This document shows positions 1-64,000 of a stretch of DNA of 64,000 nt, piece after piece. The notes below the pieces were generated by a model. The model did no database searches and was not told where the DNA came from. It worked only from the letters and a program-made list of their open reading frames with translations. Position 1 is the stretch's first letter. Each line of letters opens with the position of its first letter. This DNA is from a bacterium. GTDB taxonomy: Bacteria > Armatimonadota > UBA5829. The DNA lies in contig JAJFVF010000002.1 of assembly GCA_021371935.1 (NCBI GenBank), positions 248,001-312,000 of the forward strand. Direction: 5' to 3'. The position numbers and the translations under genes are program-made.

Positions 1-462
1 AAAGAACCGGTCTATGTGACACACCCGGACATGACACGTTTCTTTATGTCCATACCTGAAGCAGTGCAGCTTGTGTTGCAGGCAAGTGCATCGGGCGATT
101 CAGGCAAGCTGTATGTGCTGGATATGGGAGAACCGGTGCGGATTGTTGATCTTGCTCGCGATATGATTCGGCTGTGCGGATATGAGCCCAACGTTGATAT
201 CCCCATTATATACAGTGGCTTGCGGCCCGGTGAGAAACTGTATGAGGCTCTTACTACACCCGATGAGATAATGGAGCCTGCCGACTGTGACGGATTTTTC
301 ATAGTGCGAAGACCGCAGTATTTTGTTGGCGAAGAGGTAGGTGAGGTCATAAAAAGGCTGCGCAAGCTCATAAATGCGGGTGATACCGTTGAGATGCGCA
401 ACCTGCTGGAAGAAATTGTGCCCGGCTTTGCCAGCAACACCCTGCTGGCAGAAGCCAAATGA
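1..462 (+). CDS. CapD-like nucleoside-diphosphate-sugar epimerase/dehydratase, C-terminal part
   Basis: This reading frame is open from the first base, so the gene begins outside the window; about 153 C-terminal residues are visible. The stretch [20 protein letters not shown] followed by LVLQA is the characteristic C-terminal region of membrane-linked polysaccharide biosynthesis epimerases of the CapD/FlaA1 type (extended SDR fold), which interconvert or dehydrate UDP-sugars for surface glycans. [12 protein letters not shown] further on is another hallmark of the family. The NAD-binding N-terminus and any membrane helices are not visible, so epimerase and dehydratase cannot be separated. It converges on the minus-strand symporter, with one base between the two stops. 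Confidence 0.85.
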
Positions 463-463
463 T

Positions 464-1837
464 TTAGCTTTTCTGCTCCATTGATGTCGGCGCAGTTTCA
501 TCCAGGTTGTTTTCCCACAAGTACTTACGTGTCTCCGCAACAATCACGCCGCTGAGCAGTAGAAGCGATAGCAAGTTTGGCAGAGCCATAAGAGCATTTG
601 CAGCATCGGCGAACCCCCAGACGAGAGTGGGAGTGGATACTGAGCCGAACATAACCAGGCCTACCCAGATTATTCGATATGGCAAAATCGCCCGCCGCCC
701 GACCAGATATTCCAACGCCTTCTCACCATAGTATGACCAGCCCAGTATTGTCGAGAACACGAATGTCGCGAGGGCAATAGTCAGCACAATTGGTCCAAGG
801 CTGTGGACGGTGCCGAATGCGGCCGCAGTGAGAGCGCCCGCACCACCGTCGAAATGCATCTTCCAGACCCCCGTATTGACGAGTACCAAGCCGGTAATCG
901 CGCAGACAACGACTGTATCCCAGAATGTGCCGGTGGATGATACCAGCGCCTGACGGACGGGGTTTTTTGTCTGTGCCGCAGCCGCGACTATCGGAGCGGA
1001 GCCAAGGCCGGACTCATTTGAGAACAATCCTCTGGCAATTCCCCATCTTGCGGCGACCATTATGGTGGACCCGAGAAAACCGCCTATTGCAGCCTGTCCG
1101 GTGAATGCCGATTTGAATATGAGTGCTATTGTATATGGGATATGAGCAAATCCTGTGGCGAGAATAATCAGGCTGCCGAGAATATAGACTACTGCCATAA
1201 ATGGAACTAACGCCGAGCAGACATTTGCTATAGACCTTATTCCACCAAGGATTACAACTGCTGTCAGAATAGTCATTATTATTCCCGACACCCAATACGG
1301 AGCGCCAAATGCACTATTGGCACGCTGCGCGAGTGCATTTGCCTGTACGATATTGCCTATTCCAAACGCCGCGATGGTGGTGAATATCGCAAAAAGCACG
1401 CCAGCCCATTTCATCTTGAGACCACGCTCAAGCGCATACATGGGTCCACCAAGCATGTGGCCATCTTTTGTTTGAACTCTGAATTTAACGGCCAGCAGTG
1501 CCTCGGAGTATTTTGTGGCGATCCCCAGCACGCCGGTCATCCAGCACCAAAACACGGCTCCCGGTCCACCCGCTGCAACCGCAGCAGCAACACCGATAAT
1601 ATTGCCAGTTCCGATTGTTGCGGCCAGTGCAGTCATGAGTGCTCCAAACTGGCTGACATCACCCTCACCCTCCTTCGATCTACCGAGAGACAATTTTATC
1701 GCCAGAGGAATATATCGCTGGACGCCGCGCAGCCTTATCGTAAGGAACAAATGTGTGCCCAGCAGCAGGACCAGCATAGGCGGTCCCCACAGGTAATTAT
1801 CGTTCAGATAACATATAAAGCATTCGATTGATTTCAT
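464..1837 (-). CDS. Sodium:alanine/glycine symporter, AGCS family
   Basis: Integral inner-membrane carrier expected to import alanine or glycine with Na+. The 457-residue protein carries family hallmarks: GTHLFLTIRLRGVQ after the first helix, ATIGTGNIIGVAAAVAAGGP near residue 90, and the FSNESGLGSAPIVAAAAQT segment. Many hydrophobic helices follow to the C-terminus. The open frame runs upstream to 2338, but that part is antisense to etfB and not hydrophobic. The ATG at 1837, with GGAAG just upstream, starts at the expected position before helix one. A TATAAT-like -10 box lies at 1878-1883 on the minus strand. Length matches the usual 450-480 residues. Divergent from the ETF genes; no glycine riboswitch fits in the 115-bp gap. 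Confidence 0.93.
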   Translation of the reverse strand: MKSIECFICYLNDNYLWGPPMLVLLLGTHLFLTIRLRGVQRYIPLAIKLSLGRSKEGEGDVSQFGALMTALAATIGTGNIIGVAAAVAAGGPGAVFWCWMTGVLGIATKYSEALLAVKFRVQTKDGHMLGGPMYALERGLKMKWAGVLFAIFTTIAAFGIGNIVQANALAQRANSAFGAPYWVSGIIMTILTAVVILGGIRSIANVCSALVPFMAVVYILGSLIILATGFAHIPYTIALIFKSAFTGQAAIGGFLGSTIMVAARWGIARGLFSNESGLGSAPIVAAAAQTKNPVRQALVSSTGTFWDTVVVCAITGLVLVNTGVWKMHFDGGAGALTAAAFGTVHSLGPIVLTIALATFVFSTILGWSYYGEKALEYLVGRRAILPYRIIWVGLVMFGSVSTPTLVWGFADAANALMALPNLLSLLLLSGVIVAETRKYLWENNLDETAPTSMEQKS

Positions 1838-1952
1838 ATTACTTCCGCACTCCAGATTTGCCATATGGCGATAAAACATTATACAATATCCGGTGAGCCC
1901 TGTATTGTACCGGGGTTCATAATACAAAAAATGCATTATAAGGTGATTTCGA

Positions 1953-2750
1953 TTGAAAATCTGCTGCTGTATTAAGCAAGTGCCCGGCACCACCGAGGTC
2001 AAGATCAACCCGGAGACCAACACCCTCGTGCGCGAAGGCGTTGAGACCCAGATCAACCCGTTCGATCTGTATGCCCTCGAAGAAGCCGTGCGTGTTAAAG
2101 AAAGAATGATTGCCGCAGGCGAAGAGTCTACGGTGACCGTTATATCGATGGGTCCTCCCCAGGCTGAAGATGCCCTTCGCGAGGCTATTTCCCTCGGCGC
2201 TGACGATGCAATCCTGCTTTGCGACCGCGCGTTTGCCGGATCAGATACATGGTGCACATCGTTTGCTCTGGCTATGGGCGTTAAGAAACTGGAGCCGGAT
2301 ATGGTCTTTTGCGGAATGCAGGCCATCGACGGCGACACCGGCCAGGTAGGTCCTGGGATCGCAGTGCATGCAAATTATGCCCAGGTAGCATATGTCGCCC
2401 AGATCCAGGAGCTGGACTCCAAGAAGATGACAGTCAAGCGCCTGATCGAAGACGGTTACGAAGTCTGCGAGGTGAAGCTGCCGGCGGTGCTCACGGTCGT
2501 CAAAGAGATAAACGAACCCCGCACTCCCAGCCTGCGCGGCAAGATGGCTGCGAAGAAAGCCCAGATTACTATGTGGGGTGCGGCTGATGTAGATGCTCCG
2601 GCAGATAAAGTCGGGCTGCAGGGCTCGCCAACGCAGGTCGTAAAGATCATGACTCCGCCATGCAGAGGCGGCGGCGAGACGTTTGAGGGCGAGAACCCCG
2701 AGCTCGCCGACAAGCTGTATGATGTATTAAAGTGCATGGAGGTAGTGTGA
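1953..2750 (+). CDS. etfB: Electron transfer flavoprotein, beta subunit
   Basis: Small subunit of a heterodimeric electron-transfer flavoprotein, which passes electrons between flavin dehydrogenases and carriers in the cytoplasm. The N-terminus (MKICCCIKQVPGT) and the beta-subunit signature EINEPRTPSLRGKMAAKKA near residues 190-208 are clear. Length (265 residues) is normal. The start is TTG at 1953, preceded by AGGTG at 1941-1945; no better ATG is available. Its stop is one base from the etfA start, so the pair is translationally coupled. No acyl-CoA dehydrogenase or ETF:quinone oxidoreductase gene is visible nearby to identify the electron donor. Confidence 0.93.
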   Translation: MKICCCIKQVPGTTEVKINPETNTLVREGVETQINPFDLYALEEAVRVKERMIAAGEESTVTVISMGPPQAEDALREAISLGADDAILLCDRAFAGSDTWCTSFALAMGVKKLEPDMVFCGMQAIDGDTGQVGPGIAVHANYAQVAYVAQIQELDSKKMTVKRLIEDGYEVCEVKLPAVLTVVKEINEPRTPSLRGKMAAKKAQITMWGAADVDAPADKVGLQGSPTQVVKIMTPPCRGGGETFEGENPELADKLYDVLKCMEVV

Positions 2751-2751
2751 G

Positions 2752-3963
2752 ATGTCCATATCGGTTGATGCGTCCAAGTGTAATGGCTGTGGGCTGTGCG
2801 CAAAGAGCTGCGGAAGCAATGCTATTGAGGTCAAGGACAAACTTGCTACCATTACCATAGAAAACTGCACGATGTGCGGCGCATGTGTATCGGCCTGCCA
2901 CTTCAAAGCTATTTCGATCAATATCGAAAAACAGGCCAGTGAAGACCTCTCAAAGTATAAGGGAGTGTGGGTATTCGGCGAGCAGAGAGACGGCAAGGTG
3001 GCTCCTGTCGTATTCGAGCTTATAAATGTTGGCCGCACACTTGCCGATGACCGCAACACAGAGCTTGCTGTAGTGATCCTGGGCAATAACATTTCCGAAG
3101 CTGTAGAAGAACTGGCGAGTTATCCTGTAGACAAGGTATATGTATGCGAAGCGCCCGAACTTGAAAATTACGATGCCGAGTGCTACTGCCGTGTGCTTAC
3201 TGATATCACCCGTGAACTCAAGCCTGAAATTTTCCTGGCTGGCGCGACCACGACAGGTCGCAGCTTTATGTCCGGTGTGGCAATCAATCTCTACACCGGT
3301 CTTACCGCAGACTGCACCGGCCTTGAGATAGGCGAAGACGGCCTGTTGCACCAAACCAGGCCTGCATATGGCGGGAACATTATGGCGACGATCCTGTGCC
3401 CTTACACAAGGCCGCAGATGAGCACTGTTCGTCACAAAGTCTTCCCGACAAGCGCCAAGCGCACATCGGACAAGGCTGAAATTGTGAACCTTACTCCCAA
3501 GACTAATTTATTTAACTCAAGGAGCAAGGTGCTCGATTTTATCGAGAGTGTGGGCGAGAAGGTAAACCTGGTGGATGCAGATATCATCATCTCAGGTGGA
3601 CGCGGTCTTGGCTGCCCTGAGAACTTCTCTATCGTTCGCGAGCTTGCGGATGAGATAGGCGCTGCAGTGGGAGCGAGCCGTGCTGCTGTGGATGCTGGCT
3701 GGATACCGTATGCGCACCAGGTCGGCCAAACAGGCAAGACTGTCTGCCCCAAGATATACATCGCCTGTGGTATAAGCGGTGCAGTTCAACATCAGGTGGG
3801 CATGAAGAGTTCGGATACCATCATAGCCATAAACAAAGACCCCAATGCCCCAATTTTCTCGATTGCGGACTTTGGTTTTGTCGGCGATGCGCTCGAAATT
3901 CTGCCTCTGCTTACAAAGAAGATCAAGCAGATGAGGGGTGCGCCTGCTTCATGCAAGGCATAA
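2752..3963 (+). CDS. etfA: Electron transfer flavoprotein, alpha subunit with N-terminal 2x[4Fe-4S] ferredoxin domain
   Basis: Large FAD-binding subunit of the ETF. Residues 1-60 form a ferredoxin-like extension with two cluster motifs, CNGCGLCAKSC and CTMCGACVSAC. The ETF-alpha body follows, with the FAD-binding C-terminal domain containing SGGRGLGCPENF, SRAAVDAGW, GQTGKTVCPK and GISGAVQHQVGM. Total length (403) exceeds the usual 310-330 residues by the size of the extension. The start is set by GGAGG eight bases upstream. Ferredoxin-fused alpha subunits are known from anaerobes, for example ETFs of caffeyl-CoA reductase and lactate dehydrogenase that perform flavin-based electron bifurcation. 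Whether this one bifurcates cannot be told from sequence inspection alone. Confidence 0.94.
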   Translation: MSISVDASKCNGCGLCAKSCGSNAIEVKDKLATITIENCTMCGACVSACHFKAISINIEKQASEDLSKYKGVWVFGEQRDGKVAPVVFELINVGRTLADDRNTELAVVILGNNISEAVEELASYPVDKVYVCEAPELENYDAECYCRVLTDITRELKPEIFLAGATTTGRSFMSGVAINLYTGLTADCTGLEIGEDGLLHQTRPAYGGNIMATILCPYTRPQMSTVRHKVFPTSAKRTSDKAEIVNLTPKTNLFNSRSKVLDFIESVGEKVNLVDADIIISGGRGLGCPENFSIVRELADEIGAAVGASRAAVDAGWIPYAHQVGQTGKTVCPKIYIACGISGAVQHQVGMKSSDTIIAINKDPNAPIFSIADFGFVGDALEILPLLTKKIKQMRGAPASCKA

Positions 3964-3998
3964 TGGTTTGATAGTTAGATAGTTTGATGGTTATATGG

Positions 3999-4028
3999 GC
4001 CGGAGTGTAGTGATGCGCTCCGGCTTTC
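3999..4028 (+). terminator. Probable intrinsic terminator of etfBA
   Basis: A 7-bp perfect stem, GCCGGAG at 3999-4005 with CTCCGGC at 4018-4024, is followed by TTTC. It lies 35 bases after the etfA stop. The T-run is short, so termination may be partial. Confidence 0.5.
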
Positions 4029-4047
4029 AAGTTTGGGGAGGTTCACT

Positions 4048-4089
4048 ATGGTGCCTTTTACACCACCTGAATATGAAAAGGATAGCTAA
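4048..4089 (+). other. Tiny ORF (13 codons) with strong Shine-Dalgarno, function unknown
   Basis: ATG at 4048 is preceded by GGGGAGG and encodes MVPFTPPEYEKDS before TAA. The ribosome site is better than that of many real genes here. It may be a remnant of a truncated gene or a leader peptide ahead of hicBA. Nothing further supports expression. Confidence 0.2.
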
Positions 4090-4179
4090 GAGAGACAAAA
4101 CTTATTAAGGGATCAGGCATTTATTACAAGTGTCATGGTAAAATACCCACAGCGAGCGAGTCATGGAGGCGTAGCAATA

Positions 4180-4380
4180 ATGAAATGGCGAGTGGTGCTT
4201 GAACAAGATACCGAGACCGGTGACTGGGCGGTTTGGTGCCCGGAACTGCCTGGTTGTGTTTCAGCAGGAATAACACAGGAAGAAGCCCTGAAGAATATTC
4301 GTGAGGCAATTGCTCTTTATCTTCAGCAGGACCCAATCGAAGTCTCTTCGGAGGCGATAATCACTGAGATAGCAGCCTGA
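4180..4380 (+). CDS. hicB: HicB-family antitoxin
   Basis: A 66-residue protein with the partial RNase-H-like fold of HicB antitoxins: an N-terminal strand pair with ETGDWAVWCPELPGCVSAG, then helix EEALKNIREAIALYL. The ATG at 4180 follows GGAGGC at 4165-4170; the upstream GTG/ATG extension does not belong to the family. It lacks the extra C-terminal DNA-binding domain of longer HicB proteins. Its stop codon overlaps the hicA start by one base, the tight coupling typical of toxin-antitoxin pairs. It is expected to bind and silence HicA and to repress the operon. Confidence 0.85.
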   Translation: MKWRVVLEQDTETGDWAVWCPELPGCVSAGITQEEALKNIREAIALYLQQDPIEVSSEAIITEIAA

Positions 4381-4604
4381 TGGGAGAACGCATACGCAGG
4401 ATGAAATGCCGCGACGTTGAAGAGATTCTTCGTCGTCATGGATTTGAGCTTGTCTCCCAGCAAGGCAGCCACCGTAAATGGCGTAACTCTGAACGCAAAG
4501 CACAGATTATCGTGCCTGAGCACGCTGGTCGTGACTTACCAGTGGGAACACTGCGCAATATTTTCATTAATGCTGGAATACCTGAAAAAGAGTGGAGAGT
4601 GTAA
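4380..4604 (+). CDS. hicA: HicA-family mRNA interferase toxin
   Basis: A 74-residue protein of the double-stranded-RNA-binding-like HicA family, which cleaves mRNA when freed from HicB. The core CRDVEEILRRHGFEL, then QQGSHRKW with the catalytic His at about residue 31, and HAGRDLPVGTLRNIFINAGI match the family closely, so the toxin looks intact. The first ATG overlaps the hicB TGA; a second ATG at 4401 gives the shorter N-terminus more usual in the family. The order antitoxin-toxin is reversed relative to E. coli hicAB but common elsewhere. Confidence 0.87.
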   Translation: MGERIRRMKCRDVEEILRRHGFELVSQQGSHRKWRNSERKAQIIVPEHAGRDLPVGTLRNIFINAGIPEKEWRV

Positions 4605-4637
4605 ATATCTGTAAGGTCTTTGTTGAATGATAAGAAC

Positions 4638-5174
4638 ATGACTAAGAAGTTCCTAACTCCATTTGTTCTCTTAATATGTCTGATTGCCATAGTGTGTATT
4701 TCCAGCAAATGGGAATGGACACGTTACCGCTGCCCATATTGCGGAGCGGTCGAGTCACGTACGAAAATAGTATTCTTCAACTTACCGGCCAAAACGCAAG
4801 AAGGACCTCTGGCTGCTTATTGGAAAAAGCATGTCGACCCGCATCATGTTCATCACTGGGTTCGTTTATGTAAAAGCAATATCGGCATACATAGAGATTA
4901 CTCATCAAACTTTTTGCTGAGGTGGTATGTGCCTGACGAAGCGATGATAGCTGTGCTGAAGTGTTTGCCCAGTGCCACAGAAAGAGAAAAGTTTGTTAAG
5001 TCTCTATGGGTTCTGGAATCGCAGGGCAGCGCAGATCAGCAACAGTGGGCACAAAAAGTGTTCCGCACAATCGGGCGGTCTTACAGGGAAAGACCGAACC
5101 GTACCGACTGGCCAGACATTCTAAAAGAACTAGGTTATCCTTGCCAAGAAGGACCTCTCCCGCCACCTCGCTAA
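4638..5174 (+). CDS. Hypothetical membrane-anchored protein with a CPYCG motif
   Basis: I do not recognise a family. The 178-residue product begins with a short basic segment and one hydrophobic helix (about residues 5-23), consistent with a signal anchor. A CPYCG knuckle at about residues 32-36 has no obvious second Cys pair (single Cys residues lie far downstream), so zinc binding is uncertain. A His-rich stretch (DPHHVHHW) follows. The rest appears helical and soluble. The TTG at 4620 in the same frame is an alternative start with AAGG nearby. It follows HicA by about 30 bases, and could share its transcript. Function unknown. Confidence 0.55.
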   Translation: MTKKFLTPFVLLICLIAIVCISSKWEWTRYRCPYCGAVESRTKIVFFNLPAKTQEGPLAAYWKKHVDPHHVHHWVRLCKSNIGIHRDYSSNFLLRWYVPDEAMIAVLKCLPSATEREKFVKSLWVLESQGSADQQQWAQKVFRTIGRSYRERPNRTDWPDILKELGYPCQEGPLPPPR

Positions 5175-5207
5175 TCAGAAGATATAAGAGATCGAGGTGG
5201 ATCAGGT

Positions 5208-7832
5208 TTGGAAAAGACGAGTAATAATGAAATTACCTCCATAATCCTTGCTGCGGGTAAAGGCTCCCGCATGAGGTCTCCGCATCTGCACAAAGTTTGC
5301 TTCGAACTTGCCGGTAAACCTGTTATCCAGCGTTCAATCGAGACTTATTGCGCCTGTGATATCAATAACCACTATGTTGTGGTCGGCCAGTTCATGGAGC
5401 AGGTTATCCAGGCGGCATCCCTTGCGCCGGGTAATTTGTTTTTCTGTCACCAGAAGGAGCAAAAAGGCACAGGCAATGCAGCCAGGTCTGCAACCCGGCT
5501 CCTGCAGGCAATGGACTACGACGGCGATGTGTTTATTGCTGCAGGGGATAAGGTTATAGATGAGTCTGTGCTGCGCTCGTTTATAAGCAAGTTTCGAGAG
5601 TCCGGCAGCGATATGGCCATTTTGGTGGGTGACATCGACGATTTTCCGAGCGCGGGCAAGATCGTATGCGATGATGGCTCGAATGTGCTGGGGATTGTTG
5701 AAGACTTCGACATCTCGCGAGCACAAATGCTCAAGGTGCTTATGCGTTCTGCAAATGACTCAGATATATCCGCAGACGATGCCAAGAGCCTTGCACTTGC
5801 ATACATGAAGTCTGAAAAGAAAGCTGCCCTTGCGCTTGGTCCGATTTGGGACTTGATTGCAAACGGCAATCCTATCAAAAAGACTGATCTCGATTCCGCA
5901 TTTTCCGACTGTGATCTGTCGGTGAAAGTCAATGGGCACGAACTATCTCAGGATACGCTTTCAAATATCAGTTATGCCAATCAGTCGATTTATATGATCA
6001 AGGCTCCACTGCTCTATTCGGCGATAAGCAAGCTCACTTCAGACAATGCACAGCACGAAGAATATCTCACCGACATCATAGGCATCCTGGCCGAGTCCGG
6101 GGCAAAGATAACCCTGGTTCCAGTGGATTACGCAGAGCAGGTAATGGCCTTCAACACGCCTGAGGAGCTTAGGGCGATAGATGATTATCTTGCCGGTCGA
6201 AAACGGGTATCCGTATGGGAAGTGCCTAAGACGATACGTCCGGCAAGCGAATGGCTCCGCTGCTTGGAATCAGACGAAAGCCCTGCGCGCAGTTATTTCA
6301 ATCAAATCTATGGTGACCCCCTTATATCTGATGGCAAGCGGCGTCAGGTCATCTCGATGCTCCGCAGCTATGTAAGCCACTTCAGTGATGAGCCAGTAAT
6401 TATTACAAGGGCGCCGGGCAGAGTCAATATAATGGGACGCCATATAGATAGGCAGGGCGGCTATGCGAATCTGATCGCAATCGACAGAGACCTATATCTG
6501 ATAGTCGGAGCGCGCAATGACCGCAAAGTAGTGCTGCACAATATGCGCTCTCGCGATATACCGGGCCGAAGTTTTGATACTGACGAGATCATAGCCGACT
6601 GCGATGGCAGCGATTGGCAGACATTTGTAGACAGTGCCGCCATCAAAAACCGTCTCGAAAGTGCTCCAGGCGACTGGTCGCACTATGTAATGGCTCCTAT
6701 AGCCCGTTTCCAGACTAGTTACCCGCACGTGCCGATCAAGGGCATGAACATCGTTGCTGCGGGCAATGTGCCTATGGCTGCTGGTTTGAGTTCATCGTCA
6801 GCGCTGGTTGTGGCTGTTGCTGAAGCCATCGCCCATATAAACGACATGGACCTCACGCCGGAGCAGTTCGTGGAGCTGTGCGGTCAGGGTGAGTGGTATG
6901 TGGGAACACGCGGTGGCTCGGCAGACCATGCCGCAATGAAATTTGCTCAAATAGGCAGAGTTATAAATGTCGGTTTCCTGCCGTTTAGAATGATCGATAC
7001 CATGCCATTTCCTTCAGAGTATTTGTTTGTTGTATGCAACTCACAGATCAAGGCTCACAAGACAATGGGGGCCAAGGATGTATTCAATCACCGCCTGGCA
7101 TGTTACGCAATGGGCAGAGAACTCTTCAAAATCAGATTCCAAAAATATGCATCCAAAATCGAACACCTGCGCGACATTAATACAAGCAACCTGGGCGTCA
7201 GTCATGTCGATCTGCTGCGAATGCTGAAGGCCATTCCAGACGTGATGACTCTGGAAGAGGTAAAAGCAAATCTGCCGGCTGATTTTTGCGATCAATATCT
7301 GAATTCTCATGTGCCTCAGCCGGAAGGATATACTGTGCGGAGCGCGGTGATCTTTGGTCTGGCTGAATGTGAAAGGGCACGCCATTGTGGTGAACTGATT
7401 AGAAATGGAGAAATCGCCGATTACGGGAGTCTGATGAATGCCTCTCATGACGGTGATCGTGTTGCGAAGTGGATTGATGCGGACCACTACACCAATGGTG
7501 TTGCGGATTATTCGGACGCGGCGATGGATACTCTTATCGCTAAAGCCGAGCGCAAAGAAGCGAACGTCGACCTCATTTGCCTGCCCGGAGCATATCGATG
7601 CAGCACTCCACAGATCGACAAAATGGTCGATATTGCACTGTCATCTCCAAATGTGCTCGGCGCGCAGATACTCGGCGCTGGCCTCGGCGGCTGCATACTT
7701 GTTTTGATCCCTAAAGACGTTTATCCTGACTTCGAGCATAAAATGGTAAGTGAATATTACGATCCCCTGGAGCTTGTGCCGGAGATGTTTGCGTGCAGAC
7801 CGGTAGCAGGCAGCCGAGTCATATTCTTTTGA
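5208..7832 (+). CDS. Bifunctional sugar-1-phosphate nucleotidyltransferase / galactokinase-type GHMP kinase fusion
   Basis: Two enzymes are fused in 874 residues. Residues 10-330 are a GlmU-like nucleotidyltransferase with LAAGKGSRMRSPHLHK at 14-29 and an NTP/sugar-binding Rossmann core. Residues 360-874 are a galactokinase-type GHMP kinase. It has the signature RAPGRVNIMGRHIDRQGG at 401-418, the ATP loop PMAAGLSSSSAL at 522-533, GTRGGSADH near 566-574 (probable catalytic Asp 573) and the C-terminal GAGLGGCILVL. The signature departs from the usual GRVNLIGEHTDYNGG. The arrangement suggests phosphorylation of a sugar, perhaps galactose, and its activation to an NDP-sugar, like the FKP fucose enzyme. 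The TTG start at 5208 is set by GAGGTGG at 5194-5200. The exact sugar is unknown. Confidence 0.82.
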   Translation: MEKTSNNEITSIILAAGKGSRMRSPHLHKVCFELAGKPVIQRSIETYCACDINNHYVVVGQFMEQVIQAASLAPGNLFFCHQKEQKGTGNAARSATRLLQAMDYDGDVFIAAGDKVIDESVLRSFISKFRESGSDMAILVGDIDDFPSAGKIVCDDGSNVLGIVEDFDISRAQMLKVLMRSANDSDISADDAKSLALAYMKSEKKAALALGPIWDLIANGNPIKKTDLDSAFSDCDLSVKVNGHELSQDTLSNISYANQSIYMIKAPLLYSAISKLTSDNAQHEEYLTDIIGILAESGAKITLVPVDYAEQVMAFNTPEELRAIDDYLAGRKRVSVWEVPKTIRPASEWLRCLESDESPARSYFNQIYGDPLISDGKRRQVISMLRSYVSHFSDEPVIITRAPGRVNIMGRHIDRQGGYANLIAIDRDLYLIVGARNDRKVVLHNMRSRDIPGRSFDTDEIIADCDGSDWQTFVDSAAIKNRLESAPGDWSHYVMAPIARFQTSYPHVPIKGMNIVAAGNVPMAAGLSSSSALVVAVAEAIAHINDMDLTPEQFVELCGQGEWYVGTRGGSADHAAMKFAQIGRVINVGFLPFRMIDTMPFPSEYLFVVCNSQIKAHKTMGAKDVFNHRLACYAMGRELFKIRFQKYASKIEHLRDINTSNLGVSHVDLLRMLKAIPDVMTLEEVKANLPADFCDQYLNSHVPQPEGYTVRSAVIFGLAECERARHCGELIRNGEIADYGSLMNASHDGDRVAKWIDADHYTNGVADYSDAAMDTLIAKAERKEANVDLICLPGAYRCSTPQIDKMVDIALSSPNVLGAQILGAGLGGCILVLIPKDVYPDFEHKMVSEYYDPLELVPEMFACRPVAGSRVIFF

Positions 7833-7843
7833 GCACAAAACCA

Positions 7844-7872
7844 TTGCCCCCAATTGCCATAAATGATAGAAT
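7844..7872 (+). promoter_or_regulatory. Candidate sigma-70 promoter with extended -10
   Basis: TTGCCC at 7844-7849, a 17-bp spacer, and TAGAAT at 7867-7872 preceded by TG (extended -10) lie just upstream of the GlmL-like gene. The -35 match is only fair. Confidence 0.4.
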
Positions 7873-7908
7873 CTGTACATACTCACTGCAAACGAAGCAT
7901 GGTGATAA

Positions 7909-9687
7909 ATGACGCAGATCAATAGCATTCTGGCCACCGACTGTGGCAGCACGACAACCAAAGCAATTCTAATTGAAAAACAGGGCGATGAATACAGACT
8001 TGTAGTCAGGGGCGAGGCTCCGACCACTGTGGAGGCTCCATTTGACGATGTGACCGTAGGCGTAGTAAATGCCGTCAGAGAAGTCGAGGAACTCGCAGGC
8101 AGACGTATTCTTGATGAGAACAACCATATTATAACACCGATTCAGAGCGATGGCTCGGGTGTGGATATATATCTTTCCACCTCAAGTGCTGGCGGCGGTC
8201 TGCAGATGACAGTTGCCGGAGTGGTCAAGGCCATGAGTGCGGAGAGTGCAGAGCGTGCTGCACTCGGTGCGGGCGCTATTATCATAGATGTCATCGCAGT
8301 AGACGACGGGCGCAAGGACTTTGAAAAGGTCAAACGCATCAGGGAGCTGCGTCCCGATATGATCCTGATGAGCGGGGGCACGGACGGCGGCACTGTCAAG
8401 CATCTTGTCGAGTTATCTGAGATGCTTGTGTCTGCTGATCCACGACCCAGACTCGGGATCGGCATGAACATTCCGGTCATCTATGCAGGAAACAAAGATG
8501 CGCGCGAGCCGGTTGCTGAAGTGCTCGATAAGAGAGTGGACCTGCGTGTGGTAGATAATCTTCGCCCAACGCTCGACCGCGAAAACCTCGACCCCGCCCG
8601 TGAAGCTATCCATGAACTGTTCCTCCAGCATGTTATGCAGCAGGCTCCCGGCTACAGTAAACTCAGCGACTGGGTGAGTTCGGGGATTATGTCCACGCCG
8701 AATGCGGTCGGCAAGATAATCCAGACTGTGGCGGAGCAGTTCGATATCAATGTGCTGGCGGCCGATATCGGCGGGGCGACTACTGATGTCTTCTCCGTAT
8801 TTGGCGGAATATATAACCGCACTGTCAGCGCCAACCTGGGTATGAGCTATTCTATCTGTAACGTGCTTGCCGAAGCGAAAACAACCGGCATCGGCAGGTG
8901 GGTACCGTTCGATTTTGATGAAGCACGCCTGAGAAACAGCCTTCGCAACAAAATGATCCGTCCGACCACCATTCCACAGACACTTCGAGACCTGCGCGTA
9001 GAACAGGCAGTCTCACGCGAAGCTCTGAGGCTTGCCTTTGAACACCACAAGACTCTGGCTCGGTCACTCAAGGGTGTGCAGAGTGTGCGGACTATGGCCG
9101 ACAGCATTGATCAGCAGGAGACCGGTCAGACCCTGGTCGACATGATGAGCCTGGATATGATTATAGGCAGCGGCGGCGTCTTGAGCCATGCCCCCAGGCG
9201 TGTGGAGGCGGCATATATGATGCTGGATGCCTACCAACCTGAAGGGGTCACTGTGCTGGCTGTCGACTCGATATTTATGATGCCTCAGCTCGGAGTTCTG
9301 TCGGTGGTTCACCCGGAGGCGGCTGCTCAAGTGTTTGAGCGGGACTGCCTTATCAAGCTCGGACATGTGATTGCGCCTGTCGGCAGGATCAAGCCCGGCG
9401 AACTGGCATGCACTGTGACAATAGGCAATGACGTATATGAAGTCCCATTTGGAACACTCAAACTTGTGCCTATTCCCGCCGGTGAAAGCATAGATGCCGT
9501 AATAAAGCCTGCGCGAAAGCTGGACGTTGGCGAAGGCAGAGGCAGAGAGAGAAAGTGCAAGATAGAGGGTGGGGTTGTCGGCCTAATTATAGACTGCCGC
9601 GGCCGCCCGATGGTTCTGCCTGAAGATCACAGCGCAAGGATCGCTAAGCTGATTGAATGGCACAAAGCTCTGGGACTGGAGAATTAG
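7909..9687 (+). CDS. GlmL/MutL-family ASKHA ATPase
   Basis: The 592-residue protein belongs to the GlmL/MutL family (methylaspartate mutase accessory protein; unrelated to the mismatch-repair MutL). Two actin/Hsp70-like phosphate loops are visible: ATDCGSTTTKAILIE near residue 9 and LAADIGGATTDVFSVF near residue 284. A third Gly-rich segment, IIGSGGVLSHAPRR, lies near residue 420. In clostridia the gene sits between the two subunits of B12-dependent glutamate mutase and is thought to act as a chaperone-like or reactivating ATPase. Here no mutase subunit is in view; the neighbour is the barrel-sandwich/KOW-like protein 87 bases downstream. The biochemical role is therefore open. The ATG at 7909 follows GGTGAT; length is near normal for the family. 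Confidence 0.82.
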   Translation: MTQINSILATDCGSTTTKAILIEKQGDEYRLVVRGEAPTTVEAPFDDVTVGVVNAVREVEELAGRRILDENNHIITPIQSDGSGVDIYLSTSSAGGGLQMTVAGVVKAMSAESAERAALGAGAIIIDVIAVDDGRKDFEKVKRIRELRPDMILMSGGTDGGTVKHLVELSEMLVSADPRPRLGIGMNIPVIYAGNKDAREPVAEVLDKRVDLRVVDNLRPTLDRENLDPAREAIHELFLQHVMQQAPGYSKLSDWVSSGIMSTPNAVGKIIQTVAEQFDINVLAADIGGATTDVFSVFGGIYNRTVSANLGMSYSICNVLAEAKTTGIGRWVPFDFDEARLRNSLRNKMIRPTTIPQTLRDLRVEQAVSREALRLAFEHHKTLARSLKGVQSVRTMADSIDQQETGQTLVDMMSLDMIIGSGGVLSHAPRRVEAAYMMLDAYQPEGVTVLAVDSIFMMPQLGVLSVVHPEAAAQVFERDCLIKLGHVIAPVGRIKPGELACTVTIGNDVYEVPFGTLKLVPIPAGESIDAVIKPARKLDVGEGRGRERKCKIEGGVVGLIIDCRGRPMVLPEDHSARIAKLIEWHKALGLEN

Positions 9688-9699
9688 GTAACAGGTAAT

Positions 9700-9760
9700 A
9701 GGCAACAGTATAGATAGGCGAAGAAAGATTACGATGACGTATACTTGTGCCCTGTTGCCT
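9700..9760. repeat. Inverted repeat between the GlmL-like gene and its partner
   Basis: AGGCAACAG at 9700-9708 is the exact reverse complement of CTGTTGCCT at 9752-9760, with a 43-base spacer. It lies in the short gap between the two genes and could form a weak hairpin in the transcript. No T-run follows, so it is not a typical terminator. Confidence 0.4.
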
Positions 9761-9774
9761 GAAATGGAGTAGAT

Positions 9775-10896
9775 ATGGGAACAGCATATACTCCCGGGCT
9801 CAAGATCAGCTCGGGCACAATAATCAACAAGACTCGCAGGCTGCCGTTGAAGGGGCAGGTCCTGGTCAAGGTCGGCGACAAAGTCGAATCCGGCACTATT
9901 GTAGCGCGCACGGAAATCCCCGGTGTGATGCAGACGATAAGGGTCGCAGAGATACTCGGCCTCGAGCCGCCTGACGCACTTGCAGCGCTCAATATAAAGC
10001 AGGGTGATAAGGTTGAGGCCGGTCAGGTCATGGCAATGACCAAATCATTCTTTGGCCTGCTGAAGAGTGAATGTAAGTCCCCATACAATGGAACGGTTGA
10101 GCTGATTACAAGCGCAACAGGGCATGTCGGCGTGCGGCTCAAACCACTTCCGGTGGAGGTTGATGCCTATATAAAAGGAACGATCTCGGAAGTGATCCCT
10201 GATGAAGGCGTTGTTGTTCAGACATATGGTGCCCTGGTTCAGGGTATATTTGGTGTAGGGGGTGAGCGGACCGGCAAGATAGTGGTGCCCACGCATTCTA
10301 TTTCAGATGCACTGACAGAGGACATTATAAATGAAAGCCATGCCGGTCAAGTGCTGATCGGTGGTGCCGGAGTGACACTCGGCGCGCTCAAAAAGGCGGC
10401 CAGCATTGGTGTGAATGGGATAGTCGTCGGAGCTATAGTCGACACTGACCTGATAGAGTATCTCGGCCATGACATAGGTGTCGCGATCACAGGCCAGGAA
10501 GACATTCCGACCACACTCATCCTTACCGAAGGCTTCGGCTCTATCCAGATGGCCGAAAGGACCTATAAGCTCCTGAAATCGCTGGAGGGGCGCACGGTCT
10601 CCATTAATGGCGCAACGCAAATTAGAGCCGGTGTAATCCGGCCTGAAGTGGTTGCGTCACTGGACGAGCCTGCCAACAGCGGTGAGAGTGAATCGTCCAG
10701 CCAGAGCCTGGAGACCGGCAGCACGGTGCGAATCATACGTGAGCCGTATTTCGGCGCACTCGGCACGGTCACAAAATTGCCGCCTGAGTTGGTGGAGGTC
10801 GAATCGGGGGCAGTGGTGCGTGTGCTCGAGGCGGAACTTGGCGACGGGAAAATCGTCTCAGTACCTAGAGCAAATGTTGAAATCATCGAGACATAG
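9775..10896 (+). CDS. Uncharacterised protein with tandem barrel-sandwich (lipoyl-like) segments and KOW-like C-terminus
   Basis: No characterised homologue is recognised. Residues 20-55 (LPLKGQVLVKVGDKVESG, then TIVARTEIPG) and 70-125 (IKQGDKVEAGQVMAM, ECKSPYNGTVELI) look like barrel-sandwich hybrid folds of the lipoyl/biotinyl or RnfC type. There is no classical modified-Lys motif such as MKM or DKA. Residues 160-270 form a Gly-rich alpha/beta region with GGAGVTLGALKKAASIGVNG. After a Ser/Glu-rich linker, residues 313-373 resemble a KOW/SH3 barrel (GSTVRIIREPYFGALGTVTK). There is no signal peptide or membrane helix, so it is probably cytoplasmic. ATG with GGAG upstream. The tight linkage to the GlmL-like ATPase suggests a joint function. 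Confidence 0.6.
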   Translation: MGTAYTPGLKISSGTIINKTRRLPLKGQVLVKVGDKVESGTIVARTEIPGVMQTIRVAEILGLEPPDALAALNIKQGDKVEAGQVMAMTKSFFGLLKSECKSPYNGTVELITSATGHVGVRLKPLPVEVDAYIKGTISEVIPDEGVVVQTYGALVQGIFGVGGERTGKIVVPTHSISDALTEDIINESHAGQVLIGGAGVTLGALKKAASIGVNGIVVGAIVDTDLIEYLGHDIGVAITGQEDIPTTLILTEGFGSIQMAERTYKLLKSLEGRTVSINGATQIRAGVIRPEVVASLDEPANSGESESSSQSLETGSTVRIIREPYFGALGTVTKLPPELVEVESGAVVRVLEAELGDGKIVSVPRANVEIIET

Positions 10897-10908
10897 CGAG
10901 GATATGTA

Positions 10909-11880
10909 ATGTCGCTTAGCACTTTGTTTATCATAGCAGTTACCACATCCAGGATGGTTTTTCCTGGTGTGCCTGCATATATCCCTAGTCAATCTGACCA
11001 GGTACCCGAGACAAGTCCTGCTGTCAGAAGCATTACCATGGAGCTTTATTCCAGTAATTCGATAACAGCCCCTGAAGTAAGCGTAACGCTGCCTGAAGGG
11101 CTCAAACTCTCAAAGACGGCGCGTATGCAGGTCACTCCGTTTGAACAGCCGAGCCAGTCTCAAAGCATGGACAAGGTTACTGTAAAGACATATTGGGGTT
11201 CATCCGAGGCTATACAGACCGGCCAACCTAGTGTCAACCAGATATCAACAGTGTGCGAGACAGATCAGGTAAACTACAAGACAGCCGCACTCTGGCCGGG
11301 ACGCGGTAAAGGCTTTGAAGCGGGACCTATAAGTGATGACGCTTCCGCTGTGGGGACCTATAAGCTTACCACCAACTATACCGGTTCAACGTCCGTCACA
11401 CTAGGCGCTGCGCAAAACTTTCTTGCGCCGATAGAGCTTGCAGATCCGGGCAAGGATATCGATATCGAAAAGTCGATCAAACTGGAATGGAAAGCTGTGG
11501 TGGGCGCTTTGGCCTATTGGGTGGTCGCATATGGCGGAAACGAGAGCGAGACCATCGCCTGGACTGCCGGTTCTGCATCCGGTGCGGATGTGAATATCGA
11601 TACTGCTCTTTCCCATAACGATGTCACCAAAATGCTTGAACAAAAGGCACTCATTGGACCGGATGTCACATCGACTACAATCCCGGCGGGGATATTCAAA
11701 GGCTCCACGGGGGTCATGTTCAATATAACTGCCATTGGCGAGGATATTATCCAGGAGAAAGACGGGATCAAAACGCAGGTCATTGTAAGGTCGACGGCAT
11801 GCGCGCCGCTCTATTCTTCAAAATACGCCAAGCCGAAACAAGATTCTCAGGAAAGTCTCCCGGCACCGCCTCAGAAATAG
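10909..11880 (+). CDS. Putative exported protein with a fibronectin-III-like segment
   Basis: The 323-residue product has a hydrophobic N-terminus (LSTLFIIAVTTSRMVFPGV) that may be a signal sequence, though it lacks a basic n-region. The central part is rich in Thr, Ser and Val and strand-forming. The segment IKLEWKAVVGALAYWVVAYG (about residues 189-208) resembles the W...Y pattern of fibronectin-III-like modules. The C-terminus is Pro/Gln-rich. ATG at 10909 with GAGG upstream, 12 bases after the preceding gene, so probably the third gene of the GlmL-like operon. Function unknown. Confidence 0.55.
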   Translation: MSLSTLFIIAVTTSRMVFPGVPAYIPSQSDQVPETSPAVRSITMELYSSNSITAPEVSVTLPEGLKLSKTARMQVTPFEQPSQSQSMDKVTVKTYWGSSEAIQTGQPSVNQISTVCETDQVNYKTAALWPGRGKGFEAGPISDDASAVGTYKLTTNYTGSTSVTLGAAQNFLAPIELADPGKDIDIEKSIKLEWKAVVGALAYWVVAYGGNESETIAWTAGSASGADVNIDTALSHNDVTKMLEQKALIGPDVTSTTIPAGIFKGSTGVMFNITAIGEDIIQEKDGIKTQVIVRSTACAPLYSSKYAKPKQDSQESLPAPPQK

Positions 11881-11894
11881 TAGGGAGCGAAGAG

Positions 11895-12311
11895 TCAAGA
11901 TGATCTCTGTTTTTCCAGCCTGACCTTCATGCCGTGTTCGGTGCGGCTGCCTTCGAGTTCATCAACCAGCTCACGCATTATCGCCAATCCTCTGCCGTGT
12001 TCGTCATATGAATCGGCCATGAGCACTGGAGACGGTATCGACTCTGCCGGACTCTCGTCCTCCACTTCCACCACCAGACACTTGCCTGTGGCCTGGCATC
12101 TGACAACGACCACATCCACATCTGCATCAGGACTGCCATGCGTCACTGAGTTCGTGACGGCCTCGGAGACGGCTACCTCCATATCCGTCACCTCTTCACA
12201 TGAGAAACCGACAGACTGCGCGAGACTGCGCACGCCGCGCCTGACTATCGCGACATAGCGGGTATCGGCAGGTATTTTGAACTCCAAAGATTTACATAAA
12301 CTCTCTTCCAT
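11895..12311 (-). CDS. RsbW-like anti-sigma / serine kinase (HATPase_c_2)
   Basis: A 138-residue single-domain GHKL ATPase of the RsbW/SpoIIAB type. These kinases bind a sigma factor and phosphorylate a STAS-domain antagonist. The N-box is EAVTNSVTHG near residue 50, the G1 region VEVEDESP, and the G2 region DEHGRGLAIMREL near residue 104. The ATG at 12311 has GAGG seven bases upstream. No STAS partner or sigma gene adjoins it; the nearest STAS domain in view is the fusion at 40.5 kb. Convergent with the preceding plus-strand gene, with 14 bases between stops. Confidence 0.85.
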   Translation of the reverse strand: MEESLCKSLEFKIPADTRYVAIVRRGVRSLAQSVGFSCEEVTDMEVAVSEAVTNSVTHGSPDADVDVVVVRCQATGKCLVVEVEDESPAESIPSPVLMADSYDEHGRGLAIMRELVDELEGSRTEHGMKVRLEKQRSS

Positions 12312-12405
12312 TTTCTTGCCTCGTTGTCAACCCCTAAGTAACATACGGCCTTGAACTTGTATTAGCAAATACACCTCGAATATACCGGTTTCTCGGCCAA
12401 GACGT

Positions 12406-12508
12406 GCAATTTACTAAGCGTAAATTGCTTAGTCCGGATTATGCGGGAAGCGCATAATCCGGGTCTCAGAGAGCATTATTCACGAGGAACGTGAATAATG
12501 CGGGTTAG
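12406..12508. repeat. Composite palindromic repeat, copy 1 (modules C-A-B)
   Basis: Three consecutive palindromes: module C (GCAATTTAC...GTAAATTGC, 12406-12428), module A (CCGGATTATGCG...CGCATAATCCGG, 12434-12462) and module B (GCATTATTCACG...CGTGAATAATGC, 12473-12501), ending in GGGTTAG. The same modules recur at eight more intergenic sites. The remaining 12312-12405 and 12509-12650 show no gene; a possible leader of the GH36-like gene lies in the latter. Confidence 0.85.
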
Positions 12509-12664
12509 CGAGCAGGCAACTCATGCACCGTTTCATACCCACTCAGCCGATAGTTGAAACACATCTTTTTTGTCGGATTCTGATGGGCAATTGCTTCTAC
12601 TCTACAGCCGATCATAAGAAGGAGATTGAGCCCCGTTGCATCAATCTTATAGAGGAGTGAGATT

Positions 12665-14731
12665 ATGACAGACAAAGCTATTGGTTACGTGCAGGAAATA
12701 CCTGGGGGGATGGTCTTCGAGATAGGCAATGGCTGGATGCAGCGCAGAGTCCACGTGATCTCAGGCAAGATTGGGACGACCAGCCTGGTAAATACGCTTA
12801 ACGTCGAGGAATATCTGGAAGAGACTAAAGCCGAGTTTGAGATCACCATCACAGGCGAAGGCCAAAGAGTCACACTCGACTTCAAAGACTTCACCTTTGA
12901 GGACTGCTGCACTCCCAACTGGAGCGATGAACTCAGAACTGTCGAAGTCCTGTTGGAGACTGAAATAAATGATGTGCCTCTGGCAGTATCTGTCTTTTAT
13001 GAAGCCAGAGCAGACGCCGACTATCTGCGGAAATGGGTCAAGGTGCATCCATGCAAGCTCGACGGATGGACATTGCGCAGCGTGACCCTGGAGAATATGA
13101 AATTCCGCGAGATGGTCGAAGGGGTCATGCCCATATCTCGCTATACCAAGACGTATTCCAACCACGAGGATAATGTCCATGTCCAGCCCGATTCGGTCAA
13201 TGTCGACGACCCCAATTCATCATTTGTATTTGGAGATACTTCGCGTGCAGTGCTGGGCTACTGGGGCTATGGCGAGGGGTTGTATTTCTTCACCGAGTCT
13301 CTGACTGGTGAAGAGGCTTTTAACCGCCCGACCGGCCTTGTGATGAAGCATCATGACTGCGTGCCGCTGACTGAGGGTCTTATCACTGGAACAGCCATAA
13401 TCGGCGGGTATGCAGGTCCGCCTGAGATAGGATTCAAAAGATATAATCAACACCTGATGGACAACTGGTGCGCAGTAAGGGCAAAGAGCATTCCAGTCGT
13501 GTGGGACACCTGGCTGGTGACGCGTGAGGGTAACCAACCGGTCCTGTCCGGCTACGACCGCACTCTCCTGATTGATTATATAGACCGGATCAAACAGGCT
13601 GGATTCTATGACGTGGTCCAACTCGACCTGGGATGGGAAGCCATATGGCCGATGCGTGTGGACTCGAGCAAGTTTCTCAATGGAATCTCTGAGATAGCTA
13701 AGCGCGCAAGCGAGGCTGGCCTTGATATGGGATACTGGATAAACCCGTTCACCTGCAGCTACTGGCGCTCATCCGTTGAAGACGAGCACCCGGAGTGGAC
13801 AGTCCCCGACTCGGCATCGCATAGGTCGGGCGCACTTTCGCTGTGCGTGATGTCGGACTATTACGACTATGTGCGTGATCGTTTTATGGCTCTCGTAACT
13901 GAGGTGAATGCGCGATCGATATTCTGGGATGGTAACGACTGGAACATACCTGCCTGCAGCGCCCGCAATCATGATCACATGGATCAAAATGAACTCGAGA
14001 TCAAGGCACGCAAGCGTCTGGCTGCAATCTGCGGCGAGGCTCACCAAGCCAGAGCCGATCTTGTCATCTCTGCGTTCAACCTGCCGGTGGATAATCACAG
14101 ACTCTGTGCACTCGATCAGGAACAGATTGCGGATACTTCCAGCTTTCCCACCTTGCACTCCGAGCTTATAGGGCGCCAGCAGATATATCAGATGACCTGG
14201 GAGCATCCTTTTCATGCGATCCGCGGAGGCTGGCATGGCGTCAACTGGCACGAGGCAGGCGAAGACAATCTTACTAAGCGTCCTCTCCACGAGCTGTTTC
14301 ATGCCGAAATGAGCATGATCGCCTACGGACTGGCTCATGCCGGCGGCAGCATAGATCTGAAGCAGGCTCGACCTGAGTTTATGGAGTTTCTGGCCAGGCT
14401 TTTTGCTTTCAGGATGCGGTTCGAGAAATACTTCGACACTTATCAGCATGTGCTGGGTTTTCCTGACGGTAAGAGCGTGGACGGTTCGGGTCATATCATC
14501 GATGGAGCCGGTTTTATTGTGCTGGTTAATCCCACAGAGGAAGACATTGCGGTCAAAATCCCGCTCGGTGCGCCTGAACTGGAGCTTTCATCCGAGAAGA
14601 AACATGTTCTAGCGGACTGGAGTGGTCTCGATTCAGGCCGGAATATCGGGTCGGCAAAAATAGACTCCGCCCCCGAGATAGAACTGACAGGGCTCGATGT
14701 GAAGTATATAGGCGTGAACATAGAAATCTAA
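12665..14731 (+). CDS. GH36-like alpha-galactosidase (clan GH-D glycoside hydrolase)
   Basis: A 688-residue glycosidase with an N-terminal beta-sandwich (residues 1-270), a TIM barrel (275-600) and a C-terminal beta domain. Clan GH-D hallmarks are VVWDTW at 278-283, QLDLGWE near 319-325, MGYWINP near 355-361, and FWDGNDWN at 420-427, whose Asp422 is the likely nucleophile. The acid/base is probably an Asp near QEQIADTSS. No signal peptide is visible, so it probably acts in the cytoplasm on imported alpha-galactosides; family members also include N-acetylgalactosaminidases. The start is set by GGAG seven bases before ATG. With the galactokinase fusion upstream it suggests galactoside use. Confidence 0.82.
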   Translation: MTDKAIGYVQEIPGGMVFEIGNGWMQRRVHVISGKIGTTSLVNTLNVEEYLEETKAEFEITITGEGQRVTLDFKDFTFEDCCTPNWSDELRTVEVLLETEINDVPLAVSVFYEARADADYLRKWVKVHPCKLDGWTLRSVTLENMKFREMVEGVMPISRYTKTYSNHEDNVHVQPDSVNVDDPNSSFVFGDTSRAVLGYWGYGEGLYFFTESLTGEEAFNRPTGLVMKHHDCVPLTEGLITGTAIIGGYAGPPEIGFKRYNQHLMDNWCAVRAKSIPVVWDTWLVTREGNQPVLSGYDRTLLIDYIDRIKQAGFYDVVQLDLGWEAIWPMRVDSSKFLNGISEIAKRASEAGLDMGYWINPFTCSYWRSSVEDEHPEWTVPDSASHRSGALSLCVMSDYYDYVRDRFMALVTEVNARSIFWDGNDWNIPACSARNHDHMDQNELEIKARKRLAAICGEAHQARADLVISAFNLPVDNHRLCALDQEQIADTSSFPTLHSELIGRQQIYQMTWEHPFHAIRGGWHGVNWHEAGEDNLTKRPLHELFHAEMSMIAYGLAHAGGSIDLKQARPEFMEFLARLFAFRMRFEKYFDTYQHVLGFPDGKSVDGSGHIIDGAGFIVLVNPTEEDIAVKIPLGAPELELSSEKKHVLADWSGLDSGRNIGSAKIDSAPEIELTGLDVKYIGVNIEI

Positions 14732-14860
14732 CTCGTCTACAGAAGTCATCTTCCCTCGGTTATTCATCAAGACAGAGCGTCCACCTGCCGATACTATTAT
14801 TAGCATCCCTTCGGAAATGTTATTCAAAGGGGCTGCATATGTACGTATCGGAAAAGCAGC

Positions 14861-16030
14861 ATGCTTGGTCACAACAACAAAAACGATTTTACAAGCAGGG
14901 TAGGTCTTGATATCGGCAGCCACACTATAAATGGTGTTGAGGTGGTGGAACGCGGCTCAGAGATAGTAATACGGTCCGCAGGCAGTGTGCCGATACCTGT
15001 TTTGCAATCAAAGCAGCATCTTCCCGAACCCTCCGCTATAGCGGGAGCCGTGAAGAACCTCTGGTCATCTGCCAGGTTTGGATCACGCTCAGTTGTGCTG
15101 GCTTTGGCGCCACAGGCGGTCTATATGAAGTGGCTTCATCTCGAAGCTGCGGATGAAGAGGAGTTGGAACAGACTGCGCAGGCCACCGCCGCGCGGGGTA
15201 CGCCATTTGCAGCGGACGACGTGATAATTGACTACCGGGTGCTCTCACAGAGAAGCATGGGCCCCAGGAATGTATATTTTACACTGCTGGCAGCTGCATC
15301 ATCGTCAATGGTAGACGAAGTGCTGGATATTGCCGAAAGCTCCGGCCTTGAGCCGGTGGCAGTCGATATCGGCATTGCGGCAGCAGTAAGGAGCGCAAGT
15401 GCACGCGCGAAATCGTCGAGCCCTCTGTGGAGTGGACAGCCTATAGCCCACGTCGTTATCGGCGCGCGAAACACTACGATTGCGGTATTCCGTGGTGATG
15501 CACCTGAGTTCGCTCGCACAGTACCTGTAGGCGGCAACGACTTCACCGAGCGCATAGCCGAGCATTCACAGGTGAGTTGGGAAGAAGCTGAAAAGATAAA
15601 ACTCACTCCCGGCACGCACATTAGCGAGGACGGCCTGCTTACTGTATCAACAAGCAGCGGTGGGATAAAAGTGCCCTGCGAGCAGGTAATCGGCAGACTT
15701 GCAAGGGAGATTCAGCGATCGCTGAGGTTTTTTACCAGCCAATATGCTGAGGGCAGTTATCTAGGTATGATAGGTGCAATCACTATGAGCGGCGGCGGTG
15801 CTTTGCTTAAGGGGTTGGGGACATGTCTGCAGGAACGGGGGATAGAGATCAACGGAACAGTAAACCCATTTGCGGGCTTTCTAGTAGCCGATGAGGGTGG
15901 CGGAATGCGTAATATCGGCGAGAACGCCGCTTCATATACCACCGCCATGGGTCTCGCCAGTGCTGACTATTGGGGGAGGAAGCTTTCGGACGCTGTATAT
16001 GACAACGTCCAAATGAAAGCGGCGGCTTGA
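14861..16030 (+). CDS. pilM: Type IV pilus assembly protein PilM
   Basis: Actin-like cytoplasmic ATPase of the pilus alignment complex. The 389-residue protein begins with an ASKHA phosphate loop (VGLDIGSHTINGVEV), has the second loop region VVIGARNTTIAVF near residue 203, and GAITMSGGGALLKGLG near the C-terminus, all typical of PilM. Family members bind the cytoplasmic tail of PilN. The ATG at 14861 has no clear Shine-Dalgarno sequence. It heads the pil run, and its stop overlaps the start region of pilN. The 129-base gap upstream must hold the promoter, but no consensus boxes stand out. Confidence 0.9.
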   Translation: MLGHNNKNDFTSRVGLDIGSHTINGVEVVERGSEIVIRSAGSVPIPVLQSKQHLPEPSAIAGAVKNLWSSARFGSRSVVLALAPQAVYMKWLHLEAADEEELEQTAQATAARGTPFAADDVIIDYRVLSQRSMGPRNVYFTLLAAASSSMVDEVLDIAESSGLEPVAVDIGIAAAVRSASARAKSSSPLWSGQPIAHVVIGARNTTIAVFRGDAPEFARTVPVGGNDFTERIAEHSQVSWEEAEKIKLTPGTHISEDGLLTVSTSSGGIKVPCEQVIGRLAREIQRSLRFFTSQYAEGSYLGMIGAITMSGGGALLKGLGTCLQERGIEINGTVNPFAGFLVADEGGGMRNIGENAASYTTAMGLASADYWGRKLSDAVYDNVQMKAAA

Positions 16031-16032
16031 GA

Positions 16033-16632
16033 ATGAGGCCATTTAATCTAGCCCAATCAAGGATTGTTGAGCGCAGATATTGCAGAATGCATGTGAACCG
16101 CCATCTGCAAGCGATAGCGGTTTTCGTCGGCATAACGCTGTTTGTCGCGGCAGCATCCCAAGCCTGCCGCCAGAGTATCCGCAACAGAGCAACGCATGTC
16201 AAATCCGAACTGGCAGCGGTTCAGTCAAAATGTGTTGTGATGAAAAGATCCACATCAGCAGTTGACCTCAGGATTGGCCAGCGCGACTGGCAGAAACAGC
16301 TTGCCACCGGGAGCCGAAAGTGGCTTAGCATACTCGACGCAATATTGGGCAGCGTGCCCAAAGATGTTTGGCTCAGCAGAATTGAAAACTCCCAGAAAGA
16401 CGTAGGACTGACACTGGACGGTCAGGCTGGCTCGTTTGAATCCATGACCGAGTTCATAACCAGGCTGCGTGATACTGGTTGTTTTAAGGACGTAAGGCTC
16501 ACAAGCACGAAAATATCCAGCGCGGATGGAACAACATATGTTGAATTCTCCCTGCAACTTCAGATGAAAGTCACTGTTTCTCAAGTGGCTGCAGGCGGCG
16601 GCAAAGTGCCTGCTGCCGGGGAGAGTCATTAG
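16033..16632 (+). CDS. pilN: PilN-like pilus assembly protein
   Basis: A 199-residue bitopic inner-membrane protein: a short cytoplasmic segment MRPFNLAQ (PilN usually has INLLP here), one membrane helix at about residues 25-45, a coiled-coil stretch, then a ferredoxin-like periplasmic domain (residues 90-180). It should bind PilM through its N-terminus and PilO through its periplasmic part. The ATG at 16033 is preferred over TTG at 16027. Identity rests on position, size and topology more than on motifs. Confidence 0.78.
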   Translation: MRPFNLAQSRIVERRYCRMHVNRHLQAIAVFVGITLFVAAASQACRQSIRNRATHVKSELAAVQSKCVVMKRSTSAVDLRIGQRDWQKQLATGSRKWLSILDAILGSVPKDVWLSRIENSQKDVGLTLDGQAGSFESMTEFITRLRDTGCFKDVRLTSTKISSADGTTYVEFSLQLQMKVTVSQVAAGGGKVPAAGESH

Positions 16633-17196
16633 ATGATCAGCGCAAAATACTATACTCCAGAAAATGTGGACAGAGCGGGCAAGGCGCGCATTGGTGCCGG
16701 AGTTGTTGCGCTTATAATATGTGGTTATTTAATAGCAACCAGCGCGATAAGTATGCGCGAAATTTGGAGTGCCAACAAAGCGCTTCGTAAAGAAAAGTCT
16801 GCTGTAATAAGTATAAAGCGCGATGCTGATATCAAGCGCAATCGCGATGCATCAGAGCCACTGGCGAGTATGGGTGGTGTGGAATCATTTGCGCTGGCAT
16901 TTACGTGTTGGGCAAAGCTTGACGGAGTGAGTGTGGAGTCTATTGTTCCTGAAGGACCGCCTGCTGCGTCACAGATAACTCTGGGGAAGGTTAAGCTGGG
17001 CAGTTGGAATGCAAATAAAGTGCGTGTTCGGGGCAATGGAGAGTTCACTTCGCTCACTCGGCTGCTCGAAAAGCTCAGAAACCCCGGCATGCCGATCCAG
17101 CTCGATTCATTTTCAATAGAGTCTGCTGACAGCCGCATTGGAAAGGTTAACTATAACCTCCTTTTAACGGTTTATGAAAAGGCAAGTGCAAGCTGA
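16633..17196 (+). CDS. pilO: PilO-like pilus assembly protein
   Basis: A 187-residue protein with one N-terminal membrane helix (about residues 20-40), a Lys-rich coiled coil and a small alpha/beta periplasmic domain, the plan of PilO. It follows pilN without any gap and overlaps pilP by one base. In characterised systems PilN and PilO form a heterodimer linking the cytoplasmic ring to the secretin. Sequence similarity to named PilO is weak, so the call is positional. Confidence 0.72.
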   Translation: MISAKYYTPENVDRAGKARIGAGVVALIICGYLIATSAISMREIWSANKALRKEKSAVISIKRDADIKRNRDASEPLASMGGVESFALAFTCWAKLDGVSVESIVPEGPPAASQITLGKVKLGSWNANKVRVRGNGEFTSLTRLLEKLRNPGMPIQLDSFSIESADSRIGKVNYNLLLTVYEKASAS

Positions 17197-17864
17197 TGGC
17201 TTTTATAAAGACAGATCCCAGCCAAACAAAGACGGTTATTGCTCTATTGGTCATCCTTGTGGCGGCCATAGGAATCACGGCGTTCAGGGTCTCGCATAAG
17301 GCGCCGCCTCCACCTGTAGAAAAGGCTCAGGCACAAGTGCAAACAGCAAACCGGGCTCAGGCAGCCGTTGCGCCCTATATCGAGCGTGAGACTTCGCGAA
17401 ACCCGTTTGCACGCCCAATGTATATTGCTTCTGCCAAGCAGGGCGTAAGTATAGTCGATAGAAACTCATCAGGCAGAGTGCTGCCGGCAAATATCAAGAT
17501 GAACCCGTGGAGAGCGGATGGCGTTGAATTCGGACATGAGAAGATTGCCCCCATGGATGTAACTCAGAAGCGCACCACTTCAGTGCAAATTGAGGCGGCA
17601 AAAGAACCGGTGCCGGTATTTGAGCTGATGGCCACGATCAGTGGACCGAAAGGAAGCAGCGCGGTGATAAAGACCGACCACTCTCAGAGTCAAGTGGTCG
17701 ATATGGGAGACAGGGTCACAGGTGGCTACAAAGTGGTCGCAATAGAACCGGACCATGTGATCCTTACCGACGGCAGGAATACACTTTTCGCAAGAAGACT
17801 GATGAGAAGCGCTGAGTCGGTCAAGGCTCAGGGAGTGGAGTGTGTTGCAAATGATGCTGAGTAA
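17196..17864 (+). CDS. pilP: PilP-like pilus assembly protein
   Basis: A 222-residue protein with an N-terminal membrane helix (residues 13-29), a Pro/Ala/Gln-rich linker, the RNPFARP box around residue 69 typical of PilP/GspC-type proteins, and a C-terminal beta domain (residues 145-205; VFELMATISGPKGSSAVI) resembling the GspC homology region that contacts the secretin. The absence of a lipobox suggests helix anchoring, unlike the lipoprotein PilP of Pseudomonas. It overlaps the start of pilQ. Confidence 0.72.
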   Translation: MAFIKTDPSQTKTVIALLVILVAAIGITAFRVSHKAPPPPVEKAQAQVQTANRAQAAVAPYIERETSRNPFARPMYIASAKQGVSIVDRNSSGRVLPANIKMNPWRADGVEFGHEKIAPMDVTQKRTTSVQIEAAKEPVPVFELMATISGPKGSSAVIKTDHSQSQVVDMGDRVTGGYKVVAIEPDHVILTDGRNTLFARRLMRSAESVKAQGVECVANDAE

Positions 17865-19176
17865 AAATGGCATTGTGATAATAACAATGGTCGTCATATG
17901 CGTGATGTCAGCGGGGGCTGGCTGCTGTCTTGCCCAGTCTGCTAAGCCAAGTGGACCGGTGGGATTATATGATCTCGATTCCAGCGGCAGTGACATTAAA
18001 TATGTGCTTGAAGCCCTTGCACGCAGGTCCGGCGTAAATATTGTGGTCAGCCCGGATATCAAAGGTGATGTTTCAGTGCACCTTAAGCAGATGACAATCG
18101 ATTCCATTCTCGATAACCTGGCAACCGTACATGGTTTTGCCTGGGAGAAGAACGGTGATACTTACCTAATTGCCGGCATGGACAAATTTGCTGCTTCAAA
18201 GGATGCAGAGCCCAGCAAAGAGCAAACAGCGTTCTGGCAGTGCAAGCACAGCAGACCTGCGGAGCTTGCTGCCGTCATATCCAAAGTTGTACCCAACCTG
18301 AAAGCTATTGAAGGCCCGAATCTTATCACGCCATCACTTGTCTCCGGCGGCGGCATGTCGTCCGATTCATCATCCTCGTCAGCATCTTCATCTTCCGCCG
18401 TTTCAACATCGACTGCTTCGACCAGCAACAGTTCGGTCCTTATTTTGATCGGTTCGTTCGAAGATATCGCGCGGGCAAAAGACATATTGGCTCAGATTGA
18501 TGTGCCGCGGAGGCAGATAAACATAGAAGTATCGGTTATCGAACTCAGCACGTCATTTGCAAAAGACCTGGGTACGGAGTGGTCGTGGAGTGATATTGCC
18601 GAACCGGAGAGCGATTCAACTACCGGTATAAAGATCGGCAGGTTTTCTACCAATGTATCGGCTGCAGTGTCGGCATCGCTTAAAAATGGTAATAGTAAGC
18701 TGCTCGCAAAGCCGAATATATCCGTGCTGGATAATGAGAACGCTGAGATTCTGATCGGTGAAAAACTGCTGTACCCGAAAATTGCCAGCTACAGCGACAA
18801 CGGCACGCCTATATATGACAAAGATGAGGTCAAGGTGGGCATATATCTGCAAATAGCTCCACAAATTGCGGGAGATTCGGATATAGTGCTCTCCCTCTAT
18901 CCACAGGTGAGCCTGGTGAGCGGGTACCTTGAAACGGATTATGCAAAATACCCGCAGATCAGCACCCGTGAGGCAAGGACCACGGTATCGGTGAGAAGCG
19001 GTTCCACACTAGCCATAGGCGGCCTGATACAGAATGATGACATAAAAAGCGTATCGAAGTTTCCGATACTAGGCGATCTGCCGGTGATAGGTTCGTTCTT
19101 CCGGCATTCGAATACCACCAAGGAGCACACTGAGATAGTGATATTCCTCACACCCAAAATTGTGGATGGGGCATAG
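17851..19176 (+). CDS. pilQ: Type IV pilus secretin PilQ
   Basis: Outer-membrane secretin through which the pilus exits. After a signal peptide (hydrophobic to about residue 30, ending near CCLAQS), an STN/N0-like domain is followed by an N1 domain interrupted by a Ser/Thr-rich loop (about residues 170-195, over 20 Ser). The secretin core follows, with SVIELSTSF, LAKPNISVLDNENAEILIG, and the signature SGSTLAIGGLIQND...FPILGDLPVIGSFF near the end. At 441 residues it is shorter than proteobacterial PilQ because AMIN domains are missing. The ATG at 17851 has GGAG ten bases upstream; GTG at 17842 is an alternative. Confidence 0.9.
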   Translation: MMLSKNGIVIITMVVICVMSAGAGCCLAQSAKPSGPVGLYDLDSSGSDIKYVLEALARRSGVNIVVSPDIKGDVSVHLKQMTIDSILDNLATVHGFAWEKNGDTYLIAGMDKFAASKDAEPSKEQTAFWQCKHSRPAELAAVISKVVPNLKAIEGPNLITPSLVSGGGMSSDSSSSSASSSSAVSTSTASTSNSSVLILIGSFEDIARAKDILAQIDVPRRQINIEVSVIELSTSFAKDLGTEWSWSDIAEPESDSTTGIKIGRFSTNVSAAVSASLKNGNSKLLAKPNISVLDNENAEILIGEKLLYPKIASYSDNGTPIYDKDEVKVGIYLQIAPQIAGDSDIVLSLYPQVSLVSGYLETDYAKYPQISTREARTTVSVRSGSTLAIGGLIQNDDIKSVSKFPILGDLPVIGSFFRHSNTTKEHTEIVIFLTPKIVDGA

Positions 19177-19184
19177 GTGATAGG

Positions 19185-20897
19185 GTGGTCGTAGACAATA
19201 CGCTTACATCCGTCTTTATTGAGCAGGGCGTTATAACGGCGAAAGAAATGGATGCGGCGCTTGCGATGCGCTCGGACGTCGCTGAAGATATCGGCGAGTT
19301 CCTGGTGCGGCTGCAGATGATCTCTGAGCGGGACCGCGTGCGCTGTGTCGGCATTCAGCATGGCATTCAGTATGTCGAGCTCTCCGGTCCGGAGATGGAT
19401 GCTGATATTGCCAAACTCATCCCCCATGCAATGGCTCTGAGGTATAAGGCCATACCGGTCGAACGTACTCAGGATGTCATAAAAGTGGCCATGGCCAATC
19501 CACTGGACGTGCAGGCTATCGACGACATTGCTCAAATGACCAGCCTCGAACCTATCCCTCTGATAGCGGTGGAAGATGAAATATTGGAAGCCATCTTCCA
19601 TTGTTTCGGGGCGGCAGGGGATATAAGTGACATCATCGTGGAGGCCATCAAAGACGCCGACGCCGAGGTCAAAATCCGTGAAGACGAGCCTGAGGAGACT
19701 GACGCCAATGTAGCCGAGCTGAGGGATTTGGCGGGGGGCGCGCCTGTGGTGCGGCTTGTGAATGCCATGATAGCCCGCGCCATTGCCGAGAGAGCCAGCG
19801 ATATACACATAGAGCCTGAAGCGGGACGCGTGCGCGTGCGCCTTAGGGTAGATGGTATTTTGCATGAAGTAATGAACGTGCCGAAGGACTTGCAGTCACC
19901 TGTGATTTCACGCATTAAAGTCATGGCAGGCATGGACGTGGCCGAGCGCAGGGCGCCGCAGGACGGCCGTATTACACTGGTTGCCCGTCCGCAGGAATAT
20001 GATTTCAGAATCTCGACCTACCCGGCAGTCCACGGGGAAAACGTTGTAATCCGCGTGCTGGAAAAAAGTGCAGCGCAGATCACTCTGGATAAGCTGGGTT
20101 TGCGGCCCGATGTCGCTGATGAGTTCGCGCGTATGACAAACGCTCCCTACGGCATGATCCTGGCTTGTGGCCCGACAGGCGCAGGCAAAACTACCTCGCT
20201 GTATGCAGTCCTGAACGCGATCAACTCGCCTGAAAGGCACATAATCACAATCGAGGACCCAGTGGAGTACCAGCTTGCTGGTGTTGTCCAGGCAAATGTG
20301 AACCGCAAAGCCGGGCTTACCTTCGCTACCGGTCTGAGGACTATGGTCAGGCAAGACCCGGATGTTATATTAGTCGGTGAGATCCGCGACTCTGAGACAG
20401 CCGAGATTGCCGTAGAGGCTGCGCTTACAGGTCACCTGGTGCTTTCGACCCTGCACGCAAACGATTCGTCCGGTGCTGCCGCGCGCCTGATTGATATGGG
20501 GGTCGAGCCGTTTCTGGTGGCATCTTCCGTTGTAGGTCTGCTCTCCCAAAGACTTGTACGGACCATTTGCCCCAGATGCGCCAGTCCATTTGTTATAAAC
20601 GACGAACTGCTGGCTCAACTCAAACTGGAGACGAGCACAGCCGAACTTGCTGGAGCAATGAAGGGTGCTGGATGCGAACAGTGCGGCAGAACAGGATATA
20701 AGGGCCGCGTCGGTATCTATGAACTTCTGAAAATGGATGATGATATTCGATCTGCGATCATTTCACGCAGTTCAGCCGCAGCGATCCGCCAAATTGCTAT
20801 GAAAAAGGGTATGCGCACCCTCCGCGAAGATGCACTCGAAAAGGTTAAAGCGGGGGTTACGACAATCGAAGAAGTCATGCGCGTAACTACAGACTGA
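19185..20897 (+). CDS. pilB: Type IV pilus extension ATPase PilB
   Basis: Hexameric cytoplasmic motor that powers pilus extension. The 570-residue protein has an N-terminal MshE/GspE-N domain (residues 1-140), the linker domain, Walker A GPTGAGKT at 329-336, the Asp box with VILVGEIRDSETAEIAVEAA, the His box GHLVLSTLHAND, and a zinc knuckle with paired CxxC (CPRC and CEQC). MshE N-domains can bind cyclic-di-GMP; this N-domain's ligand residues were not checked. The GTG at 19185 follows AGGTGATAGG. No pilT retraction ATPase is in view. Confidence 0.93.
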   Translation: MVVDNTLTSVFIEQGVITAKEMDAALAMRSDVAEDIGEFLVRLQMISERDRVRCVGIQHGIQYVELSGPEMDADIAKLIPHAMALRYKAIPVERTQDVIKVAMANPLDVQAIDDIAQMTSLEPIPLIAVEDEILEAIFHCFGAAGDISDIIVEAIKDADAEVKIREDEPEETDANVAELRDLAGGAPVVRLVNAMIARAIAERASDIHIEPEAGRVRVRLRVDGILHEVMNVPKDLQSPVISRIKVMAGMDVAERRAPQDGRITLVARPQEYDFRISTYPAVHGENVVIRVLEKSAAQITLDKLGLRPDVADEFARMTNAPYGMILACGPTGAGKTTSLYAVLNAINSPERHIITIEDPVEYQLAGVVQANVNRKAGLTFATGLRTMVRQDPDVILVGEIRDSETAEIAVEAALTGHLVLSTLHANDSSGAAARLIDMGVEPFLVASSVVGLLSQRLVRTICPRCASPFVINDELLAQLKLETSTAELAGAMKGAGCEQCGRTGYKGRVGIYELLKMDDDIRSAIISRSSAAAIRQIAMKKGMRTLREDALEKVKAGVTTIEEVMRVTTD

Positions 20898-20898
20898 C

Positions 20899-22128
20899 AT
20901 GCCAATTTATGCTTACAAAGCTATAACACCTGCGGGCGGGATCAAAAACAGCCGGGTTGAAGCGACGTCTGAGGTTCAAGCCAAATCATCTCTACGCAAA
21001 AAAGGCGAGCAGGTGCTTCAAATCAGAATTGTCGAATCAGATTCCAAGGCAACGCCTGCCCGTAATACCGAAACCGGCGAACGACTCAAGAAAAAATCTT
21101 CTCCCGAAGAAGTTGCAAGCGCAATCAGGCAGATAAGCATACTGACTCGCGCGGGTGTTCCTTTAGTGGAAGGCTTGCAAGGGTTGACCGAGCAGGCAAG
21201 GTCGCTGACGTTAAGAGATGCGATGCAGGACATTACACTCAACATCAGTCATGGTATGAACCTCTCTGATGCCTTCGCCAGACACCCTAAACTCTTTCCC
21301 AGCCTGGCAGTGGAGATGGCGAAGGTGGCAGAGGCGGGCGGCAACCTGTCTCAATCTCTGGACAGGCTCGCCGATCATATGGAGAGTGGAGCGGAGATTG
21401 GCCGCAAGATCAAATCCGCTATGGCATATCCTGTGGTCGTTTTGTTCATATCGGTGATTACAGTCATTGTGATGGTGACATTCATCCTGCCGAGGTTTAT
21501 GAAACTGTTTGATCAGATGGGTGCAAAACTGCCATGGACCACCAAAGCACTAATGAGTATCAGTCACGCGACAATTAGTTACTGGTATTTGATAGTGCCT
21601 GCTGTTGCGGCAATTATCTATGCTGTGCGTAGATATGCTTCCAGCCCAGTCGGCAGGCGAAATTTTGACAAATTGGCTCTCAGACTTCCTGTTATAGGCG
21701 ATATAGTCAATAAAATTATATTAAATCGGGTTCTCGCTTCAATGTCTACTTTACTTTCAAGTGGAGTTCCCATGGTAAAAACACTAGAGACATCAGCTGC
21801 TGCTGCCAATAATGAAATAGTAAAAGAGGCCCTTCTGCAGGCCAAAAGGGATGTTGCAGAGGGCAGCGCGACGTCTCAGTCACTCAGAACTACGGGCATT
21901 TTTCCGCCTTTGGTGCTGCAGATGGTGGCAAGTGGAGAGAAAACAGGCGAACTGCCGGCGATGCTGGAGTATATCTGCTCTATGTATGCGCGGGATACGG
22001 ATGCCAAGGTCAAATCCCTCACCTCCGTCATAGAGCCGATAATGATTGTCGTGTTAGGTATGATAGTAGGTTTTATTGCAATGTCGGTCATTGTACCGAT
22101 CTATTCTTTGGTAGGTGGGGTCAAATAA
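20899..22128 (+). CDS. pilC: Type IV pilus inner-membrane platform protein PilC
   Basis: Polytopic platform protein of the GspF family. The 409-residue product has two GspF repeats with helices near residues 175-200, 218-240 and 375-405, and conserved MPIYAYKAITPAGG, VPLVEGLQGL, and GEKTGELPAMLEYI segments. It starts one base after the pilB stop and precedes the prepilin genes. Length is typical for the family (400-410). Confidence 0.93.
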   Translation: MPIYAYKAITPAGGIKNSRVEATSEVQAKSSLRKKGEQVLQIRIVESDSKATPARNTETGERLKKKSSPEEVASAIRQISILTRAGVPLVEGLQGLTEQARSLTLRDAMQDITLNISHGMNLSDAFARHPKLFPSLAVEMAKVAEAGGNLSQSLDRLADHMESGAEIGRKIKSAMAYPVVVLFISVITVIVMVTFILPRFMKLFDQMGAKLPWTTKALMSISHATISYWYLIVPAVAAIIYAVRRYASSPVGRRNFDKLALRLPVIGDIVNKIILNRVLASMSTLLSSGVPMVKTLETSAAAANNEIVKEALLQAKRDVAEGSATSQSLRTTGIFPPLVLQMVASGEKTGELPAMLEYICSMYARDTDAKVKSLTSVIEPIMIVVLGMIVGFIAMSVIVPIYSLVGGVK

Positions 22129-22163
22129 GCTGGCTCGACCATATTACAAGGGGGTTTGTTGAA

Positions 22164-22565
22164 ATGTATCATTTGTTGGGGAAAGCCAGAAGGCGCAGCC
22201 TGGGCTTCACTCTGGTCGAATTGCTGGTAGTCGTGGTTGTGCTTGCAGTCTTGGCGGCTATTGTCCTTCCAAAATTCATGGACTCCGGTTCGCGCAGCAA
22301 AGAGTCTGCACAGAAGAGCGATCTTAAGATCATCAGAAACGCTGTTCAGCTCTTTTACACCGATACTGGTTATTATCCATCTACGCTGGACGATCTTGCG
22401 CGAGACGACGGCACGACTGCCAAGATATGGAACGGGACAGCTGAGGCGTCGTTAACGACGACCACCGACTATCATGGTCCATATTTACAGGAAGTGCCGA
22501 ACGATCCTGTCAAGAATGTTGCTTTCACATACGACCATTCTGACGGATCAGTTACTGCACCGTAA
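22164..22565 (+). CDS. Type IV prepilin / GspG-like pseudopilin
   Basis: A 133-residue prepilin. The leader ends in RRRSLG, followed by FTLVELLVVVVVLAVLAAIV; prepilin peptidase should cut after Gly15 and methylate Phe. Glu+5 needed for assembly is present. The C-terminal domain (LKIIRNAVQLFYTDTGYYPS, PYLQEVPNDP) resembles GspG-type pseudopilins. It is probably the major subunit of this run, though major and minor pilins cannot be told apart by sequence. GGGGG-type ribosome site upstream. Confidence 0.88.
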   Translation: MYHLLGKARRRSLGFTLVELLVVVVVLAVLAAIVLPKFMDSGSRSKESAQKSDLKIIRNAVQLFYTDTGYYPSTLDDLARDDGTTAKIWNGTAEASLTTTTDYHGPYLQEVPNDPVKNVAFTYDHSDGSVTAP

Positions 22566-22571
22566 AAGAAG

Positions 22572-22946
22572 ATGAACACTTCCAGAAACGGCGGCTTCAC
22601 ACTCGTCGAGGTGCTGGCCGCCGTTTTGCTTCTATCCATAGGGCTGCTTGCCGTGCTATCAGCGGGCAGAGCTGCACAGGAGACGCAGCAGCGTGCGGTG
22701 CGCATGTCTATCGGACGCCTCGCCGCCCAGAGCGCTATCGAACAACTGCGCAGTAATCAGAGCTATACCCGGCCCTCTTCAACTGTCACCGGTCTGCCGT
22801 CCGGCAATAAAATAATAATAAGCGTATCACCAGTCTCAGGCTCGCGCAGCGCCACCAAGCTGATCTATGCCTCGGTTACTGTCACTTGGCCGGAGGGCAG
22901 CGGCACCCAGAAGGTATTTTATGAGACTTACATCAGCCCCAAATAG
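22572..22946 (+). CDS. Minor pilin, PilV/GspI-like
   Basis: A 124-residue prepilin-like protein: short leader MNTSRNGG, then FTLVEVLAAVLLLSIGLLAV, with the GG/F processing site and Glu+5. The L..G..A pattern at the end of the helix (LLAVLSAGRAAQETQQRA) and the small C-terminal domain match PilV/GspI. It is expected to join the pilus tip priming complex. It overlaps the next gene by 26 bases. Confidence 0.8.
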   Translation: MNTSRNGGFTLVEVLAAVLLLSIGLLAVLSAGRAAQETQQRAVRMSIGRLAAQSAIEQLRSNQSYTRPSSTVTGLPSGNKIIISVSPVSGSRSATKLIYASVTVTWPEGSGTQKVFYETYISPK

Positions 22947-23550
22947 AGCTAATCAGGGATTCACACTTGTTGAACTGCTTATTGCAGGCACGGTTGCGGC
23001 TATTATTATTGGATGTATTTGCGAGGTGTATTTTGCGATTGCAGGAGATTGGGAGCGACAACAGGGAGAATCCGATGCGCTTATTGCCGTGTCAATGTCC
23101 TGCGATCGTTTGGGTGAGTATATTACTCAGTCTATGGGAGTGCAGGTATCCACACGCTTTACTACGAACGATACTCTTGCCGTCAACTTGCCTCTGGACA
23201 AGGCATATGGCATTTACGTGCCGACGTGGTCGGACGGCATAGTGCAAACACGCAGCGGCCAGTGGGTTGTGTTTTATCTCTCTGACACGACCGGCAGCTT
23301 TACTAGAAACGGAGATATATTATGGGCGGGTTCGCTTAACACGACAACTTCAATTGTAACCCCGGATTTTTCATGGAGCCTTTATGCAGTAGGCGGACCG
23401 GGCAGGATAACGCCGCTCAGGTCTATCCGCTTCGATGTAACGGCAGGTGACGGCCTGAGCCGTGTGCTTGTCACAGCAGAGTCGGTGTATAAGATCAAGA
23501 CGACGCAAAAGACCCTGAATCAGACAGCAACATTCTGCCTGAGGAACTAA
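22921..23550 (+). CDS. Minor pilin, PilW/GspJ-like
   Basis: A 209-residue prepilin-like protein. The ATG at 22921 gives leader MRLTSAPNRANQG then FTLVELLIAGTVAAIIIGC. The upstream extension to 22867 overlaps the preceding gene further and is not leader-like. The large beta-rich C-terminal domain matches PilW/GspJ minor pilins. Its TAA stop directly abuts a composite repeat (copy 2). Confidence 0.78.
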   Translation: MRLTSAPNRANQGFTLVELLIAGTVAAIIIGCICEVYFAIAGDWERQQGESDALIAVSMSCDRLGEYITQSMGVQVSTRFTTNDTLAVNLPLDKAYGIYVPTWSDGIVQTRSGQWVVFYLSDTTGSFTRNGDILWAGSLNTTTSIVTPDFSWSLYAVGGPGRITPLRSIRFDVTAGDGLSRVLVTAESVYKIKTTQKTLNQTATFCLRN

Positions 23551-23676
23551 GCAATTTACGGTCAGTAACGAGTCACATTTCCTGCGGAAATCTGACCTAG
23601 TAAATTGCACGATTGTATGTGGTGTTACTAATGTGAAAAACTATAGTGGTATACAAGCGACCTACCGTGATTTACT
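23551..23676. repeat. Composite repeat, copy 2 (module C with insertion, plus long tail)
   Basis: Begins GCAATTTACGGTCAGTAA as in copy 9, then has an extra segment of about 35 bases (itself carrying ATTTCC/GGAAAT arms) before ATTGCACG. The tail, from TTGTATGTGGT to about 23676, is nearly identical to 57149-57220. It runs up to the start region of the PilX-like gene. Confidence 0.75.
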
Positions 23677-23680
23677 TAGC

Positions 23681-24718
23681 ATGAAAGCATCTCCATATCT
23701 TTACAAGAGAAGACACGGAGCGGCATATTTGCTTGCCCTTACCACTCTGCTTGTGGGGATAACTCTAGGGCTGGCAATGCTGAGATCTTCAGAAAGTCAG
23801 TATATTACTCAGGTCAGCCGTCAAAAGAAGCAAGCAGCAGCCGATCTCGCCGAGGCAGGCGTGGACTATGCCTACTGGAAAGTCCACTATCAGGGTGAAA
23901 AGCTGCCTTATACTACTGATGTTGATACAACATCAGGCACAATCCATATTGTAGCCACTGATGACGGAGCCAGAGAGACTTCTCTGATGCTTGTGACGTC
24001 TACAGGAACATACGGTAATTGCAAACATACTATCAAACGTATAGTGCAGGGTCTGCTGCCTTATCACTATGCATTGTGTGTCAAAAAAAGCATTATTGAA
24101 GGTGATGCAATAATAAACAATAACGGCTACGGAGGTGTGCGCACAAATGGCCAAATATGGCTGACAAACTACGGCACCACCATGACTTCAGGCGCATGGG
24201 CTGCAAGCTCGATTACTGCAAACGGCGCGGCTACACCGCGATATCCCAACAGCCCGGCAATTGCATTTCCCAGCATCGACCTAAGTTACTATTATTCAAT
24301 TGCATCACGAGTATACTGGAATAATACGAATATAAATTTCCCAATATACGGGCTGTCAGGCGGGGTAATCTATGTTATGGGCCAGGCATATGTAAGCGGA
24401 ACATACACAGGCACATACACTCTTGTCGCAACAGACGATATAATTGTAACAGGCTCATTGAGTTCTGCAAATTCAAGCTCATTCCTGGCTTTGATTACGC
24501 TGGATAAGATTACGATCAATAACAGCTCCGGATATGTCAGCGCACTGCTCTATTCTCACAATTCACTAAGCACCGGCGGAATCGACATCAGAGGATACCC
24601 GACCATATACGGCTCTGCATCTGCTGATGAATTTGCGACCGAATACACATCTGTGATAAATGGAAACTCTCTGCTGACAATCGATGTGATGAGGCAGTTA
24701 AAGCTGCCGGGGCTGTAG
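23681..24718 (+). CDS. PilX-like pilus accessory protein (divergent)
   Basis: A 345-residue protein with a basic N-terminus and a hydrophobic helix, GAAYLLALTTLLVGITLGLAM, followed by SSESQYITQVSRQKKQAAADLAEAG, a pattern of PilX-type minor pilins (A(A/D)LAEAGxxYA). There is no FTLVE motif or Gln/Glu+5 signature. The large C-terminal part is rich in Gly, Ser, Thr and Asn and likely a beta-helix (residues 130-345). The in-frame GTG at 23633 would add 16 residues encoded entirely by repeat copy 2, so ATG 23681 is preferred, though its ribosome site is poor. The stop TAG is the first triplet of repeat copy 3. Confidence 0.65.
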   Translation: MKASPYLYKRRHGAAYLLALTTLLVGITLGLAMLRSSESQYITQVSRQKKQAAADLAEAGVDYAYWKVHYQGEKLPYTTDVDTTSGTIHIVATDDGARETSLMLVTSTGTYGNCKHTIKRIVQGLLPYHYALCVKKSIIEGDAIINNNGYGGVRTNGQIWLTNYGTTMTSGAWAASSITANGAATPRYPNSPAIAFPSIDLSYYYSIASRVYWNNTNINFPIYGLSGGVIYVMGQAYVSGTYTGTYTLVATDDIIVTGSLSSANSSSFLALITLDKITINNSSGYVSALLYSHNSLSTGGIDIRGYPTIYGSASADEFATEYTSVINGNSLLTIDVMRQLKLPGL

Positions 24719-24751
24719 CCCGCATTTTGCGGGAAGCGCATAATACGGGCT
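24716..24751. repeat. Composite repeat, copy 3 (module A)
   Basis: TAGCCCGCATTTTGCGGGAA followed by GCGCATAATACGGGCT: a single module A with one arm slightly degenerate. It begins with the TAG stop of the upstream gene and ends four bases before the pheA stop on the other strand. It may serve as a bidirectional terminator. Confidence 0.8.
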
Positions 24752-24754
24752 GTT

Positions 24755-25819
24755 CTACTCAGCCTCAGGATAGCTGCCGAGTACTCTGACGAAGAGCGCC
24801 TGCTCGCCGAGTTTCTTCAGAGACCTCTGCATATTCTCATCGTTTTCATGTCCCTGGCAGTCCACAAAGAAGATATACTCCCACGGCATCTGCTTGGTTG
24901 GACGTGACTCTATCAACGTGAGGTTGATTGCCTGACTTTCAAAAACAGTCAGGGCATGGTAAAGCGCACCGGCCTTGTTGGGAACTGCAAATACCACTGA
25001 GGTCTTGTCTTTGCCGCTGGGGGAAGGCTTCGAGTTGCCGACCACCAGAAAGCGGGTTCTGTTGTGCGGATTGTCCTCAATTCCTTCGGCTATTATATTT
25101 AGACCATACTCGCGCGCGGCAAGGTTGGATGCAATGGCGGCGCTGGTCGGATAGTCTTCACACATCTTTGCACCCTTGGCCGTACTGGAAACTTCTAAAA
25201 TTTCTACGCCGGGAAGGTGGGTCGCAATCCAGTTGCGGCATTGAGCAATGGCTTGTGCAATCGAATATACCCGTCTGATCTGGGAGATATCATTTCCAGC
25301 TGAAAGTAAGTTATGTGATATAGGTGCGTATATCTCAGCACATATTCGCAGGTCCGATAGCAAGAACATGTCGAGCGTATGGCTGACAATTCCTTCTGTG
25401 GAGTTTTCTACCGGAACAACGCCATAGTTGGCCTCACTATGCTCAACGGCGCTAAAGACGTCCGGTATAGTGTTGACGGGGATGAAATCCGTGGAGTCTC
25501 CGAATTTCATGATACTGGCAATATGAGAATAGCTTCCCGCCGGACCCAGGTATGACACACTAATAGGCTTTTCCAGCGCTCGGCAGGCCGATATTACCTC
25601 GCGAAATACAGCGCTCATCGCGGCATCGCTTAGGGGTCCTTTGTTATTTTTGAGCACTCCAGAAAGCACTTGTTTCTCACGCTCCGGCGCAAAAATGCTC
25701 TTGGAGCCTTTGTCTTTCATCTTGCCGATTTCCAGAGCGCAGTTCGCACGCTCGTTAATCATTTCGACAAGCTGCTTATCTATCTCATCTATTCTTTTGC
25801 GGTATTCTGATATGTCCAT
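24755..25819 (-). CDS. pheA: Bifunctional chorismate mutase / prephenate dehydratase
   Basis: Converts chorismate to prephenate and then phenylpyruvate in phenylalanine synthesis. The 354-residue protein has an AroQ-type chorismate mutase (residues 1-85; YRKRIDEIDKQLVEMINER), a prephenate dehydratase domain (YLGPAGSYSHIAS, VVPVENSTEGIV, NRTRFLVVG with catalytic Thr), and a C-terminal ACT domain (NKAGALYHAL, LIESRPTK in place of ESRP) for phenylalanine feedback. The ATG at 25819 has GAGG upstream; the longer frame to 25843 is not supported. Length matches bacterial P-proteins. Confidence 0.94.
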   Translation of the reverse strand: MDISEYRKRIDEIDKQLVEMINERANCALEIGKMKDKGSKSIFAPEREKQVLSGVLKNNKGPLSDAAMSAVFREVISACRALEKPISVSYLGPAGSYSHIASIMKFGDSTDFIPVNTIPDVFSAVEHSEANYGVVPVENSTEGIVSHTLDMFLLSDLRICAEIYAPISHNLLSAGNDISQIRRVYSIAQAIAQCRNWIATHLPGVEILEVSSTAKGAKMCEDYPTSAAIASNLAAREYGLNIIAEGIEDNPHNRTRFLVVGNSKPSPSGKDKTSVVFAVPNKAGALYHALTVFESQAINLTLIESRPTKQMPWEYIFFVDCQGHENDENMQRSLKKLGEQALFVRVLGSYPEAE

Positions 25820-25875
25820 TTCTTCCTCAAGTTTGAAAGTCAAAAGTGGGTCTATCTCTTTGACTGATAATCCAT

Positions 25876-27075
25876 TTATTCAACAGGGAATTTGACGCGC
25901 ATATCGGCCATCGACATCCAGCGCGGGTTCTTGGAAGACATGTCCACGCTATAGTCCTCCCACACCAGGTGAGAAGTCCCCAGTCCCAGATAATCGAGCA
26001 GGCATCGCGATATCCATTTCTCCAGTTTGAGCACGGTGAGCTTTCGCCTCAGCCGTCCCTGCATATCACGATTGAGGATGCAGGGAAGGGTATTGGTCGT
26101 GACGATCTCGTCGATGACCGGCGCGCTAAGACACTCACGCACCTCAGGTGAAGAATAAAAGTGGGTCACAAAGAAGACCACACGGCCTGCGCCAGCATCC
26201 TTAAGAATCTTGCAGCACTCCCGAATAGTGTTGCCGGTGCGGACCATGTCATCAAACACAACTACATCTTTGCCCGCGATTGAATCGGTGCCGCATGGCG
26301 ATTCGGGATCCACGCAGACCGATACATTGCGCTCATCCCTGCGTTGTTTGGTCATATAGAGCAGGTTTGCAGCCGGCATGTCCAGACTGTCGTGAACCTG
26401 GGCGGCGAAGTCCCTCGCTCCGGCATCAGGTGCGCATACCAACAGTCCTTTGCCTTTGTGCAGGCTGGGGGTGACGTCGGATGACTTGATATAGTCCGCA
26501 AAAACCTCAGCCGGAGATAAATTTACAAATCCGCCGGACATGGTGTTGCTGAATGTTTTTTCGACCGAGCTGGAGTGATTGTGAACCGTGATGACCGTGT
26601 CTACCCCCGCCAGGGTCAGAGCTTCGGCATAAAACTTGCTGGTAAACGGCTGCCCGTCGAACTTTTTGTAATCCTCCGGTGTGCGCTCGAATGCAACACT
26701 ACCATGTTCGAGACGCGGACCGCGATCCTGGGCACTGTAGTAGAGGTCCGGCTCAATCAGGATTACTTTCTCGGCTCCATTATCTTTTGCTGCACGAGCG
26801 ACCAGGAAGCTTCTCAGGCTCAGTTCGTTTCGAGAGAGAGTGTTAGAGACTGTGGATACCATCGCGACTGTAATGCCTTTGAGTTTTTTGCCGATATCGA
26901 GCATGTCCTTCTCGTCGCTAATGAACCTTGGACAAAACTCACTGTTGGCAAAGGTTTTCAGCGACAGTATATCCGCGATATCGGTTGCCTGTCCGCAGAA
27001 GACTCCTATGTCGATAGCGAAAGGGTTATCCGATTCCGTCCCGACTATTAGCACCGGGGTATCGCTGGTTATCAC
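25876..27075 (-). CDS. Divergent ribose-phosphate pyrophosphokinase (PRPP synthetase-like)
   Basis: Makes PRPP from ribose 5-phosphate and ATP if active. Conserved landmarks of the family remain: DLYYSAQDRGPR, QPFTSKFYAEALTLAG, VHNHS in place of VDLHA, the flexible loop KQRRDERNV, and the PRPP-binding loop VVVFDDMVRTGNTI near residue 255. The protein is about 80 residues longer than classical PrsA, with an unusual C-terminus (WEDYSVDMSSKNPRW). The GTG at 27075, seven bases after AAGGAG, gives 399 residues. An in-frame ATG at 27105 lies inside a hairpin and is a weaker choice. A second, orthodox PRPP synthetase may exist elsewhere. Confidence 0.75.
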   Translation of the reverse strand: MITSDTPVLIVGTESDNPFAIDIGVFCGQATDIADILSLKTFANSEFCPRFISDEKDMLDIGKKLKGITVAMVSTVSNTLSRNELSLRSFLVARAAKDNGAEKVILIEPDLYYSAQDRGPRLEHGSVAFERTPEDYKKFDGQPFTSKFYAEALTLAGVDTVITVHNHSSSVEKTFSNTMSGGFVNLSPAEVFADYIKSSDVTPSLHKGKGLLVCAPDAGARDFAAQVHDSLDMPAANLLYMTKQRRDERNVSVCVDPESPCGTDSIAGKDVVVFDDMVRTGNTIRECCKILKDAGAGRVVFFVTHFYSSPEVRECLSAPVIDEIVTTNTLPCILNRDMQGRLRRKLTVLKLEKWISRCLLDYLGLGTSHLVWEDYSVDMSSKNPRWMSMADMRVKFPVE

Positions 27076-27089
27076 TTTGTTTTCTCCTT

Positions 27090-27110
27090 CGAAAATGCGG
27101 AGCATTTTCG
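27090..27110 (-). promoter_or_regulatory. Perfect hairpin directly upstream of the Shine-Dalgarno of the PRPP synthetase-like gene
   Basis: CGAAAATGC and GCATTTTCG form a 9-bp perfect stem with a 3-base loop. On the minus-strand mRNA it ends at the base before AAGGAG. It could affect ribosome loading or mark the 5' end of a processed transcript. Confidence 0.5.
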
Positions 27111-27211
27111 TTTTCTTCGTGGCAGACACTACAGTGCTGCGGAGCAGTCGCGAGTGTGTGCATGCCACGATTCCTTGAATAGCCAAGAGCCTCAGTCAAT
27201 AACTCAAACGG

Positions 27212-28033
27212 CTACTTGAATTTCCTAAACCGGCAAAACGTAAAGTACGCTCTGCCTATGTATTTACGTCCAAGCCTGGGCAGAAGCCTGATTTTTTCCC
27301 ACATCGGCGCTGTCTGCCAGTATTGCCATATCAACGACGTCAGCAGTCTGTTATCATTCAGGCGGTCGACGCCGTAGTTCACATTCAGATTGTGCAGCCT
27401 GTATTTCGCCAGGCTTTCAGGCATATGAACTATGGACGTTCTCATCAGCACCTTGAGCCATGCGTCAAAGTCGTCGCAGGTCGAATAACGGCTGTCGAAC
27501 AATCCTATATCGAGCATGACCTGCTTCTTAATCAATACCGCGCTTGCCGAAACCGTATAGTTGCCATGCGTCACAAACCAGTAGAAGCTGGGCCTTTCCG
27601 GAATTATTCGCTGGTCTATTTGCAGTCTGTTGACATGCTCGCCAAAGACTATCATATCGCAGAAGACCATTGCGGCGTCCGGGTTCGAGTCTATTGCATC
27701 TACCTGCCGCGCCAGTTTATCGGGCAGCCAAATGTCATCATGGTCAAGGAAAGCGACGTATTTCCCCCTTGCAACTCTTATACCCGCGTTTCGAGACTCG
27801 GCATGCCCGGCATTTACAATGTTCCTTAATATGCTGATGTCCTTAAGCCCACTGACATCCTCCACAATCGGCATGATGTCTCGTGGCGAGAGGTCGTCAA
27901 CAATTATAAGCTCGATATCAGTGTATGTCTGTGCGGCGACCGATTCTAAAGCCTCGCGGAGGAATTCTTCATGTTCATCCGTGGCGCAGTAGACGGGAAC
28001 CACAACCGACACATTCGGATTTTGCGCTTCCAT
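27212..28033 (-). CDS. Glycosyltransferase family 2
   Basis: A 273-residue GT-A fold glycosyltransferase using an NDP-sugar. It starts with VSVVVPVYCATDEHEEFLRE, then IELIIVDDLSP, NAGHAESRNAGI, and the metal-binding FLDHDDIWLPDK (DxD-like). The probable catalytic base region is STCDDFDAWLKVL (ED motif variant). No membrane helix is visible. The ATG at 28033 (MEAQNP) is chosen because the longer frame to 28168 adds sequence unlike the family. Probably works in surface polysaccharide synthesis. Confidence 0.85.
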   Translation of the reverse strand: MEAQNPNVSVVVPVYCATDEHEEFLREALESVAAQTYTDIELIIVDDLSPRDIMPIVEDVSGLKDISILRNIVNAGHAESRNAGIRVARGKYVAFLDHDDIWLPDKLARQVDAIDSNPDAAMVFCDMIVFGEHVNRLQIDQRIIPERPSFYWFVTHGNYTVSASAVLIKKQVMLDIGLFDSRYSTCDDFDAWLKVLMRTSIVHMPESLAKYRLHNLNVNYGVDRLNDNRLLTSLIWQYWQTAPMWEKIRLLPRLGRKYIGRAYFTFCRFRKFK

Positions 28034-28190
28034 CCATATGATTGTATCGCAAAATCGATAATTGGCCAAGGTGGCGTGCAAAGGAAGAATTGTGTTTTGA
28101 ATAATTCCCAGTGGCTTTCCGTGCGATTGTTTCTCAAATGATCGAGTTAAGCAGTCAAATTGCGGCAAATTTTCCGGTTGCTACTAACTC

Positions 28191-28241
28191 GCAATAAACA
28201 CGAGGAGCGTGAATAATGCTCTTTCCGCATAATCCGGGCTA
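28191..28241. repeat. Composite repeat, copy 4 (module B and half of A)
   Basis: A decayed module B (left arm mutated, right arm CGTGAATAATGC intact) followed by CCGCATAATCCGGGCTAAC, the right half of module A. It lies between the heparinase-like gene and the GT2 gene. Confidence 0.65.
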
Positions 28242-28255
28242 ACTGGTTGTAATCG

Positions 28256-28303
28256 TCAAAATTAGTGTGCTCCTGCTTAGCACAAATATCCAAGACAGGA
28301 GCA
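28256..28303 (-). terminator. Probable terminator of the heparinase-like gene
   Basis: TGCTCCTG at 28268-28275 pairs with CAGGAGCA at 28296-28303; on the minus strand the stem is followed by AATTTTG. It sits six bases past the stop codon of the gene. The loop of 20 bases is long. Confidence 0.5.
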
Positions 28304-28308
28304 TTGGG

Positions 28309-30753
28309 TTAATTCTTATGCGGATGCATTTCATCGGCAATCATATGCCCGGTTATTCGCAGAGTTGCATAGCCATCGGTGTTATAGGCTTGTGCTCGAA
28401 CACCGTTTACTTTCAGGGCTCGTGCATTGGTCCTGATCTTTACCATACCCGAGGCCTCACCATGATACTTCATCTGCGGACCCCTCTCTTCAAATACCAG
28501 TTCAAGACAGCCGACTTGTGAAGAGCATTCCAATATGGATGTGCCGTTCCACTTCAGCCAGGAGCCGTCAGAAATCACCATAGACCTGACTATGCCATTA
28601 TGGGCTCTGATCGCAGCAAAACTTGCATCGGTTTCGAGTACCAAACCGCCATTGTGAGCAATATCTTCCCCAACATTGTCGCATCCCCGTATGAACATAT
28701 AATCGATGCTTTCTTTCTTTGTGAGCGTAATTAGGTTTCCATTTCTCTCAATGGTAATTTCATCTGAGGCAGGTAATGGCGTAAGCACTGCAAGAAAAAC
28801 CACTTCTCTTCCATGTTGACGGCAGCTCAATATCGACACGCTTTTGTGTGAAGTTTGCGTGGCACAATTTCCAAGAGCAAGCATTCCTTCGCCGCTAGAG
28901 TGCCATATTGCAGCAGCAAGTGTAGCATCTGAAAGCTGCCAATCGACTCGACATCCGTTGACTGTCTTGTATGCTTTGTCCCATTTTATCATTGGAGTGT
29001 TTGGCTCCGGTGCTGTAATGGGTTCCGAACATCCACGAATGTGTGCAATGGCTTGACTGTGCATCAGCCAGTCGTATTCATGCTCACTATCACTTGTGAG
29101 TGTATCTAGTATGATACATATGCGGTCCAAAACTATAATCTTTCGCTTGTGACTTACGCCTGGGTAGCAGTTCTTCGCTATACATTCGGCTCCTTGAATG
29201 AAAGTCCCATTACACAGGGCTGCAAGTCCGCTTTTGCCTGACAGCGACTGTGATTTCCCATCAACCATCACTGTATTATGTGCAGCAGTGCTTCTCGACC
29301 ATTCGGAAACTGCACTATCGAACTGTATTGGCGTGCCGTAATCTGCAACTACAACATCATCGCAAGCAGAAAACGTGAATCCCAGTCTGCCCAGGTGATT
29401 GTTCGTTCGATGGGCATAATAGTCAATAGTCGCCATCAGGTCATCGCCGCTTCTCAATGTACAAATTCCCAGCGATGGGTAATCGGCGCTTTTTACAGAT
29501 GGAACTGCTGAACGTCCGGGCAAATCGCGTCCGAACAAAAAAGCATAAAATCCGGACCTGCTAAAGAGTTCGGGATGCTGGAACTGATAGTTGTTTACCG
29601 GAGCGTGACCAAACTTATAGCCATTTTTTAATACCCATGACAGTTCCGGATCACCCCATCTCCTATATGCCACTTCATATAGATCAAGTGGAAGAAACGA
29701 GTCGAATTCTCCGTCACTCAGTGCAGGGAAACGGAAAGACGGATACATAAGGTTTAGTGGAGCAAGGAACATTGCTTTAAGGGATTGAGTCTGTGAACCC
29801 ATGGAAAAAATGTCGATCCCTCCGCGATAACAAGCTTCAGCCAGATGCAGCAGAGCCGATGTCGCGCTATAATGCTCTTTCAGGTTTGTCGGGAAAATTC
29901 CACCATCATAAATTTGTGTCCTTATCCATTTCCCAAAGGAGTCTATAGCGGCAGAGACCAGGTGGGCATCTTTGATACTCAGTCCTATTACGCCGACTGC
30001 AGACAGGCACCATGCTCCTGATATCCCCTCATCTCCAAGATCGCGGAATCTGTCGGCAAGAGGTTTGAGCAGTTGTGTTTCAATTGTTTCCCTGTCGTGC
30101 TCATTCAGACTTCTGGAGTAGTAGGTCAGGTCATAAGCCTGTGCTATTGCTATGGCCCATGCAGCTTCAGCATCGGAGTTATTAATTGTGCCTGTTTCCT
30201 GACAATACTCACAATACTTAAGCAGTATTTGGACAGCCTTGTCGGAGTAGATTTTGTCCTTTTCAATGTTGTAGACAAGAGCCAGTGAGAGTGCTGCTCC
30301 TGCCAAGCGGGCATGTTGCATATGTCGAATCGCGTTATCGTAGATATCGCCTGAGTATTTACGCGAACATGCAGGGCATAAGTATTGTTCTTGAATCTCA
30401 AGGTCTTCCGGGATTTTTAGTTCCACGCCACATTCGCATGCAAACTGGCACATCCCTGTAATGGGCTTGGGGATATGAATATCTTTTTCCAGCCATTGAT
30501 TTGCAGTCGACAATACACCGGCGCCCATGTAAATATTGTGTCGAAGTTCTGCAGGTTGTAAATAGAGGATTCTTTTCCAGCCGTCCTTAGTGAGTCCACG
30601 CCGCAGAACGCTCAATTCACGTTCATTGATCAGCACGAACGGCCTCGGAGACATATTTATAACACGCGCCAGTTGCCCGATGTTAATACTGCCATCCGAA
30701 ACATGCGCAGAGTGCAGGGCTTTGCCTGCTGCGCTTAGCTTCCATTCTACCAT
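28309..30753 (-). CDS. Heparinase II/III-like polysaccharide lyase family protein
   Basis: An 814-residue protein resembling alginate/heparin lyases: an (alpha/alpha) toroid in residues 100-400 (SDAEAAWAIAIAQAYDL, GAWCLSAVGVIGL) and a beta-sandwich in 400-800 including HRTNNHLGRLGF and STAAHNTVMVDGKSQS, the hallmark of the heparinase II/III domain. An unusual zinc-ribbon-like pair (CECG and CPAC) lies near residues 109-133. No signal peptide is visible, so its location is unclear. ATG with GGAG nine bases upstream. Substrate unknown; a role in uronate polysaccharide breakdown is inferred from the family. Confidence 0.72.
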   Translation of the reverse strand: MVEWKLSAAGKALHSAHVSDGSINIGQLARVINMSPRPFVLINERELSVLRRGLTKDGWKRILYLQPAELRHNIYMGAGVLSTANQWLEKDIHIPKPITGMCQFACECGVELKIPEDLEIQEQYLCPACSRKYSGDIYDNAIRHMQHARLAGAALSLALVYNIEKDKIYSDKAVQILLKYCEYCQETGTINNSDAEAAWAIAIAQAYDLTYYSRSLNEHDRETIETQLLKPLADRFRDLGDEGISGAWCLSAVGVIGLSIKDAHLVSAAIDSFGKWIRTQIYDGGIFPTNLKEHYSATSALLHLAEACYRGGIDIFSMGSQTQSLKAMFLAPLNLMYPSFRFPALSDGEFDSFLPLDLYEVAYRRWGDPELSWVLKNGYKFGHAPVNNYQFQHPELFSRSGFYAFLFGRDLPGRSAVPSVKSADYPSLGICTLRSGDDLMATIDYYAHRTNNHLGRLGFTFSACDDVVVADYGTPIQFDSAVSEWSRSTAAHNTVMVDGKSQSLSGKSGLAALCNGTFIQGAECIAKNCYPGVSHKRKIIVLDRICIILDTLTSDSEHEYDWLMHSQAIAHIRGCSEPITAPEPNTPMIKWDKAYKTVNGCRVDWQLSDATLAAAIWHSSGEGMLALGNCATQTSHKSVSILSCRQHGREVVFLAVLTPLPASDEITIERNGNLITLTKKESIDYMFIRGCDNVGEDIAHNGGLVLETDASFAAIRAHNGIVRSMVISDGSWLKWNGTSILECSSQVGCLELVFEERGPQMKYHGEASGMVKIRTNARALKVNGVRAQAYNTDGYATLRITGHMIADEMHPHKN

Positions 30754-30793
30754 TGTGCTCTGCTCCAGTTATCCAGTTCTTGGAACTCTGTCA

Positions 30794-30833
30794 CCATTTT
30801 GCTCGTGATCAATCCTAGTCGTGAGCAAGATGG
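30794..30833. promoter_or_regulatory. Imperfect palindrome upstream of the heparinase-like gene
   Basis: CCATTTTGCTC at 30794-30804 and GAGCAAGATGG at 30823-30833 are inverted copies with one mismatch, separated by 18 bases. The position, 41 bases before the start codon of the gene, suits an operator or a leader hairpin. Confidence 0.4.
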
Positions 30834-31243
30834 CTTACTAGGCAGGCCTTGGCCAGCATCGCACAGCAGTTGGATTAAGATGCCAATGTAGACACCGATC
30901 ATCCAAGTATTTCACACAGCGTGCTGCCTGCCAGCTACAACTGAACAGTACTTCCCCACAATCGATACAAACTCCTGCACGAAATTAACGATTTACTATC
31001 GAAATCACAGAGAATTGTCTGACAAGCATTCGATTTCATTTATCTGTTTTTTTAGCTCTTGTTCATTTACGCACTAAAACGGCCGGTTTTCACACTGACA
31101 TGTCTATCAAAATCCGTAAATGAATTCGCATATAATGGAGATGTAATGCGGAAAAACAAGAATATCTGTGCAGGCTCAATTGGAAAAGATGCTTGCCGGA
31201 TATGGTTGAGGAGTCTCTATGACGGTATATAATAATATTGACG
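30834..31243. other. Intergenic region without a supported gene
   Basis: About 410 bases between the heparinase-like gene and galU. A 28-codon ORF at 31146-31232 on the plus strand has GGAG five bases upstream and a TATAAT box at 31131-31136, but the two are too close together for a normal promoter and leader. No other conserved structure was seen. Confidence 0.4.
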
Positions 31244-32032
31244 TTAAGAAATCTGCTTTATTGAAAACTCGAAAGCCTCGAAGTATGTTTCAAAGGTTCC
31301 TATGTCGCGTCTAATTTCGTTCTCTCCGAGCGCCACACACCATACCCTGTTGCCATCTTCGAGCATGCAGCCTATTGAGTCCGTGATCTGATACTCTCCA
31401 TTTGCGCCGACCGGTGTGCGTTTGATGCAGTCAAATATCGTTGGGGAGAATGCATATCTGCCAGCGATGGAATACTCGCTGGGGGCGTCCTGAGGTCTGG
31501 GTTTTTCGACCAGGCCGTCTATCTCGAACTCTGGGGCAACCGAGTGCTTTGGTTTGACTATGCCGTAACGTGAAACCTCATCAAGCGGGGTCTTTTGGAC
31601 CACGATCACACCCGACGCGCTGGTGTTCTCATATGTATCCAGGACTCGTTTGAATGGGAGCACGGTTTGGTCTGTTGTGATAATGGAATCACCAAGCACT
31701 ACTGCAAAAGGATCGTCACCAACCCAGTCCTTTGCGCAGTATACGGCATCTGCCAGACCTTTTTGCTCGTCCTGGAATGTATATTCAAACTCGATCCCAC
31801 CGGATTTGTTCCCGAAATGGGTGCGTATTGCAGTCTTGCTTTCAGAGATCACAAAAAGCACCTGAGTGATGCCGGCAGAGGCTGTCTCGTCTATGATATA
31901 TTCCAGGATGGGTCTATTTCCAAGTGGCAGAAGCTCTTTGGGGACGGCTTTAGTCAGGGGAATAAGCCTGGTGCCTTTTCCCGCGGCAGGTATTACAGCT
32001 TTAGTGATTTTTCTATTGCATGCGGTGTTCAA
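31244..32032 (-). CDS. galU: UTP--glucose-1-phosphate uridylyltransferase
   Basis: Makes UDP-glucose from UTP and glucose 1-phosphate in the cytoplasm. Landmarks include VIPAAGKGTRLIPLTKAVPK at about 13-32, KELLPLGNRPILEYIIDE, VVLGDSII near 112, and GLVEKPRPQDAPS near 172. At 262 residues it is slightly shorter than the usual 280-300 but nothing central is missing. The TTG at 32032 is preceded by AGAGGAC. It starts 16 bases after the end of tRNA-Thr, with no room for its own promoter, so it is probably read from the tRNA promoter. Confidence 0.93.
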   Translation of the reverse strand: MNTACNRKITKAVIPAAGKGTRLIPLTKAVPKELLPLGNRPILEYIIDETASAGITQVLFVISESKTAIRTHFGNKSGGIEFEYTFQDEQKGLADAVYCAKDWVGDDPFAVVLGDSIITTDQTVLPFKRVLDTYENTSASGVIVVQKTPLDEVSRYGIVKPKHSVAPEFEIDGLVEKPRPQDAPSEYSIAGRYAFSPTIFDCIKRTPVGANGEYQITDSIGCMLEDGNRVWCVALGENEIRRDIGTFETYFEAFEFSIKQIS

Positions 32033-32047
32033 AATGTCCTCTGCAGG

Positions 32048-32122
32048 TGGAGCCGACGGAGGGATTCGAACCCACGGCCTGAGCTTTACGAAAGCCCTGC
32101 TCTACCTCTGAGCTACGTCGGC
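32048..32122 (-). tRNA. tRNA-Thr (CGT anticodon)
   Basis: A 75-base cloverleaf with a 7-bp acceptor stem GCCGACG/CGTCGGC, D-arm GCTCAGAGGTAGAGC, anticodon loop TTCGTAA (CGT), T-arm with GGTTCGAATCC, and encoded CCA. Last gene of a four-tRNA cluster. Confidence 0.95.
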
Positions 32123-32147
32123 CGGACAGCGGTAAGGCCATAATAAA

Positions 32148-32223
<76 letters not shown>

Positions 32224-32246
32224 ACGGCCCGGGCTTATGTTGCAAA

Positions 32247-32270
32247 TCGGAGGTCCATACGAACCTCCGA
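32247..32270 (-). other. Hairpin between tRNA-Asp and tRNA-Phe
   Basis: TCGGAGGT and ACCTCCGA form a perfect 8-bp stem with an 8-base loop in the spacer. No T-run follows; it may guide processing of the tRNA precursor. Confidence 0.45.
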
Positions 32271-32275
32271 CCAAA

Positions 32276-32352
32276 TGGCGGGGATGACGAGACTTGAACT
32301 CGCGGCCTCCTACGTGACAGGCAGGCGCTCTAACCAACTGAGCTACACCCCC
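32276..32352 (-). tRNA. tRNA-Asp (GTC anticodon)
   Basis: Acceptor stem GGGGGTG/CATCCCC with one G-T pair, anticodon stem-loop CCTGC-CTGTCAC-GTAGG (GTC), T-loop TTCAAGT, discriminator G, encoded CCA; 77 bases. Confidence 0.95.
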
Positions 32353-32353
32353 A

Positions 32354-32429
32354 TGGTGGGCGAAGAGGGACTTGAACCCCCGACATCTTCCTTGTAAGGG
32401 AAGCGCTCTCCCAACTGAGCTATTCGCCC
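32354..32429 (-). tRNA. tRNA-Val (TAC anticodon)
   Basis: Acceptor stem GGGCGAA/TTCGCCC, anticodon stem-loop CTTCC-CTTACAA-GGAAG (TAC), T-loop TTCAAGT, encoded CCA; 76 bases. First gene of the cluster, one base from tRNA-Asp. Confidence 0.96.
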
Positions 32430-32476
32430 ATGGCTAAGCAGGCGTCTAGGGTGGTATCTTCCCCTGCGCAAGGTTA

Positions 32477-32506
32477 ATTATAACAATATGCCGATACCGA
32501 TGTCAA
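32477..32506 (-). promoter_or_regulatory. Consensus sigma-70 promoter of the tRNA cluster
   Basis: On the minus strand TTGACA, an 18-bp spacer, and TATAAT preceded by TGT (extended -10). Both hexamers are perfect. It lies about 48 bases before tRNA-Val. Confidence 0.85.
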
Positions 32507-32535
32507 CACAAAATTCGCATTGGCTGGAGATAAAG

Positions 32536-34272
32536 CTATTGCTTCAATCCCGCCTCGTATATTTGGGTTGCCTCGGCATGTATATCGGCTATGCGCTTCA
32601 CATCGACTTTCCACTTGCGGTCATAGGTCATGTAGCCGTTACACTCAGTTTCTATATCATTGAGCTGGACATAACACTGACCGCACAGCATGCCGGTTTT
32701 GGCAGTGTCGAGAACCCAACTCACATAACTGTTATACCATTTCTCATCAGCCTTATCGAAATCGTTCAATGTCCATTCGCTGCGAATAAAAGGCTGACCC
32801 TGATAATTATAAGGCCATTCCGGCCCACCTTCACCGCGCATCCAGGATATAACCTCTTTGTTGCCATGCCCATGGACGTCAAAAATATCGGTTTTTACAT
32901 GCAGACACCCACTGTTGTCGACCACAGGCCGGGTGGGATCCAGTTGCTTCAAGAGCCTATATGCCTTTACATACTGCAAGGCCTCAGCTGCATCTTCCTT
33001 CTGGTGCATCCAGCCTTCGTTGCAATAGGTCCAGGCCATTATGCATGGGTGATTGTAATCTCTCTTGATTGTTCGCTCCCATATCGCATTTGCAATCTGC
33101 ACTGCTCGCAAAGAAAAATGACCCTCAGCCGCATTTGCCATCTCACCCCACACCAACAGCCCCATCTTATCACACAGATACAAGAAACGTGGATCCTCCA
33201 CCTTCTGGTGCATCCTGATCCCATTCAAACCAAGCTCCTTGCACCACTCGATATCTTTCACGAAGTCCTCGGGCGAAGGCGGAGTTAACAGTCCGTCCGG
33301 CCAATAACCCTGCACCAGAGCCATGTTCAGCCAAATCGGCTTGTTGTTGAGCAAAATTTTGTTTCCGTCAATGCCTATGGCGCGAATCCCAAAATAGGAC
33401 TGCACCTTATCGACAAGCATCCCGTGTTGCAATAGCTCAAGATCAATGTCGTAGAGCACGGGGTTCTCAGGTGACCAGAGCTGAGCGTCAGGCATCGACA
33501 GACTGATCTGCGCCTTTGAGCTGTTCACCGGCGCTAAAACGCTTGTGACCTTCCTGCCGTTATGCAAAACGGTTACCCTGACTTCATCACCGCCGGACAC
33601 ATTCACTGCAATATCAGCCCCGCGTGGTTCAATCCTGGGTGTGACCTTGAATGACTCTATGGCGCTGCCGGGCACAGCCTCCAGCCAAACCGGCTGCCAT
33701 ATGCCTGTAATATGTGTGTAATGCCACCGGTTCTGACCGCTTGGCCGCTGCTTTCCACGCGGCTGGGCAGGATCATATGGATCATCGAACACTCTAACGA
33801 CTACCTGGTTATCGCCATCCTTTAAGAACGGGGTGATATCAAAGCTCATCGGCACATAGCCACCTTCGTCCTTACCAGCTTCTTTGCCGTTGATCCACAC
33901 TGTCACGGCATAGTCCACTGCACCAAAATTGAGGCGAACATGCTTGCCTGAAAACTTTTCGGGGACGTTAAAGCTGCGCGAATACCATACAACTTTGTGA
34001 TGCTCAGTCTCACCGATACCGGATAGTTTTGCTTGATAAGGATAGGGAACGTTGATTTTGCGGTTGAAGTGATGCCCAGCAAACCATTTTTCGTTCAAGC
34101 CTGCATCTTTGTCATCGAATGCAAAGTCCCATTTGCCATCTAGACTTGTCCATTCACTGCGTCGAAAATCAGGACGGGGATAGCTTAAATCAACATTGTT
34201 TGCCTGGCACATGGTGGCAACAAATAGGCAGCAAAACACTAAAGGGGTGACCACTTTTTTTAGCACTTTCAT
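32536..34272 (-). CDS. Secreted glycoside hydrolase family 2 protein
   Basis: A 578-residue retaining glycosidase with a signal peptide (MKVLKKVVTPLVFCCLFVAT, cut near residue 24). The sugar-binding jelly-roll occupies residues 35-200 (LDGKWDFAFDD, WYSRSFNVPE, VWINGKEAGKDEGGY), then the immunoglobulin-like domain (200-300), then a TIM barrel from 305. The acid/base is Glu419 in TYCNEGW; Glu499 in PFIRSEWTLND is the likely nucleophile. Family specificities include beta-galactosidase, glucuronidase and mannosidase; this one cannot be assigned. AGAGGAG lies right before the ATG. It is the last gene of a long minus-strand run before the tRNAs. Confidence 0.85.
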   Translation of the reverse strand: MKVLKKVVTPLVFCCLFVATMCQANNVDLSYPRPDFRRSEWTSLDGKWDFAFDDKDAGLNEKWFAGHHFNRKINVPYPYQAKLSGIGETEHHKVVWYSRSFNVPEKFSGKHVRLNFGAVDYAVTVWINGKEAGKDEGGYVPMSFDITPFLKDGDNQVVVRVFDDPYDPAQPRGKQRPSGQNRWHYTHITGIWQPVWLEAVPGSAIESFKVTPRIEPRGADIAVNVSGGDEVRVTVLHNGRKVTSVLAPVNSSKAQISLSMPDAQLWSPENPVLYDIDLELLQHGMLVDKVQSYFGIRAIGIDGNKILLNNKPIWLNMALVQGYWPDGLLTPPSPEDFVKDIEWCKELGLNGIRMHQKVEDPRFLYLCDKMGLLVWGEMANAAEGHFSLRAVQIANAIWERTIKRDYNHPCIMAWTYCNEGWMHQKEDAAEALQYVKAYRLLKQLDPTRPVVDNSGCLHVKTDIFDVHGHGNKEVISWMRGEGGPEWPYNYQGQPFIRSEWTLNDFDKADEKWYNSYVSWVLDTAKTGMLCGQCYVQLNDIETECNGYMTYDRKWKVDVKRIADIHAEATQIYEAGLKQ

Positions 34273-34283
34273 ACTCCTCTTTA

Positions 34284-34676
34284 TTAGACCCAGCGGTCAA
34301 ATATCTCTTCGAACTCTTCCCTGCTTCCGGCTTCTCTTACTGGAGAGAATGTGATGATGGTCACAGTATCCATAGGAGTTACCACGCGGTCGTAGATCCT
34401 CGATAGCAGGGTCATTACATCTTCAGCACTGCGAAACTCCAGGTTCTCTTTTTCGATATCCATGTTGGTGAGGTCGCCGACTTTTTTGACCACGACATCA
34501 TCTATAATGGCCGTAAAGAGTTTCTGACGCACCTGATATCGCCGACCAACGGTTATCCAGATGATCTGGCCACTCTGATATTTATGTGACTTGTCACCGA
34601 GCCTGATAGTCGCACTCTTGCGCCCTCGCATAAGTGCATCCGCATAAAGCTCAGGATAGAAGTTGATTGCAAACAT
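34284..34676 (-). CDS. ASCH-domain protein
   Basis: A 130-residue single-domain protein of the ASCH superfamily (PUA-like beta barrel). The N-terminal LYADALMRGRKSATIRLGDK pattern and SGQIIWITVGRRYQ resemble ASCH proteins, for which RNA binding or nuclease roles are suggested. The C-terminus contains TVTIITFSPV. The start has no clear ribosome site. It lies 11 bases upstream of the GH2 gene; a functional link is not obvious. Confidence 0.68.
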   Translation of the reverse strand: MFAINFYPELYADALMRGRKSATIRLGDKSHKYQSGQIIWITVGRRYQVRQKLFTAIIDDVVVKKVGDLTNMDIEKENLEFRSAEDVMTLLSRIYDRVVTPMDTVTIITFSPVREAGSREEFEEIFDRWV

Positions 34677-34736
34677 TTATTTACTGGTTTCTCCATATAA
34701 GCAATGAAGCCATTGTAGACCCCGCCGGATATGCTG

Positions 34737-34961
34737 TCAAGCAGGCATAGGTTGCAGCACCATAATATGTATATTTTCCCTCTCAATCACGCTTTTCACA
34801 TCATTAGTGCTGAGGATGTCAAAGCGAAGCGCCACCCCACAATCACTGGCCAGTTTGCGTGGTGTCGGGATCAGTTTACACTCCAAGCCGGCTGCCTTGA
34901 GCACGCTCTCTGCCCGAAATGCTCCCGATGAGTTGTGGAATGTAATAACTGCATAGTTCAT
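34737..34961 (-). CDS. DUF3343 family protein (putative Se/S carrier-like)
   Basis: A 74-residue protein with the DUF3343 pattern: YAVITFHNSSGAFRAESVL, then IPTPRKLASDCGVALRF with a conserved Cys at about residue 41. Such proteins regularly neighbour class-V aminotransferases and SirA/YedF-type proteins, and are proposed to handle sulfur or selenium. The start overlaps the upstream cysteine desulfurase gene by four bases, so the two are translationally coupled. Confidence 0.8.
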   Translation of the reverse strand: MNYAVITFHNSSGAFRAESVLKAAGLECKLIPTPRKLASDCGVALRFDILSTNDVKSVIERENIHIMVLQPMPA

Positions 34962-36106
34962 TTCGACACAATTTCCTTAACTGCCTGTAGAGCCTGATCT
35001 ATCTCTGACGCAGTTGTCAGTGGACTGATGCTAAAACGAACTGTTCCGTCTGGGAAAGTGCCGAGAGTCTTGTGAGCAGTTGTAGCACAGTGCAGTCCGA
35101 CACGGCACATTACCTCATATTTTTCATCCAGTGTCAGCCCGATGTCGGAATTCTCATACCCTTCAATGCGGAATGAAACCAATCCTGCCCGGCGCTCATT
35201 AGTGCTGGGTCCATATACTCTGACTTTATCAATTTCCGCAAGACCTGATACAAGACTGAGCATAAGATCATTATGGTGGGCACGGATATTATCGAGCCCG
35301 CGCTCGGCAATATAGCATACACCTGTTCCCAGACCGGCTATGCCTACACCGTTTGGTGTCCCGCTCTCAAACTTGTCAGGCAAAAAATCGGGGTGTTCTT
35401 CAGAAGCGGATGCGCTGCCCGTCCCCCCGCGCATTATTGGGTCTATCTCTGATGGATCTACCGACTTGCCCAGAACCAGTCCGCCAGTGCCCTGCGGACC
35501 CAACAAAGCCTTGTGCCCCGTAAAGGCCAGCATGTCGATATCCATGGCCTCCATATCGATATCCTCCACGCCGGCAGTCTGAGCGGCATCGACGAGTATT
35601 TTTGAACCCGAGCTGTGAGCTGCCTGAGCAAGCTGTGCTATTGGAAAAATCCTGCCGGTGACATTGCTCGCGTGCACTGCAACTGCCAGTTTTGCTCCCC
35701 CGGCAAGTGCACGCTGCCAGTCGGCTATGTCTATCTTTCCAGACGGGTCACAATTAACTATCTCAAGCTCCACTCCCTGTTTTTCCAGGGCACGAAGCGG
35801 CCGCATCACAGAATTGTGCTCGACGGATGTAGTCACCACCCGGTCGCCGGCCTTGAGCATGCCCATGAGCGCGATATTGAGGGCGTGGGTTGCATTCATA
35901 GTCAGTATTACTCGCAGGGGATCGCTTACATTAAACAGTTTTGCGATTGCTTCGCGCGTGTTATACACAATCCGGCCTGCATCGACTGATAGCTGGTGCC
36001 CCGAGCGTCCTGGGTTTCCGCCTGAGTGACGCATATATCCGACCATCGCTTCAACGACTTGTGCAGGTTTCGGCCAGGATGTGGCTGCGTTGTCCAGATA
36101 TATCAT
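34958..36106 (-). CDS. Cysteine desulfurase family protein (class V aminotransferase fold)
   Basis: A 382-residue PLP enzyme of the EF2568-like branch of cysteine desulfurases. It begins MIYLDNAATSWPKP, with VEHNSVMRPL, the sugar-like GHKALLGPQGTGGLV containing the PLP Lys in TGHK (near residue 196), FESGTPNGVGIAGL, and the catalytic Cys in VGLHCATTAHKTLGT (near residue 342). It should release sulfur from cysteine, or selenium from selenocysteine, and hand it to a carrier; DUF3343 downstream is a candidate. It overlaps the GT4 gene by four bases. Confidence 0.87.
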   Translation of the reverse strand: MIYLDNAATSWPKPAQVVEAMVGYMRHSGGNPGRSGHQLSVDAGRIVYNTREAIAKLFNVSDPLRVILTMNATHALNIALMGMLKAGDRVVTTSVEHNSVMRPLRALEKQGVELEIVNCDPSGKIDIADWQRALAGGAKLAVAVHASNVTGRIFPIAQLAQAAHSSGSKILVDAAQTAGVEDIDMEAMDIDMLAFTGHKALLGPQGTGGLVLGKSVDPSEIDPIMRGGTGSASASEEHPDFLPDKFESGTPNGVGIAGLGTGVCYIAERGLDNIRAHHNDLMLSLVSGLAEIDKVRVYGPSTNERRAGLVSFRIEGYENSDIGLTLDEKYEVMCRVGLHCATTAHKTLGTFPDGTVRFSISPLTTASEIDQALQAVKEIVSK

Positions 36107-37281
36107 GACCGAACTCCAACAGGGGCTGCGCTTTTCTTGCTCTCTATAATTGAAGCATAGAGACTTTCAAAGTCACTTACCATTCTTTCGATTGAGAACT
36201 GGGAAGCATTGCGCCTTGCATTTCCCCCCATTTTTGTTCGCTCGGCCTCATGCGAGATAAGAAATTCAATGCGGTCAGCGAATTCGCCCGGGTCGTTTTC
36301 TGTCAAGAATCCGTCGATCTCCGGCTGGACATTTTCCGGGATGCCGCCCGCATTTGCCGCCACCACGGGCAGACCGGCACTCAACGCTTCACATATCGCT
36401 ATGCCCTGGGTCTCCGTGGTCGATGGAAAAACAAATATATCTGCGCTGGTGTATATTGGTTCGATCTCATGGCGCTTAAGCATGCCGGTAAAAACGACTT
36501 TGCCCATAAGCCCGATCCCGGATGTATACTGCTTCGTCTCTTCCAGAGCCGGACCTCCCCCAACCATCAACAGCCGGGCCTTATCGCGCTTTGTAGATAT
36601 GATCTTGAACGCATCCAGGAGCATTGTGAGGTTCTTTTCACGGGCTATACGGCCGACATACAGCAGCAGGAATTCATCATCCGCGATACCATAGCGCACT
36701 CTCGTTTCTTTGCGCATTTCGGGTTCTGACGGCGGTATTGCTACCACGCCAGTCTTGATGACTTCGATGCGGTTTTTGATCCCATATGAGCGCAGAGTCC
36801 GCTCCACAGGGTTTGAAGGTACCACGATCCCGTCGCAGCCCGAATAGTACCACTTCATTAGTCTTGTCAGAAAGCCGCGTGTCAGTGACTTTGGCCGGAC
36901 TGGGACATAGTGGGCGTATTCCGTATACAGCGTGTGGTTCGTCGAAACCAGCGCGGAGCCGTATTTTCTGGCCCATCTTGCACCCACGACTCCCAACAGA
37001 AATGGAGTCTGGGTGTGGACGATATCCAGCTTGAGCGCGGCAAAGGTGCGCCGCAGTTCGGGTGCAAATGGGATGGGAAACGGATAGTCCCGCATCAGGG
37101 GAGTATGAGCAGAGGGGAATCTGAACACATTGGTCGACTCGTCTTCATAGCCGTTAAAAGTCGGCGCAAAGATAAAAACATCATGACCGCGTCTGGACAG
37201 CTCATCGCGCAACGTGCACACGCTCACGCTTACGCCGTTGATGATGGGTTCATAACTCTCTGAAAAAATGCCTATGCGCAT
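36103..37281 (-). CDS. Glycosyltransferase family 4
   Basis: A 392-residue GT-B glycosyltransferase. The N-terminal acceptor domain starts MRIGIFSESYEPIINGVSVS, and the donor domain carries LLYVGRIAREKNLTMLLDAF, VFTGML, and the E(x7)E-type ADIFVFPSTTETQGIAICEA. This is the pattern of lipid-directed GT4 enzymes that glucosylate diacylglycerol and related acceptors, which act at the inner membrane face. The ATG at 37281 is chosen over the upstream extension to 37344, which is unlike the family. Confidence 0.85.
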   Translation of the reverse strand: MRIGIFSESYEPIINGVSVSVCTLRDELSRRGHDVFIFAPTFNGYEDESTNVFRFPSAHTPLMRDYPFPIPFAPELRRTFAALKLDIVHTQTPFLLGVVGARWARKYGSALVSTNHTLYTEYAHYVPVRPKSLTRGFLTRLMKWYYSGCDGIVVPSNPVERTLRSYGIKNRIEVIKTGVVAIPPSEPEMRKETRVRYGIADDEFLLLYVGRIAREKNLTMLLDAFKIISTKRDKARLLMVGGGPALEETKQYTSGIGLMGKVVFTGMLKRHEIEPIYTSADIFVFPSTTETQGIAICEALSAGLPVVAANAGGIPENVQPEIDGFLTENDPGEFADRIEFLISHEAERTKMGGNARRNASQFSIERMVSDFESLYASIIESKKSAAPVGVRS

Positions 37282-37372
37282 AAATACAATCTGGCTCACA
37301 AAGTGATGGTGGCGATAAAGATACCGCCACCAGGAGTGAATCATTACTAATTATATAATAAACAGATGCCTG

Positions 37373-38311
37373 TTACTCCGCATCCTGTAATGTGCGGCCA
37401 TTGCTCTCCATAAAGCTCAGAACATCAGAGAGCCTGAACCGGCGCTGGTTGCCTGCTGTCCTGAAGTGAGCAAGCACACCGCGGTTGGTATATCGTCTGA
37501 CGGTTGTCGGGCAGACGTTGAGAATTCTGGCGGCCTCTTCAAGAGTCAGCGGTGGATCGAGGAGTCTTTGAATGAGTTCACCCCTGCTTTCCTTGAACGC
37601 TTTATATGAGTTCTGCGCGACTTCTTCACCGGCGATGCCGAAGAGTGTCTGCAAATGGTGCGGCATGCGGTCCCAATTCTGCTGCAGGTCTGAGTCTTCT
37701 TTGACTGCCTGTTCCTCGACGGGCAATATGACTGTCGGCTCGATATCAGGCTGCGCAAACGACGTCTCCTGGGCTAGTAAGGTTTCATTCTGATCTTTTG
37801 GCCGGTCGGCGGTGTTGAGATCAATTGGACGCGGGACTCCCGTGCCTTCACTTCCGAGCAGCACACTGGATTGCGGCATATCGCTTTGCAGTGGAACTGT
37901 TTGGGCTTCATCTGTTTGCTCATCGGACTCAGTTTTATGGTCCATGAAAGAGAAAAAGTCTTCCACAGGAGAAATGTCATTGTCGTCGAAAAGCCCAGGG
38001 GAGCCTGCGGCTCGACCGGCTGCGGGTCTATCCATATGAGCCCTCGGCTCGTCTACGGTGTCTTCACCAGCCTCAATGGTTGCAACTGAAGAATCCACTG
38101 CGACTGAAGAATCCACACTCTCTGCGGCCATACCATCAAAAGTCGGCTGACTGACAGGCCTTGGCTGAGATGTGGTATTAATCTGTTCTATAGGTTCTTG
38201 CTTATCTTCTATTTGTATCGGAACATCGTCCGTTTTTTTCTTTTTTAGTTCCTGAGCACTGCGTTCTACCTGCTTAAACCACTCACCTAATCTGTTATCG
38301 TAGTTAGCCAT
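37373..38311 (-). CDS. Protein with C-terminal MerR/excisionase-like HTH and long disordered region
   Basis: A 312-residue protein. The first 215 residues are acidic, Gln/Pro/Ser-rich and probably disordered, with a short direct repeat SSVAVDSSVAT. The C-terminal 55 residues hold a MerR-family HTH: LTLEEAARILNVCPTTVRRY then NRGVLAHFRTAGNQRRFRLS, as in BldC and excisionase-type DNA-binding domains. It may be a DNA-binding regulator. It follows queA by 22 bases on the same strand. Confidence 0.7.
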   Translation of the reverse strand: MANYDNRLGEWFKQVERSAQELKKKKTDDVPIQIEDKQEPIEQINTTSQPRPVSQPTFDGMAAESVDSSVAVDSSVATIEAGEDTVDEPRAHMDRPAAGRAAGSPGLFDDNDISPVEDFFSFMDHKTESDEQTDEAQTVPLQSDMPQSSVLLGSEGTGVPRPIDLNTADRPKDQNETLLAQETSFAQPDIEPTVILPVEEQAVKEDSDLQQNWDRMPHHLQTLFGIAGEEVAQNSYKAFKESRGELIQRLLDPPLTLEEAARILNVCPTTVRRYTNRGVLAHFRTAGNQRRFRLSDVLSFMESNGRTLQDAE

Positions 38312-38333
38312 AACTCTTCCCCCTTCTCATTGA

Positions 38334-39344
38334 TTAGCAAAGAAACATTGCATCACCGAAACTCAGGAACCTATATCGCTCCCGGAGCGCTTCTTCATAC
38401 GCTCTTTTAATAGTGTCTATGCCCGCAAATGCGCTCACAAGCACCAGTAAAGTCGATTTTGGAATGTGAAAGTTGGTTACCAACGCTTCCACAATCTTAA
38501 ATTCATATCCGGGCTTGATAAAAAGATTGGTCGCTCCCCCACCCGGTCTGACTCTGCGTTTCGAGACTGCAGCACTTTCAAGACAGCGCGCTGTCGTTGT
38601 GCCGACGCATACAATTCTTCCCTGCGCGGAGTTTATCGCATCAGCCGCCGACTCAGTGATCTCAAACTCTTCGGTATGCATCTCGTGGTCATCAATGTTA
38701 TCCACCCGCACTGGCCTAAATGTTCCAATTCCCACATTCAGCGTCACGAAGACTTTCTGTATGCCTCTTTCGGCTATCTTGTTAAGAATTTCAGGTGTAA
38801 AATGCAAGCCTGCTGTCGGCGCGGCAGCAGACCCACCGGCATGTGCATACACAGTCTGGTAACGCTCAGGATCATTCAGCTGCTTGTGAATATACGGCGG
38901 CAGCGGCACCTGACCTGCCGCCTTGATCAACATATCCGGGTCAACAGCAGCACTGAATTTCAGTGTCCTGATGCCCTGATCATCGCGGTCTTTAACAAAT
39001 GCGCTCAGCCCGCCATCAAATAAAATGGTGCTTCCAACCCCGACCCGCCTGCCGGGTTTTACCATTGCTTCCCAAAGCCCCTGCCCAGTGTGCTTCATCA
39101 GCAGAGCCTCGACATGCCCGCCGGTCTCTTTGTGCCCGTAAAGCCTGGCGGCTGTGACCCTGGTATCGTTAAAGACAATGAGGTCGTCGTCCCTCAAATA
39201 TTCAAGAATCTCAAAGAACTTCCTGTGCTCGATTGTCTGATCCTGCCTGTTTACAACGAGCAGCCTGGAATTGTCCCGCTGCGCCAAAGGCTCCTGTGCA
39301 ATCAGTGCCTGTGGGAGCGGATAATCAAACTCACTTAAATGCAT
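38334..39344 (-). CDS. queA: S-adenosylmethionine:tRNA ribosyltransferase-isomerase
   Basis: Transfers and isomerises the ribosyl moiety of SAM onto preQ1-modified tRNA, giving epoxyqueuosine. The 336-residue protein shows the family pattern: FDYPLPQALIAQEPLAQRDN, LIVFNDTRVTAARL, LMKHTGQGLWEAMVKPGRR, PTAGLHFTPEIL, and TNFHIPKSTLLVLVSAF near the C-terminus. No tgt is adjacent. It is read from a near-consensus promoter 60 bases upstream and heads the minus-strand run. Confidence 0.96.
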   Translation of the reverse strand: MHLSEFDYPLPQALIAQEPLAQRDNSRLLVVNRQDQTIEHRKFFEILEYLRDDDLIVFNDTRVTAARLYGHKETGGHVEALLMKHTGQGLWEAMVKPGRRVGVGSTILFDGGLSAFVKDRDDQGIRTLKFSAAVDPDMLIKAAGQVPLPPYIHKQLNDPERYQTVYAHAGGSAAAPTAGLHFTPEILNKIAERGIQKVFVTLNVGIGTFRPVRVDNIDDHEMHTEEFEITESAADAINSAQGRIVCVGTTTARCLESAAVSKRRVRPGGGATNLFIKPGYEFKIVEALVTNFHIPKSTLLVLVSAFAGIDTIKRAYEEALRERYRFLSFGDAMFLC

Positions 39345-39410
39345 ATCTTACAAAGGGGCATATTATGTACAACTTCGCCCGCCTAAACCTATACGAAACC
39401 TACGACCTTG

Positions 39411-39439
39411 ATTGTATCCTCAGTAGGGCGCAATGTCAA
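39411..39439 (-). promoter_or_regulatory. Sigma-70 promoter of queA
   Basis: On the minus strand TTGACA, a 17-bp spacer, and TACAAT. Transcription should start near 39404, leaving a 60-base leader. Confidence 0.75.
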
Positions 39440-39541
39440 GGTTAAAGTATGTAATTTGCCGCCATATTGCTGCCACGAATTTAGCAGGCGGCGAAATGTT
39501 TTTCAACAGCCGTCATAAAATTGGATTGGTTGCTGCATGTA

Positions 39542-39571
39542 TTGACCGTGGCTGATAATTACTGATAGAAT
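39542..39571 (+). promoter_or_regulatory. Sigma-70 promoter with extended -10, probably giving a leaderless methyltransferase mRNA
   Basis: TTGACC at 39542-39547, an 18-bp spacer, and TAGAAT at 39566-39571 preceded by TGA. The expected start site, six to eight bases on, coincides with the GTG start codon at 39578. Confidence 0.6.
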
Positions 39572-39577
39572 CTCATC

Positions 39578-40396
39578 GTGGTTGACAAAAGACGTCCTCG
39601 AAAACTCGAATATTCGGATATCGACCTGTCGCGCTGGAAAGAATATGAGGATATTCTTACCGATTCATGGTGGGATATGAAATCACGCGATAGAACGAAT
39701 GGTCATTCTTTTGACTATCATGGAAACTTCATTCCTCAAATTCCTAACCAGGTATTCAGGCGCTACAGTCGTGAAGGCGATATTGTAGTAGACTGGTTTC
39801 TCGGTTCTGGCACTTCAGCCATAGAAGCGGTCAACTTGAATAGAAGGTTGATTGGTATCGAGCTCAAGCATGAGCTTGTCGAGTATGTGAAAGGCAAGCT
39901 GCCCGCCGGGGCAGTCGGCAACAGCATAAGGATTATTCAGGGTGACAGTGCTTCAAACAATGCTAAAAAGAGCGTCCAAAATGCGCTGCAGGAGATGGGT
40001 GCCGATAAGGCGCAACTGGCTGTATTGCACCCGCCATACGCCGATATAATCAAGTTCAGCGAGCTAAAGGCAGATCTGTCAAACTGCCCTTCCACAGATG
40101 AATTTCTTGCCGGTTTCACAAAAGTGGTTCAAAATGCTTACGATACGCTTGAAAATGGCCGCTTTGCCATTCTCGTAATTGGTGACAAATACAGCGCAGG
40201 AGAACTCGACCCGCTCGGGTTCAAGTGCATGCTGAAAATGAATGAAGTGGGCTTTCGCACCAAGTCGATCATAGTGAAAAATATCGAAGGCAATGAAAAA
40301 GGCAAAGGCAAAGACACCAACCTCTGGCGTTACCGCGCCCTCAGCGGTGGATTCTATATCTTCAAGCACGAGTACGTAATGATATTCTTCAAATAG
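39578..40396 (+). CDS. Orphan DNA methyltransferase (N4/N6 amino-methyltransferase family)
   Basis: A 272-residue SAM-dependent DNA methyltransferase. Motif I is DWFLGSGTSAIEA near residues 69-81, followed by LIGIELK (motif II). The catalytic motif IV is HPPYAD near residue 151, where the first residue is His instead of the usual Asp, Asn or Ser. The order I before IV places it in an alpha/gamma-type layout. No restriction endonuclease or specificity subunit is adjacent, so the role may be regulatory or protective. The GTG start lacks a Shine-Dalgarno sequence. Confidence 0.78.
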   Translation: MVDKRRPRKLEYSDIDLSRWKEYEDILTDSWWDMKSRDRTNGHSFDYHGNFIPQIPNQVFRRYSREGDIVVDWFLGSGTSAIEAVNLNRRLIGIELKHELVEYVKGKLPAGAVGNSIRIIQGDSASNNAKKSVQNALQEMGADKAQLAVLHPPYADIIKFSELKADLSNCPSTDEFLAGFTKVVQNAYDTLENGRFAILVIGDKYSAGELDPLGFKCMLKMNEVGFRTKSIIVKNIEGNEKGKGKDTNLWRYRALSGGFYIFKHEYVMIFFK

Positions 40397-40526
40397 CCCC
40401 CAAACAAGCACACACAATTGTCGAGGTTGTTCTTTAAGTGAACAAAAGTCCAGCCCGTATCGTCTAAAATATGGCGGACGGAGGTATCAATCAACCTCAT
40501 AATTGCCGCTGCGGGAAGTAAATGAA

Positions 40527-41309
40527 ATGGAATTGTGCAATTTGGATGGCGAGCTTGAGATCTTGATTAATTACACCGATGAGCCTGCGATATCACTGCG
40601 CGGTGAAGTGGATTTTCGCAATATGGACAGGATCAGCCAGGCGATTTTCAGTCTGGTTGAGCGTGGGAAGTCGTCGATCAATATCGATCTTAGAGAGGTG
40701 ATCTTTATGGATTCGACAGGTGTTTCGGCTCTCATTGATGCGGCCAATGTAATCGTTCCAAAGGGGTGCAGCTTACGGCTCATTACGGCAGGGGGACAGT
40801 TGTCCAAGGTGTTATCGCGCTGCGGCATGTCGGGTATGTTTCAATATGAACAACTGGGCTCGCTGCAGCCGTTGGCGGGTGGCCCTTCACGTCCCGAGAC
40901 CAGGGATGTGGTTGAGTTCGAAGTTCCGAGCCAGCCCCAGATGCTGTCATATATACGTGCGCGCGCCGCTGATTTTGCAAGATCAATGCCTTTTAGTGAT
41001 GACGATATCGAAGATATCAAACTGGCTATCGGTGAGGCGGCGACCAACGCCATCAGGCATGGAACAAGCCGCGATTGTCACAAAATCAAGATCAGGTTTG
41101 AGCGCGGCAAGGACGAAATGAAAGTTTTCGTTATCGACAGAGGCTGCGGCTTTGATCCCGAGTCGATATGCTCAACGCCCATCGACTATATGTGTGAAGG
41201 CGGCAGAGGTATTATGTTTATGAAGGCGCTGATGAATAAAGTGAGATTCAGTTCACAAAAGCCCGGCACCTGTGTTGAAATGACAAAAAAATACCAGAGA
41301 CAAAACTAA
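40527..41309 (+). CDS. STAS domain-HATPase fusion (anti-sigma antagonist fused to anti-sigma kinase)
   Basis: A 260-residue protein joining two partner-switching modules usually made separately. Residues 5-115 are a STAS domain with the phosphorylatable Ser63 in MDSTGVSAL. Residues 130-258 are an RsbW-like GHKL ATPase with N-box EAATNAIRHG (170-179), G1 DRGCGFDP (204-211) and G2 GGRGIMFM (225-232). The ATG at 40527 follows GGGAAG. If both halves work, the kinase could phosphorylate its own STAS partner. It converges on the stress operon with two bases between stops. Confidence 0.87.
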   Translation: MELCNLDGELEILINYTDEPAISLRGEVDFRNMDRISQAIFSLVERGKSSINIDLREVIFMDSTGVSALIDAANVIVPKGCSLRLITAGGQLSKVLSRCGMSGMFQYEQLGSLQPLAGGPSRPETRDVVEFEVPSQPQMLSYIRARAADFARSMPFSDDDIEDIKLAIGEAATNAIRHGTSRDCHKIKIRFERGKDEMKVFVIDRGCGFDPESICSTPIDYMCEGGRGIMFMKALMNKVRFSSQKPGTCVEMTKKYQRQN

Positions 41310-41311
41310 AA

Positions 41312-42040
41312 CTATTTCTTTGTTGTTTGACTACACACAGCCTTGAACTGGTGTTCGGTCATGACTTTGCGCAAGGCCTGCTGCTTCTTGAGATTGAGGT
41401 TCAAGAGATTCGCTTGCTGTTTGTGGATATCGTTTATCAGCTTCTTCACCGCTGCAGCGTCGAGATCATAGGCTGAATACACCTCGGCCAACTGTCTGGA
41501 ATTCTTGCTCAGACTCTTGACTGTGCTGATTTTTTGTTTATTTAGCCGATTAATCTGTGAGATTTCACCGGCATCCAGGTTCATCTGCCGCAAGGCTTTG
41601 TCCACCGTCTTATCCTGGCCATCCTCCCTCATAGGAGAAATTTCAGCCCGCCCGGACCCGCGCATTTTATTGCCGATTCTGTTTCTGAAAGCGGCGAATT
41701 GACTTGCATCGAGTATATTCCTGATGCCGATCTGATTATTCAGATGAATGTGCAGCAGCTTCAACTGAGATTGATCTATCTTTTCGATGGCTGTTTTTGC
41801 CTTTTTCTCATCGAGATTATAATCGCGATAGACCTTGAGTAGTTCTCTGCGGGCGCACACAAGGTTTTGCCGTTCAGCTCTGGTCTTGTCTCGGGTCTGT
41901 GTGGCAAGGTCTTTGAGTTGATCCTTCTGACCCTGATCTATATCCGCACAGCAAGCCGCAGATGCAAGAGATGTTGCAATCCCCATCAATACAACAAAAA
42001 CTGAAAGCTTGTTTATAACCGACTGCCCGAATGAATACAT
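41312..42040 (-). CDS. Spy/CpxP-like periplasmic protein with two tandem repeats
   Basis: A 242-residue exported helical protein. A signal peptide (LSVFVVLMGIATSLASAACC) is followed by two similar halves, roughly residues 35-125 and 145-235. Each has a QKDQL/EISQI-type start, a YRDYNLDEKKAK or YSAYDLDAAAVK turn, and a QFAAF or QFKAV end, the LTxxQ-like helical hairpin of CpxP/Spy chaperones. The tandem arrangement mimics the Spy homodimer. It is the last gene of the ECF sigma operon, nine bases after the anti-sigma gene, and probably buffers or senses envelope stress. Confidence 0.72.
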   Translation of the reverse strand: MYSFGQSVINKLSVFVVLMGIATSLASAACCADIDQGQKDQLKDLATQTRDKTRAERQNLVCARRELLKVYRDYNLDEKKAKTAIEKIDQSQLKLLHIHLNNQIGIRNILDASQFAAFRNRIGNKMRGSGRAEISPMREDGQDKTVDKALRQMNLDAGEISQINRLNKQKISTVKSLSKNSRQLAEVYSAYDLDAAAVKKLINDIHKQQANLLNLNLKKQQALRKVMTEHQFKAVCSQTTKK

Positions 42041-42048
42041 TGGTACAC

Positions 42049-42495
42049 CTACATATTGTCTATATAATCGACTGTCGCATCTGTCTGTCTGCCCATTGGG
42101 TCATCCGACCATTTGACTTGCGCCATCGATGATGGCATCGGGTCGGATGGCTTATTATTCACGGGCTTGATAGTATGTATCGCCAGCAGGAGCAGCATGG
42201 CCAGAACCACGGCTGCTGCCGCCACTCGATAACCATTTTTCAGAAAGCCGTCCAGTCTCGTGAGAATACTCGCTCGCTTAGGCCGTATCTTTGCATGAAC
42301 CAGCGCCCAGACGTCGTTTTGAGGCTGCTGAAGACCAACCGCCGCAATTCGACCTGCAAGCTCGGCCTCATCTTTCAGCAGATCCGCACACTCATCGCAC
42401 GTGCGAATATGCTCCCGGACCTGCTCGCTCTCAGGCGGATTCAGCTTGTCTTGCGCGTAGTCCAGCAGAATCGGTTGTATCTGTTCGCATTTCAT
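42049..42495 (-). CDS. Zinc-finger anti-sigma factor (ZAS type)
   Basis: A 148-residue bitopic membrane protein expected to hold the ECF sigma factor inactive. The N-terminal cytoplasmic domain has the HxxxCxxC zinc motif (His29, Cys33, Cys36 in HIRTCDECADLL). One membrane helix lies near residues 90-108 (VAAAAVVLAMLLLLAIHTI), followed by a short periplasmic tail. The gene start lies inside the sigma gene, overlapping it by 65 bases, which couples their synthesis. Confidence 0.88.
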   Translation of the reverse strand: MKCEQIQPILLDYAQDKLNPPESEQVREHIRTCDECADLLKDEAELAGRIAAVGLQQPQNDVWALVHAKIRPKRASILTRLDGFLKNGYRVAAAAVVLAMLLLLAIHTIKPVNNKPSDPMPSSMAQVKWSDDPMGRQTDATVDYIDNM

Positions 42496-43096
42496 TGTTG
42501 TCGCCTTGCATATCCTCTCTCAAGCACAGCTTTTTCAGCCTCTGACGCGCCCTGAAGAGTTTTACCTTCAGGTTGCTCGGCGAGATATTGGTTATCTTCG
42601 ATATCTCGTCGTAATCGCACTCCTGCAGATGGTATAGCGTCACCAGAAGTCGATCCTCTTCTGAAAGCAGAGACATTGCATTTATTATCCTCTGTCTGTC
42701 CAGAGCATCTATTACAGACTTTTCAGGATCGGCAGGACTTAACGATGTGCATCTGCCGGTAAAGGCTTCATCGATTATCACATCTTCTATGGAGACTTCA
42801 CGTTGCGCTTTTCGCGAACGCAGGAAGTCTCTTGCCGTGTTCGATGCTATTTTATAAAGCCAGGTGGTGAACTTAGAATCCCCTTTGAATCCTGCAGCAG
42901 CCCGCCATACCTTTACGAAGACTTCCGCAAGAGCCTCCTCAGCTTCCTCATGGCTTGAGAGCATACGATAGAGCAGGTTATAGACTGGACGCTCGTATCT
43001 CCGCAAAAGCAGGCGCAAGGCATCCTGATCCTGACGCTTGCACATTTCCAGGAGCTGCTCGCTGCTTGCCGAGAAATCATAATCAGTCTCGTTCAA
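42431..43096 (-). CDS. ECF-type RNA polymerase sigma factor
   Basis: A 221-residue group-4 sigma factor. Region 2 is at about residues 25-95 (RYERPVYNLLYRMLSSHEEA, AEVFVKVWRAAAGF, KFTTWLYKIASNTARDFLR), a linker follows, and region 4 is at 140-195 (LSEEDRLLVTLYHLQECDYD, EISKITNISPSNLKVKLFRA). TTG start with AGGG close upstream. The C-terminal 20 residues are encoded in the overlap with the anti-sigma gene. A TGAAAC-N16-CGTC promoter just upstream suggests it directs its own synthesis. Confidence 0.94.
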   Translation of the reverse strand: MNETDYDFSASSEQLLEMCKRQDQDALRLLLRRYERPVYNLLYRMLSSHEEAEEALAEVFVKVWRAAAGFKGDSKFTTWLYKIASNTARDFLRSRKAQREVSIEDVIIDEAFTGRCTSLSPADPEKSVIDALDRQRIINAMSLLSEEDRLLVTLYHLQECDYDEISKITNISPSNLKVKLFRARQRLKKLCLREDMQGDNNEMRTDTTDSAGLRARQAESA

Positions 43097-43127
43097 TACA
43101 ACCCTGCCTATCCTTTCAATAGTAGTA

Positions 43128-43153
43128 GACGTAAAAACTTGAATGCGGTTTCA
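43128..43153 (-). promoter_or_regulatory. ECF-type autoregulatory promoter
   Basis: On the minus strand TGAAAC (43153-43148), a 16-bp spacer, and CGTC (43131-43128), the classical -35/-10 pair of many ECF sigma factors. Expected start of transcription is about 25 bases before the TTG start codon. Confidence 0.72.
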
Positions 43154-43353
43154 GATTATAATACGCGATCATCATTACTTGATCGTTCCTAATGTATTGT
43201 TTGAGCCCGGAAAACATCATAAAGCACTCGAAAACAGGTAATTAGTCGAGGCGCTGCGGCATCCATTGTGCAGCAAAATCAGTAGAACCTGCAGCCCGCA
43301 GTTCGCACTAATCCGAAACATCAACGGCAATCAGTGCGGACGGGGTGGATGCC

Positions 43354-44259
43354 ATGATTAAGAAACTGTCTTTCGTGATCTTGTTGGGTCTTGTTTCGGC
43401 ATGTGTATCATGGGCGTCAAGTGTTGAATATGCAAAAGTGAATATCGGCAGGACTGTGGCCCATACAGTTACGATCAACCTCAATGATCCAAATGTAAGG
43501 GTGACGGTTGCGCTCGCCAAAGGCGGAGCGGGCAGATCGGAATCGTTTAAGTCTATGATCGGCCGTGTGCAGCCTGCAGCAGCAATAACCGGCACATTCT
43601 TCGATACCAAGACCCTTATCCCAACGGGAGATATTGCCATGTACGGCACTCTTGTCCACACAGGCTGTATTGGTTCGGCTCTTTGCATCGACTCAGATAA
43701 TAAAGCATCCATAGTTTCTCTTCGTAAGGGCAGAGAGAACAAATGGGATGGATATGAGACAGTTCTTTGCGCGGGTCCCACACTGGTTTCAAACGGCAGG
43801 GTTGCCATTGCACTCAAGCATGAAGGTTTTCGCAATTCGCTTAATGCTCCTGCGCGCCGCACTGCGGTGGGCATTACCAAAAGCGGCAAACTGCTGATCG
43901 CCGCAATCAATCGAGATACCTCTCTATATGCAATAGCCAAAGTTATGGTCGAGTTGAATACTGTTGAGGCACTTTGCCTTGACGGTGGTTCTTCAACAGG
44001 TTTCTATCATCAAGGCCGCTACTTTGCTCTCCCAACGCGCTCGCTGACCAACTGCCTGGTCGTATACTCCAAGGTTCAGACATATCAAATGGCAAAAGCA
44101 GAACTTGCGCCTGCAAAGCTCTTCGCTAAGGCTGACACTAAGCCGACATTTGACCTACAAAAGGTCGTCTCCAGTATTCCAATTGCGATCAGTGATAGCA
44201 TTTTCCAGACTCTGCAAGGCAAATGGAATTATGCAGGATTTATGCAGGGGTATGAGTAA
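43354..44259 (+). CDS. Secreted phosphodiester glycosidase (NAGPA domain) protein
   Basis: A 301-residue exported protein. A signal peptide (MIKKLSFVILLGLVSACVSW) is followed by a NAGPA/DUF2233-type domain: AAITGTFFDTKTLIPTGDIA, the CAGPTLV segment, RRTAVGITKSGKLLI, and the active-site-like LCLDGGSSTGFYHQG. Homologues include mammalian GlcNAc-1-phosphodiester alpha-GlcNAcase and bacterial exopolysaccharide proteins. The ATG at 43354 follows GGGGTGG; GTG at 43345 adds three residues. The substrate is unknown, perhaps cell-surface glycan phosphodiesters. Confidence 0.82.
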   Translation: MIKKLSFVILLGLVSACVSWASSVEYAKVNIGRTVAHTVTINLNDPNVRVTVALAKGGAGRSESFKSMIGRVQPAAAITGTFFDTKTLIPTGDIAMYGTLVHTGCIGSALCIDSDNKASIVSLRKGRENKWDGYETVLCAGPTLVSNGRVAIALKHEGFRNSLNAPARRTAVGITKSGKLLIAAINRDTSLYAIAKVMVELNTVEALCLDGGSSTGFYHQGRYFALPTRSLTNCLVVYSKVQTYQMAKAELAPAKLFAKADTKPTFDLQKVVSSIPIAISDSIFQTLQGKWNYAGFMQGYE

Positions 44260-44312
44260 TAACCATTTGGTCTGGCAATCAAGCTCGGCTTTTTTTCTAG
44301 TCTATGCATTAA

Positions 44313-44328
44313 TGGCATGATTTTTGCA
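44313..44328 (+). promoter_or_regulatory. Sigma-54 (RpoN) promoter upstream of the REC-PilZ gene
   Basis: TGGCATGATTTTTGCA matches the -24/-12 consensus TGGCACG-N4-TTGCA with one change and exact GG-GC spacing. Transcription would start near 44340, giving a leader of about 120 bases. Confidence 0.75.
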
Positions 44329-44339
44329 CTATAAAGGTT

Positions 44340-44460
44340 GGATGGCTGTACCATTAAGCTACCCGGGCGGGCATTATCCTTGGACCCAGGGGTTGGTTTG
44401 CATTTGATGGGCTTCGGGAATTCCGCCGGCATTATGTATTTATAGCAGGAGGCCCACGAC
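44340..44460 (+). other. Predicted 5' leader of the REC-PilZ transcript
   Basis: About 120 G-rich bases with a possible closing helix GGCGG (44366-44370) / CCGCC (44423-44427) and a direct repeat GCATTAT beside each arm. AGGAGG lies before the start codon. I do not recognise a known riboswitch class in it. Confidence 0.35.
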
Positions 44461-45435
44461 ATGGTCACCAAGGGCAGTGTCCTTGTTGTTGACGATGAAA
44501 TAAACCTGTGCCGCATTCTAGGGGCGAAACTGGCAAAAAGCGGCTATAGTGTCGTGGCTGTGCATGATGGCCTGCAGGCAGTAGAGAAGGTTCGCGAGTC
44601 AAACTTCGATGTAGTACTTCTGGATTTAATCCTCCCTAAAATGGATGGATTGACTGCTCTGGCCGAAATCCGCAGCATGCGCAGTGCATTGCCCGTAATC
44701 GTTATGACGGCATGTGAGAACGCTGAGGCTTTGGCTCAGGCCAAAACCTATGGTGTGCAGGGTTACGTCAACAAACCTTTCGATCTCGACAATCTCGTCT
44801 CGCTGGTCAGCGATACCTCAACGACCGGTATCAAGGCGCGTCAATGCACAACGCCGACTGCAACGGTTTTGTTCTGCAAAAATCAAGGCGTGACACTTGA
44901 AGTGCATAACTGCAGCAGTTCAAAGGTGTACTCAGGCCGAATCCACGACAAAGATGATCGCACGCTTTCTGTGATGCTTAGGGGCAGCAATGCCCAAATA
45001 GCACCACACAGCACCGTAAAATGCGGTCTGTCGTCTGCCGACGCACACTATAGCTTCACCACTCATGTTCTCAAAACCTTGCGCAGTCCCAAACAGATAG
45101 TGGTTTTGGACAAGCCTGGTGTCATCTATCGCATACAGCGCAGGACCCATACACGAAGCCTTATGCGCATGCCGGCGATATTCAACGTGTCGAATGAGCC
45201 GGTATCAGGTGAGACCGTAGATTTGAGCCTGGGTGGAATGTCGATGATTGTGCCGCAAGAAGTGCTTCCAGGCGACGTCCTTAGCGTCGAGCTTCGCCCG
45301 AAGACGACAACCGACAAGATAAATGCCCTCGCTCAAGTCCTGCGTTCAAGGCCGAGTGATGAAGGCAAAGGTTATTTGCTTGGCTGCAAATTTACGCAAG
45401 TCGACGAAACACTGCGCAGGCTTCTTGAGAATTAG
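44461..45435 (+). CDS. Response regulator with receiver, YcgR-like and PilZ domains
   Basis: A 324-residue two-component and cyclic-di-GMP effector. Residues 5-118 form a receiver domain (VLVVDDEINLCRILG, phospho-Asp55 in VVLLDLILPKMDG, MTACENAEAL, GYVNKPFD). Residues 130-215 resemble a YcgR-type N-domain. Residues 220-322 are a PilZ domain with the cyclic-di-GMP motifs RIQRRTHTR (RxxxR) and DLSLGGMSM. The likely output is control of pili or motility machinery by binding. Transcription from a sigma-54 promoter is inferred. Its stop overlaps that of the convergent LolA-like gene by four bases. Confidence 0.87.
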   Translation: MVTKGSVLVVDDEINLCRILGAKLAKSGYSVVAVHDGLQAVEKVRESNFDVVLLDLILPKMDGLTALAEIRSMRSALPVIVMTACENAEALAQAKTYGVQGYVNKPFDLDNLVSLVSDTSTTGIKARQCTTPTATVLFCKNQGVTLEVHNCSSSKVYSGRIHDKDDRTLSVMLRGSNAQIAPHSTVKCGLSSADAHYSFTTHVLKTLRSPKQIVVLDKPGVIYRIQRRTHTRSLMRMPAIFNVSNEPVSGETVDLSLGGMSMIVPQEVLPGDVLSVELRPKTTTDKINALAQVLRSRPSDEGKGYLLGCKFTQVDETLRRLLEN

Positions 45436-46172
45436 TTTCGCTGACTCAGAGAAAACATCGAATTATTCAACGCTGTGTTGACTTTGATGTTTTTGTACTT
45501 AACTGAGCCGAGTTCCTTGCCGTCTCCATTGAAAAGATTGGCGCTTGTGGCAACAGGTAGTTTGGTTGTGAGCTTCTGATAGCTTCCATATACGGTGCGT
45601 GTGCGCATTTCGCCGCTTCCCCTATACTTCTCACGCTTGATGAGCCTAAGGTTCTTGACGTCCAGCCATACCAGGTCATGACGTTTGTCGTTGCCTCCAT
45701 ACTTGGGGTCGAACTTGAGCTTTGCAATACCGTTTTTTTCAGAGATGACGCTGACGTGGTTATCTTGCCAGAGCCTGCTGGAAATAAAGCCGATATCGAG
45801 CGAATCGAACCTCTTGCCTGGAGCATTCTTCACATTTTCTTTGTGCCTTATCATGGTCGCAAGGATCAGCTTTGTGTAACCGTTTTGGACATATGTGACC
45901 TTGATACCTTCCGCATAACCATCGTATCTGATCATATCGGGCGATTTATAGTAGACGAGGGCTTTGTCAAGCTTAAGGATATCGCCATAGCCCTCACCCA
46001 TACCAGAAACATTTTTCTTGTTAGCCTCCGTTATCACCATATCGGCCTTCCAGTCCTTAAGACCCTTTTCCGCAGCCTTGACCTTTGCAAGTATCGACGA
46101 AGATGTAACCGCAGCCCCTGCCTGCACAGCCAAAGCCATCAGCACTAATATAATGACAGATAATCGTTTCAT
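45432..46172 (-). CDS. LolA-like outer-membrane lipoprotein-sorting family protein
   Basis: A 246-residue exported protein with signal peptide MKRLSVIILVLMALAVQAGA. The body has the LolA/LolB-fold pattern: AAEKGLKDWKADMVITEA, LVYYKSPDMIRYDGY, and LVWLDVKNLRLIKREKYRG, YGSYQKLTTKLP. Such proteins carry lipids or lipoprotein acyl chains across the periplasm. The branch resembles DUF4292/LolA-like proteins more than canonical LolA, so carrier function is not proven. Confidence 0.68.
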   Translation of the reverse strand: MKRLSVIILVLMALAVQAGAAVTSSSILAKVKAAEKGLKDWKADMVITEANKKNVSGMGEGYGDILKLDKALVYYKSPDMIRYDGYAEGIKVTYVQNGYTKLILATMIRHKENVKNAPGKRFDSLDIGFISSRLWQDNHVSVISEKNGIAKLKFDPKYGGNDKRHDLVWLDVKNLRLIKREKYRGSGEMRTRTVYGSYQKLTTKLPVATSANLFNGDGKELGSVKYKNIKVNTALNNSMFSLSQRN

Positions 46173-46206
46173 AATTAGATATATCGCTCCTGGTGTTGTA
46201 ATCTAC

Positions 46207-46287
46207 TAACCCGAATTATGCTCGTCGAGCAAATTTCGGGTCCGGCCCGTGCATTATTCACGTTTCTCGTGAACAACGCGCGCTAAT
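46207..46287. repeat. Composite repeat, copy 5 (modules A'-B)
   Basis: A variant first palindrome (CCGAATTATGCTCG/CGAGCAAATTTCGG) and module B with several mismatches, ending CGCGCTAA. It closely resembles copy 9. It sits between the LolA-like and potassium-channel genes. Confidence 0.8.
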
Positions 46288-46376
46288 ATATACGGACTCA
46301 TATGAGATATGATTATGGACCGGAAAAAAATTTGGCTCATATTTCCTACACAAAGAGGAGGGTATCACGCGTGTGA

Positions 46377-47405
46377 TCATATACCTTCGTCGGTTTGGGC
46401 ACCGGCAAGCGAGATCGCTTTGTCGAGCTGCTCGGGAGTGCCGATTGCAATGAGCACATCTCCTTCGTGAAGAACTTCATCAGGACCGGGATTGGCCACC
46501 ATTTTGCCGGAGGCTTTACTGATCGCGATTACAGTAATACCTGTTTTGTCCTTCAAGCCGGAATCGCTTATGGATTGGCCGATGAGTTTTGATTCCGAGC
46601 TTATTTTCAGTTCTTCTATCATCATCTTGAGGTCATCGGTGTGCATTGCAAGTTCCAGAAAGTCCAGAACATTCGGGCGCAGCACGGATTGTGCCATCCT
46701 CTTTCCGCCCATCACATAAGGTGACATCACTCTGTCGGCTCCAGCCATTTTGAGTTTGTCCTCGTTTTCTTCCTGTATCGAACGCGCCATGATAAACAGG
46801 CTTGGGTTGAGTGCGCGGGCGCTGAGGGTGATGAAGACATTGTCTTCGTCTGTTGGAGCCACGGTTATAAGCCCTTTTGCGCGCTCAATGCCTGCTGCCT
46901 TGAGTACTTTATCGTCACTTGCGTTTCCCTCGATGAATGGAATGTCCTGAGCGACAAGCTTAGGGAGCTGCTCAGGGTTTCGCTCTATCACGCAATGAGC
47001 GACATTCTCGCGCTGCAGGTCTTTTACTATCTGCTGTCCCATCCTGCCGAATCCGCAGATTATGAAATGATTGCGCAGTTTAGATATATTTTTTTGCATG
47101 CGTTTCCTCTGTAATGCGTGCCATATCTGTTCGCCGACCAGAGCCTGTATAAGGCTTGCACCGGCCCAGAAGACAATAGCGACACCGAAAACAATCAGGA
47201 CTATTGTAAATATTTTCCCAGGAACATCCAGCGGTTGCACGACTTCATAGCCAACTGTGCCCAGGGTGATTACGGTCATATACAGGGAATCGAGCAGGCT
47301 CCAGCCTTCGAGTATATGATAACCTGCCGTTCCAAGAGCTACCAAAGCGACCAATGCAGCCAGCGCCAGCCTGAAATGTCTTATGGGATCGTTTTGATAG
47401 AGCAT
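46377..47405 (-). CDS. RCK-gated potassium channel
   Basis: A 342-residue MthK-like channel subunit. Two membrane helices (about residues 12-30 and 62-85) flank a pore loop with filter TLGTVGYEVVQPL; the usual second Gly of GYG is Glu here, a variant common in bacterial homologues. A TrkA-N (RCK) domain follows with NHFIICGFGRMGQQIVKDLQ (Rossmann GxGxxG) at about residue 112, and a TrkA-C domain at 250-330 (LIGQSISDSGLKDKTG). It is expected to form a tetramer gated by a ligand or by NAD(H) binding. Confidence 0.9.
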   Translation of the reverse strand: MLYQNDPIRHFRLALAALVALVALGTAGYHILEGWSLLDSLYMTVITLGTVGYEVVQPLDVPGKIFTIVLIVFGVAIVFWAGASLIQALVGEQIWHALQRKRMQKNISKLRNHFIICGFGRMGQQIVKDLQRENVAHCVIERNPEQLPKLVAQDIPFIEGNASDDKVLKAAGIERAKGLITVAPTDEDNVFITLSARALNPSLFIMARSIQEENEDKLKMAGADRVMSPYVMGGKRMAQSVLRPNVLDFLELAMHTDDLKMMIEELKISSESKLIGQSISDSGLKDKTGITVIAISKASGKMVANPGPDEVLHEGDVLIAIGTPEQLDKAISLAGAQTDEGI

Positions 47406-47414
47406 TAGTCCCTC

Positions 47415-47516
47415 TAGCCCGCATTATTCACGATGAACATGAATAATGTTCTCGAAAACCCGGATTATGCGAGAAGCGCATAATCTGGACTAGGCAATTT
47501 ATACTACGTAAATTGC
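47415..47516. repeat. Composite repeat, copy 6 (modules B-A-C)
   Basis: Contains all three palindromes in the reverse order of copy 1: module B (GCATTATTCACG...ATGAATAATG), module A (CCGGATTATGCG...CGCATAATCTGG) and module C (GCAATTTAT...GTAAATTGC). Begins TAGCCC. It sits between coaX and the channel gene. Confidence 0.85.
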
Positions 47517-47573
47517 ATGTTTGGATCTTTATAGAACACATATCTCTGATACAAGTTAACGGCCGTTTTTTAC

Positions 47574-48353
47574 TTAGGCAATCCTTGAGCGTATGCGCTC
47601 ATAAATTATGCGTAAACCTTCGAGTGTAAGCTGGTCATCGCAGATTTCTATTGTACGGCTGTGCTCAGCGATGACCGATGCCAGTCCGCCAGTGGCAATT
47701 ACTCTTGCTCCGCCGCCCATCTCCAATTGGAAACGGTTAACCAGCGAATCAATCTGACCGGCGAATCCAAAGATCATACCGGATTGCAGGCTGGAAGCAG
47801 TGGTGTCGCCGATTGCCTTTGGCGGAGCTACAAGCTGAATGCTTGTAAGTTTGGCGGCGCGCGCAACAAGCGCATCCAACGATATCTGTATGCCCGGAGC
47901 TATTGCTCCACCTAGATATTCGCCACTTTCAGAGACTGCGTCCAAGGTCGTTCCTGTGCCCAGGTCAACGACAATCACTTTGCCGCCGTATTTTGCATGC
48001 GCAGCAACAGCATTGGCAATCCGATCTGCTCCGACATCCGTCATGGGGTGATAATTTATCTTTATTCCAAGATCGATATCGGGACCCAAAATGGTTGGTG
48101 CGCCAACATCCAAATGAAATTTTGTAAGCCTGATCAGTGCATCTATCGTCGCCGGCACAACACTTGAGACCACGACCCCGTCAATTTGGTCAAATGATAT
48201 ACCGACCTTGCTAAATAGGGGCAGCAGCAGAGCAGCGTATTCGTCACCTGTCCTGCGAGCAACCGTGCCTATACGCCAGTCCGCACGTATTGTACGGTCA
48301 TCAAAGACGGCAAAAGCAGTATTCGTGTTACCAACATCAATAGCTAAAAGCAT
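47574..48353 (-). CDS. coaX: Type III pantothenate kinase
   Basis: First enzyme of coenzyme A synthesis: phosphorylates pantothenate. The 259-residue ASKHA protein has LLAIDVGNTNTAFAVFDD at the start, SSVVPATIDAL, VGADRIANAVAAH, VVDLGTGTTLDAVS, and GGAIAPGIQISLDALVARAA, all diagnostic of CoaX. Length is typical. No clear Shine-Dalgarno sequence before the ATG. Confidence 0.96.
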   Translation of the reverse strand: MLLAIDVGNTNTAFAVFDDRTIRADWRIGTVARRTGDEYAALLLPLFSKVGISFDQIDGVVVSSVVPATIDALIRLTKFHLDVGAPTILGPDIDLGIKINYHPMTDVGADRIANAVAAHAKYGGKVIVVDLGTGTTLDAVSESGEYLGGAIAPGIQISLDALVARAAKLTSIQLVAPPKAIGDTTASSLQSGMIFGFAGQIDSLVNRFQLEMGGGARVIATGGLASVIAEHSRTIEICDDQLTLEGLRIIYERIRSRIA

Positions 48354-48410
48354 CTGTACAATTTACTATTTGGGATTTTGTATTGATTATTTTGGGATTG
48401 AGTATTCGGC

Positions 48411-48441
48411 AAAAAGAGCGGCGCAATTGCTGCTCCGCTCT
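48411..48441 (-). terminator. Intrinsic terminator of the CAP-domain gene
   Basis: AGAGCGG at 48415-48421 pairs with CCGCTCT at 48435-48441, with GCAATTGC inside the loop. On the minus strand the stem is followed by TTTTT. It lies 36 bases past the gene stop. Confidence 0.75.
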
Positions 48442-48476
48442 CTACTTAATGCAATACCTTTATTTTTCCTGCCTTG

Positions 48477-48986
48477 CTAATCTATCTGCGCAAGGAAAAG
48501 CTCGGTAATCCAGAACTGCCCATCGGGGGAGATATATACACCGACGCCCATCTGCTCAAATTTCGGGTCGAGAATGTTTTTCCGGTGTTTGGGCGAGTTC
48601 ATCAATGCTCTCTGCCCCCTCTCGACATCAACAACTGAGCAATAAAAAAGATTTTCTCCAAGGTATGCCCATGTAGGCGTCATGCCCAGTGCATGTAGAT
48701 ACCTGTCCATGGGGGTCCTCAGACCCGGTGTCGGAGAATAATGGTTAAAATAATTCTTTTCCCACATCTCCCTGCTATGCTCACGAGCCACTTGCACAAG
48801 CAGAGGGTTTGACGAAAGCACCCTCAAGTTTCGGTCCCATCGCTCCGCATTGGTCATATCGACATATTTGCGTTCGATAGCCGACATCCGTGCCGTGACG
48901 CTGTTAGGATGCGTCCCCGGCATCGTGGATGCGGAGAAATTGGTACCTAAAAGCAATGTGGCCAAGTAGAGCGATAGTTTCGTCAT
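48477..48986 (-). CDS. Secreted CAP-domain (SCP/YkwD-like) protein
   Basis: A 169-residue exported protein. The signal peptide (MTKLSLYLATLLLGTNFSAS) is followed by a CAP domain: MTNAERWDRNLRVLSSNPLL, VAREHSREMW with the conserved His, NYFNHYSPTPG, YLGENLFY, and MNSPKHRKNILDPKFEQMGV. CAP proteins are extracellular and of varied, often unknown, function. The ATG at 48986 has GGGAGG six bases upstream, better than the frame start at 49004. Confidence 0.87.
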   Translation of the reverse strand: MTKLSLYLATLLLGTNFSASTMPGTHPNSVTARMSAIERKYVDMTNAERWDRNLRVLSSNPLLVQVAREHSREMWEKNYFNHYSPTPGLRTPMDRYLHALGMTPTWAYLGENLFYCSVVDVERGQRALMNSPKHRKNILDPKFEQMGVGVYISPDGQFWITELFLAQID

Positions 48987-49041
48987 GTTCTGCCTCCCAC
49001 GCAAAACTATCCTTCCTTACTTGGACCCCCCAGCCAACTGC

Positions 49042-49118
49042 AATTTATCGCGCAAGCCTAAAAACCGGCATTTCTACCAGTGCAATTGTTGTGCCAGTGA
49101 GCCGTTTTGCGATAAATT
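49042..49118 (+). ncRNA. Candidate structured element, 77 bases
   Basis: AATTTATCGC (49042-49051) pairs perfectly with GCGATAAATT (49109-49118). Inside, CGGC/GCCG and a GTGCAA/TTGTGC hairpin could fold further. It matches no RNA family I know. The strand is not certain. The rest of the gap 48987-49289 shows only the promoter described next. Confidence 0.3.
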
Positions 49119-49229
49119 TATTGTTCAGGCGATTTGGGTCTGTATGCATCGACTTTGATAATTGTGATACCCAAACACCGGAACGCCATAATGCAAGCTG
49201 ACGTCAAAGAAGATAAGATATATTGGGGT

Positions 49230-49259
49230 TTGGGTCAGGGTTGGAGTTGATGTTATAAT
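49230..49259 (+). promoter_or_regulatory. Sigma-70 promoter of the M48 protease gene
   Basis: TTGGGT at 49230-49235, an 18-bp spacer and a perfect TATAAT at 49254-49259 with TGT before it (extended -10). About 30 bases before the start codon. Confidence 0.6.
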
Positions 49260-49289
49260 GAAATGTGTTGACTAAGGGTGGTTCTACAC

Positions 49290-50459
49290 ATGCAGTCCAT
49301 TAAGATAGCAGGCCTTGTTCGGATATTAGTTGTGAGTTTAGTTGCATTGGCCATGCCGATTATGGTCATTGCAGCGGATATCGACTCCGAACTGGGTGAT
49401 AATGAGGTCAAACTCGGCAAAGAGTCTGCCAAGGAAGTCGCCAAGAACTATAAGCTCAGTGACAATGCCGCCGACCTTAAACACCTGCGCGATATGGGCG
49501 CAAAGATCGCTTCCGTTGCAAATAAAACAGAGATTAATGCGCTCTACGGTTCCTCGAAAGTAACCCCGTTTGACTATACGTTCGACATTATCGAGGATAA
49601 AGACATCAATGCGTTCAGCGTGCCGGGCGGCCATATATATGTCTATCGCGGGCTGCTCAACTTCGTTCAGTCCGACCATGAACTGGCCGGGGTAGTCGCG
49701 CATGAAATAATACATGCCGCCCATCATCACATGGTCTATCTGCTTAAGAAACAGGCAACACTCAACAATCAGCTTGCAATTGCGCTGCTGGCGACAATGA
49801 TAGGTGGAGTTAGAAGCGCCGATATGCAGAATGTGTTGATGGGTGTGCAGCTATATCAGGTAGCGATACTCAATGGGTATGGCCAGGAAGCTGAACGCGA
49901 TGCTGATAATGGCGGTGCGATCCTCATGCAGGAAGCGGGCTATAATCCTGTGGGTCTGCTTACATTTTTGGAAAGACTTGCCAAACGCCCCGAGCTTGTC
50001 GACTACGGCATTTACCGCTCACACCCTCTTGATGATGAACGCGTAAAGGCTGCAAAAGCCGTTATCGAGGGTCTGGGCCTGCCTATAAACAGGCGTCAGA
50101 CTACAAACGCAATCGTTGCACAGGTTACGACAAATACGGTTGATGACACTCAGATATCTGATGTCAGCATTGATGGAAAGGTCATATACCGTCCTGCCCC
50201 GACGGCAGACAAAACCTCTGAGGTGCGAGCAAAAGAAACAGCGGACAGAATCAACAAGGCTCTGGATTCCAACATACAGATGTATGAGTTGAGTGTGGAC
50301 CCACTTGTTGGTGGAGTGGTGGCACGTGGGGAAGCGCTGTTGGTGGTCTCCGAAGCAGATGGAAAGTTGATGGACAAAACACCGGCGGAAATATCCAAAG
50401 AAGCAGCGGCAGCCATACGCAATGTGATCTGGCGTCAGCTTGTGGATACTATTCACTAG
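49290..50459 (+). CDS. M48-family zinc metalloprotease
   Basis: A 389-residue exported protease related to BepA/YfgC. The signal peptide (RILVVSLVALAMPIMVIA) is followed by the peptidase domain: NAFSVPGGHIYVYRGLLNFV, the zinc site HEIIHAAHHH (HExxH) near residue 142, and AERDADNGGAILMQEAGYNP providing the third ligand. The C-terminal 120 residues are of unknown fold rather than the TPR domain of BepA. It likely acts on periplasmic or outer-membrane proteins. The ATG at 49290 follows AGGGTGG. The stop TAG begins repeat copy 7. Confidence 0.9.
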   Translation: MQSIKIAGLVRILVVSLVALAMPIMVIAADIDSELGDNEVKLGKESAKEVAKNYKLSDNAADLKHLRDMGAKIASVANKTEINALYGSSKVTPFDYTFDIIEDKDINAFSVPGGHIYVYRGLLNFVQSDHELAGVVAHEIIHAAHHHMVYLLKKQATLNNQLAIALLATMIGGVRSADMQNVLMGVQLYQVAILNGYGQEAERDADNGGAILMQEAGYNPVGLLTFLERLAKRPELVDYGIYRSHPLDDERVKAAKAVIEGLGLPINRRQTTNAIVAQVTTNTVDDTQISDVSIDGKVIYRPAPTADKTSEVRAKETADRINKALDSNIQMYELSVDPLVGGVVARGEALLVVSEADGKLMDKTPAEISKEAAAAIRNVIWRQLVDTIH

Positions 50460-50534
50460 CCCGTATTATGCGGAAGCGCATAATACGGGTTTCCGAGAGC
50501 ATTATTCATGTTCCTCGTGAATAATGCGGGCTAG
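50457..50534. repeat. Composite repeat, copy 7 (modules A-B)
   Basis: TAGCCC, then module A (CCGTATTATGCG...CGCATAATACGG) and module B (GCATTATTCATG...CGTGAATAATGC), ending GGGCTAG. Both ends show the complementary TAGCCC/GGGCTA termini. Its first triplet is the stop codon of the M48 gene. Confidence 0.88.
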
Positions 50535-50584
50535 GTGTTGGGTTCTAGATTACGGCTGATGGAGATTTTAGAGGATGTGTTAAT

Positions 50585-50622
50585 GTGAGGAACCTGCTTT
50601 TGCAGATTCCTCACTTATTTTA
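50585..50622 (+). terminator. Intrinsic terminator downstream of the M48 gene
   Basis: A long stem: GTGAGGAA/TTCCTCAC and CTGC/GCAG around a TTTT loop (50585-50614), with one C-A mismatch, then TTATTTTAAT. It follows repeat copy 7. Confidence 0.8.
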
Positions 50623-50634
50623 ATATGCTCGATT

Positions 50635-50655
50635 TAGCCCGCATAATACGGACTA
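50635..50655. repeat. Composite repeat, copy 8 (half of module A)
   Basis: TAGCCCGCATAATACGGACTA, a remnant of one module-A arm with the terminal TAG/CTA. On the minus strand its first triplet is the stop codon of the TonB-dependent receptor gene. Confidence 0.65.
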
Positions 50656-52947
50656 GAACGATCTTGTGATCCCAAGGGCAAAGCTTCTTGAAGGTACCCA
50701 GCTGTCCCTTGTTCTCTTTCCTGAATCCCATTTATACTGCAGTGCCTGATGATTGTTTAGCAAGTTATAGACATTCAGATAGAGCGAATCCCCAAGCTGC
50801 GAGCCCTCAGGCAGGTCGATATCAAGGTTATAGCTCACGATTACGGATGGGTTTGCACGTGATTGAACTGCCAATTCATCCGGAGTATCAACCATATCCG
50901 GTCTGCCGCTGCCATAGTCTGCACGCAGACTATGCGAGCAGGTGCCGTTCTTATAGTCTGCTACAAGCGATATGGTGTTCCTCTGGTCCCAGTTTGTGTA
51001 ATACATCTGGTCGGTTATTCCAATATCATCGCGGTTTGACTTTGCCTTGGCATATGTGTAAGACAGCCATCCCTGCCATTTATCCGACATCTTCTTACGC
51101 ACATAGAACTCCATACCATTGGACTTGCCCTCGCCCAGGTTTACGTATTGATATAGCCCAGAATCCAGCAGTGCACAACCGTTGAGGTTCTGGAATTTAT
51201 TGTTAAAGTAGGTTGCTCTCCAGGCAAGAGTATCGGTCGCCTGTTTCTCATATGTCAGTTCATAGTTGGTGCTTGTCTGTGGATCGGATGTACCCAACCC
51301 AGGAAGCCATGGTTCATTCTCATCGGGATATATATATCTCATCTGCACAGAACATGCAGGCACAAACTTGGCGTATTTACCCCAGCTTGCCTTCCAGGCA
51401 GAAGTCTCATCAGGAGTATACGACATACCGAGTCTGGGGGTGGTCTTTGCTTGAGTGACATCAGACACAGGATCACCACTATAACCAGCTCCCGGCACAT
51501 ATGCCAGACCTATGCGGTCATATTTTATGCTGTCACGCCGCAGACCCGCCGAGAATGTAAGTTGATCGCTCAGTTTCATCTGGTCTTCTGCATATAGACC
51601 GGATTGTGTCGTATCGACATCCGATTCATAGTATGGATAGCTGGGAATAGCGATATAATAATAGTTGTTCGATTGTTCTATAGAGCCACCCATCTTGAAT
51701 GAATGTACTGCGTTCAATTGGTTTACATATTTTGCCTGAATGCCTTTGCGCTTGGACCATACATCTGCTCCCTGGGCAGCGCCGTCAAATGATCCGCCCA
51801 TAGCACTGGTAATGGAGGTAAAGAAATGATAGTATGGCTGCACGCTTACAAACGATGCCGGACTGAGGTTGTGGCTCCATTCCAGTCCGCCTAAAGTGTA
51901 GCGCTGTCGCACGAAGTCTCTTTCAGATGGGATTGTATTGTTGTAAACATCAAGTGTGTGATAATTATCCAATCCACCGTATTGCGAACCCTGCATGGCA
52001 AGCAATGTGACTTTGTCTTTTTTGGATGGCCATACTAACTTAGCGACGTTGTCGGAGTACTCAAACCTCTTGATAAAAGGCGCATCCAAGTCTGTTTGCT
52101 GCATGTTTGCGCCTACATAGTAGTTGAATGTTTCAGCAGTGCCTCCACCGATCTCACCAATCATGGATCCATATGTATCGCTGCCGCTTTCGGCCACAAA
52201 GTTCATACCCGGAGCAGTGGCGCCTGTTTTCTTGATCTCGTTCAAAGCACCGGAGATGGCATTGCCGTATTCGGCTCCGAACGCGCCTGTATACATCTGG
52301 AATTTGCTCAAACCTGTTGTCAGAAGGTCAGTACCGAATGTGCCTATATTGGGATCAGTGATAGGAATACCTTCGACATACCAGCCTACCTGGTCATACT
52401 TGCCGCCGCGGAGGTGAAGCTGTCCGCTGCCGTCACTCTCGACGATTACACCCGGCAGAGTGCTCAGCACGCCCGGAGCACTCCGAACACTGGATGGATC
52501 AGTACGTGTAAGTGGCTCCTGCTGAACACTTACGAGATTGAATGTGTTAACCACTTCAGGGTTGATCATTGGTTTAGGCCGGGTTATTACCACTGCCTCT
52601 TCTTCGATTACCTCTTGGGTCATATCGAAGTCAGCCGAAGCGGTCGCATCCATTATCACCTGCACATCCGCCAGAGTCTGTGTGCCGTAACCGACCATTT
52701 GTGCTGTGATTTCATAGTCGCCAGGCGGAATATTTGCAATGACAAATCTTCCATTCTCATCGGTTACAGTGCTCAGACCTGTTCCTGCAATGATAATGTT
52801 TGCCCCGGAAAGCGGAGTGCCGGTTTTTACATCTTTAACAATGCCTGAGACTGAACCTGTGGTTCCTGCTGTCACCCAGACACCAGCACATACCAAAGCG
52901 GTTATGCTTAGAATCAGCACTGCAAGCTGAATGCGATATGTTCTCAA
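50653..52947 (-). CDS. TonB-dependent outer-membrane receptor with N-terminal carboxypeptidase-regulatory-like domain
   Basis: A 764-residue outer-membrane transporter. After a signal peptide (about residues 5-28) there is a carboxypeptidase-D-regulatory-like domain (SVSGIVKDVKTGTPLSGANI, VTDENGRFVIANIPPGDYEI; 30-110). A plug domain follows (SAPGVLSTLPGVIVESDGSG, LHLRGGKYDQVGWYVEGIPI), then a 22-strand-type barrel ending in TRSF with the terminal Phe needed for BAM recognition. The TTG at 52947 with GAGGAGGA upstream is the supported start; the upstream frame to 53088 overlaps the riboswitch side and lacks a signal. Substrate unknown. No tonB/exbBD gene is visible. Confidence 0.92.
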   Translation of the reverse strand: MRTYRIQLAVLILSITALVCAGVWVTAGTTGSVSGIVKDVKTGTPLSGANIIIAGTGLSTVTDENGRFVIANIPPGDYEITAQMVGYGTQTLADVQVIMDATASADFDMTQEVIEEEAVVITRPKPMINPEVVNTFNLVSVQQEPLTRTDPSSVRSAPGVLSTLPGVIVESDGSGQLHLRGGKYDQVGWYVEGIPITDPNIGTFGTDLLTTGLSKFQMYTGAFGAEYGNAISGALNEIKKTGATAPGMNFVAESGSDTYGSMIGEIGGGTAETFNYYVGANMQQTDLDAPFIKRFEYSDNVAKLVWPSKKDKVTLLAMQGSQYGGLDNYHTLDVYNNTIPSERDFVRQRYTLGGLEWSHNLSPASFVSVQPYYHFFTSITSAMGGSFDGAAQGADVWSKRKGIQAKYVNQLNAVHSFKMGGSIEQSNNYYYIAIPSYPYYESDVDTTQSGLYAEDQMKLSDQLTFSAGLRRDSIKYDRIGLAYVPGAGYSGDPVSDVTQAKTTPRLGMSYTPDETSAWKASWGKYAKFVPACSVQMRYIYPDENEPWLPGLGTSDPQTSTNYELTYEKQATDTLAWRATYFNNKFQNLNGCALLDSGLYQYVNLGEGKSNGMEFYVRKKMSDKWQGWLSYTYAKAKSNRDDIGITDQMYYTNWDQRNTISLVADYKNGTCSHSLRADYGSGRPDMVDTPDELAVQSRANPSVIVSYNLDIDLPEGSQLGDSLYLNVYNLLNNHQALQYKWDSGKRTRDSWVPSRSFALGITRSF

Positions 52948-53117
52948 AATTGAGTCCTCCTCAGTCGTCTGATAAGGCGTCAAAATATTTGTGCGGCCAG
53001 GCCAGTTGAACGCTCCCAAGCCACTGATATTCCAATTATCGGAGAAACAAGTATTTTCTTCAGGTGAGGAGCACTTATAGTGTGGCATAAACTATTTGAA
53101 TAAAGCTCAGGCCGAGG

Positions 53118-53217
53118 CCTGAACGCACGAAAAGGCAAACCACGGGAAACTTTGGGGCGCAAAGCTATTGGGGCTACACCTCGATCTTCGAGACATGCTT
53201 GCCAGGCTGCCGAAGCG
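53118..53217 (+). ncRNA. Cyclic-di-GMP-I (GEMM) riboswitch aptamer
   Basis: The conserved core is present in order: AAAGGCAAACC (53131-53141), a hairpin capped by GGAAAC, GGGGCGCAAAGC (53154-53165), GGGGCTACACC, a CTCGA/TCGAG hairpin, and GCTTGCCAGGCTGCCGA (53198-53214), the 3' side of the P3 stem that carries the tetraloop receptor. It lies on the plus strand upstream of the HD-GYP/GGDEF gene. Confidence 0.85.
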
Positions 53218-53267
53218 AACACACCTTATCGTCCGAATGAATGGGCTGCAGGTTTAGGATGATAGGG

Positions 53268-53301
53268 TGGCGTTGGCTACGACAGCCTGGCATTTTGTTG
53301 T
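53268..53301 (+). terminator. Possible expression platform of the riboswitch
   Basis: GGCT/AGCC at 53275-53286 forms a short hairpin (flanks GCGTT and TGGC extend it weakly), followed by ATTTTGTTGTTT. This is a plausible but weak ligand-controlled terminator. Confidence 0.4.
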
Positions 53302-53316
53302 TTGGGAGTTGGTAGT

Positions 53317-53526
53317 ATGCTAAACATTTATGAACCAGTAGCAGAGTCGGGATTTGTTCAATTAGGCATGAAGGCAGGTGGTCGTGGTGTGCGTGCAAAA
53401 AACGATTGTGCCGCGCCGTCTACCGCCAAACAGGTTCTCTTCCTTGTCGAGAGTGCATACGACGTAAGTGATGAGGTCGTTTCCTCCGGCACTGACTCAA
53501 CACCCTCAAAGTTCAGAGGGCACTAA
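53317..53526 (+). CDS. Small ORF between riboswitch and HD-GYP gene (doubtful)
   Basis: ATG at 53317 with GGGAG upstream opens a 69-codon frame (MLNIYEPVAESGFVQLGMK...). It has no recognisable domain, signal or bias. It may be a leader peptide controlled by the riboswitch, or chance. The gap 52948-53557 holds no other gene candidate. Confidence 0.25.
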   Translation: MLNIYEPVAESGFVQLGMKAGGRGVRAKNDCAAPSTAKQVLFLVESAYDVSDEVVSSGTDSTPSKFRGH

Positions 53527-53557
53527 TAGGATCGTAATATGGGCATCTTGCCCTGAA

Positions 53558-55429
53558 ATGAGAGCCGATATGAATGCAAGAGCAATAAAGCGAGTCAAGG
53601 TGGTCATTGGATTAGCGGCCTGTGCTGCGGTAATCGGCATCTTGGCTGTTGGTGATGGTTATAGCCGCGGTTGGCTGGGTGTATGTTTGTGGTTGGGACT
53701 GGCAGTTCTGCTGTGCAATCAGGTTGATTTGTCGGCTGCTCAGTGCAAATCCGAAACCGATGAAAAAGACGCCAGCAAGCAACTGGCGGATGTATATCGG
53801 AGCACTGCCGAAGCACTCGCCTGTGCGATAGCCGCCAAGGACTCATATGAGCAGGACCATGTCCTCAGAGTCAAAACGATCTGTGAGTTGGTCGGGCGTG
53901 CCATGGGCTTGAATGAAAATGAACTTAACGGCATTCGTATTGCAGCGCTTGTTCACGATGTTGGCAAGTTGGGCGTACCTGAATATATTCTGCTCAAGCC
54001 GGGGCCTCTGGATACGGAGGAATTCGGCAAGATGCGCAATCACACCACAATTGGTGCTCGCATACTTGAGCAGGTCGAATATCCATGGAATGTCACCGAC
54101 ATGGTGCGCCATCATCATGAGAACTATGACGGTTCCGGTTACCCGGACCATCTATCGGCTGAAAATATACCGGTTGGCTCTCGGATAATTTCCGTTGCGG
54201 AGGTCTATGACTCTCTTGTCTCGACTCGCTGTTATAAAGATGGATGGTCTCATGAGGATGCAGTAGAGCATATAAAGAAACTCTCTGGAGCGCAGTTTGA
54301 CCCGGAAGTGGTTGCAGCGTTTCTCGATGTGGCTGATCAGGTGAAGGATATGGACAGACAGCGTAGACCACTGCCTTCGTGTGAGGCTTCAACCGAGAGT
54401 TTTGGAGCAGCAGACCTGATTGCCCAGGCTAATCATGAGCTAATATCGATTTTTGAGATAGCTCAAACTCTTTCGAGCACACTGGAGCTTGATGAGGTGC
54501 TGGCACTGTTGGCACACAGGACCAAAAGGCTCAGTGATGCAGCAACATGTGTTGTATTTCTTGTCGATGAGCTGCATCCTCATATGTTGACGGCCAGGGC
54601 GTCTGCTGGCCGCTGGAATGAGATATTCAAGGGTGCAAGTGTGAAGCTGGGAAAAGGTGTGACAGGAAAGTCTGCGGCGCATGCAAGCACATTTGTCGGC
54701 AACTATGATCCGAACGATCTGGTATTAGGTATGGAGGGCCATATTGCATCGAATTTCAAGTCATCTCTGGTGGCGCCGATATCCAGTTTTGGACGGGTTC
54801 TTGGGACAATCAATCTATATGATGATGCGCCTCATGCTTTTTCTGGCGATGATTTGCGCACGATGACATTTGTGGCAAACACTGCGGCAATGGCTATTCA
54901 GAACGCAAGCGCATTTGAACAAGTGAGAGACTCGGCTGTAAGAGACCCTCTGACGGGTTTACACAACGGCAGGTATTTGCGAACGTATTTGGAGCGGGAG
55001 CTTCGCCGGGCATCAAGACGAAATGGACAGCTCTCTGTTATCGGAATAGACCTTGAAAATTTCAAGGCAGTCAACGATTCTCTGGGGCATCAGAGGGGTG
55101 ACAGTGTACTGAAAGATGCCGCCGACATATTTGTAAATCAGCTCAGGGATTATGACCAGGTGTTCCGCAACGGCGGTGACGAGTTTGTTGTAGTGCTGCC
55201 CGACACGCCCGCAAGTGAGGCGGAAAGAATAGCAAAGAGAATTCAGCAAGTTGTCGGGCAATACGCTGAGCAGTATACCGACAACGCCACCATGGCGCTG
55301 TTTGGCGCGAGTGTGGGGATCGCAACATATCCCAAAGATGCAGGTGATCTCGAATCGCTGCTTGATACAGCGGACGCGGCTATGTATAGGGACAAGCGCG
55401 CGCGAAAACGAGGTCGACTGGCTGCCTGA
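53558..55429 (+). CDS. Membrane HD-GYP / GAF / GGDEF cyclic-di-GMP enzyme
   Basis: A 623-residue protein with both halves of cyclic-di-GMP metabolism. Two short membrane helices (residues 14-55) precede an HD-GYP phosphodiesterase domain with LVHDVGKLGVP, HHHENYDGSGYP and the rest of the metal site. A GAF domain follows (LDEVLALLAHRTKRLSDAAT onward, about 290-450). A GGDEF cyclase domain (DPLTGLHNGRYLRTYLEREL, intact RNGGDEFVVVLP) ends the protein. The start is chosen at ATG 53558; 53570 is equally possible and neither has a strong ribosome site. The cyclic-di-GMP riboswitch upstream implies feedback. Confidence 0.9.
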   Translation: MRADMNARAIKRVKVVIGLAACAAVIGILAVGDGYSRGWLGVCLWLGLAVLLCNQVDLSAAQCKSETDEKDASKQLADVYRSTAEALACAIAAKDSYEQDHVLRVKTICELVGRAMGLNENELNGIRIAALVHDVGKLGVPEYILLKPGPLDTEEFGKMRNHTTIGARILEQVEYPWNVTDMVRHHHENYDGSGYPDHLSAENIPVGSRIISVAEVYDSLVSTRCYKDGWSHEDAVEHIKKLSGAQFDPEVVAAFLDVADQVKDMDRQRRPLPSCEASTESFGAADLIAQANHELISIFEIAQTLSSTLELDEVLALLAHRTKRLSDAATCVVFLVDELHPHMLTARASAGRWNEIFKGASVKLGKGVTGKSAAHASTFVGNYDPNDLVLGMEGHIASNFKSSLVAPISSFGRVLGTINLYDDAPHAFSGDDLRTMTFVANTAAMAIQNASAFEQVRDSAVRDPLTGLHNGRYLRTYLERELRRASRRNGQLSVIGIDLENFKAVNDSLGHQRGDSVLKDAADIFVNQLRDYDQVFRNGGDEFVVVLPDTPASEAERIAKRIQQVVGQYAEQYTDNATMALFGASVGIATYPKDAGDLESLLDTADAAMYRDKRARKRGRLAA

Positions 55430-55447
55430 TCCGTGAGAGGAAAAAAT

Positions 55448-55630
55448 ATGAAAAGCACTTGTAGCAACTATGCTTATCGCGGGTGCCCAGCAAGCTTCTA
55501 TCTTGCGTGTCGCGGATACAAAGAGGGGCTCAACTGCTGGCAGATAAAAGAAAAACCGTGCTGTTCTAATTCTGATCTCTCAATTTGCAAGACATGTAAG
55601 GTATATATAAAGTACCACGCGACGCCATAA
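55448..55630 (+). CDS. Cys-rich miniprotein (60 residues)
   Basis: A small protein with nine Cys in the pattern C...C...C...C...CC...C..C (NCWQIKEKPCCSNSDLSICK near residues 29-48). The C(C) and CxxC groups suggest zinc or iron-sulfur binding. Similar NCW...CC...CxxC modules occur alone or attached to signalling proteins. The ATG at 55448 follows GAGAGGA. It sits between two cyclic-di-GMP-type genes, so a sensory or accessory role is plausible but unproven. Confidence 0.6.
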   Translation: MKSTCSNYAYRGCPASFYLACRGYKEGLNCWQIKEKPCCSNSDLSICKTCKVYIKYHATP

Positions 55631-55684
55631 TAATTTTTTTGCTCGCATGGACGTATTATGCGCATCAATTGAGATGCGAAAACA

Positions 55685-56977
55685 ATGAAAAAAGACTCCA
55701 TACAAAATATCGATGCATGTTCCAATGCGAGGGCATCGGCAGGATTGACAATGTTCCTGATTTGCGCCGCTGGGCTGGCGTGTGTTGTATGTGCACTTTT
55801 CAGCTCGGGTCTGGAGTGGCGCATTCTATCTTTAGCCGTGCCGGCAGCGGCAGTTACTCCTTTTGTGGCGGAGGTTCGCAATCGATGGGGAAATAACACA
55901 ATATATTTTTCCCTCACTCACAGCCTGCTTTTTGCGGGTGTTCTTGCCTTAGGACCATTGGGAGCCTCGCTGCCCGCCGCGTTGGGAGCAGCCGTCCGGC
56001 TTGCAGTAGAAAGCCCTTCAAGGAAACCGCTTCACAAGGTTCTATATTCAATAGTCAAGCCTGCTGGCTTATGTTCATTTTCATCGCTTGTTTATGTGAT
56101 GCTGGGAGGCAATATAATTCGGCCACAGCAGGTCGATTCATTTGTGCCGCTGCTTTGTGCCGCCGCGGTCTACATAGGTGCAAATGCACTGCTGGCTGCT
56201 GCCGGTTCTAAGTGCCGGTCCTCTGAGCCATGTTCGGATAATCTGCCAAGCACTGTTGGCGTTGCTGCCGGCTGGTCGCTGTGTATATTTTCAGGCTATG
56301 CTCTTGCCGTGCTATATGCGATAGCTCCATCTTATGTACTGCTGGCTCTGGCCGCTCCCGCAGTGCTTGCCTGTGGGACATTATTTGCTGTTTCAAAGAA
56401 ACATGAGCAACCCTTGGACAAAGCTGAGCAAGGGCAAAACGACGAATCGCAGTCGAAAACCGAATCACCGAAATCTGACTCGGCTTTTATAGACCCAATG
56501 ACCGGACTGGCCAACAGACGTTACCTGGAATTGTTCCTAAAGAACGAACTAAACCGTTCCGAACGAGCCGAAAGGCCGCTTTCGATTGCAGTTTTTGATC
56601 TTGATGAATTCAAGAGCAGGCAGAATGTAAAAGATGAAGCTGCCGGCGAAGCGCTGGCTGCAATGGGTGAAAAGCTCAAGGCTGAAGTGCGTGACTATGA
56701 CATGGTCGCAAAATATTCCTCAACCAGGTTGGTGGCGGTGTTTCCGGAGGCTTGTGCACAAGAAGCTGAGGAGATCGCGCAGAGGCTGCATGACTGTGTG
56801 ATAAGCACTAGACTCAAAAAGAAGCCACTGTCTGTGAGTGTGGGAATATCCACATTCCCTGAGCATGGATCGACTACCGAAGATCTTATAAACGCAGCAC
56901 ACCGCGCACTTAACCAGGGGCGATTCCTTGGTCCAAACCGCGTTCACAGCTTCCGAGAACTGCAGAAGGCGAGCTGA
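55685..56977 (+). CDS. Membrane protein with degenerate GGDEF domain
   Basis: A 430-residue protein. About six or seven hydrophobic helices (residues 18-240) form a membrane sensor region resembling MASE-type domains. A GGDEF fold follows (DPMTGLANRRYLELFLKNEL, SIAVFDLDEFK). The signature is lost: the GGDEF position reads KYSSTRLVAVFPE, so it should not make cyclic-di-GMP but may bind nucleotide. KKKPLSVSVGISTFPEHGST is retained. ATG at 55685 with weak GAGATG upstream. Confidence 0.82.
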   Translation: MKKDSIQNIDACSNARASAGLTMFLICAAGLACVVCALFSSGLEWRILSLAVPAAAVTPFVAEVRNRWGNNTIYFSLTHSLLFAGVLALGPLGASLPAALGAAVRLAVESPSRKPLHKVLYSIVKPAGLCSFSSLVYVMLGGNIIRPQQVDSFVPLLCAAAVYIGANALLAAAGSKCRSSEPCSDNLPSTVGVAAGWSLCIFSGYALAVLYAIAPSYVLLALAAPAVLACGTLFAVSKKHEQPLDKAEQGQNDESQSKTESPKSDSAFIDPMTGLANRRYLELFLKNELNRSERAERPLSIAVFDLDEFKSRQNVKDEAAGEALAAMGEKLKAEVRDYDMVAKYSSTRLVAVFPEACAQEAEEIAQRLHDCVISTRLKKKPLSVSVGISTFPEHGSTTEDLINAAHRALNQGRFLGPNRVHSFRELQKAS

Positions 56978-57001
56978 TATAGTAGCTGAAAGTGGAGAGT
57001 A

Positions 57002-57039
57002 GAAAGTGGAAAGTCCGAGAAAGGTTGTTTTCCACTTTC
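57002..57039. terminator. Long hairpin after the degenerate GGDEF gene
   Basis: GAAAGTGGAAA (57002-57012) pairs with TTTCCACTTTC (57029-57039): an 11-bp perfect stem with a 16-base loop. A partial direct repeat (GAAAGTGGAGAGT) precedes it. No T-run, so its role as terminator is uncertain. Confidence 0.45.
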
Positions 57040-57049
57040 CAATTAAAGC

Positions 57050-57222
57050 TAGCTCGAAATATGCTCGTCGAGCATATTTCGGGTCCGGGCCGCGCATCAT
57101 TCACGTTTCTCGTGAATAATGCGCGCTAAGCAATTTACGGTCAGTAAATTGCACGTTTGTATGTGGTTTTACTGTGTGAAAAACTATAGTGGTATGCAAG
57201 CGACCAACCGTGATTTGCCTAG
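57050..57222. repeat. Composite repeat, copy 9 (modules A'-B-C with long tail)
   Basis: The longest copy. A perfect 13-bp palindrome (CGAAATATGCTCG/CGAGCATATTTCG), module B, module C (GCAATTTAC...GTAAATTGC), and a tail of about 75 bases, nearly identical to copy 2. It ends four bases before the metG stop on the other strand. Confidence 0.88.
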
Positions 57223-57226
57223 AGAC

Positions 57227-59167
57227 TTATCTTACTTTCGATCCAGCAAGAACATCCTTTTCAGGTTGGAGCAGGACTGCCTTGCCTTCTTCGTCCGACG
57301 CAGCCAAAAGCATGCCATTCGATACAACGCCTCTTATCTTGGCGGGTTCAAGATTGGCCAGCAGCACGATCTTTCTGCCCACGAGTGAAGACGGTTCATA
57401 ACTCTGAGCTATTCCCGCCACTATCTGACGCTCCTCGTCACCAAGGCTTATCTGCAGTCTGAGGAGTTTGTCTGCCCCCTCGACCTTCTCCGCTGATATC
57501 ACTTGCGCAATCCGTATCTGCAGCTTGCTGAAATAATCATAGGATATAGTATCTTCGGTCTTCTTAGCTTCCTGCGGTTTTTCTTCCACCTTAACAGCCT
57601 CTTTCTTCTTTTTTGTATCGAGCCTCGGGAATATAGGGTCGGGTCCCTGAGTGCGGGTGCCAGGTGCAATAGAGTTGGACGAAGTGATATCTGCCCACTT
57701 CAGTGAACTGAACGTATCCGCTATTCCGATCTGGCGAGCTATCTCTTTCGCCGTCGAGGGCATAAAAGGCGATATCATAATCGCCGCCGCCCGCGCTACT
57801 TCGAGAGCGGAGTAGAGCACACCGGCGAGTTCATCTTTTTTGCCCTGCTTATCAAGCTCCCATGGCTTCATATCGTTTATATATTTGTTTCCGGCGCCAA
57901 TCATCTGCCATACAGCTTCCAGTGCGCGAGTGAACTCAAGCTTATCGCAGTTTTGCTCCGCCGTTTGCGCAGCCTGCGTTATGACATCTTTCAATCCACC
58001 AGAAAAGCCATTCGGGTCCGGTATCGAACCATCAAAGTATTTACCAAGCATGCTGAGTGTGCGGTTCAAGAGGTTGCCGAGGTCATTGGCAAGGTCCGAA
58101 TTGAACCTGTTTTTTAGAGACGCGATCGAGAAGTCGCCATCAAGCCCGAATGTCACCTCTCGCGCGAGAAAATATCGAATCGCGTCCATGCAGACTTTGC
58201 TGTCTGCACCTGACTGAGCGGCAAGATCATTTGCAAGCTGAGCCGGAGATATCGCATTGCCCCTGGACTTGGAAATCTTCTCTCCATCCAATGTCCAGTA
58301 GCCATGGCCGAAAAGAACCCTTGGTAACTCGAGACCCAGAGCCATGAGCATCGCAGGCCAAAATGTGCAGTGGAACCGTACAAAAATATCTTTGGCCATA
58401 AGCTGTATGTCTGCAGGCCATAGCGAGTTGAAAAGCTCATCATCTGTGCCATAGCCGATTGCGCTTATATAGTTGATCAGCGCGTCAAACCAGACGTATA
58501 TCCTGTTGTCCGGGTCCGCCGGCACTTCTATTCCCCAGCCTTGTCCCTTACGGGTAATGGAGATATCTCGCAGTCCCTGTTTGATAAAACTAACAACCTC
58601 GTTTTTACGGAATTCGGGTTGGAGAAAGCCGGGATGTTTTTCGATGTGATCAAGTAGTCTTTCGCTGTATGCAGACAGCCTAAAGTAGTAATTTTCTTCC
58701 TGGACCCATTCAACACCTCGATTGCATGACGGACAATTGCCATCGACCAACTCACTCTCAGCATAAAACGTTTCGCATGGCACGCAGTACCAGCCCTCAT
58801 AGTGGCCTTTGTATATGTCGCCTTTTTCAAGCAGACTACTGAATATTTTTTGAACTACGCTGACATGTCTGAGCTCGGTCGTTCTGATGAAATCATCGTA
58901 TTGTATGTCGAGCGTTTTCCAAACTTGCTTGAAGTCTTCAGCAATCCCGTCAACATACTTTTCTACTGCTATGCCTCTCTCCGCTGCAGCTTCCGCCACT
59001 TTAGTTCCATGTTCATCTGTGCCGGTTAGAAAGAATGTCTTCTCACCCTTGAGTCGGTGAAAACGCGCCACGACATCTGCGATGATGGTTGTATAAGCAT
59101 TGCCGACGTGCGGGACATTGTTAACATAGTAAATCGGTGTTGTTATGTAGTAAGTATCCTTTGACAT
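57227..59167 (-). CDS. metG: Methionyl-tRNA synthetase
   Basis: Charges tRNA-Met. The 646-residue enzyme starts with ITTPIYYVNNVPHVGNAYTT (HIGH variant HVGN), has one zinc knuckle (CVPC and CPSC) near residues 127-145, DGEKISKSRGNAISP (KMSKS) near 298, an anticodon-binding helical domain, a Lys-rich linker (about residues 530-550), and a C-terminal Trbp111-like tRNA-binding domain (FSKLQIRIAQVISAEKVEGA, GIAQSYEPSSLVGRKIVLLA). Length suits the dimeric form with the C-terminal domain. Confidence 0.97.
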   Translation of the reverse strand: MSKDTYYITTPIYYVNNVPHVGNAYTTIIADVVARFHRLKGEKTFFLTGTDEHGTKVAEAAAERGIAVEKYVDGIAEDFKQVWKTLDIQYDDFIRTTELRHVSVVQKIFSSLLEKGDIYKGHYEGWYCVPCETFYAESELVDGNCPSCNRGVEWVQEENYYFRLSAYSERLLDHIEKHPGFLQPEFRKNEVVSFIKQGLRDISITRKGQGWGIEVPADPDNRIYVWFDALINYISAIGYGTDDELFNSLWPADIQLMAKDIFVRFHCTFWPAMLMALGLELPRVLFGHGYWTLDGEKISKSRGNAISPAQLANDLAAQSGADSKVCMDAIRYFLAREVTFGLDGDFSIASLKNRFNSDLANDLGNLLNRTLSMLGKYFDGSIPDPNGFSGGLKDVITQAAQTAEQNCDKLEFTRALEAVWQMIGAGNKYINDMKPWELDKQGKKDELAGVLYSALEVARAAAIMISPFMPSTAKEIARQIGIADTFSSLKWADITSSNSIAPGTRTQGPDPIFPRLDTKKKKEAVKVEEKPQEAKKTEDTISYDYFSKLQIRIAQVISAEKVEGADKLLRLQISLGDEERQIVAGIAQSYEPSSLVGRKIVLLANLEPAKIRGVVSNGMLLAASDEEGKAVLLQPEKDVLAGSKVR

Positions 59168-59204
59168 TTAAAAATGCGACCTTTCGGTTTGGTAGACATA
59201 TGTC

Positions 59205-59234
59205 ATGCTACTTTCTAGTGCAAGTGGTTGTCAA
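59205..59234 (-). promoter_or_regulatory. Sigma-70 promoter of metG
   Basis: On the minus strand TTGACA, an 18-bp spacer and TAGCAT, about 37 bases before the start codon. No T-box leader fits in the space. Confidence 0.55.
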
Positions 59235-59257
59235 TGATAAACGCTTGTTATCAGAGC

Positions 59258-59286
59258 TTGCAATATCGTATGGATACCGGTAAAAT
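59258..59286 (+). promoter_or_regulatory. Sigma-70 promoter of the amidase operon
   Basis: TTGCAA at 59258-59263, a 17-bp spacer, and TAAAAT at 59281-59286. Back to back with the metG promoter. Confidence 0.6.
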
Positions 59287-59386
59287 TACAGAAATGCTCA
59301 TTATTGCCGGGTAAGATATGGATATTGCCCACGTCTATAATTCTCTTCAGCCCGACAATACCTCGTTAGTTCAAGGAAGATGCTTT

Positions 59387-61009
59387 ATGAAGCGAGTGAT
59401 AATGGCATCAGTAATGCTCCTTAGCCTGGTGTGCGCCACGATCCTCAGCGCCAACGCCGGACTGATCCCGGTTCGCATATTGCTGGGAGGCAGGGAGGCC
59501 GCGCTTGCGCCTTCTCCGGTATGGGACGGCACTCGTGTCTTGGCTCCACTTGGAATTTTGAGTGCACTCGGAGCAAGTTACTCATCATCGACAGACCCCG
59601 GCAAGATAATGGTGATCTCCTCAAGCGGCAAGGCTGGAGAGATCGAGACAGTAGATGTAAACAAAACAAAAATGCTGCCTATGGACAAGGTTCTTGCTGT
59701 TGTGGGTGGTCAGTCCAGTTGGGATAGTGATGCAAAGGCACTTAACCTGACAGCACTTGTGCAATCTGTTGAGTTTGTAGATGAGACCTTGAAAGTTAAC
59801 TGCAGCTTCCCCGCAGCATACACTGTTAAGCCTTGGATAAGCGCCAACAAGCTGATTGTCGATATTCCATATGCCAGACTGGACTCTGATGCAAGGGAAA
59901 TTTATATCGGAACGGACAAAATCCTGCGAGCAAGGCTGGGCAGCCAGGACGGCATCGCTCGTGTCGTGCTGGATATGGAAAAGAACGTCCCATATAAAGT
60001 CATAAGCGATCCTGTGGCGTCTCAGATCCAGGTCAAAGTGTCCGAGAGTCTTCCCAAGCCCATCTCGCAGCAGCCAAAGAGTGGAAGCAAGTCACAATTT
60101 TCCATAACCGGGCTTAGAGTCGATCCTCGTGATAATGACGGCTTTGATCTTATTATCTCCACTGATAGAAAAGGTTCCGCATCGATCAAGTATGATGTTT
60201 CTCCGGCCCAAATAGGTGTTGTTCTGCCTGGTTGTATCTTGGAAGAATCGGAATGCGCCGGTTCCAGCTCACTGCTCAAAGACATAAAGGTTGATAATAG
60301 CAACCCCAACAAACCAAATATGACACTACAACTCAAGAAAGTTATGGCATATTCCCTGCGGACAGAAGAATCACAAATGGTGCTCTCTGTTCGCCCACCT
60401 GATCACTCCGGTGGAAAGCTTGCGGATAAGTTGGTTGTGATTGATCCGGGTCATGGCGGAAACCAGCCGGGTGCAAAATGGGGCAGCATTGTGGAAAAAG
60501 ACATAAACGTAAAGATAGCTGATGAGCTTGCAGATGCTCTACGCCAACAGGGTGCAAAAGTGATATTGACTCGCACCAGTGATGTGTTCATGAGCTTGGC
60601 CGCTAGACCGGAAGTAGCTATAAAGAACAATGCGGACTTTTTCATCAGCATTCACTGCAATTCCAACGGAGAATCCAATTCTGCCAGTGGAATCGAGACA
60701 TATTACCATAAATACGAACCAAGCCCAATGGCGCTTGCATATGCCGTACACACCGGGGTATGTGCTGCAACAGGTATGTGTGACAGGCGTCCTCGCAGCG
60801 ACAAAACGCTCTATGAATCCGGCTTGGGTGTACTCAAGAGGCTTGAAAACACCGGATTGCCCGGCATATTGCTGGAATGCGGTTACCTGAATACTGCAGC
60901 CGACCGGGATAGATTGCTGGATACCAATTATCGGAAGAAACTGGCATCTGGAATTGTTACAGGACTGAAATCTTACATTGAAGGCACTCCCGTTGAAGTG
61001 AGGCAATAG
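59387..61009 (+). CDS. N-acetylmuramoyl-L-alanine amidase with stalk and AMIN domains
   Basis: A 540-residue exported zinc amidase that cuts peptide side chains from peptidoglycan. A signal peptide (MASVMLLSLVCATILSANA) precedes a copper-amine-oxidase-N-like stalk (PVRILLGGREAALAPSPVWD; 25-125), AMIN-like domains (125-340), and the Amidase_3 domain (350-530): VVIDPGHGGNQPGAKWGSIV with zinc His, EKDINVKIA with Glu, FISIHCNSNG, and GILLECGYLN with the catalytic Glu. The ATG at 59387 has AAGGAAG upstream. First gene of a likely operon with GerMN, murI, rph and rdgB. Confidence 0.92.
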   Translation: MKRVIMASVMLLSLVCATILSANAGLIPVRILLGGREAALAPSPVWDGTRVLAPLGILSALGASYSSSTDPGKIMVISSSGKAGEIETVDVNKTKMLPMDKVLAVVGGQSSWDSDAKALNLTALVQSVEFVDETLKVNCSFPAAYTVKPWISANKLIVDIPYARLDSDAREIYIGTDKILRARLGSQDGIARVVLDMEKNVPYKVISDPVASQIQVKVSESLPKPISQQPKSGSKSQFSITGLRVDPRDNDGFDLIISTDRKGSASIKYDVSPAQIGVVLPGCILEESECAGSSSLLKDIKVDNSNPNKPNMTLQLKKVMAYSLRTEESQMVLSVRPPDHSGGKLADKLVVIDPGHGGNQPGAKWGSIVEKDINVKIADELADALRQQGAKVILTRTSDVFMSLAARPEVAIKNNADFFISIHCNSNGESNSASGIETYYHKYEPSPMALAYAVHTGVCAATGMCDRRPRSDKTLYESGLGVLKRLENTGLPGILLECGYLNTAADRDRLLDTNYRKKLASGIVTGLKSYIEGTPVEVRQ

Positions 61010-61011
61010 AA

Positions 61012-61623
61012 ATGGCTAAGCGAAAATCAAAATCGTTGAGTTTTAGCTGGACAATTATCCTGGCTCTTGTTGTTTTCGGTGCGGCGGCTTCGGCGACGTA
61101 TTACTTATCCAGCGGCATAGGTAAAGGGGTAAAGAAACCTGAAAGCAAACCTGTGGTAGAAAATCATACTACGATTACAGAGGTTCCCGAGCGCAAAGTA
61201 GTAATATATCTGCCTGTAAGTGAGAAAAACAGGTTTTATCTCGTTCCGGCGACTAGAACCACGGAGCTTAAAGGTGATATACTGAGCGTGGCCATAAAGG
61301 TGCTTCTTGCCACCAACGGTGAAAGTGGCGAGGCAGGAAAGCTGATCCCCAAGGGGACAAGGCTGCTTGTTCCAGTCAAAGTTTCCAAAGAGGTAGCGGC
61401 GCTTGATCTGAGCAAAGAGTTTGTGGACAACTTCTCCGGCGGTTCGACCCAAGAGGCGCTGGTTTTGAATTCCATTGCTCATACGCTCGTTGAAAACAGT
61501 GGCGGGAAAGTGCGCAAGGTGCAAATTCTTGTGGAAGGAAATCCGGTGGAATCCCTCGGTGGGCATTTCGAGCTTACCGATCCCATAGAGGCTGATTCCA
61601 CTTTGTTGAAACCGGACAAATAG
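61012..61623 (+). CDS. GerMN-domain membrane-anchored protein
   Basis: A 203-residue bitopic protein: a basic N-terminus, one membrane helix (about residues 12-33), then a GerMN domain (65-185) with KVVIYLPVSEKNRFYLVPAT, LLATNGESGEAGKLIPKGTR, DLSKEFVDNFSGGSTQEALV, LNSIAHTLVE and VQILVEGNPV. In Bacillus, GerM functions in spore wall and germination; outside sporeformers the domain is thought to take part in envelope biology. It lies two bases after the amidase and two before murI. Confidence 0.85.
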   Translation: MAKRKSKSLSFSWTIILALVVFGAAASATYYLSSGIGKGVKKPESKPVVENHTTITEVPERKVVIYLPVSEKNRFYLVPATRTTELKGDILSVAIKVLLATNGESGEAGKLIPKGTRLLVPVKVSKEVAALDLSKEFVDNFSGGSTQEALVLNSIAHTLVENSGGKVRKVQILVEGNPVESLGGHFELTDPIEADSTLLKPDK

Positions 61624-61625
61624 AG

Positions 61626-62444
61626 TTGATAGGTGTTTTTGATTCGGGTCTTGGCGGGCTGTCTGTTGCCGCAAAGATCATGGAGGCATACCCAAAAGAG
61701 CAGATAGTCTACTTTGCCGATAACGCGCATGTGCCCTATGGCGAGCGACCTCTGGATGAGATCAGGGGATTTGCGCTCGATATCACCGCACATTTGATCA
61801 CAAAAGGCGCGAAAACTGTGGTTATGGCGTGCAATATGTCGAGCGCTGTTGCTCTGGAAGCTTCACAAAATCGGTTCCCGGATGTGCCTATTCTTGGAGT
61901 GATAGAACCTGGGGCAAAGGCTGCGATTGGTGTCGCGGGTGAAGCGCCGATAGGCGTGCTTGCCACAAGCGGAACTGTCAAAAGCGGCGCATATGAAAAG
62001 TCGATCCATAAACTCGATTCGCAGAAAAAAGTGATCCAACAGGCCTGCCCTGAATTCGTGCCTTTGGTGGAATCCGGCAGAGCAGACAGTGAAGAAGCAG
62101 AAGCTGCCGCGCGAGACTATGTTGCGCCGCTCATCGGCGAAGGATGCCGGACTATCATTCTGGGCTGCACTCATTACCCATTCCTGCGCCGAGCCATAGA
62201 GTCTGCCGCGGGGCGTGACATCATTATTGTCGATCCGGCGGTTGAGACCACTCAGACACTGGGCAAAATTCTTGTTGAGCAAGGTATGGCTGCTTACAGG
62301 CTTGATGCCCCGCATGTTTTCAGTGCAAGCGGGGATACGGCTGGTTTCGCAGCCCTTGGCAGCATATTTCTCGGAAGAACTATTGATAAGGTCGAAAAGA
62401 TTACAATCGCTCATGCGGTCGAAACCGCAGTAAAAATAGAATAA
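61626..62444 (+). CDS. murI: Glutamate racemase
   Basis: Supplies D-glutamate for peptidoglycan. The 272-residue protein has IGVFDSGLGGLSVAAKIMEA with the first catalytic region, YFADNAHVPYGERP, VMACNMSSAVALEA with catalytic Cys (C in ACN), VGVLATSGTVKSGAYE-like IGVLATSGTVKSGAY, and LGCTHYPFLRRAIE with the second Cys. The TTG at 61626, just after the GerMN stop, encodes the conserved start MIGVFDSG. Confidence 0.95.
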   Translation: MIGVFDSGLGGLSVAAKIMEAYPKEQIVYFADNAHVPYGERPLDEIRGFALDITAHLITKGAKTVVMACNMSSAVALEASQNRFPDVPILGVIEPGAKAAIGVAGEAPIGVLATSGTVKSGAYEKSIHKLDSQKKVIQQACPEFVPLVESGRADSEEAEAAARDYVAPLIGEGCRTIILGCTHYPFLRRAIESAAGRDIIIVDPAVETTQTLGKILVEQGMAAYRLDAPHVFSASGDTAGFAALGSIFLGRTIDKVEKITIAHAVETAVKIE

Positions 62445-62525
62445 TATAAGCCGACCGAGCGGTTACAGTTCCGGGTTCTTCGCTCTCCACTCTCCGCTCT
62501 CGGCTATTCAGGGAGATATAAGCAT

Positions 62526-63251
62526 ATGATTCGACTAGACGGCCGTTCTGCCGACCAGCTCAGGCCAGTCACGATAACTCGCAACTTCAACAAATATGCA
62601 GAGGGAAGCTGCCTGATAGAGATGGGCGACACAAAAGTCATCTGCACAGCTTCCATCGAAGAGAAAGTGCCTCCATTCTTGAAGAACTCAGGCCAGGGGT
62701 GGGTGACTGCCGAATATGGCATGCTGCCGCGTTCATGCGAGACCAGGACCCAGCGCGACATAACTAGGGGTCAGATAAATGGCCGCTCTCAGGAAATTCA
62801 GAGGCTCGTCGGGCGATCAGTCAGATCGGTCACCGATATGACTGCCTTCGGTGAGCGGACGATCTGGCTCGACTGTGACGTTATTCAGGCCGATGGCGGC
62901 ACGCGGACCGCATCCATCACCGGAGCATTCATAGCGTTTCTGGATGCATGTGCAGTACTCAAGAAAGAAAATATCTGCAAAAAACTGCCATTCACCGACC
63001 TGATGGCTGCCATCAGTGTCGGGGTTGTGATGAACGAGGAGCTTCTCGACCTCAACTATAAAGAAGACTCCAATGCCTCAGTTGACATGAATGTGGTGAT
63101 GACCGCATCGGGCAGGATTATCGAGATCCAGTCCACAGCCGAGGGCGCTCCATTTACCCGCAATCGTTTCAACAACCTGCTTGACCTGGCTGTGAAGGGC
63201 ACGGGAGAGCTGACCAGGCTCATCAAAGAGAAGATGGCCGACATACTGTGA
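62526..63251 (+). CDS. rph: Ribonuclease PH
   Basis: Phosphorolytic 3' exoribonuclease that trims tRNA precursors. The 241-residue protein has the family start [77 protein letters not shown], and [23 protein letters not shown] with GGGAGA upstream. It overlaps rdgB by four bases. Confidence 0.96.
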
Positions 63252-63826
63252 GGAAGCTGGTCATAGCAACAAAGAATCCAGGCAAGGTCAAGGAGATGGC
63301 CGAGATATTGGCCGATATGCCCTACGATATCGTCTCACTTTCAGACTATCCCGATGCGCCTGAGGTCGAGGAGACCGGCTCGACGTTTGTCGAGAACGCC
63401 ACAATCAAAGCAAAGGCTTACGCCGAATATACGGGCGAACTAACATTGGCGGACGATTCGGGTCTGGAAGTTGACGCGCTTGAGGGTGCGCCCGGTGTAT
63501 ATTCAAGCCGGTTTGCCCCTACGGATGCCCAGCGCATCTCCAAACTCCTCGGCCTTATGAAAGACGTGCTGGACGATAAACGCACTGCTCGCTTCAGATG
63601 TGCCGTGGCAATTGCCGAGCCTGCAGGTGGTGTAAAGACGTGTGAGGGCAAAATCGAGGGCACTATTGCATATGAACCGCGCGGCTCCAATGGTTTCGGT
63701 TATGACCCGGTCTTTATAGTAATCGAGCTTGGCAGGCATATGGCCGAACTTGAGTCAGGTGAAAAGAACACGATTTCCCACAGGGGCAGGGCGCTTGCTG
63801 AAGCTAAAAAACTGCTGGCGAATTAA
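63248..63826 (+). CDS. rdgB: XTP/dITP diphosphatase (Ham1/RdgB)
   Basis: House-cleaning enzyme that hydrolyses non-canonical purine nucleotides. The 192-residue protein has [75 protein letters not shown] and [14 protein letters not shown], all conserved. The GTG at 63248 overlaps the rph stop as GTGA. Gene order rph-rdgB is widespread. Confidence 0.96.
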
Positions 63827-63832
63827 ACGCTG

Positions 63833-64000
63833 TTATGCCAAGAGAGCTTCGTAATCCGATTTTAGAACCGAGAATATTTGAAAATCCCAAAAATCCGATT
63901 TTTGATATTGATACTGCCTCAGTATTCCTTCGAGTTTCATGCCGATCTTTGCCATTACTCGTGCGCCAGCATGATTTTCGGGGATACAAAACCCTTCGAT
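63833..64000 (-). CDS. GNAT acetyltransferase, C-terminal part
   Basis: The last 55 residues of a gene that enters from beyond the window end. IPENHAGARVMAKIGMKLEG then the SVLKSDYEALLA ending matches the RimJ/RimL-type GNAT pattern N-x-A/S-x-R-V-x-x-K-x-G-M-x-x-E-G. The frame is open to base 64000. Convergent with rdgB, six bases apart. Confidence 0.75.
   Translation of the reverse strand: MEGFCIPENHAGARVMAKIGMKLEGILRQYQYQKSDFWDFQIFSVLKSDYEALLA

Follow-up and report, generated by a model that had tools for sequence, protein, structure and literature searches.

A probable transcriptional ON riboswitch of the c-di-GMP-I class heading a c-di-GMP signalling operon in a little-studied bacterial phylum

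Introduction

GEMM RNAs were reportedly placed upstream of cyclase and phosphodiesterase genes by Sudarsan et al. in 2008. On the protein side of c-di-GMP signalling, receptors that bind through an I-site and carry a degenerate GGDEF domain make up the PelD type. The position of GEMM RNAs ahead of DGC and PDE genes is known (PMC12564702), as are tandem c-di-GMP-I riboswitches as such (PMC9481103). In the Vc2 aptamer, the bases that contact the ligand are G20, A47 and C92 (PMC4744006), and one selectivity position has a role in the choice between c-di-GMP and cGAMP (PMC9481103). Both directions of switching have been described. The pilM riboswitch of Geobacter is an ON switch that follows the same strand logic as we propose here, and has been measured to work kinetically (PMC9262584), while the class I c-di-GMP riboswitches of C. 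difficile are all given as OFF switches in a passage of PMC9495176 that cites PMC6200980. Here we describe, from a bacterium of the Armatimonadota, a c-di-GMP-I riboswitch ahead of a gene for an enzyme with both HD-GYP and GGDEF domains, and compare the locus with its relatives and with these known systems.

Results

The aptamer and its expression platform

An Rfam scan of the full window, by which we mean the whole 64,000-nt stretch of DNA analysed, returned a c-di-GMP-I aptamer as its sole riboswitch. The aptamer opens the following series of features:

53124-53214, plus strand: c-di-GMP-I (GEMM-I) aptamer, RF01051, with the G of GGCAAAC and the contact regions CGCAAAGC/GCTGCCGAA present
53201-53291, plus strand: expression platform, a 91-nt terminator hairpin; the aptamer 3' strand (GCCAGGCTGCCGAAGC...) supplies its 5' arm, and CAGCCTGGC stands at the end of its 3' arm
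53292-53305, plus strand: T-rich tract ATTTTGTTGTTTGG, completing the intrinsic terminator
53317-53526, plus strand: small ORF of 69 aa, an uncharacterised conserved protein (MLNIYEPVA...PSTAKQVLFLVES) and the first gene behind the terminator
53570-55429, plus strand: membrane protein of 619 aa with HD-GYP (~53822-54310), GAF (~54482-54901) and GGDEF (~54935-55408, RDYD I-site) domains
55448-55630, plus strand: small Cys-rich protein (CSNY..RGCPAS...NCW...PCC...C..C), 18 nt behind the enzyme gene
55685-56977, plus strand: degenerate GGDEF membrane protein (PF00990, 85.5 bits) in which YSSTRL replaces GGDEF and the I-site RDYD is kept
57130-57152, plus strand: possible operon-end terminator, from a pattern scan only

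The Rfam covariance model RF01051 matches the aptamer over model positions 1-87 of 87 with 60.6 bits (E=2.2e-9), against a gathering score of 35 bits. This was one of the checks proposed in the first-pass annotation, whose reading of a recognisable c-di-GMP-I aptamer core is thereby borne out, with coordinates that were correct to within a few bases. The first hairpin of the aptamer carries a GAAA tetraloop (ACGGGAAACTTT), and the places of G20, A47 and C92, in a Vc2 numbering that we transferred ourselves, are matched by GGCAAAC, CGCAAAGC and GCTGCCG. The RNA is predicted to bind c-di-GMP. Immediately 5' of the aptamer, at 53105-53124, lies a further hairpin (GCTCAGGCCGAGGCCTGAAC) that is kept in G004 and is terminator-like on the minus strand. 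A scan for sigma-70 promoters gave no match upstream of the aptamer.

The terminator hairpin folds at -51.5 kcal/mol, its 5' arm (GCCAGGCTGCCGAAGC) includes the ligand-contact region of the aptamer, and it is followed by ATTTTGTTGTTT, with 9 T in 12 bases where 3 would be expected. The hairpin had been described as weak, a description that these values overturn; it is easily missed on inspection, since the aptamer contains its 5' arm. Folding of the leader comes out 4.9 SD below dinucleotide shuffles (z=-4.9), with the terminator as the MFE structure, and CAGCCTGGC occurs at only one more site on the plus strand of the window, where no T-tract accompanies it.

Covariation among relatives bears out the pairing of the two arms. 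Across nine genomes of the same family, in which the middle of the hairpin has almost wholly changed, arms from the same genome pair at a mean of -29.6 kcal/mol, compared with -20.5 kcal/mol for arms taken from different genomes, and 1 in 100,000 permutations did as well as the true pairing, the identity permutation being left in the count. RNAalifold on the aligned hairpins of nine genomes gives 26 consensus pairs, 10 of them with at least one double-sided compensatory change, and these changes include A-U to G-C within the arm that aptamer and terminator share. Families of the class and order that are less closely related also keep the arm CAGCC(T)GG (the CAGCCTGGC side) and the T-tract; the T-tracts of 14 relatives hold 4-9 T and are weak in some (G007, G026). 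The platform is not universal: no terminator of the window's design separates riboswitch and enzyme gene in G037 and G048.

The folding computation makes aptamer and terminator mutually exclusive, with one strand of the aptamer serving as an arm of the terminator. The energy cost of holding the aptamer pairs in place is 1-5 kcal/mol as long as the transcript ends between 53214 and 53284, rises to 9 kcal/mol at 53288, and reaches 16-18 kcal/mol from 53291 on. The decision should therefore fall as the T-tract is made, leaving ~70 nt of elongation during which the aptamer could bind its ligand. Since the equilibrium favours the terminator beyond a typical ligand binding energy, such a switch must work kinetically; and since the free RNA would terminate and the bound RNA could not, it would be an ON switch. 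We are fairly confident in reading the element as a c-di-GMP-I riboswitch that turns transcription ON at the head of a c-di-GMP signalling operon.

The HD-GYP-GAF-GGDEF enzyme and its linkage to the riboswitch

The reading frame of the enzyme is open over 53468-55429, and its start is likely the ATG at 53570, which is preceded by GAGAG. Pfam assigns HD_5/HD-GYP (117.6 bits), GAF (50.3 bits) and GGDEF (PF00990, 150 bits) domains, all well over their cut-offs, in agreement with the earlier description of an HD-GYP and GGDEF protein on the same strand as the aptamer. The N-terminus carries hydrophobic stretches that, in sequence, resemble membrane helices, and over the whole protein identity to the two nearest records of the genome collection is ~71-72%. 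Both catalytic motifs had been called intact, which is so for the GGDEF domain, where the GGDEF motif, the RDYD I-site and the guanine-binding Asp are all present; GHQRGD retains that Asp in the place where the criterion for Hypr (cGAMP-making) enzymes calls for Ser. For the HD-GYP domain the claim stands with a reservation. Aligned to the solved HD-GYP 4mcw, the ligands H, HD, H and HHE and the GYP motif are present, and the final Asp is replaced by Glu. The Asp of VADVYDAL aligns with the last metal ligand of 4mcw, and its position holds Glu in seven aligned family members and in G002, and Val in G007.

Across the phylum, a riboswitch lies upstream on the same strand, within ~1.1 kb, at 16 of 26 orthologues (16 of 23 genomes), as counted by comparing the 26 orthologue places with every RF01051 match across the same set of 61 genomes. 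Linkage is complete in the window's family (9/9: G000, G004, G001, G003, G002, G013, G010, G006, G007) and extends beyond it to G037, G026, G027, G020, G019, G048 and G022, while in G015 the riboswitches lie farther upstream of the orthologue. A genome of 2-6 Mb carries one to six riboswitches, a density at which the linkage expected by chance is almost nil. The genome of the window itself holds six c-di-GMP-I riboswitches, alongside eight GGDEF, ten HD-GYP and two EAL matches.

The small ORF and the downstream genes

A small ORF had been noticed between riboswitch and enzyme, and it proves to be a genuine gene. An alignment of 11 genomes shows the start and a PSTAxQVLFLVE core to be conserved, and pN/pS is 0.30-0.46 between the window and three members of the genus, more distant pairs being saturated; together these rule out an ORF that arose by chance. 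When 291 genomes of the phylum were searched with a profile, every match lay directly behind this riboswitch, and as the profile was built from the same 11 copies, it is the absence elsewhere that is informative. One match in G011 C90 (E=0.0025, with an internal stop) was absent with a larger alignment and was dropped. The small protein has no Pfam or NCBIfam match above cut-off, and its single-sequence AlphaFold model, with a mean pLDDT of 52, gives no usable fold. This undescribed protein, confined in this order to the position behind the riboswitch, is the most novel part of the locus.

Intergenic gaps in the operon run from 18 to 55 nt. The Cys-rich protein is weakly like the two-CW domain (NCBIfam two_CW, E=0.16 for the window copy and 0.012 for a relative, both below cut-off). 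Its gene stands in the same place in G004, G001, G003, G007 and G015, and directly behind the riboswitch in G026 and G027. The degenerate GGDEF protein recurs in G007, G015 and G018, where the I-site is again kept and the active site is altered by other substitutions. It is a candidate c-di-GMP receptor, which would probably bind the messenger through its I-site.

Other riboswitches in the window genome and its relatives

At locus L010 (G000:C2:210000-224000), a c-di-GMP-I riboswitch (G000:C2:219016-219107, minus strand) lies directly before flgM, the anti-sigma-28 gene (PF04316, 53.6 bits). In its fold the 5' strand of the aptamer pairs with GGGTTTGCC-TTTTT, and this suggests ON switching, by which high c-di-GMP would turn late flagellar genes off. 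In three genomes of the order, at L078 (G015), L079 (G017) and L080 (G018), the small ORF lies between two c-di-GMP-I riboswitches. Of these the first has the terminator, and the second is flanked on its 5' side by GATACTCC, which is complementary to GGAGTATC, the ribosome-binding stretch of the gene that follows, an arrangement that looks like transcriptional and translational control within one transcript. L012 (G000:C3:84714-85016, minus strand) holds two c-di-GMP-I aptamers ~20 nt apart, which are adjacent also in G004 and G003, and the best-scoring c-di-GMP-I riboswitch of the window genome (L009, G000:C9:172109-172194, minus strand) lies ~270 nt before a gene whose product reads like an FtsH protease. 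Elsewhere in the window, a cluster of four tRNA genes occupies 32051-32429 on the minus strand.

Discussion

The structure of the leader suggests how the operon may be controlled. At low c-di-GMP, the polymerase would make the aptamer and then its downstream complement, and the 3' strand of the aptamer would be drawn into the long terminator hairpin as the T-tract emerges, stopping transcription. At high c-di-GMP, the ligand would lock the aptamer during the ~70-nt delay before the complement exists, so that the base of the terminator could not form and the operon would be transcribed, yielding the small protein, the membrane HD-GYP-GAF-GGDEF enzyme, the Cys-rich protein and the degenerate GGDEF protein.

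The first-pass annotation envisaged a feedback loop in which the RNA controls both the making and the breaking of its ligand. The loop is upheld by the covariance model and by the linkage at 16 of 26 orthologues, but joint control is not established. Only the cyclase is kept in every riboswitch-linked orthologue readable over that stretch, each of which retains an intact (G/A)GDEF motif, I-site RxxD and guanine-binding Asp; G002, whose frame is broken by one stop that may be an assembly error, stands outside this count. The HD-GYP domain, in turn, is damaged in two linked orthologues, with HD changed to RD in G007 and to LD in G019. Together with the exchange of Asp for Glu at the last metal ligand, this pattern points somewhat more to the cyclase as the output that matters and to positive feedback, in which product inhibition at the I-site would cap the loop. 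Self-amplification by the cyclase with such a ceiling is the most likely sign of the feedback, at about an even chance, and the HD-GYP domain may be fully active despite the D-to-E change, which would reverse it.

That reversal would give negative feedback: the ON switch would drive a protein that is mainly an HD-GYP phosphodiesterase, high c-di-GMP would induce its own removal, and just when the operon is switched on, the I-site would shut the cyclase half down. The HD, HHE and GYP motifs of the window protein and most orthologues speak for such a loop, as does the RDYD I-site, through which the cyclase should be inhibited at high ligand. But G007 and G019 have lost HD-GYP catalytic residues while remaining linked to the riboswitch, the last metal ligand is changed from Asp throughout the family, and GGDEF is never degraded in the readable linked proteins; we hold stabilisation to be the less likely sign of the loop. 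In a wider and equally tentative extension of the amplifying loop, c-di-GMP would induce its own I-site-capped cyclase together with a dedicated small protein and an I-site receptor, in an RNA-gated, self-amplifying circuit found across the phylum that might act as a bistable commitment switch, with the HD-GYP domain decaying into a regulatory one.

It is unlikely that the riboswitch mainly serves the small protein, with the enzyme as a mere passenger on the transcript. The ORF does come next after the riboswitch in 11 genomes, among them G017 and G018, which show no HD-GYP-GGDEF gene in the stretch read, but elsewhere in the class the small ORF is absent, and the riboswitch stands before the enzyme or the Cys-rich gene. 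Less likely still is an OFF switch in the manner of C. difficile Cd1, with the ligand promoting termination. Many c-di-GMP-I riboswitches are OFF switches, among them all those of class I in C. difficile (PMC9495176, citing PMC6200980), but here the only strong terminator is built from the aptamer 3' strand itself, and an OFF switch would need a separate terminator and anti-terminator; we found neither and reject this reading. Least probable of all is another dinucleotide ligand, 3',3'-cGAMP, as for the Geobacter GEMM-Ib RNAs: variants of the GEMM class do sense cGAMP (PMC8835794, PMC9481103), but the base preceding CAAAC, the selectivity position, is G in the window aptamer and in all family members, for which we reject cGAMP specificity, and the window GGDEF has Asp at the site that is Ser in cGAMP-making enzymes.

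With an ON switch for c-di-GMP as the preferred reading, the locus would be a neat, testable example of an RNA that senses a messenger and gates the enzyme for that messenger, conserved across a little-studied phylum. Its natural variants, with the HD-GYP domain intact or broken, could settle whether the loop amplifies or stabilises.

Parts of this design are already published, namely the placing of c-di-GMP-I riboswitches before genes for cyclases and phosphodiesterases (PMC12564702) and the aptamer-strand ON design (PMC9262584); a literature search found no paper that joins the c-di-GMP-I riboswitch class with Armatimonadetes. With Vc2 and Vc1 of V. cholerae (RF01051) the window riboswitch has the aptamer fold, the contact positions and the placement ahead of genes in common, and it differs from them in host phylum and expression platform. 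The c-di-GMP-I-GGC family (RF03167) belongs to the same clan, and the orthologous riboswitch of locus L007 scores slightly above its cut-off, whereas the window copy is matched best by RF01051. Among proteins, known HD-GYP and GGDEF enzymes share the domain set, the GAF sensor and the I-site with the window enzyme, whose family differs in having Glu as the last HD metal ligand. The protein at 55685-56977 resembles PelD-type receptors in keeping RxxD and losing the active site. The pilM riboswitch of G. metallireducens (GEMM-Ib) is a transcriptional ON switch in which the aptamer strand itself builds the terminator (PMC9262584), as is proposed for the window riboswitch. It differs in its ligand, cGAMP, and in its selectivity base, A where the window has G, and it stands ahead of pilus genes, whereas the much longer terminator of the window stands ahead of signalling enzymes.
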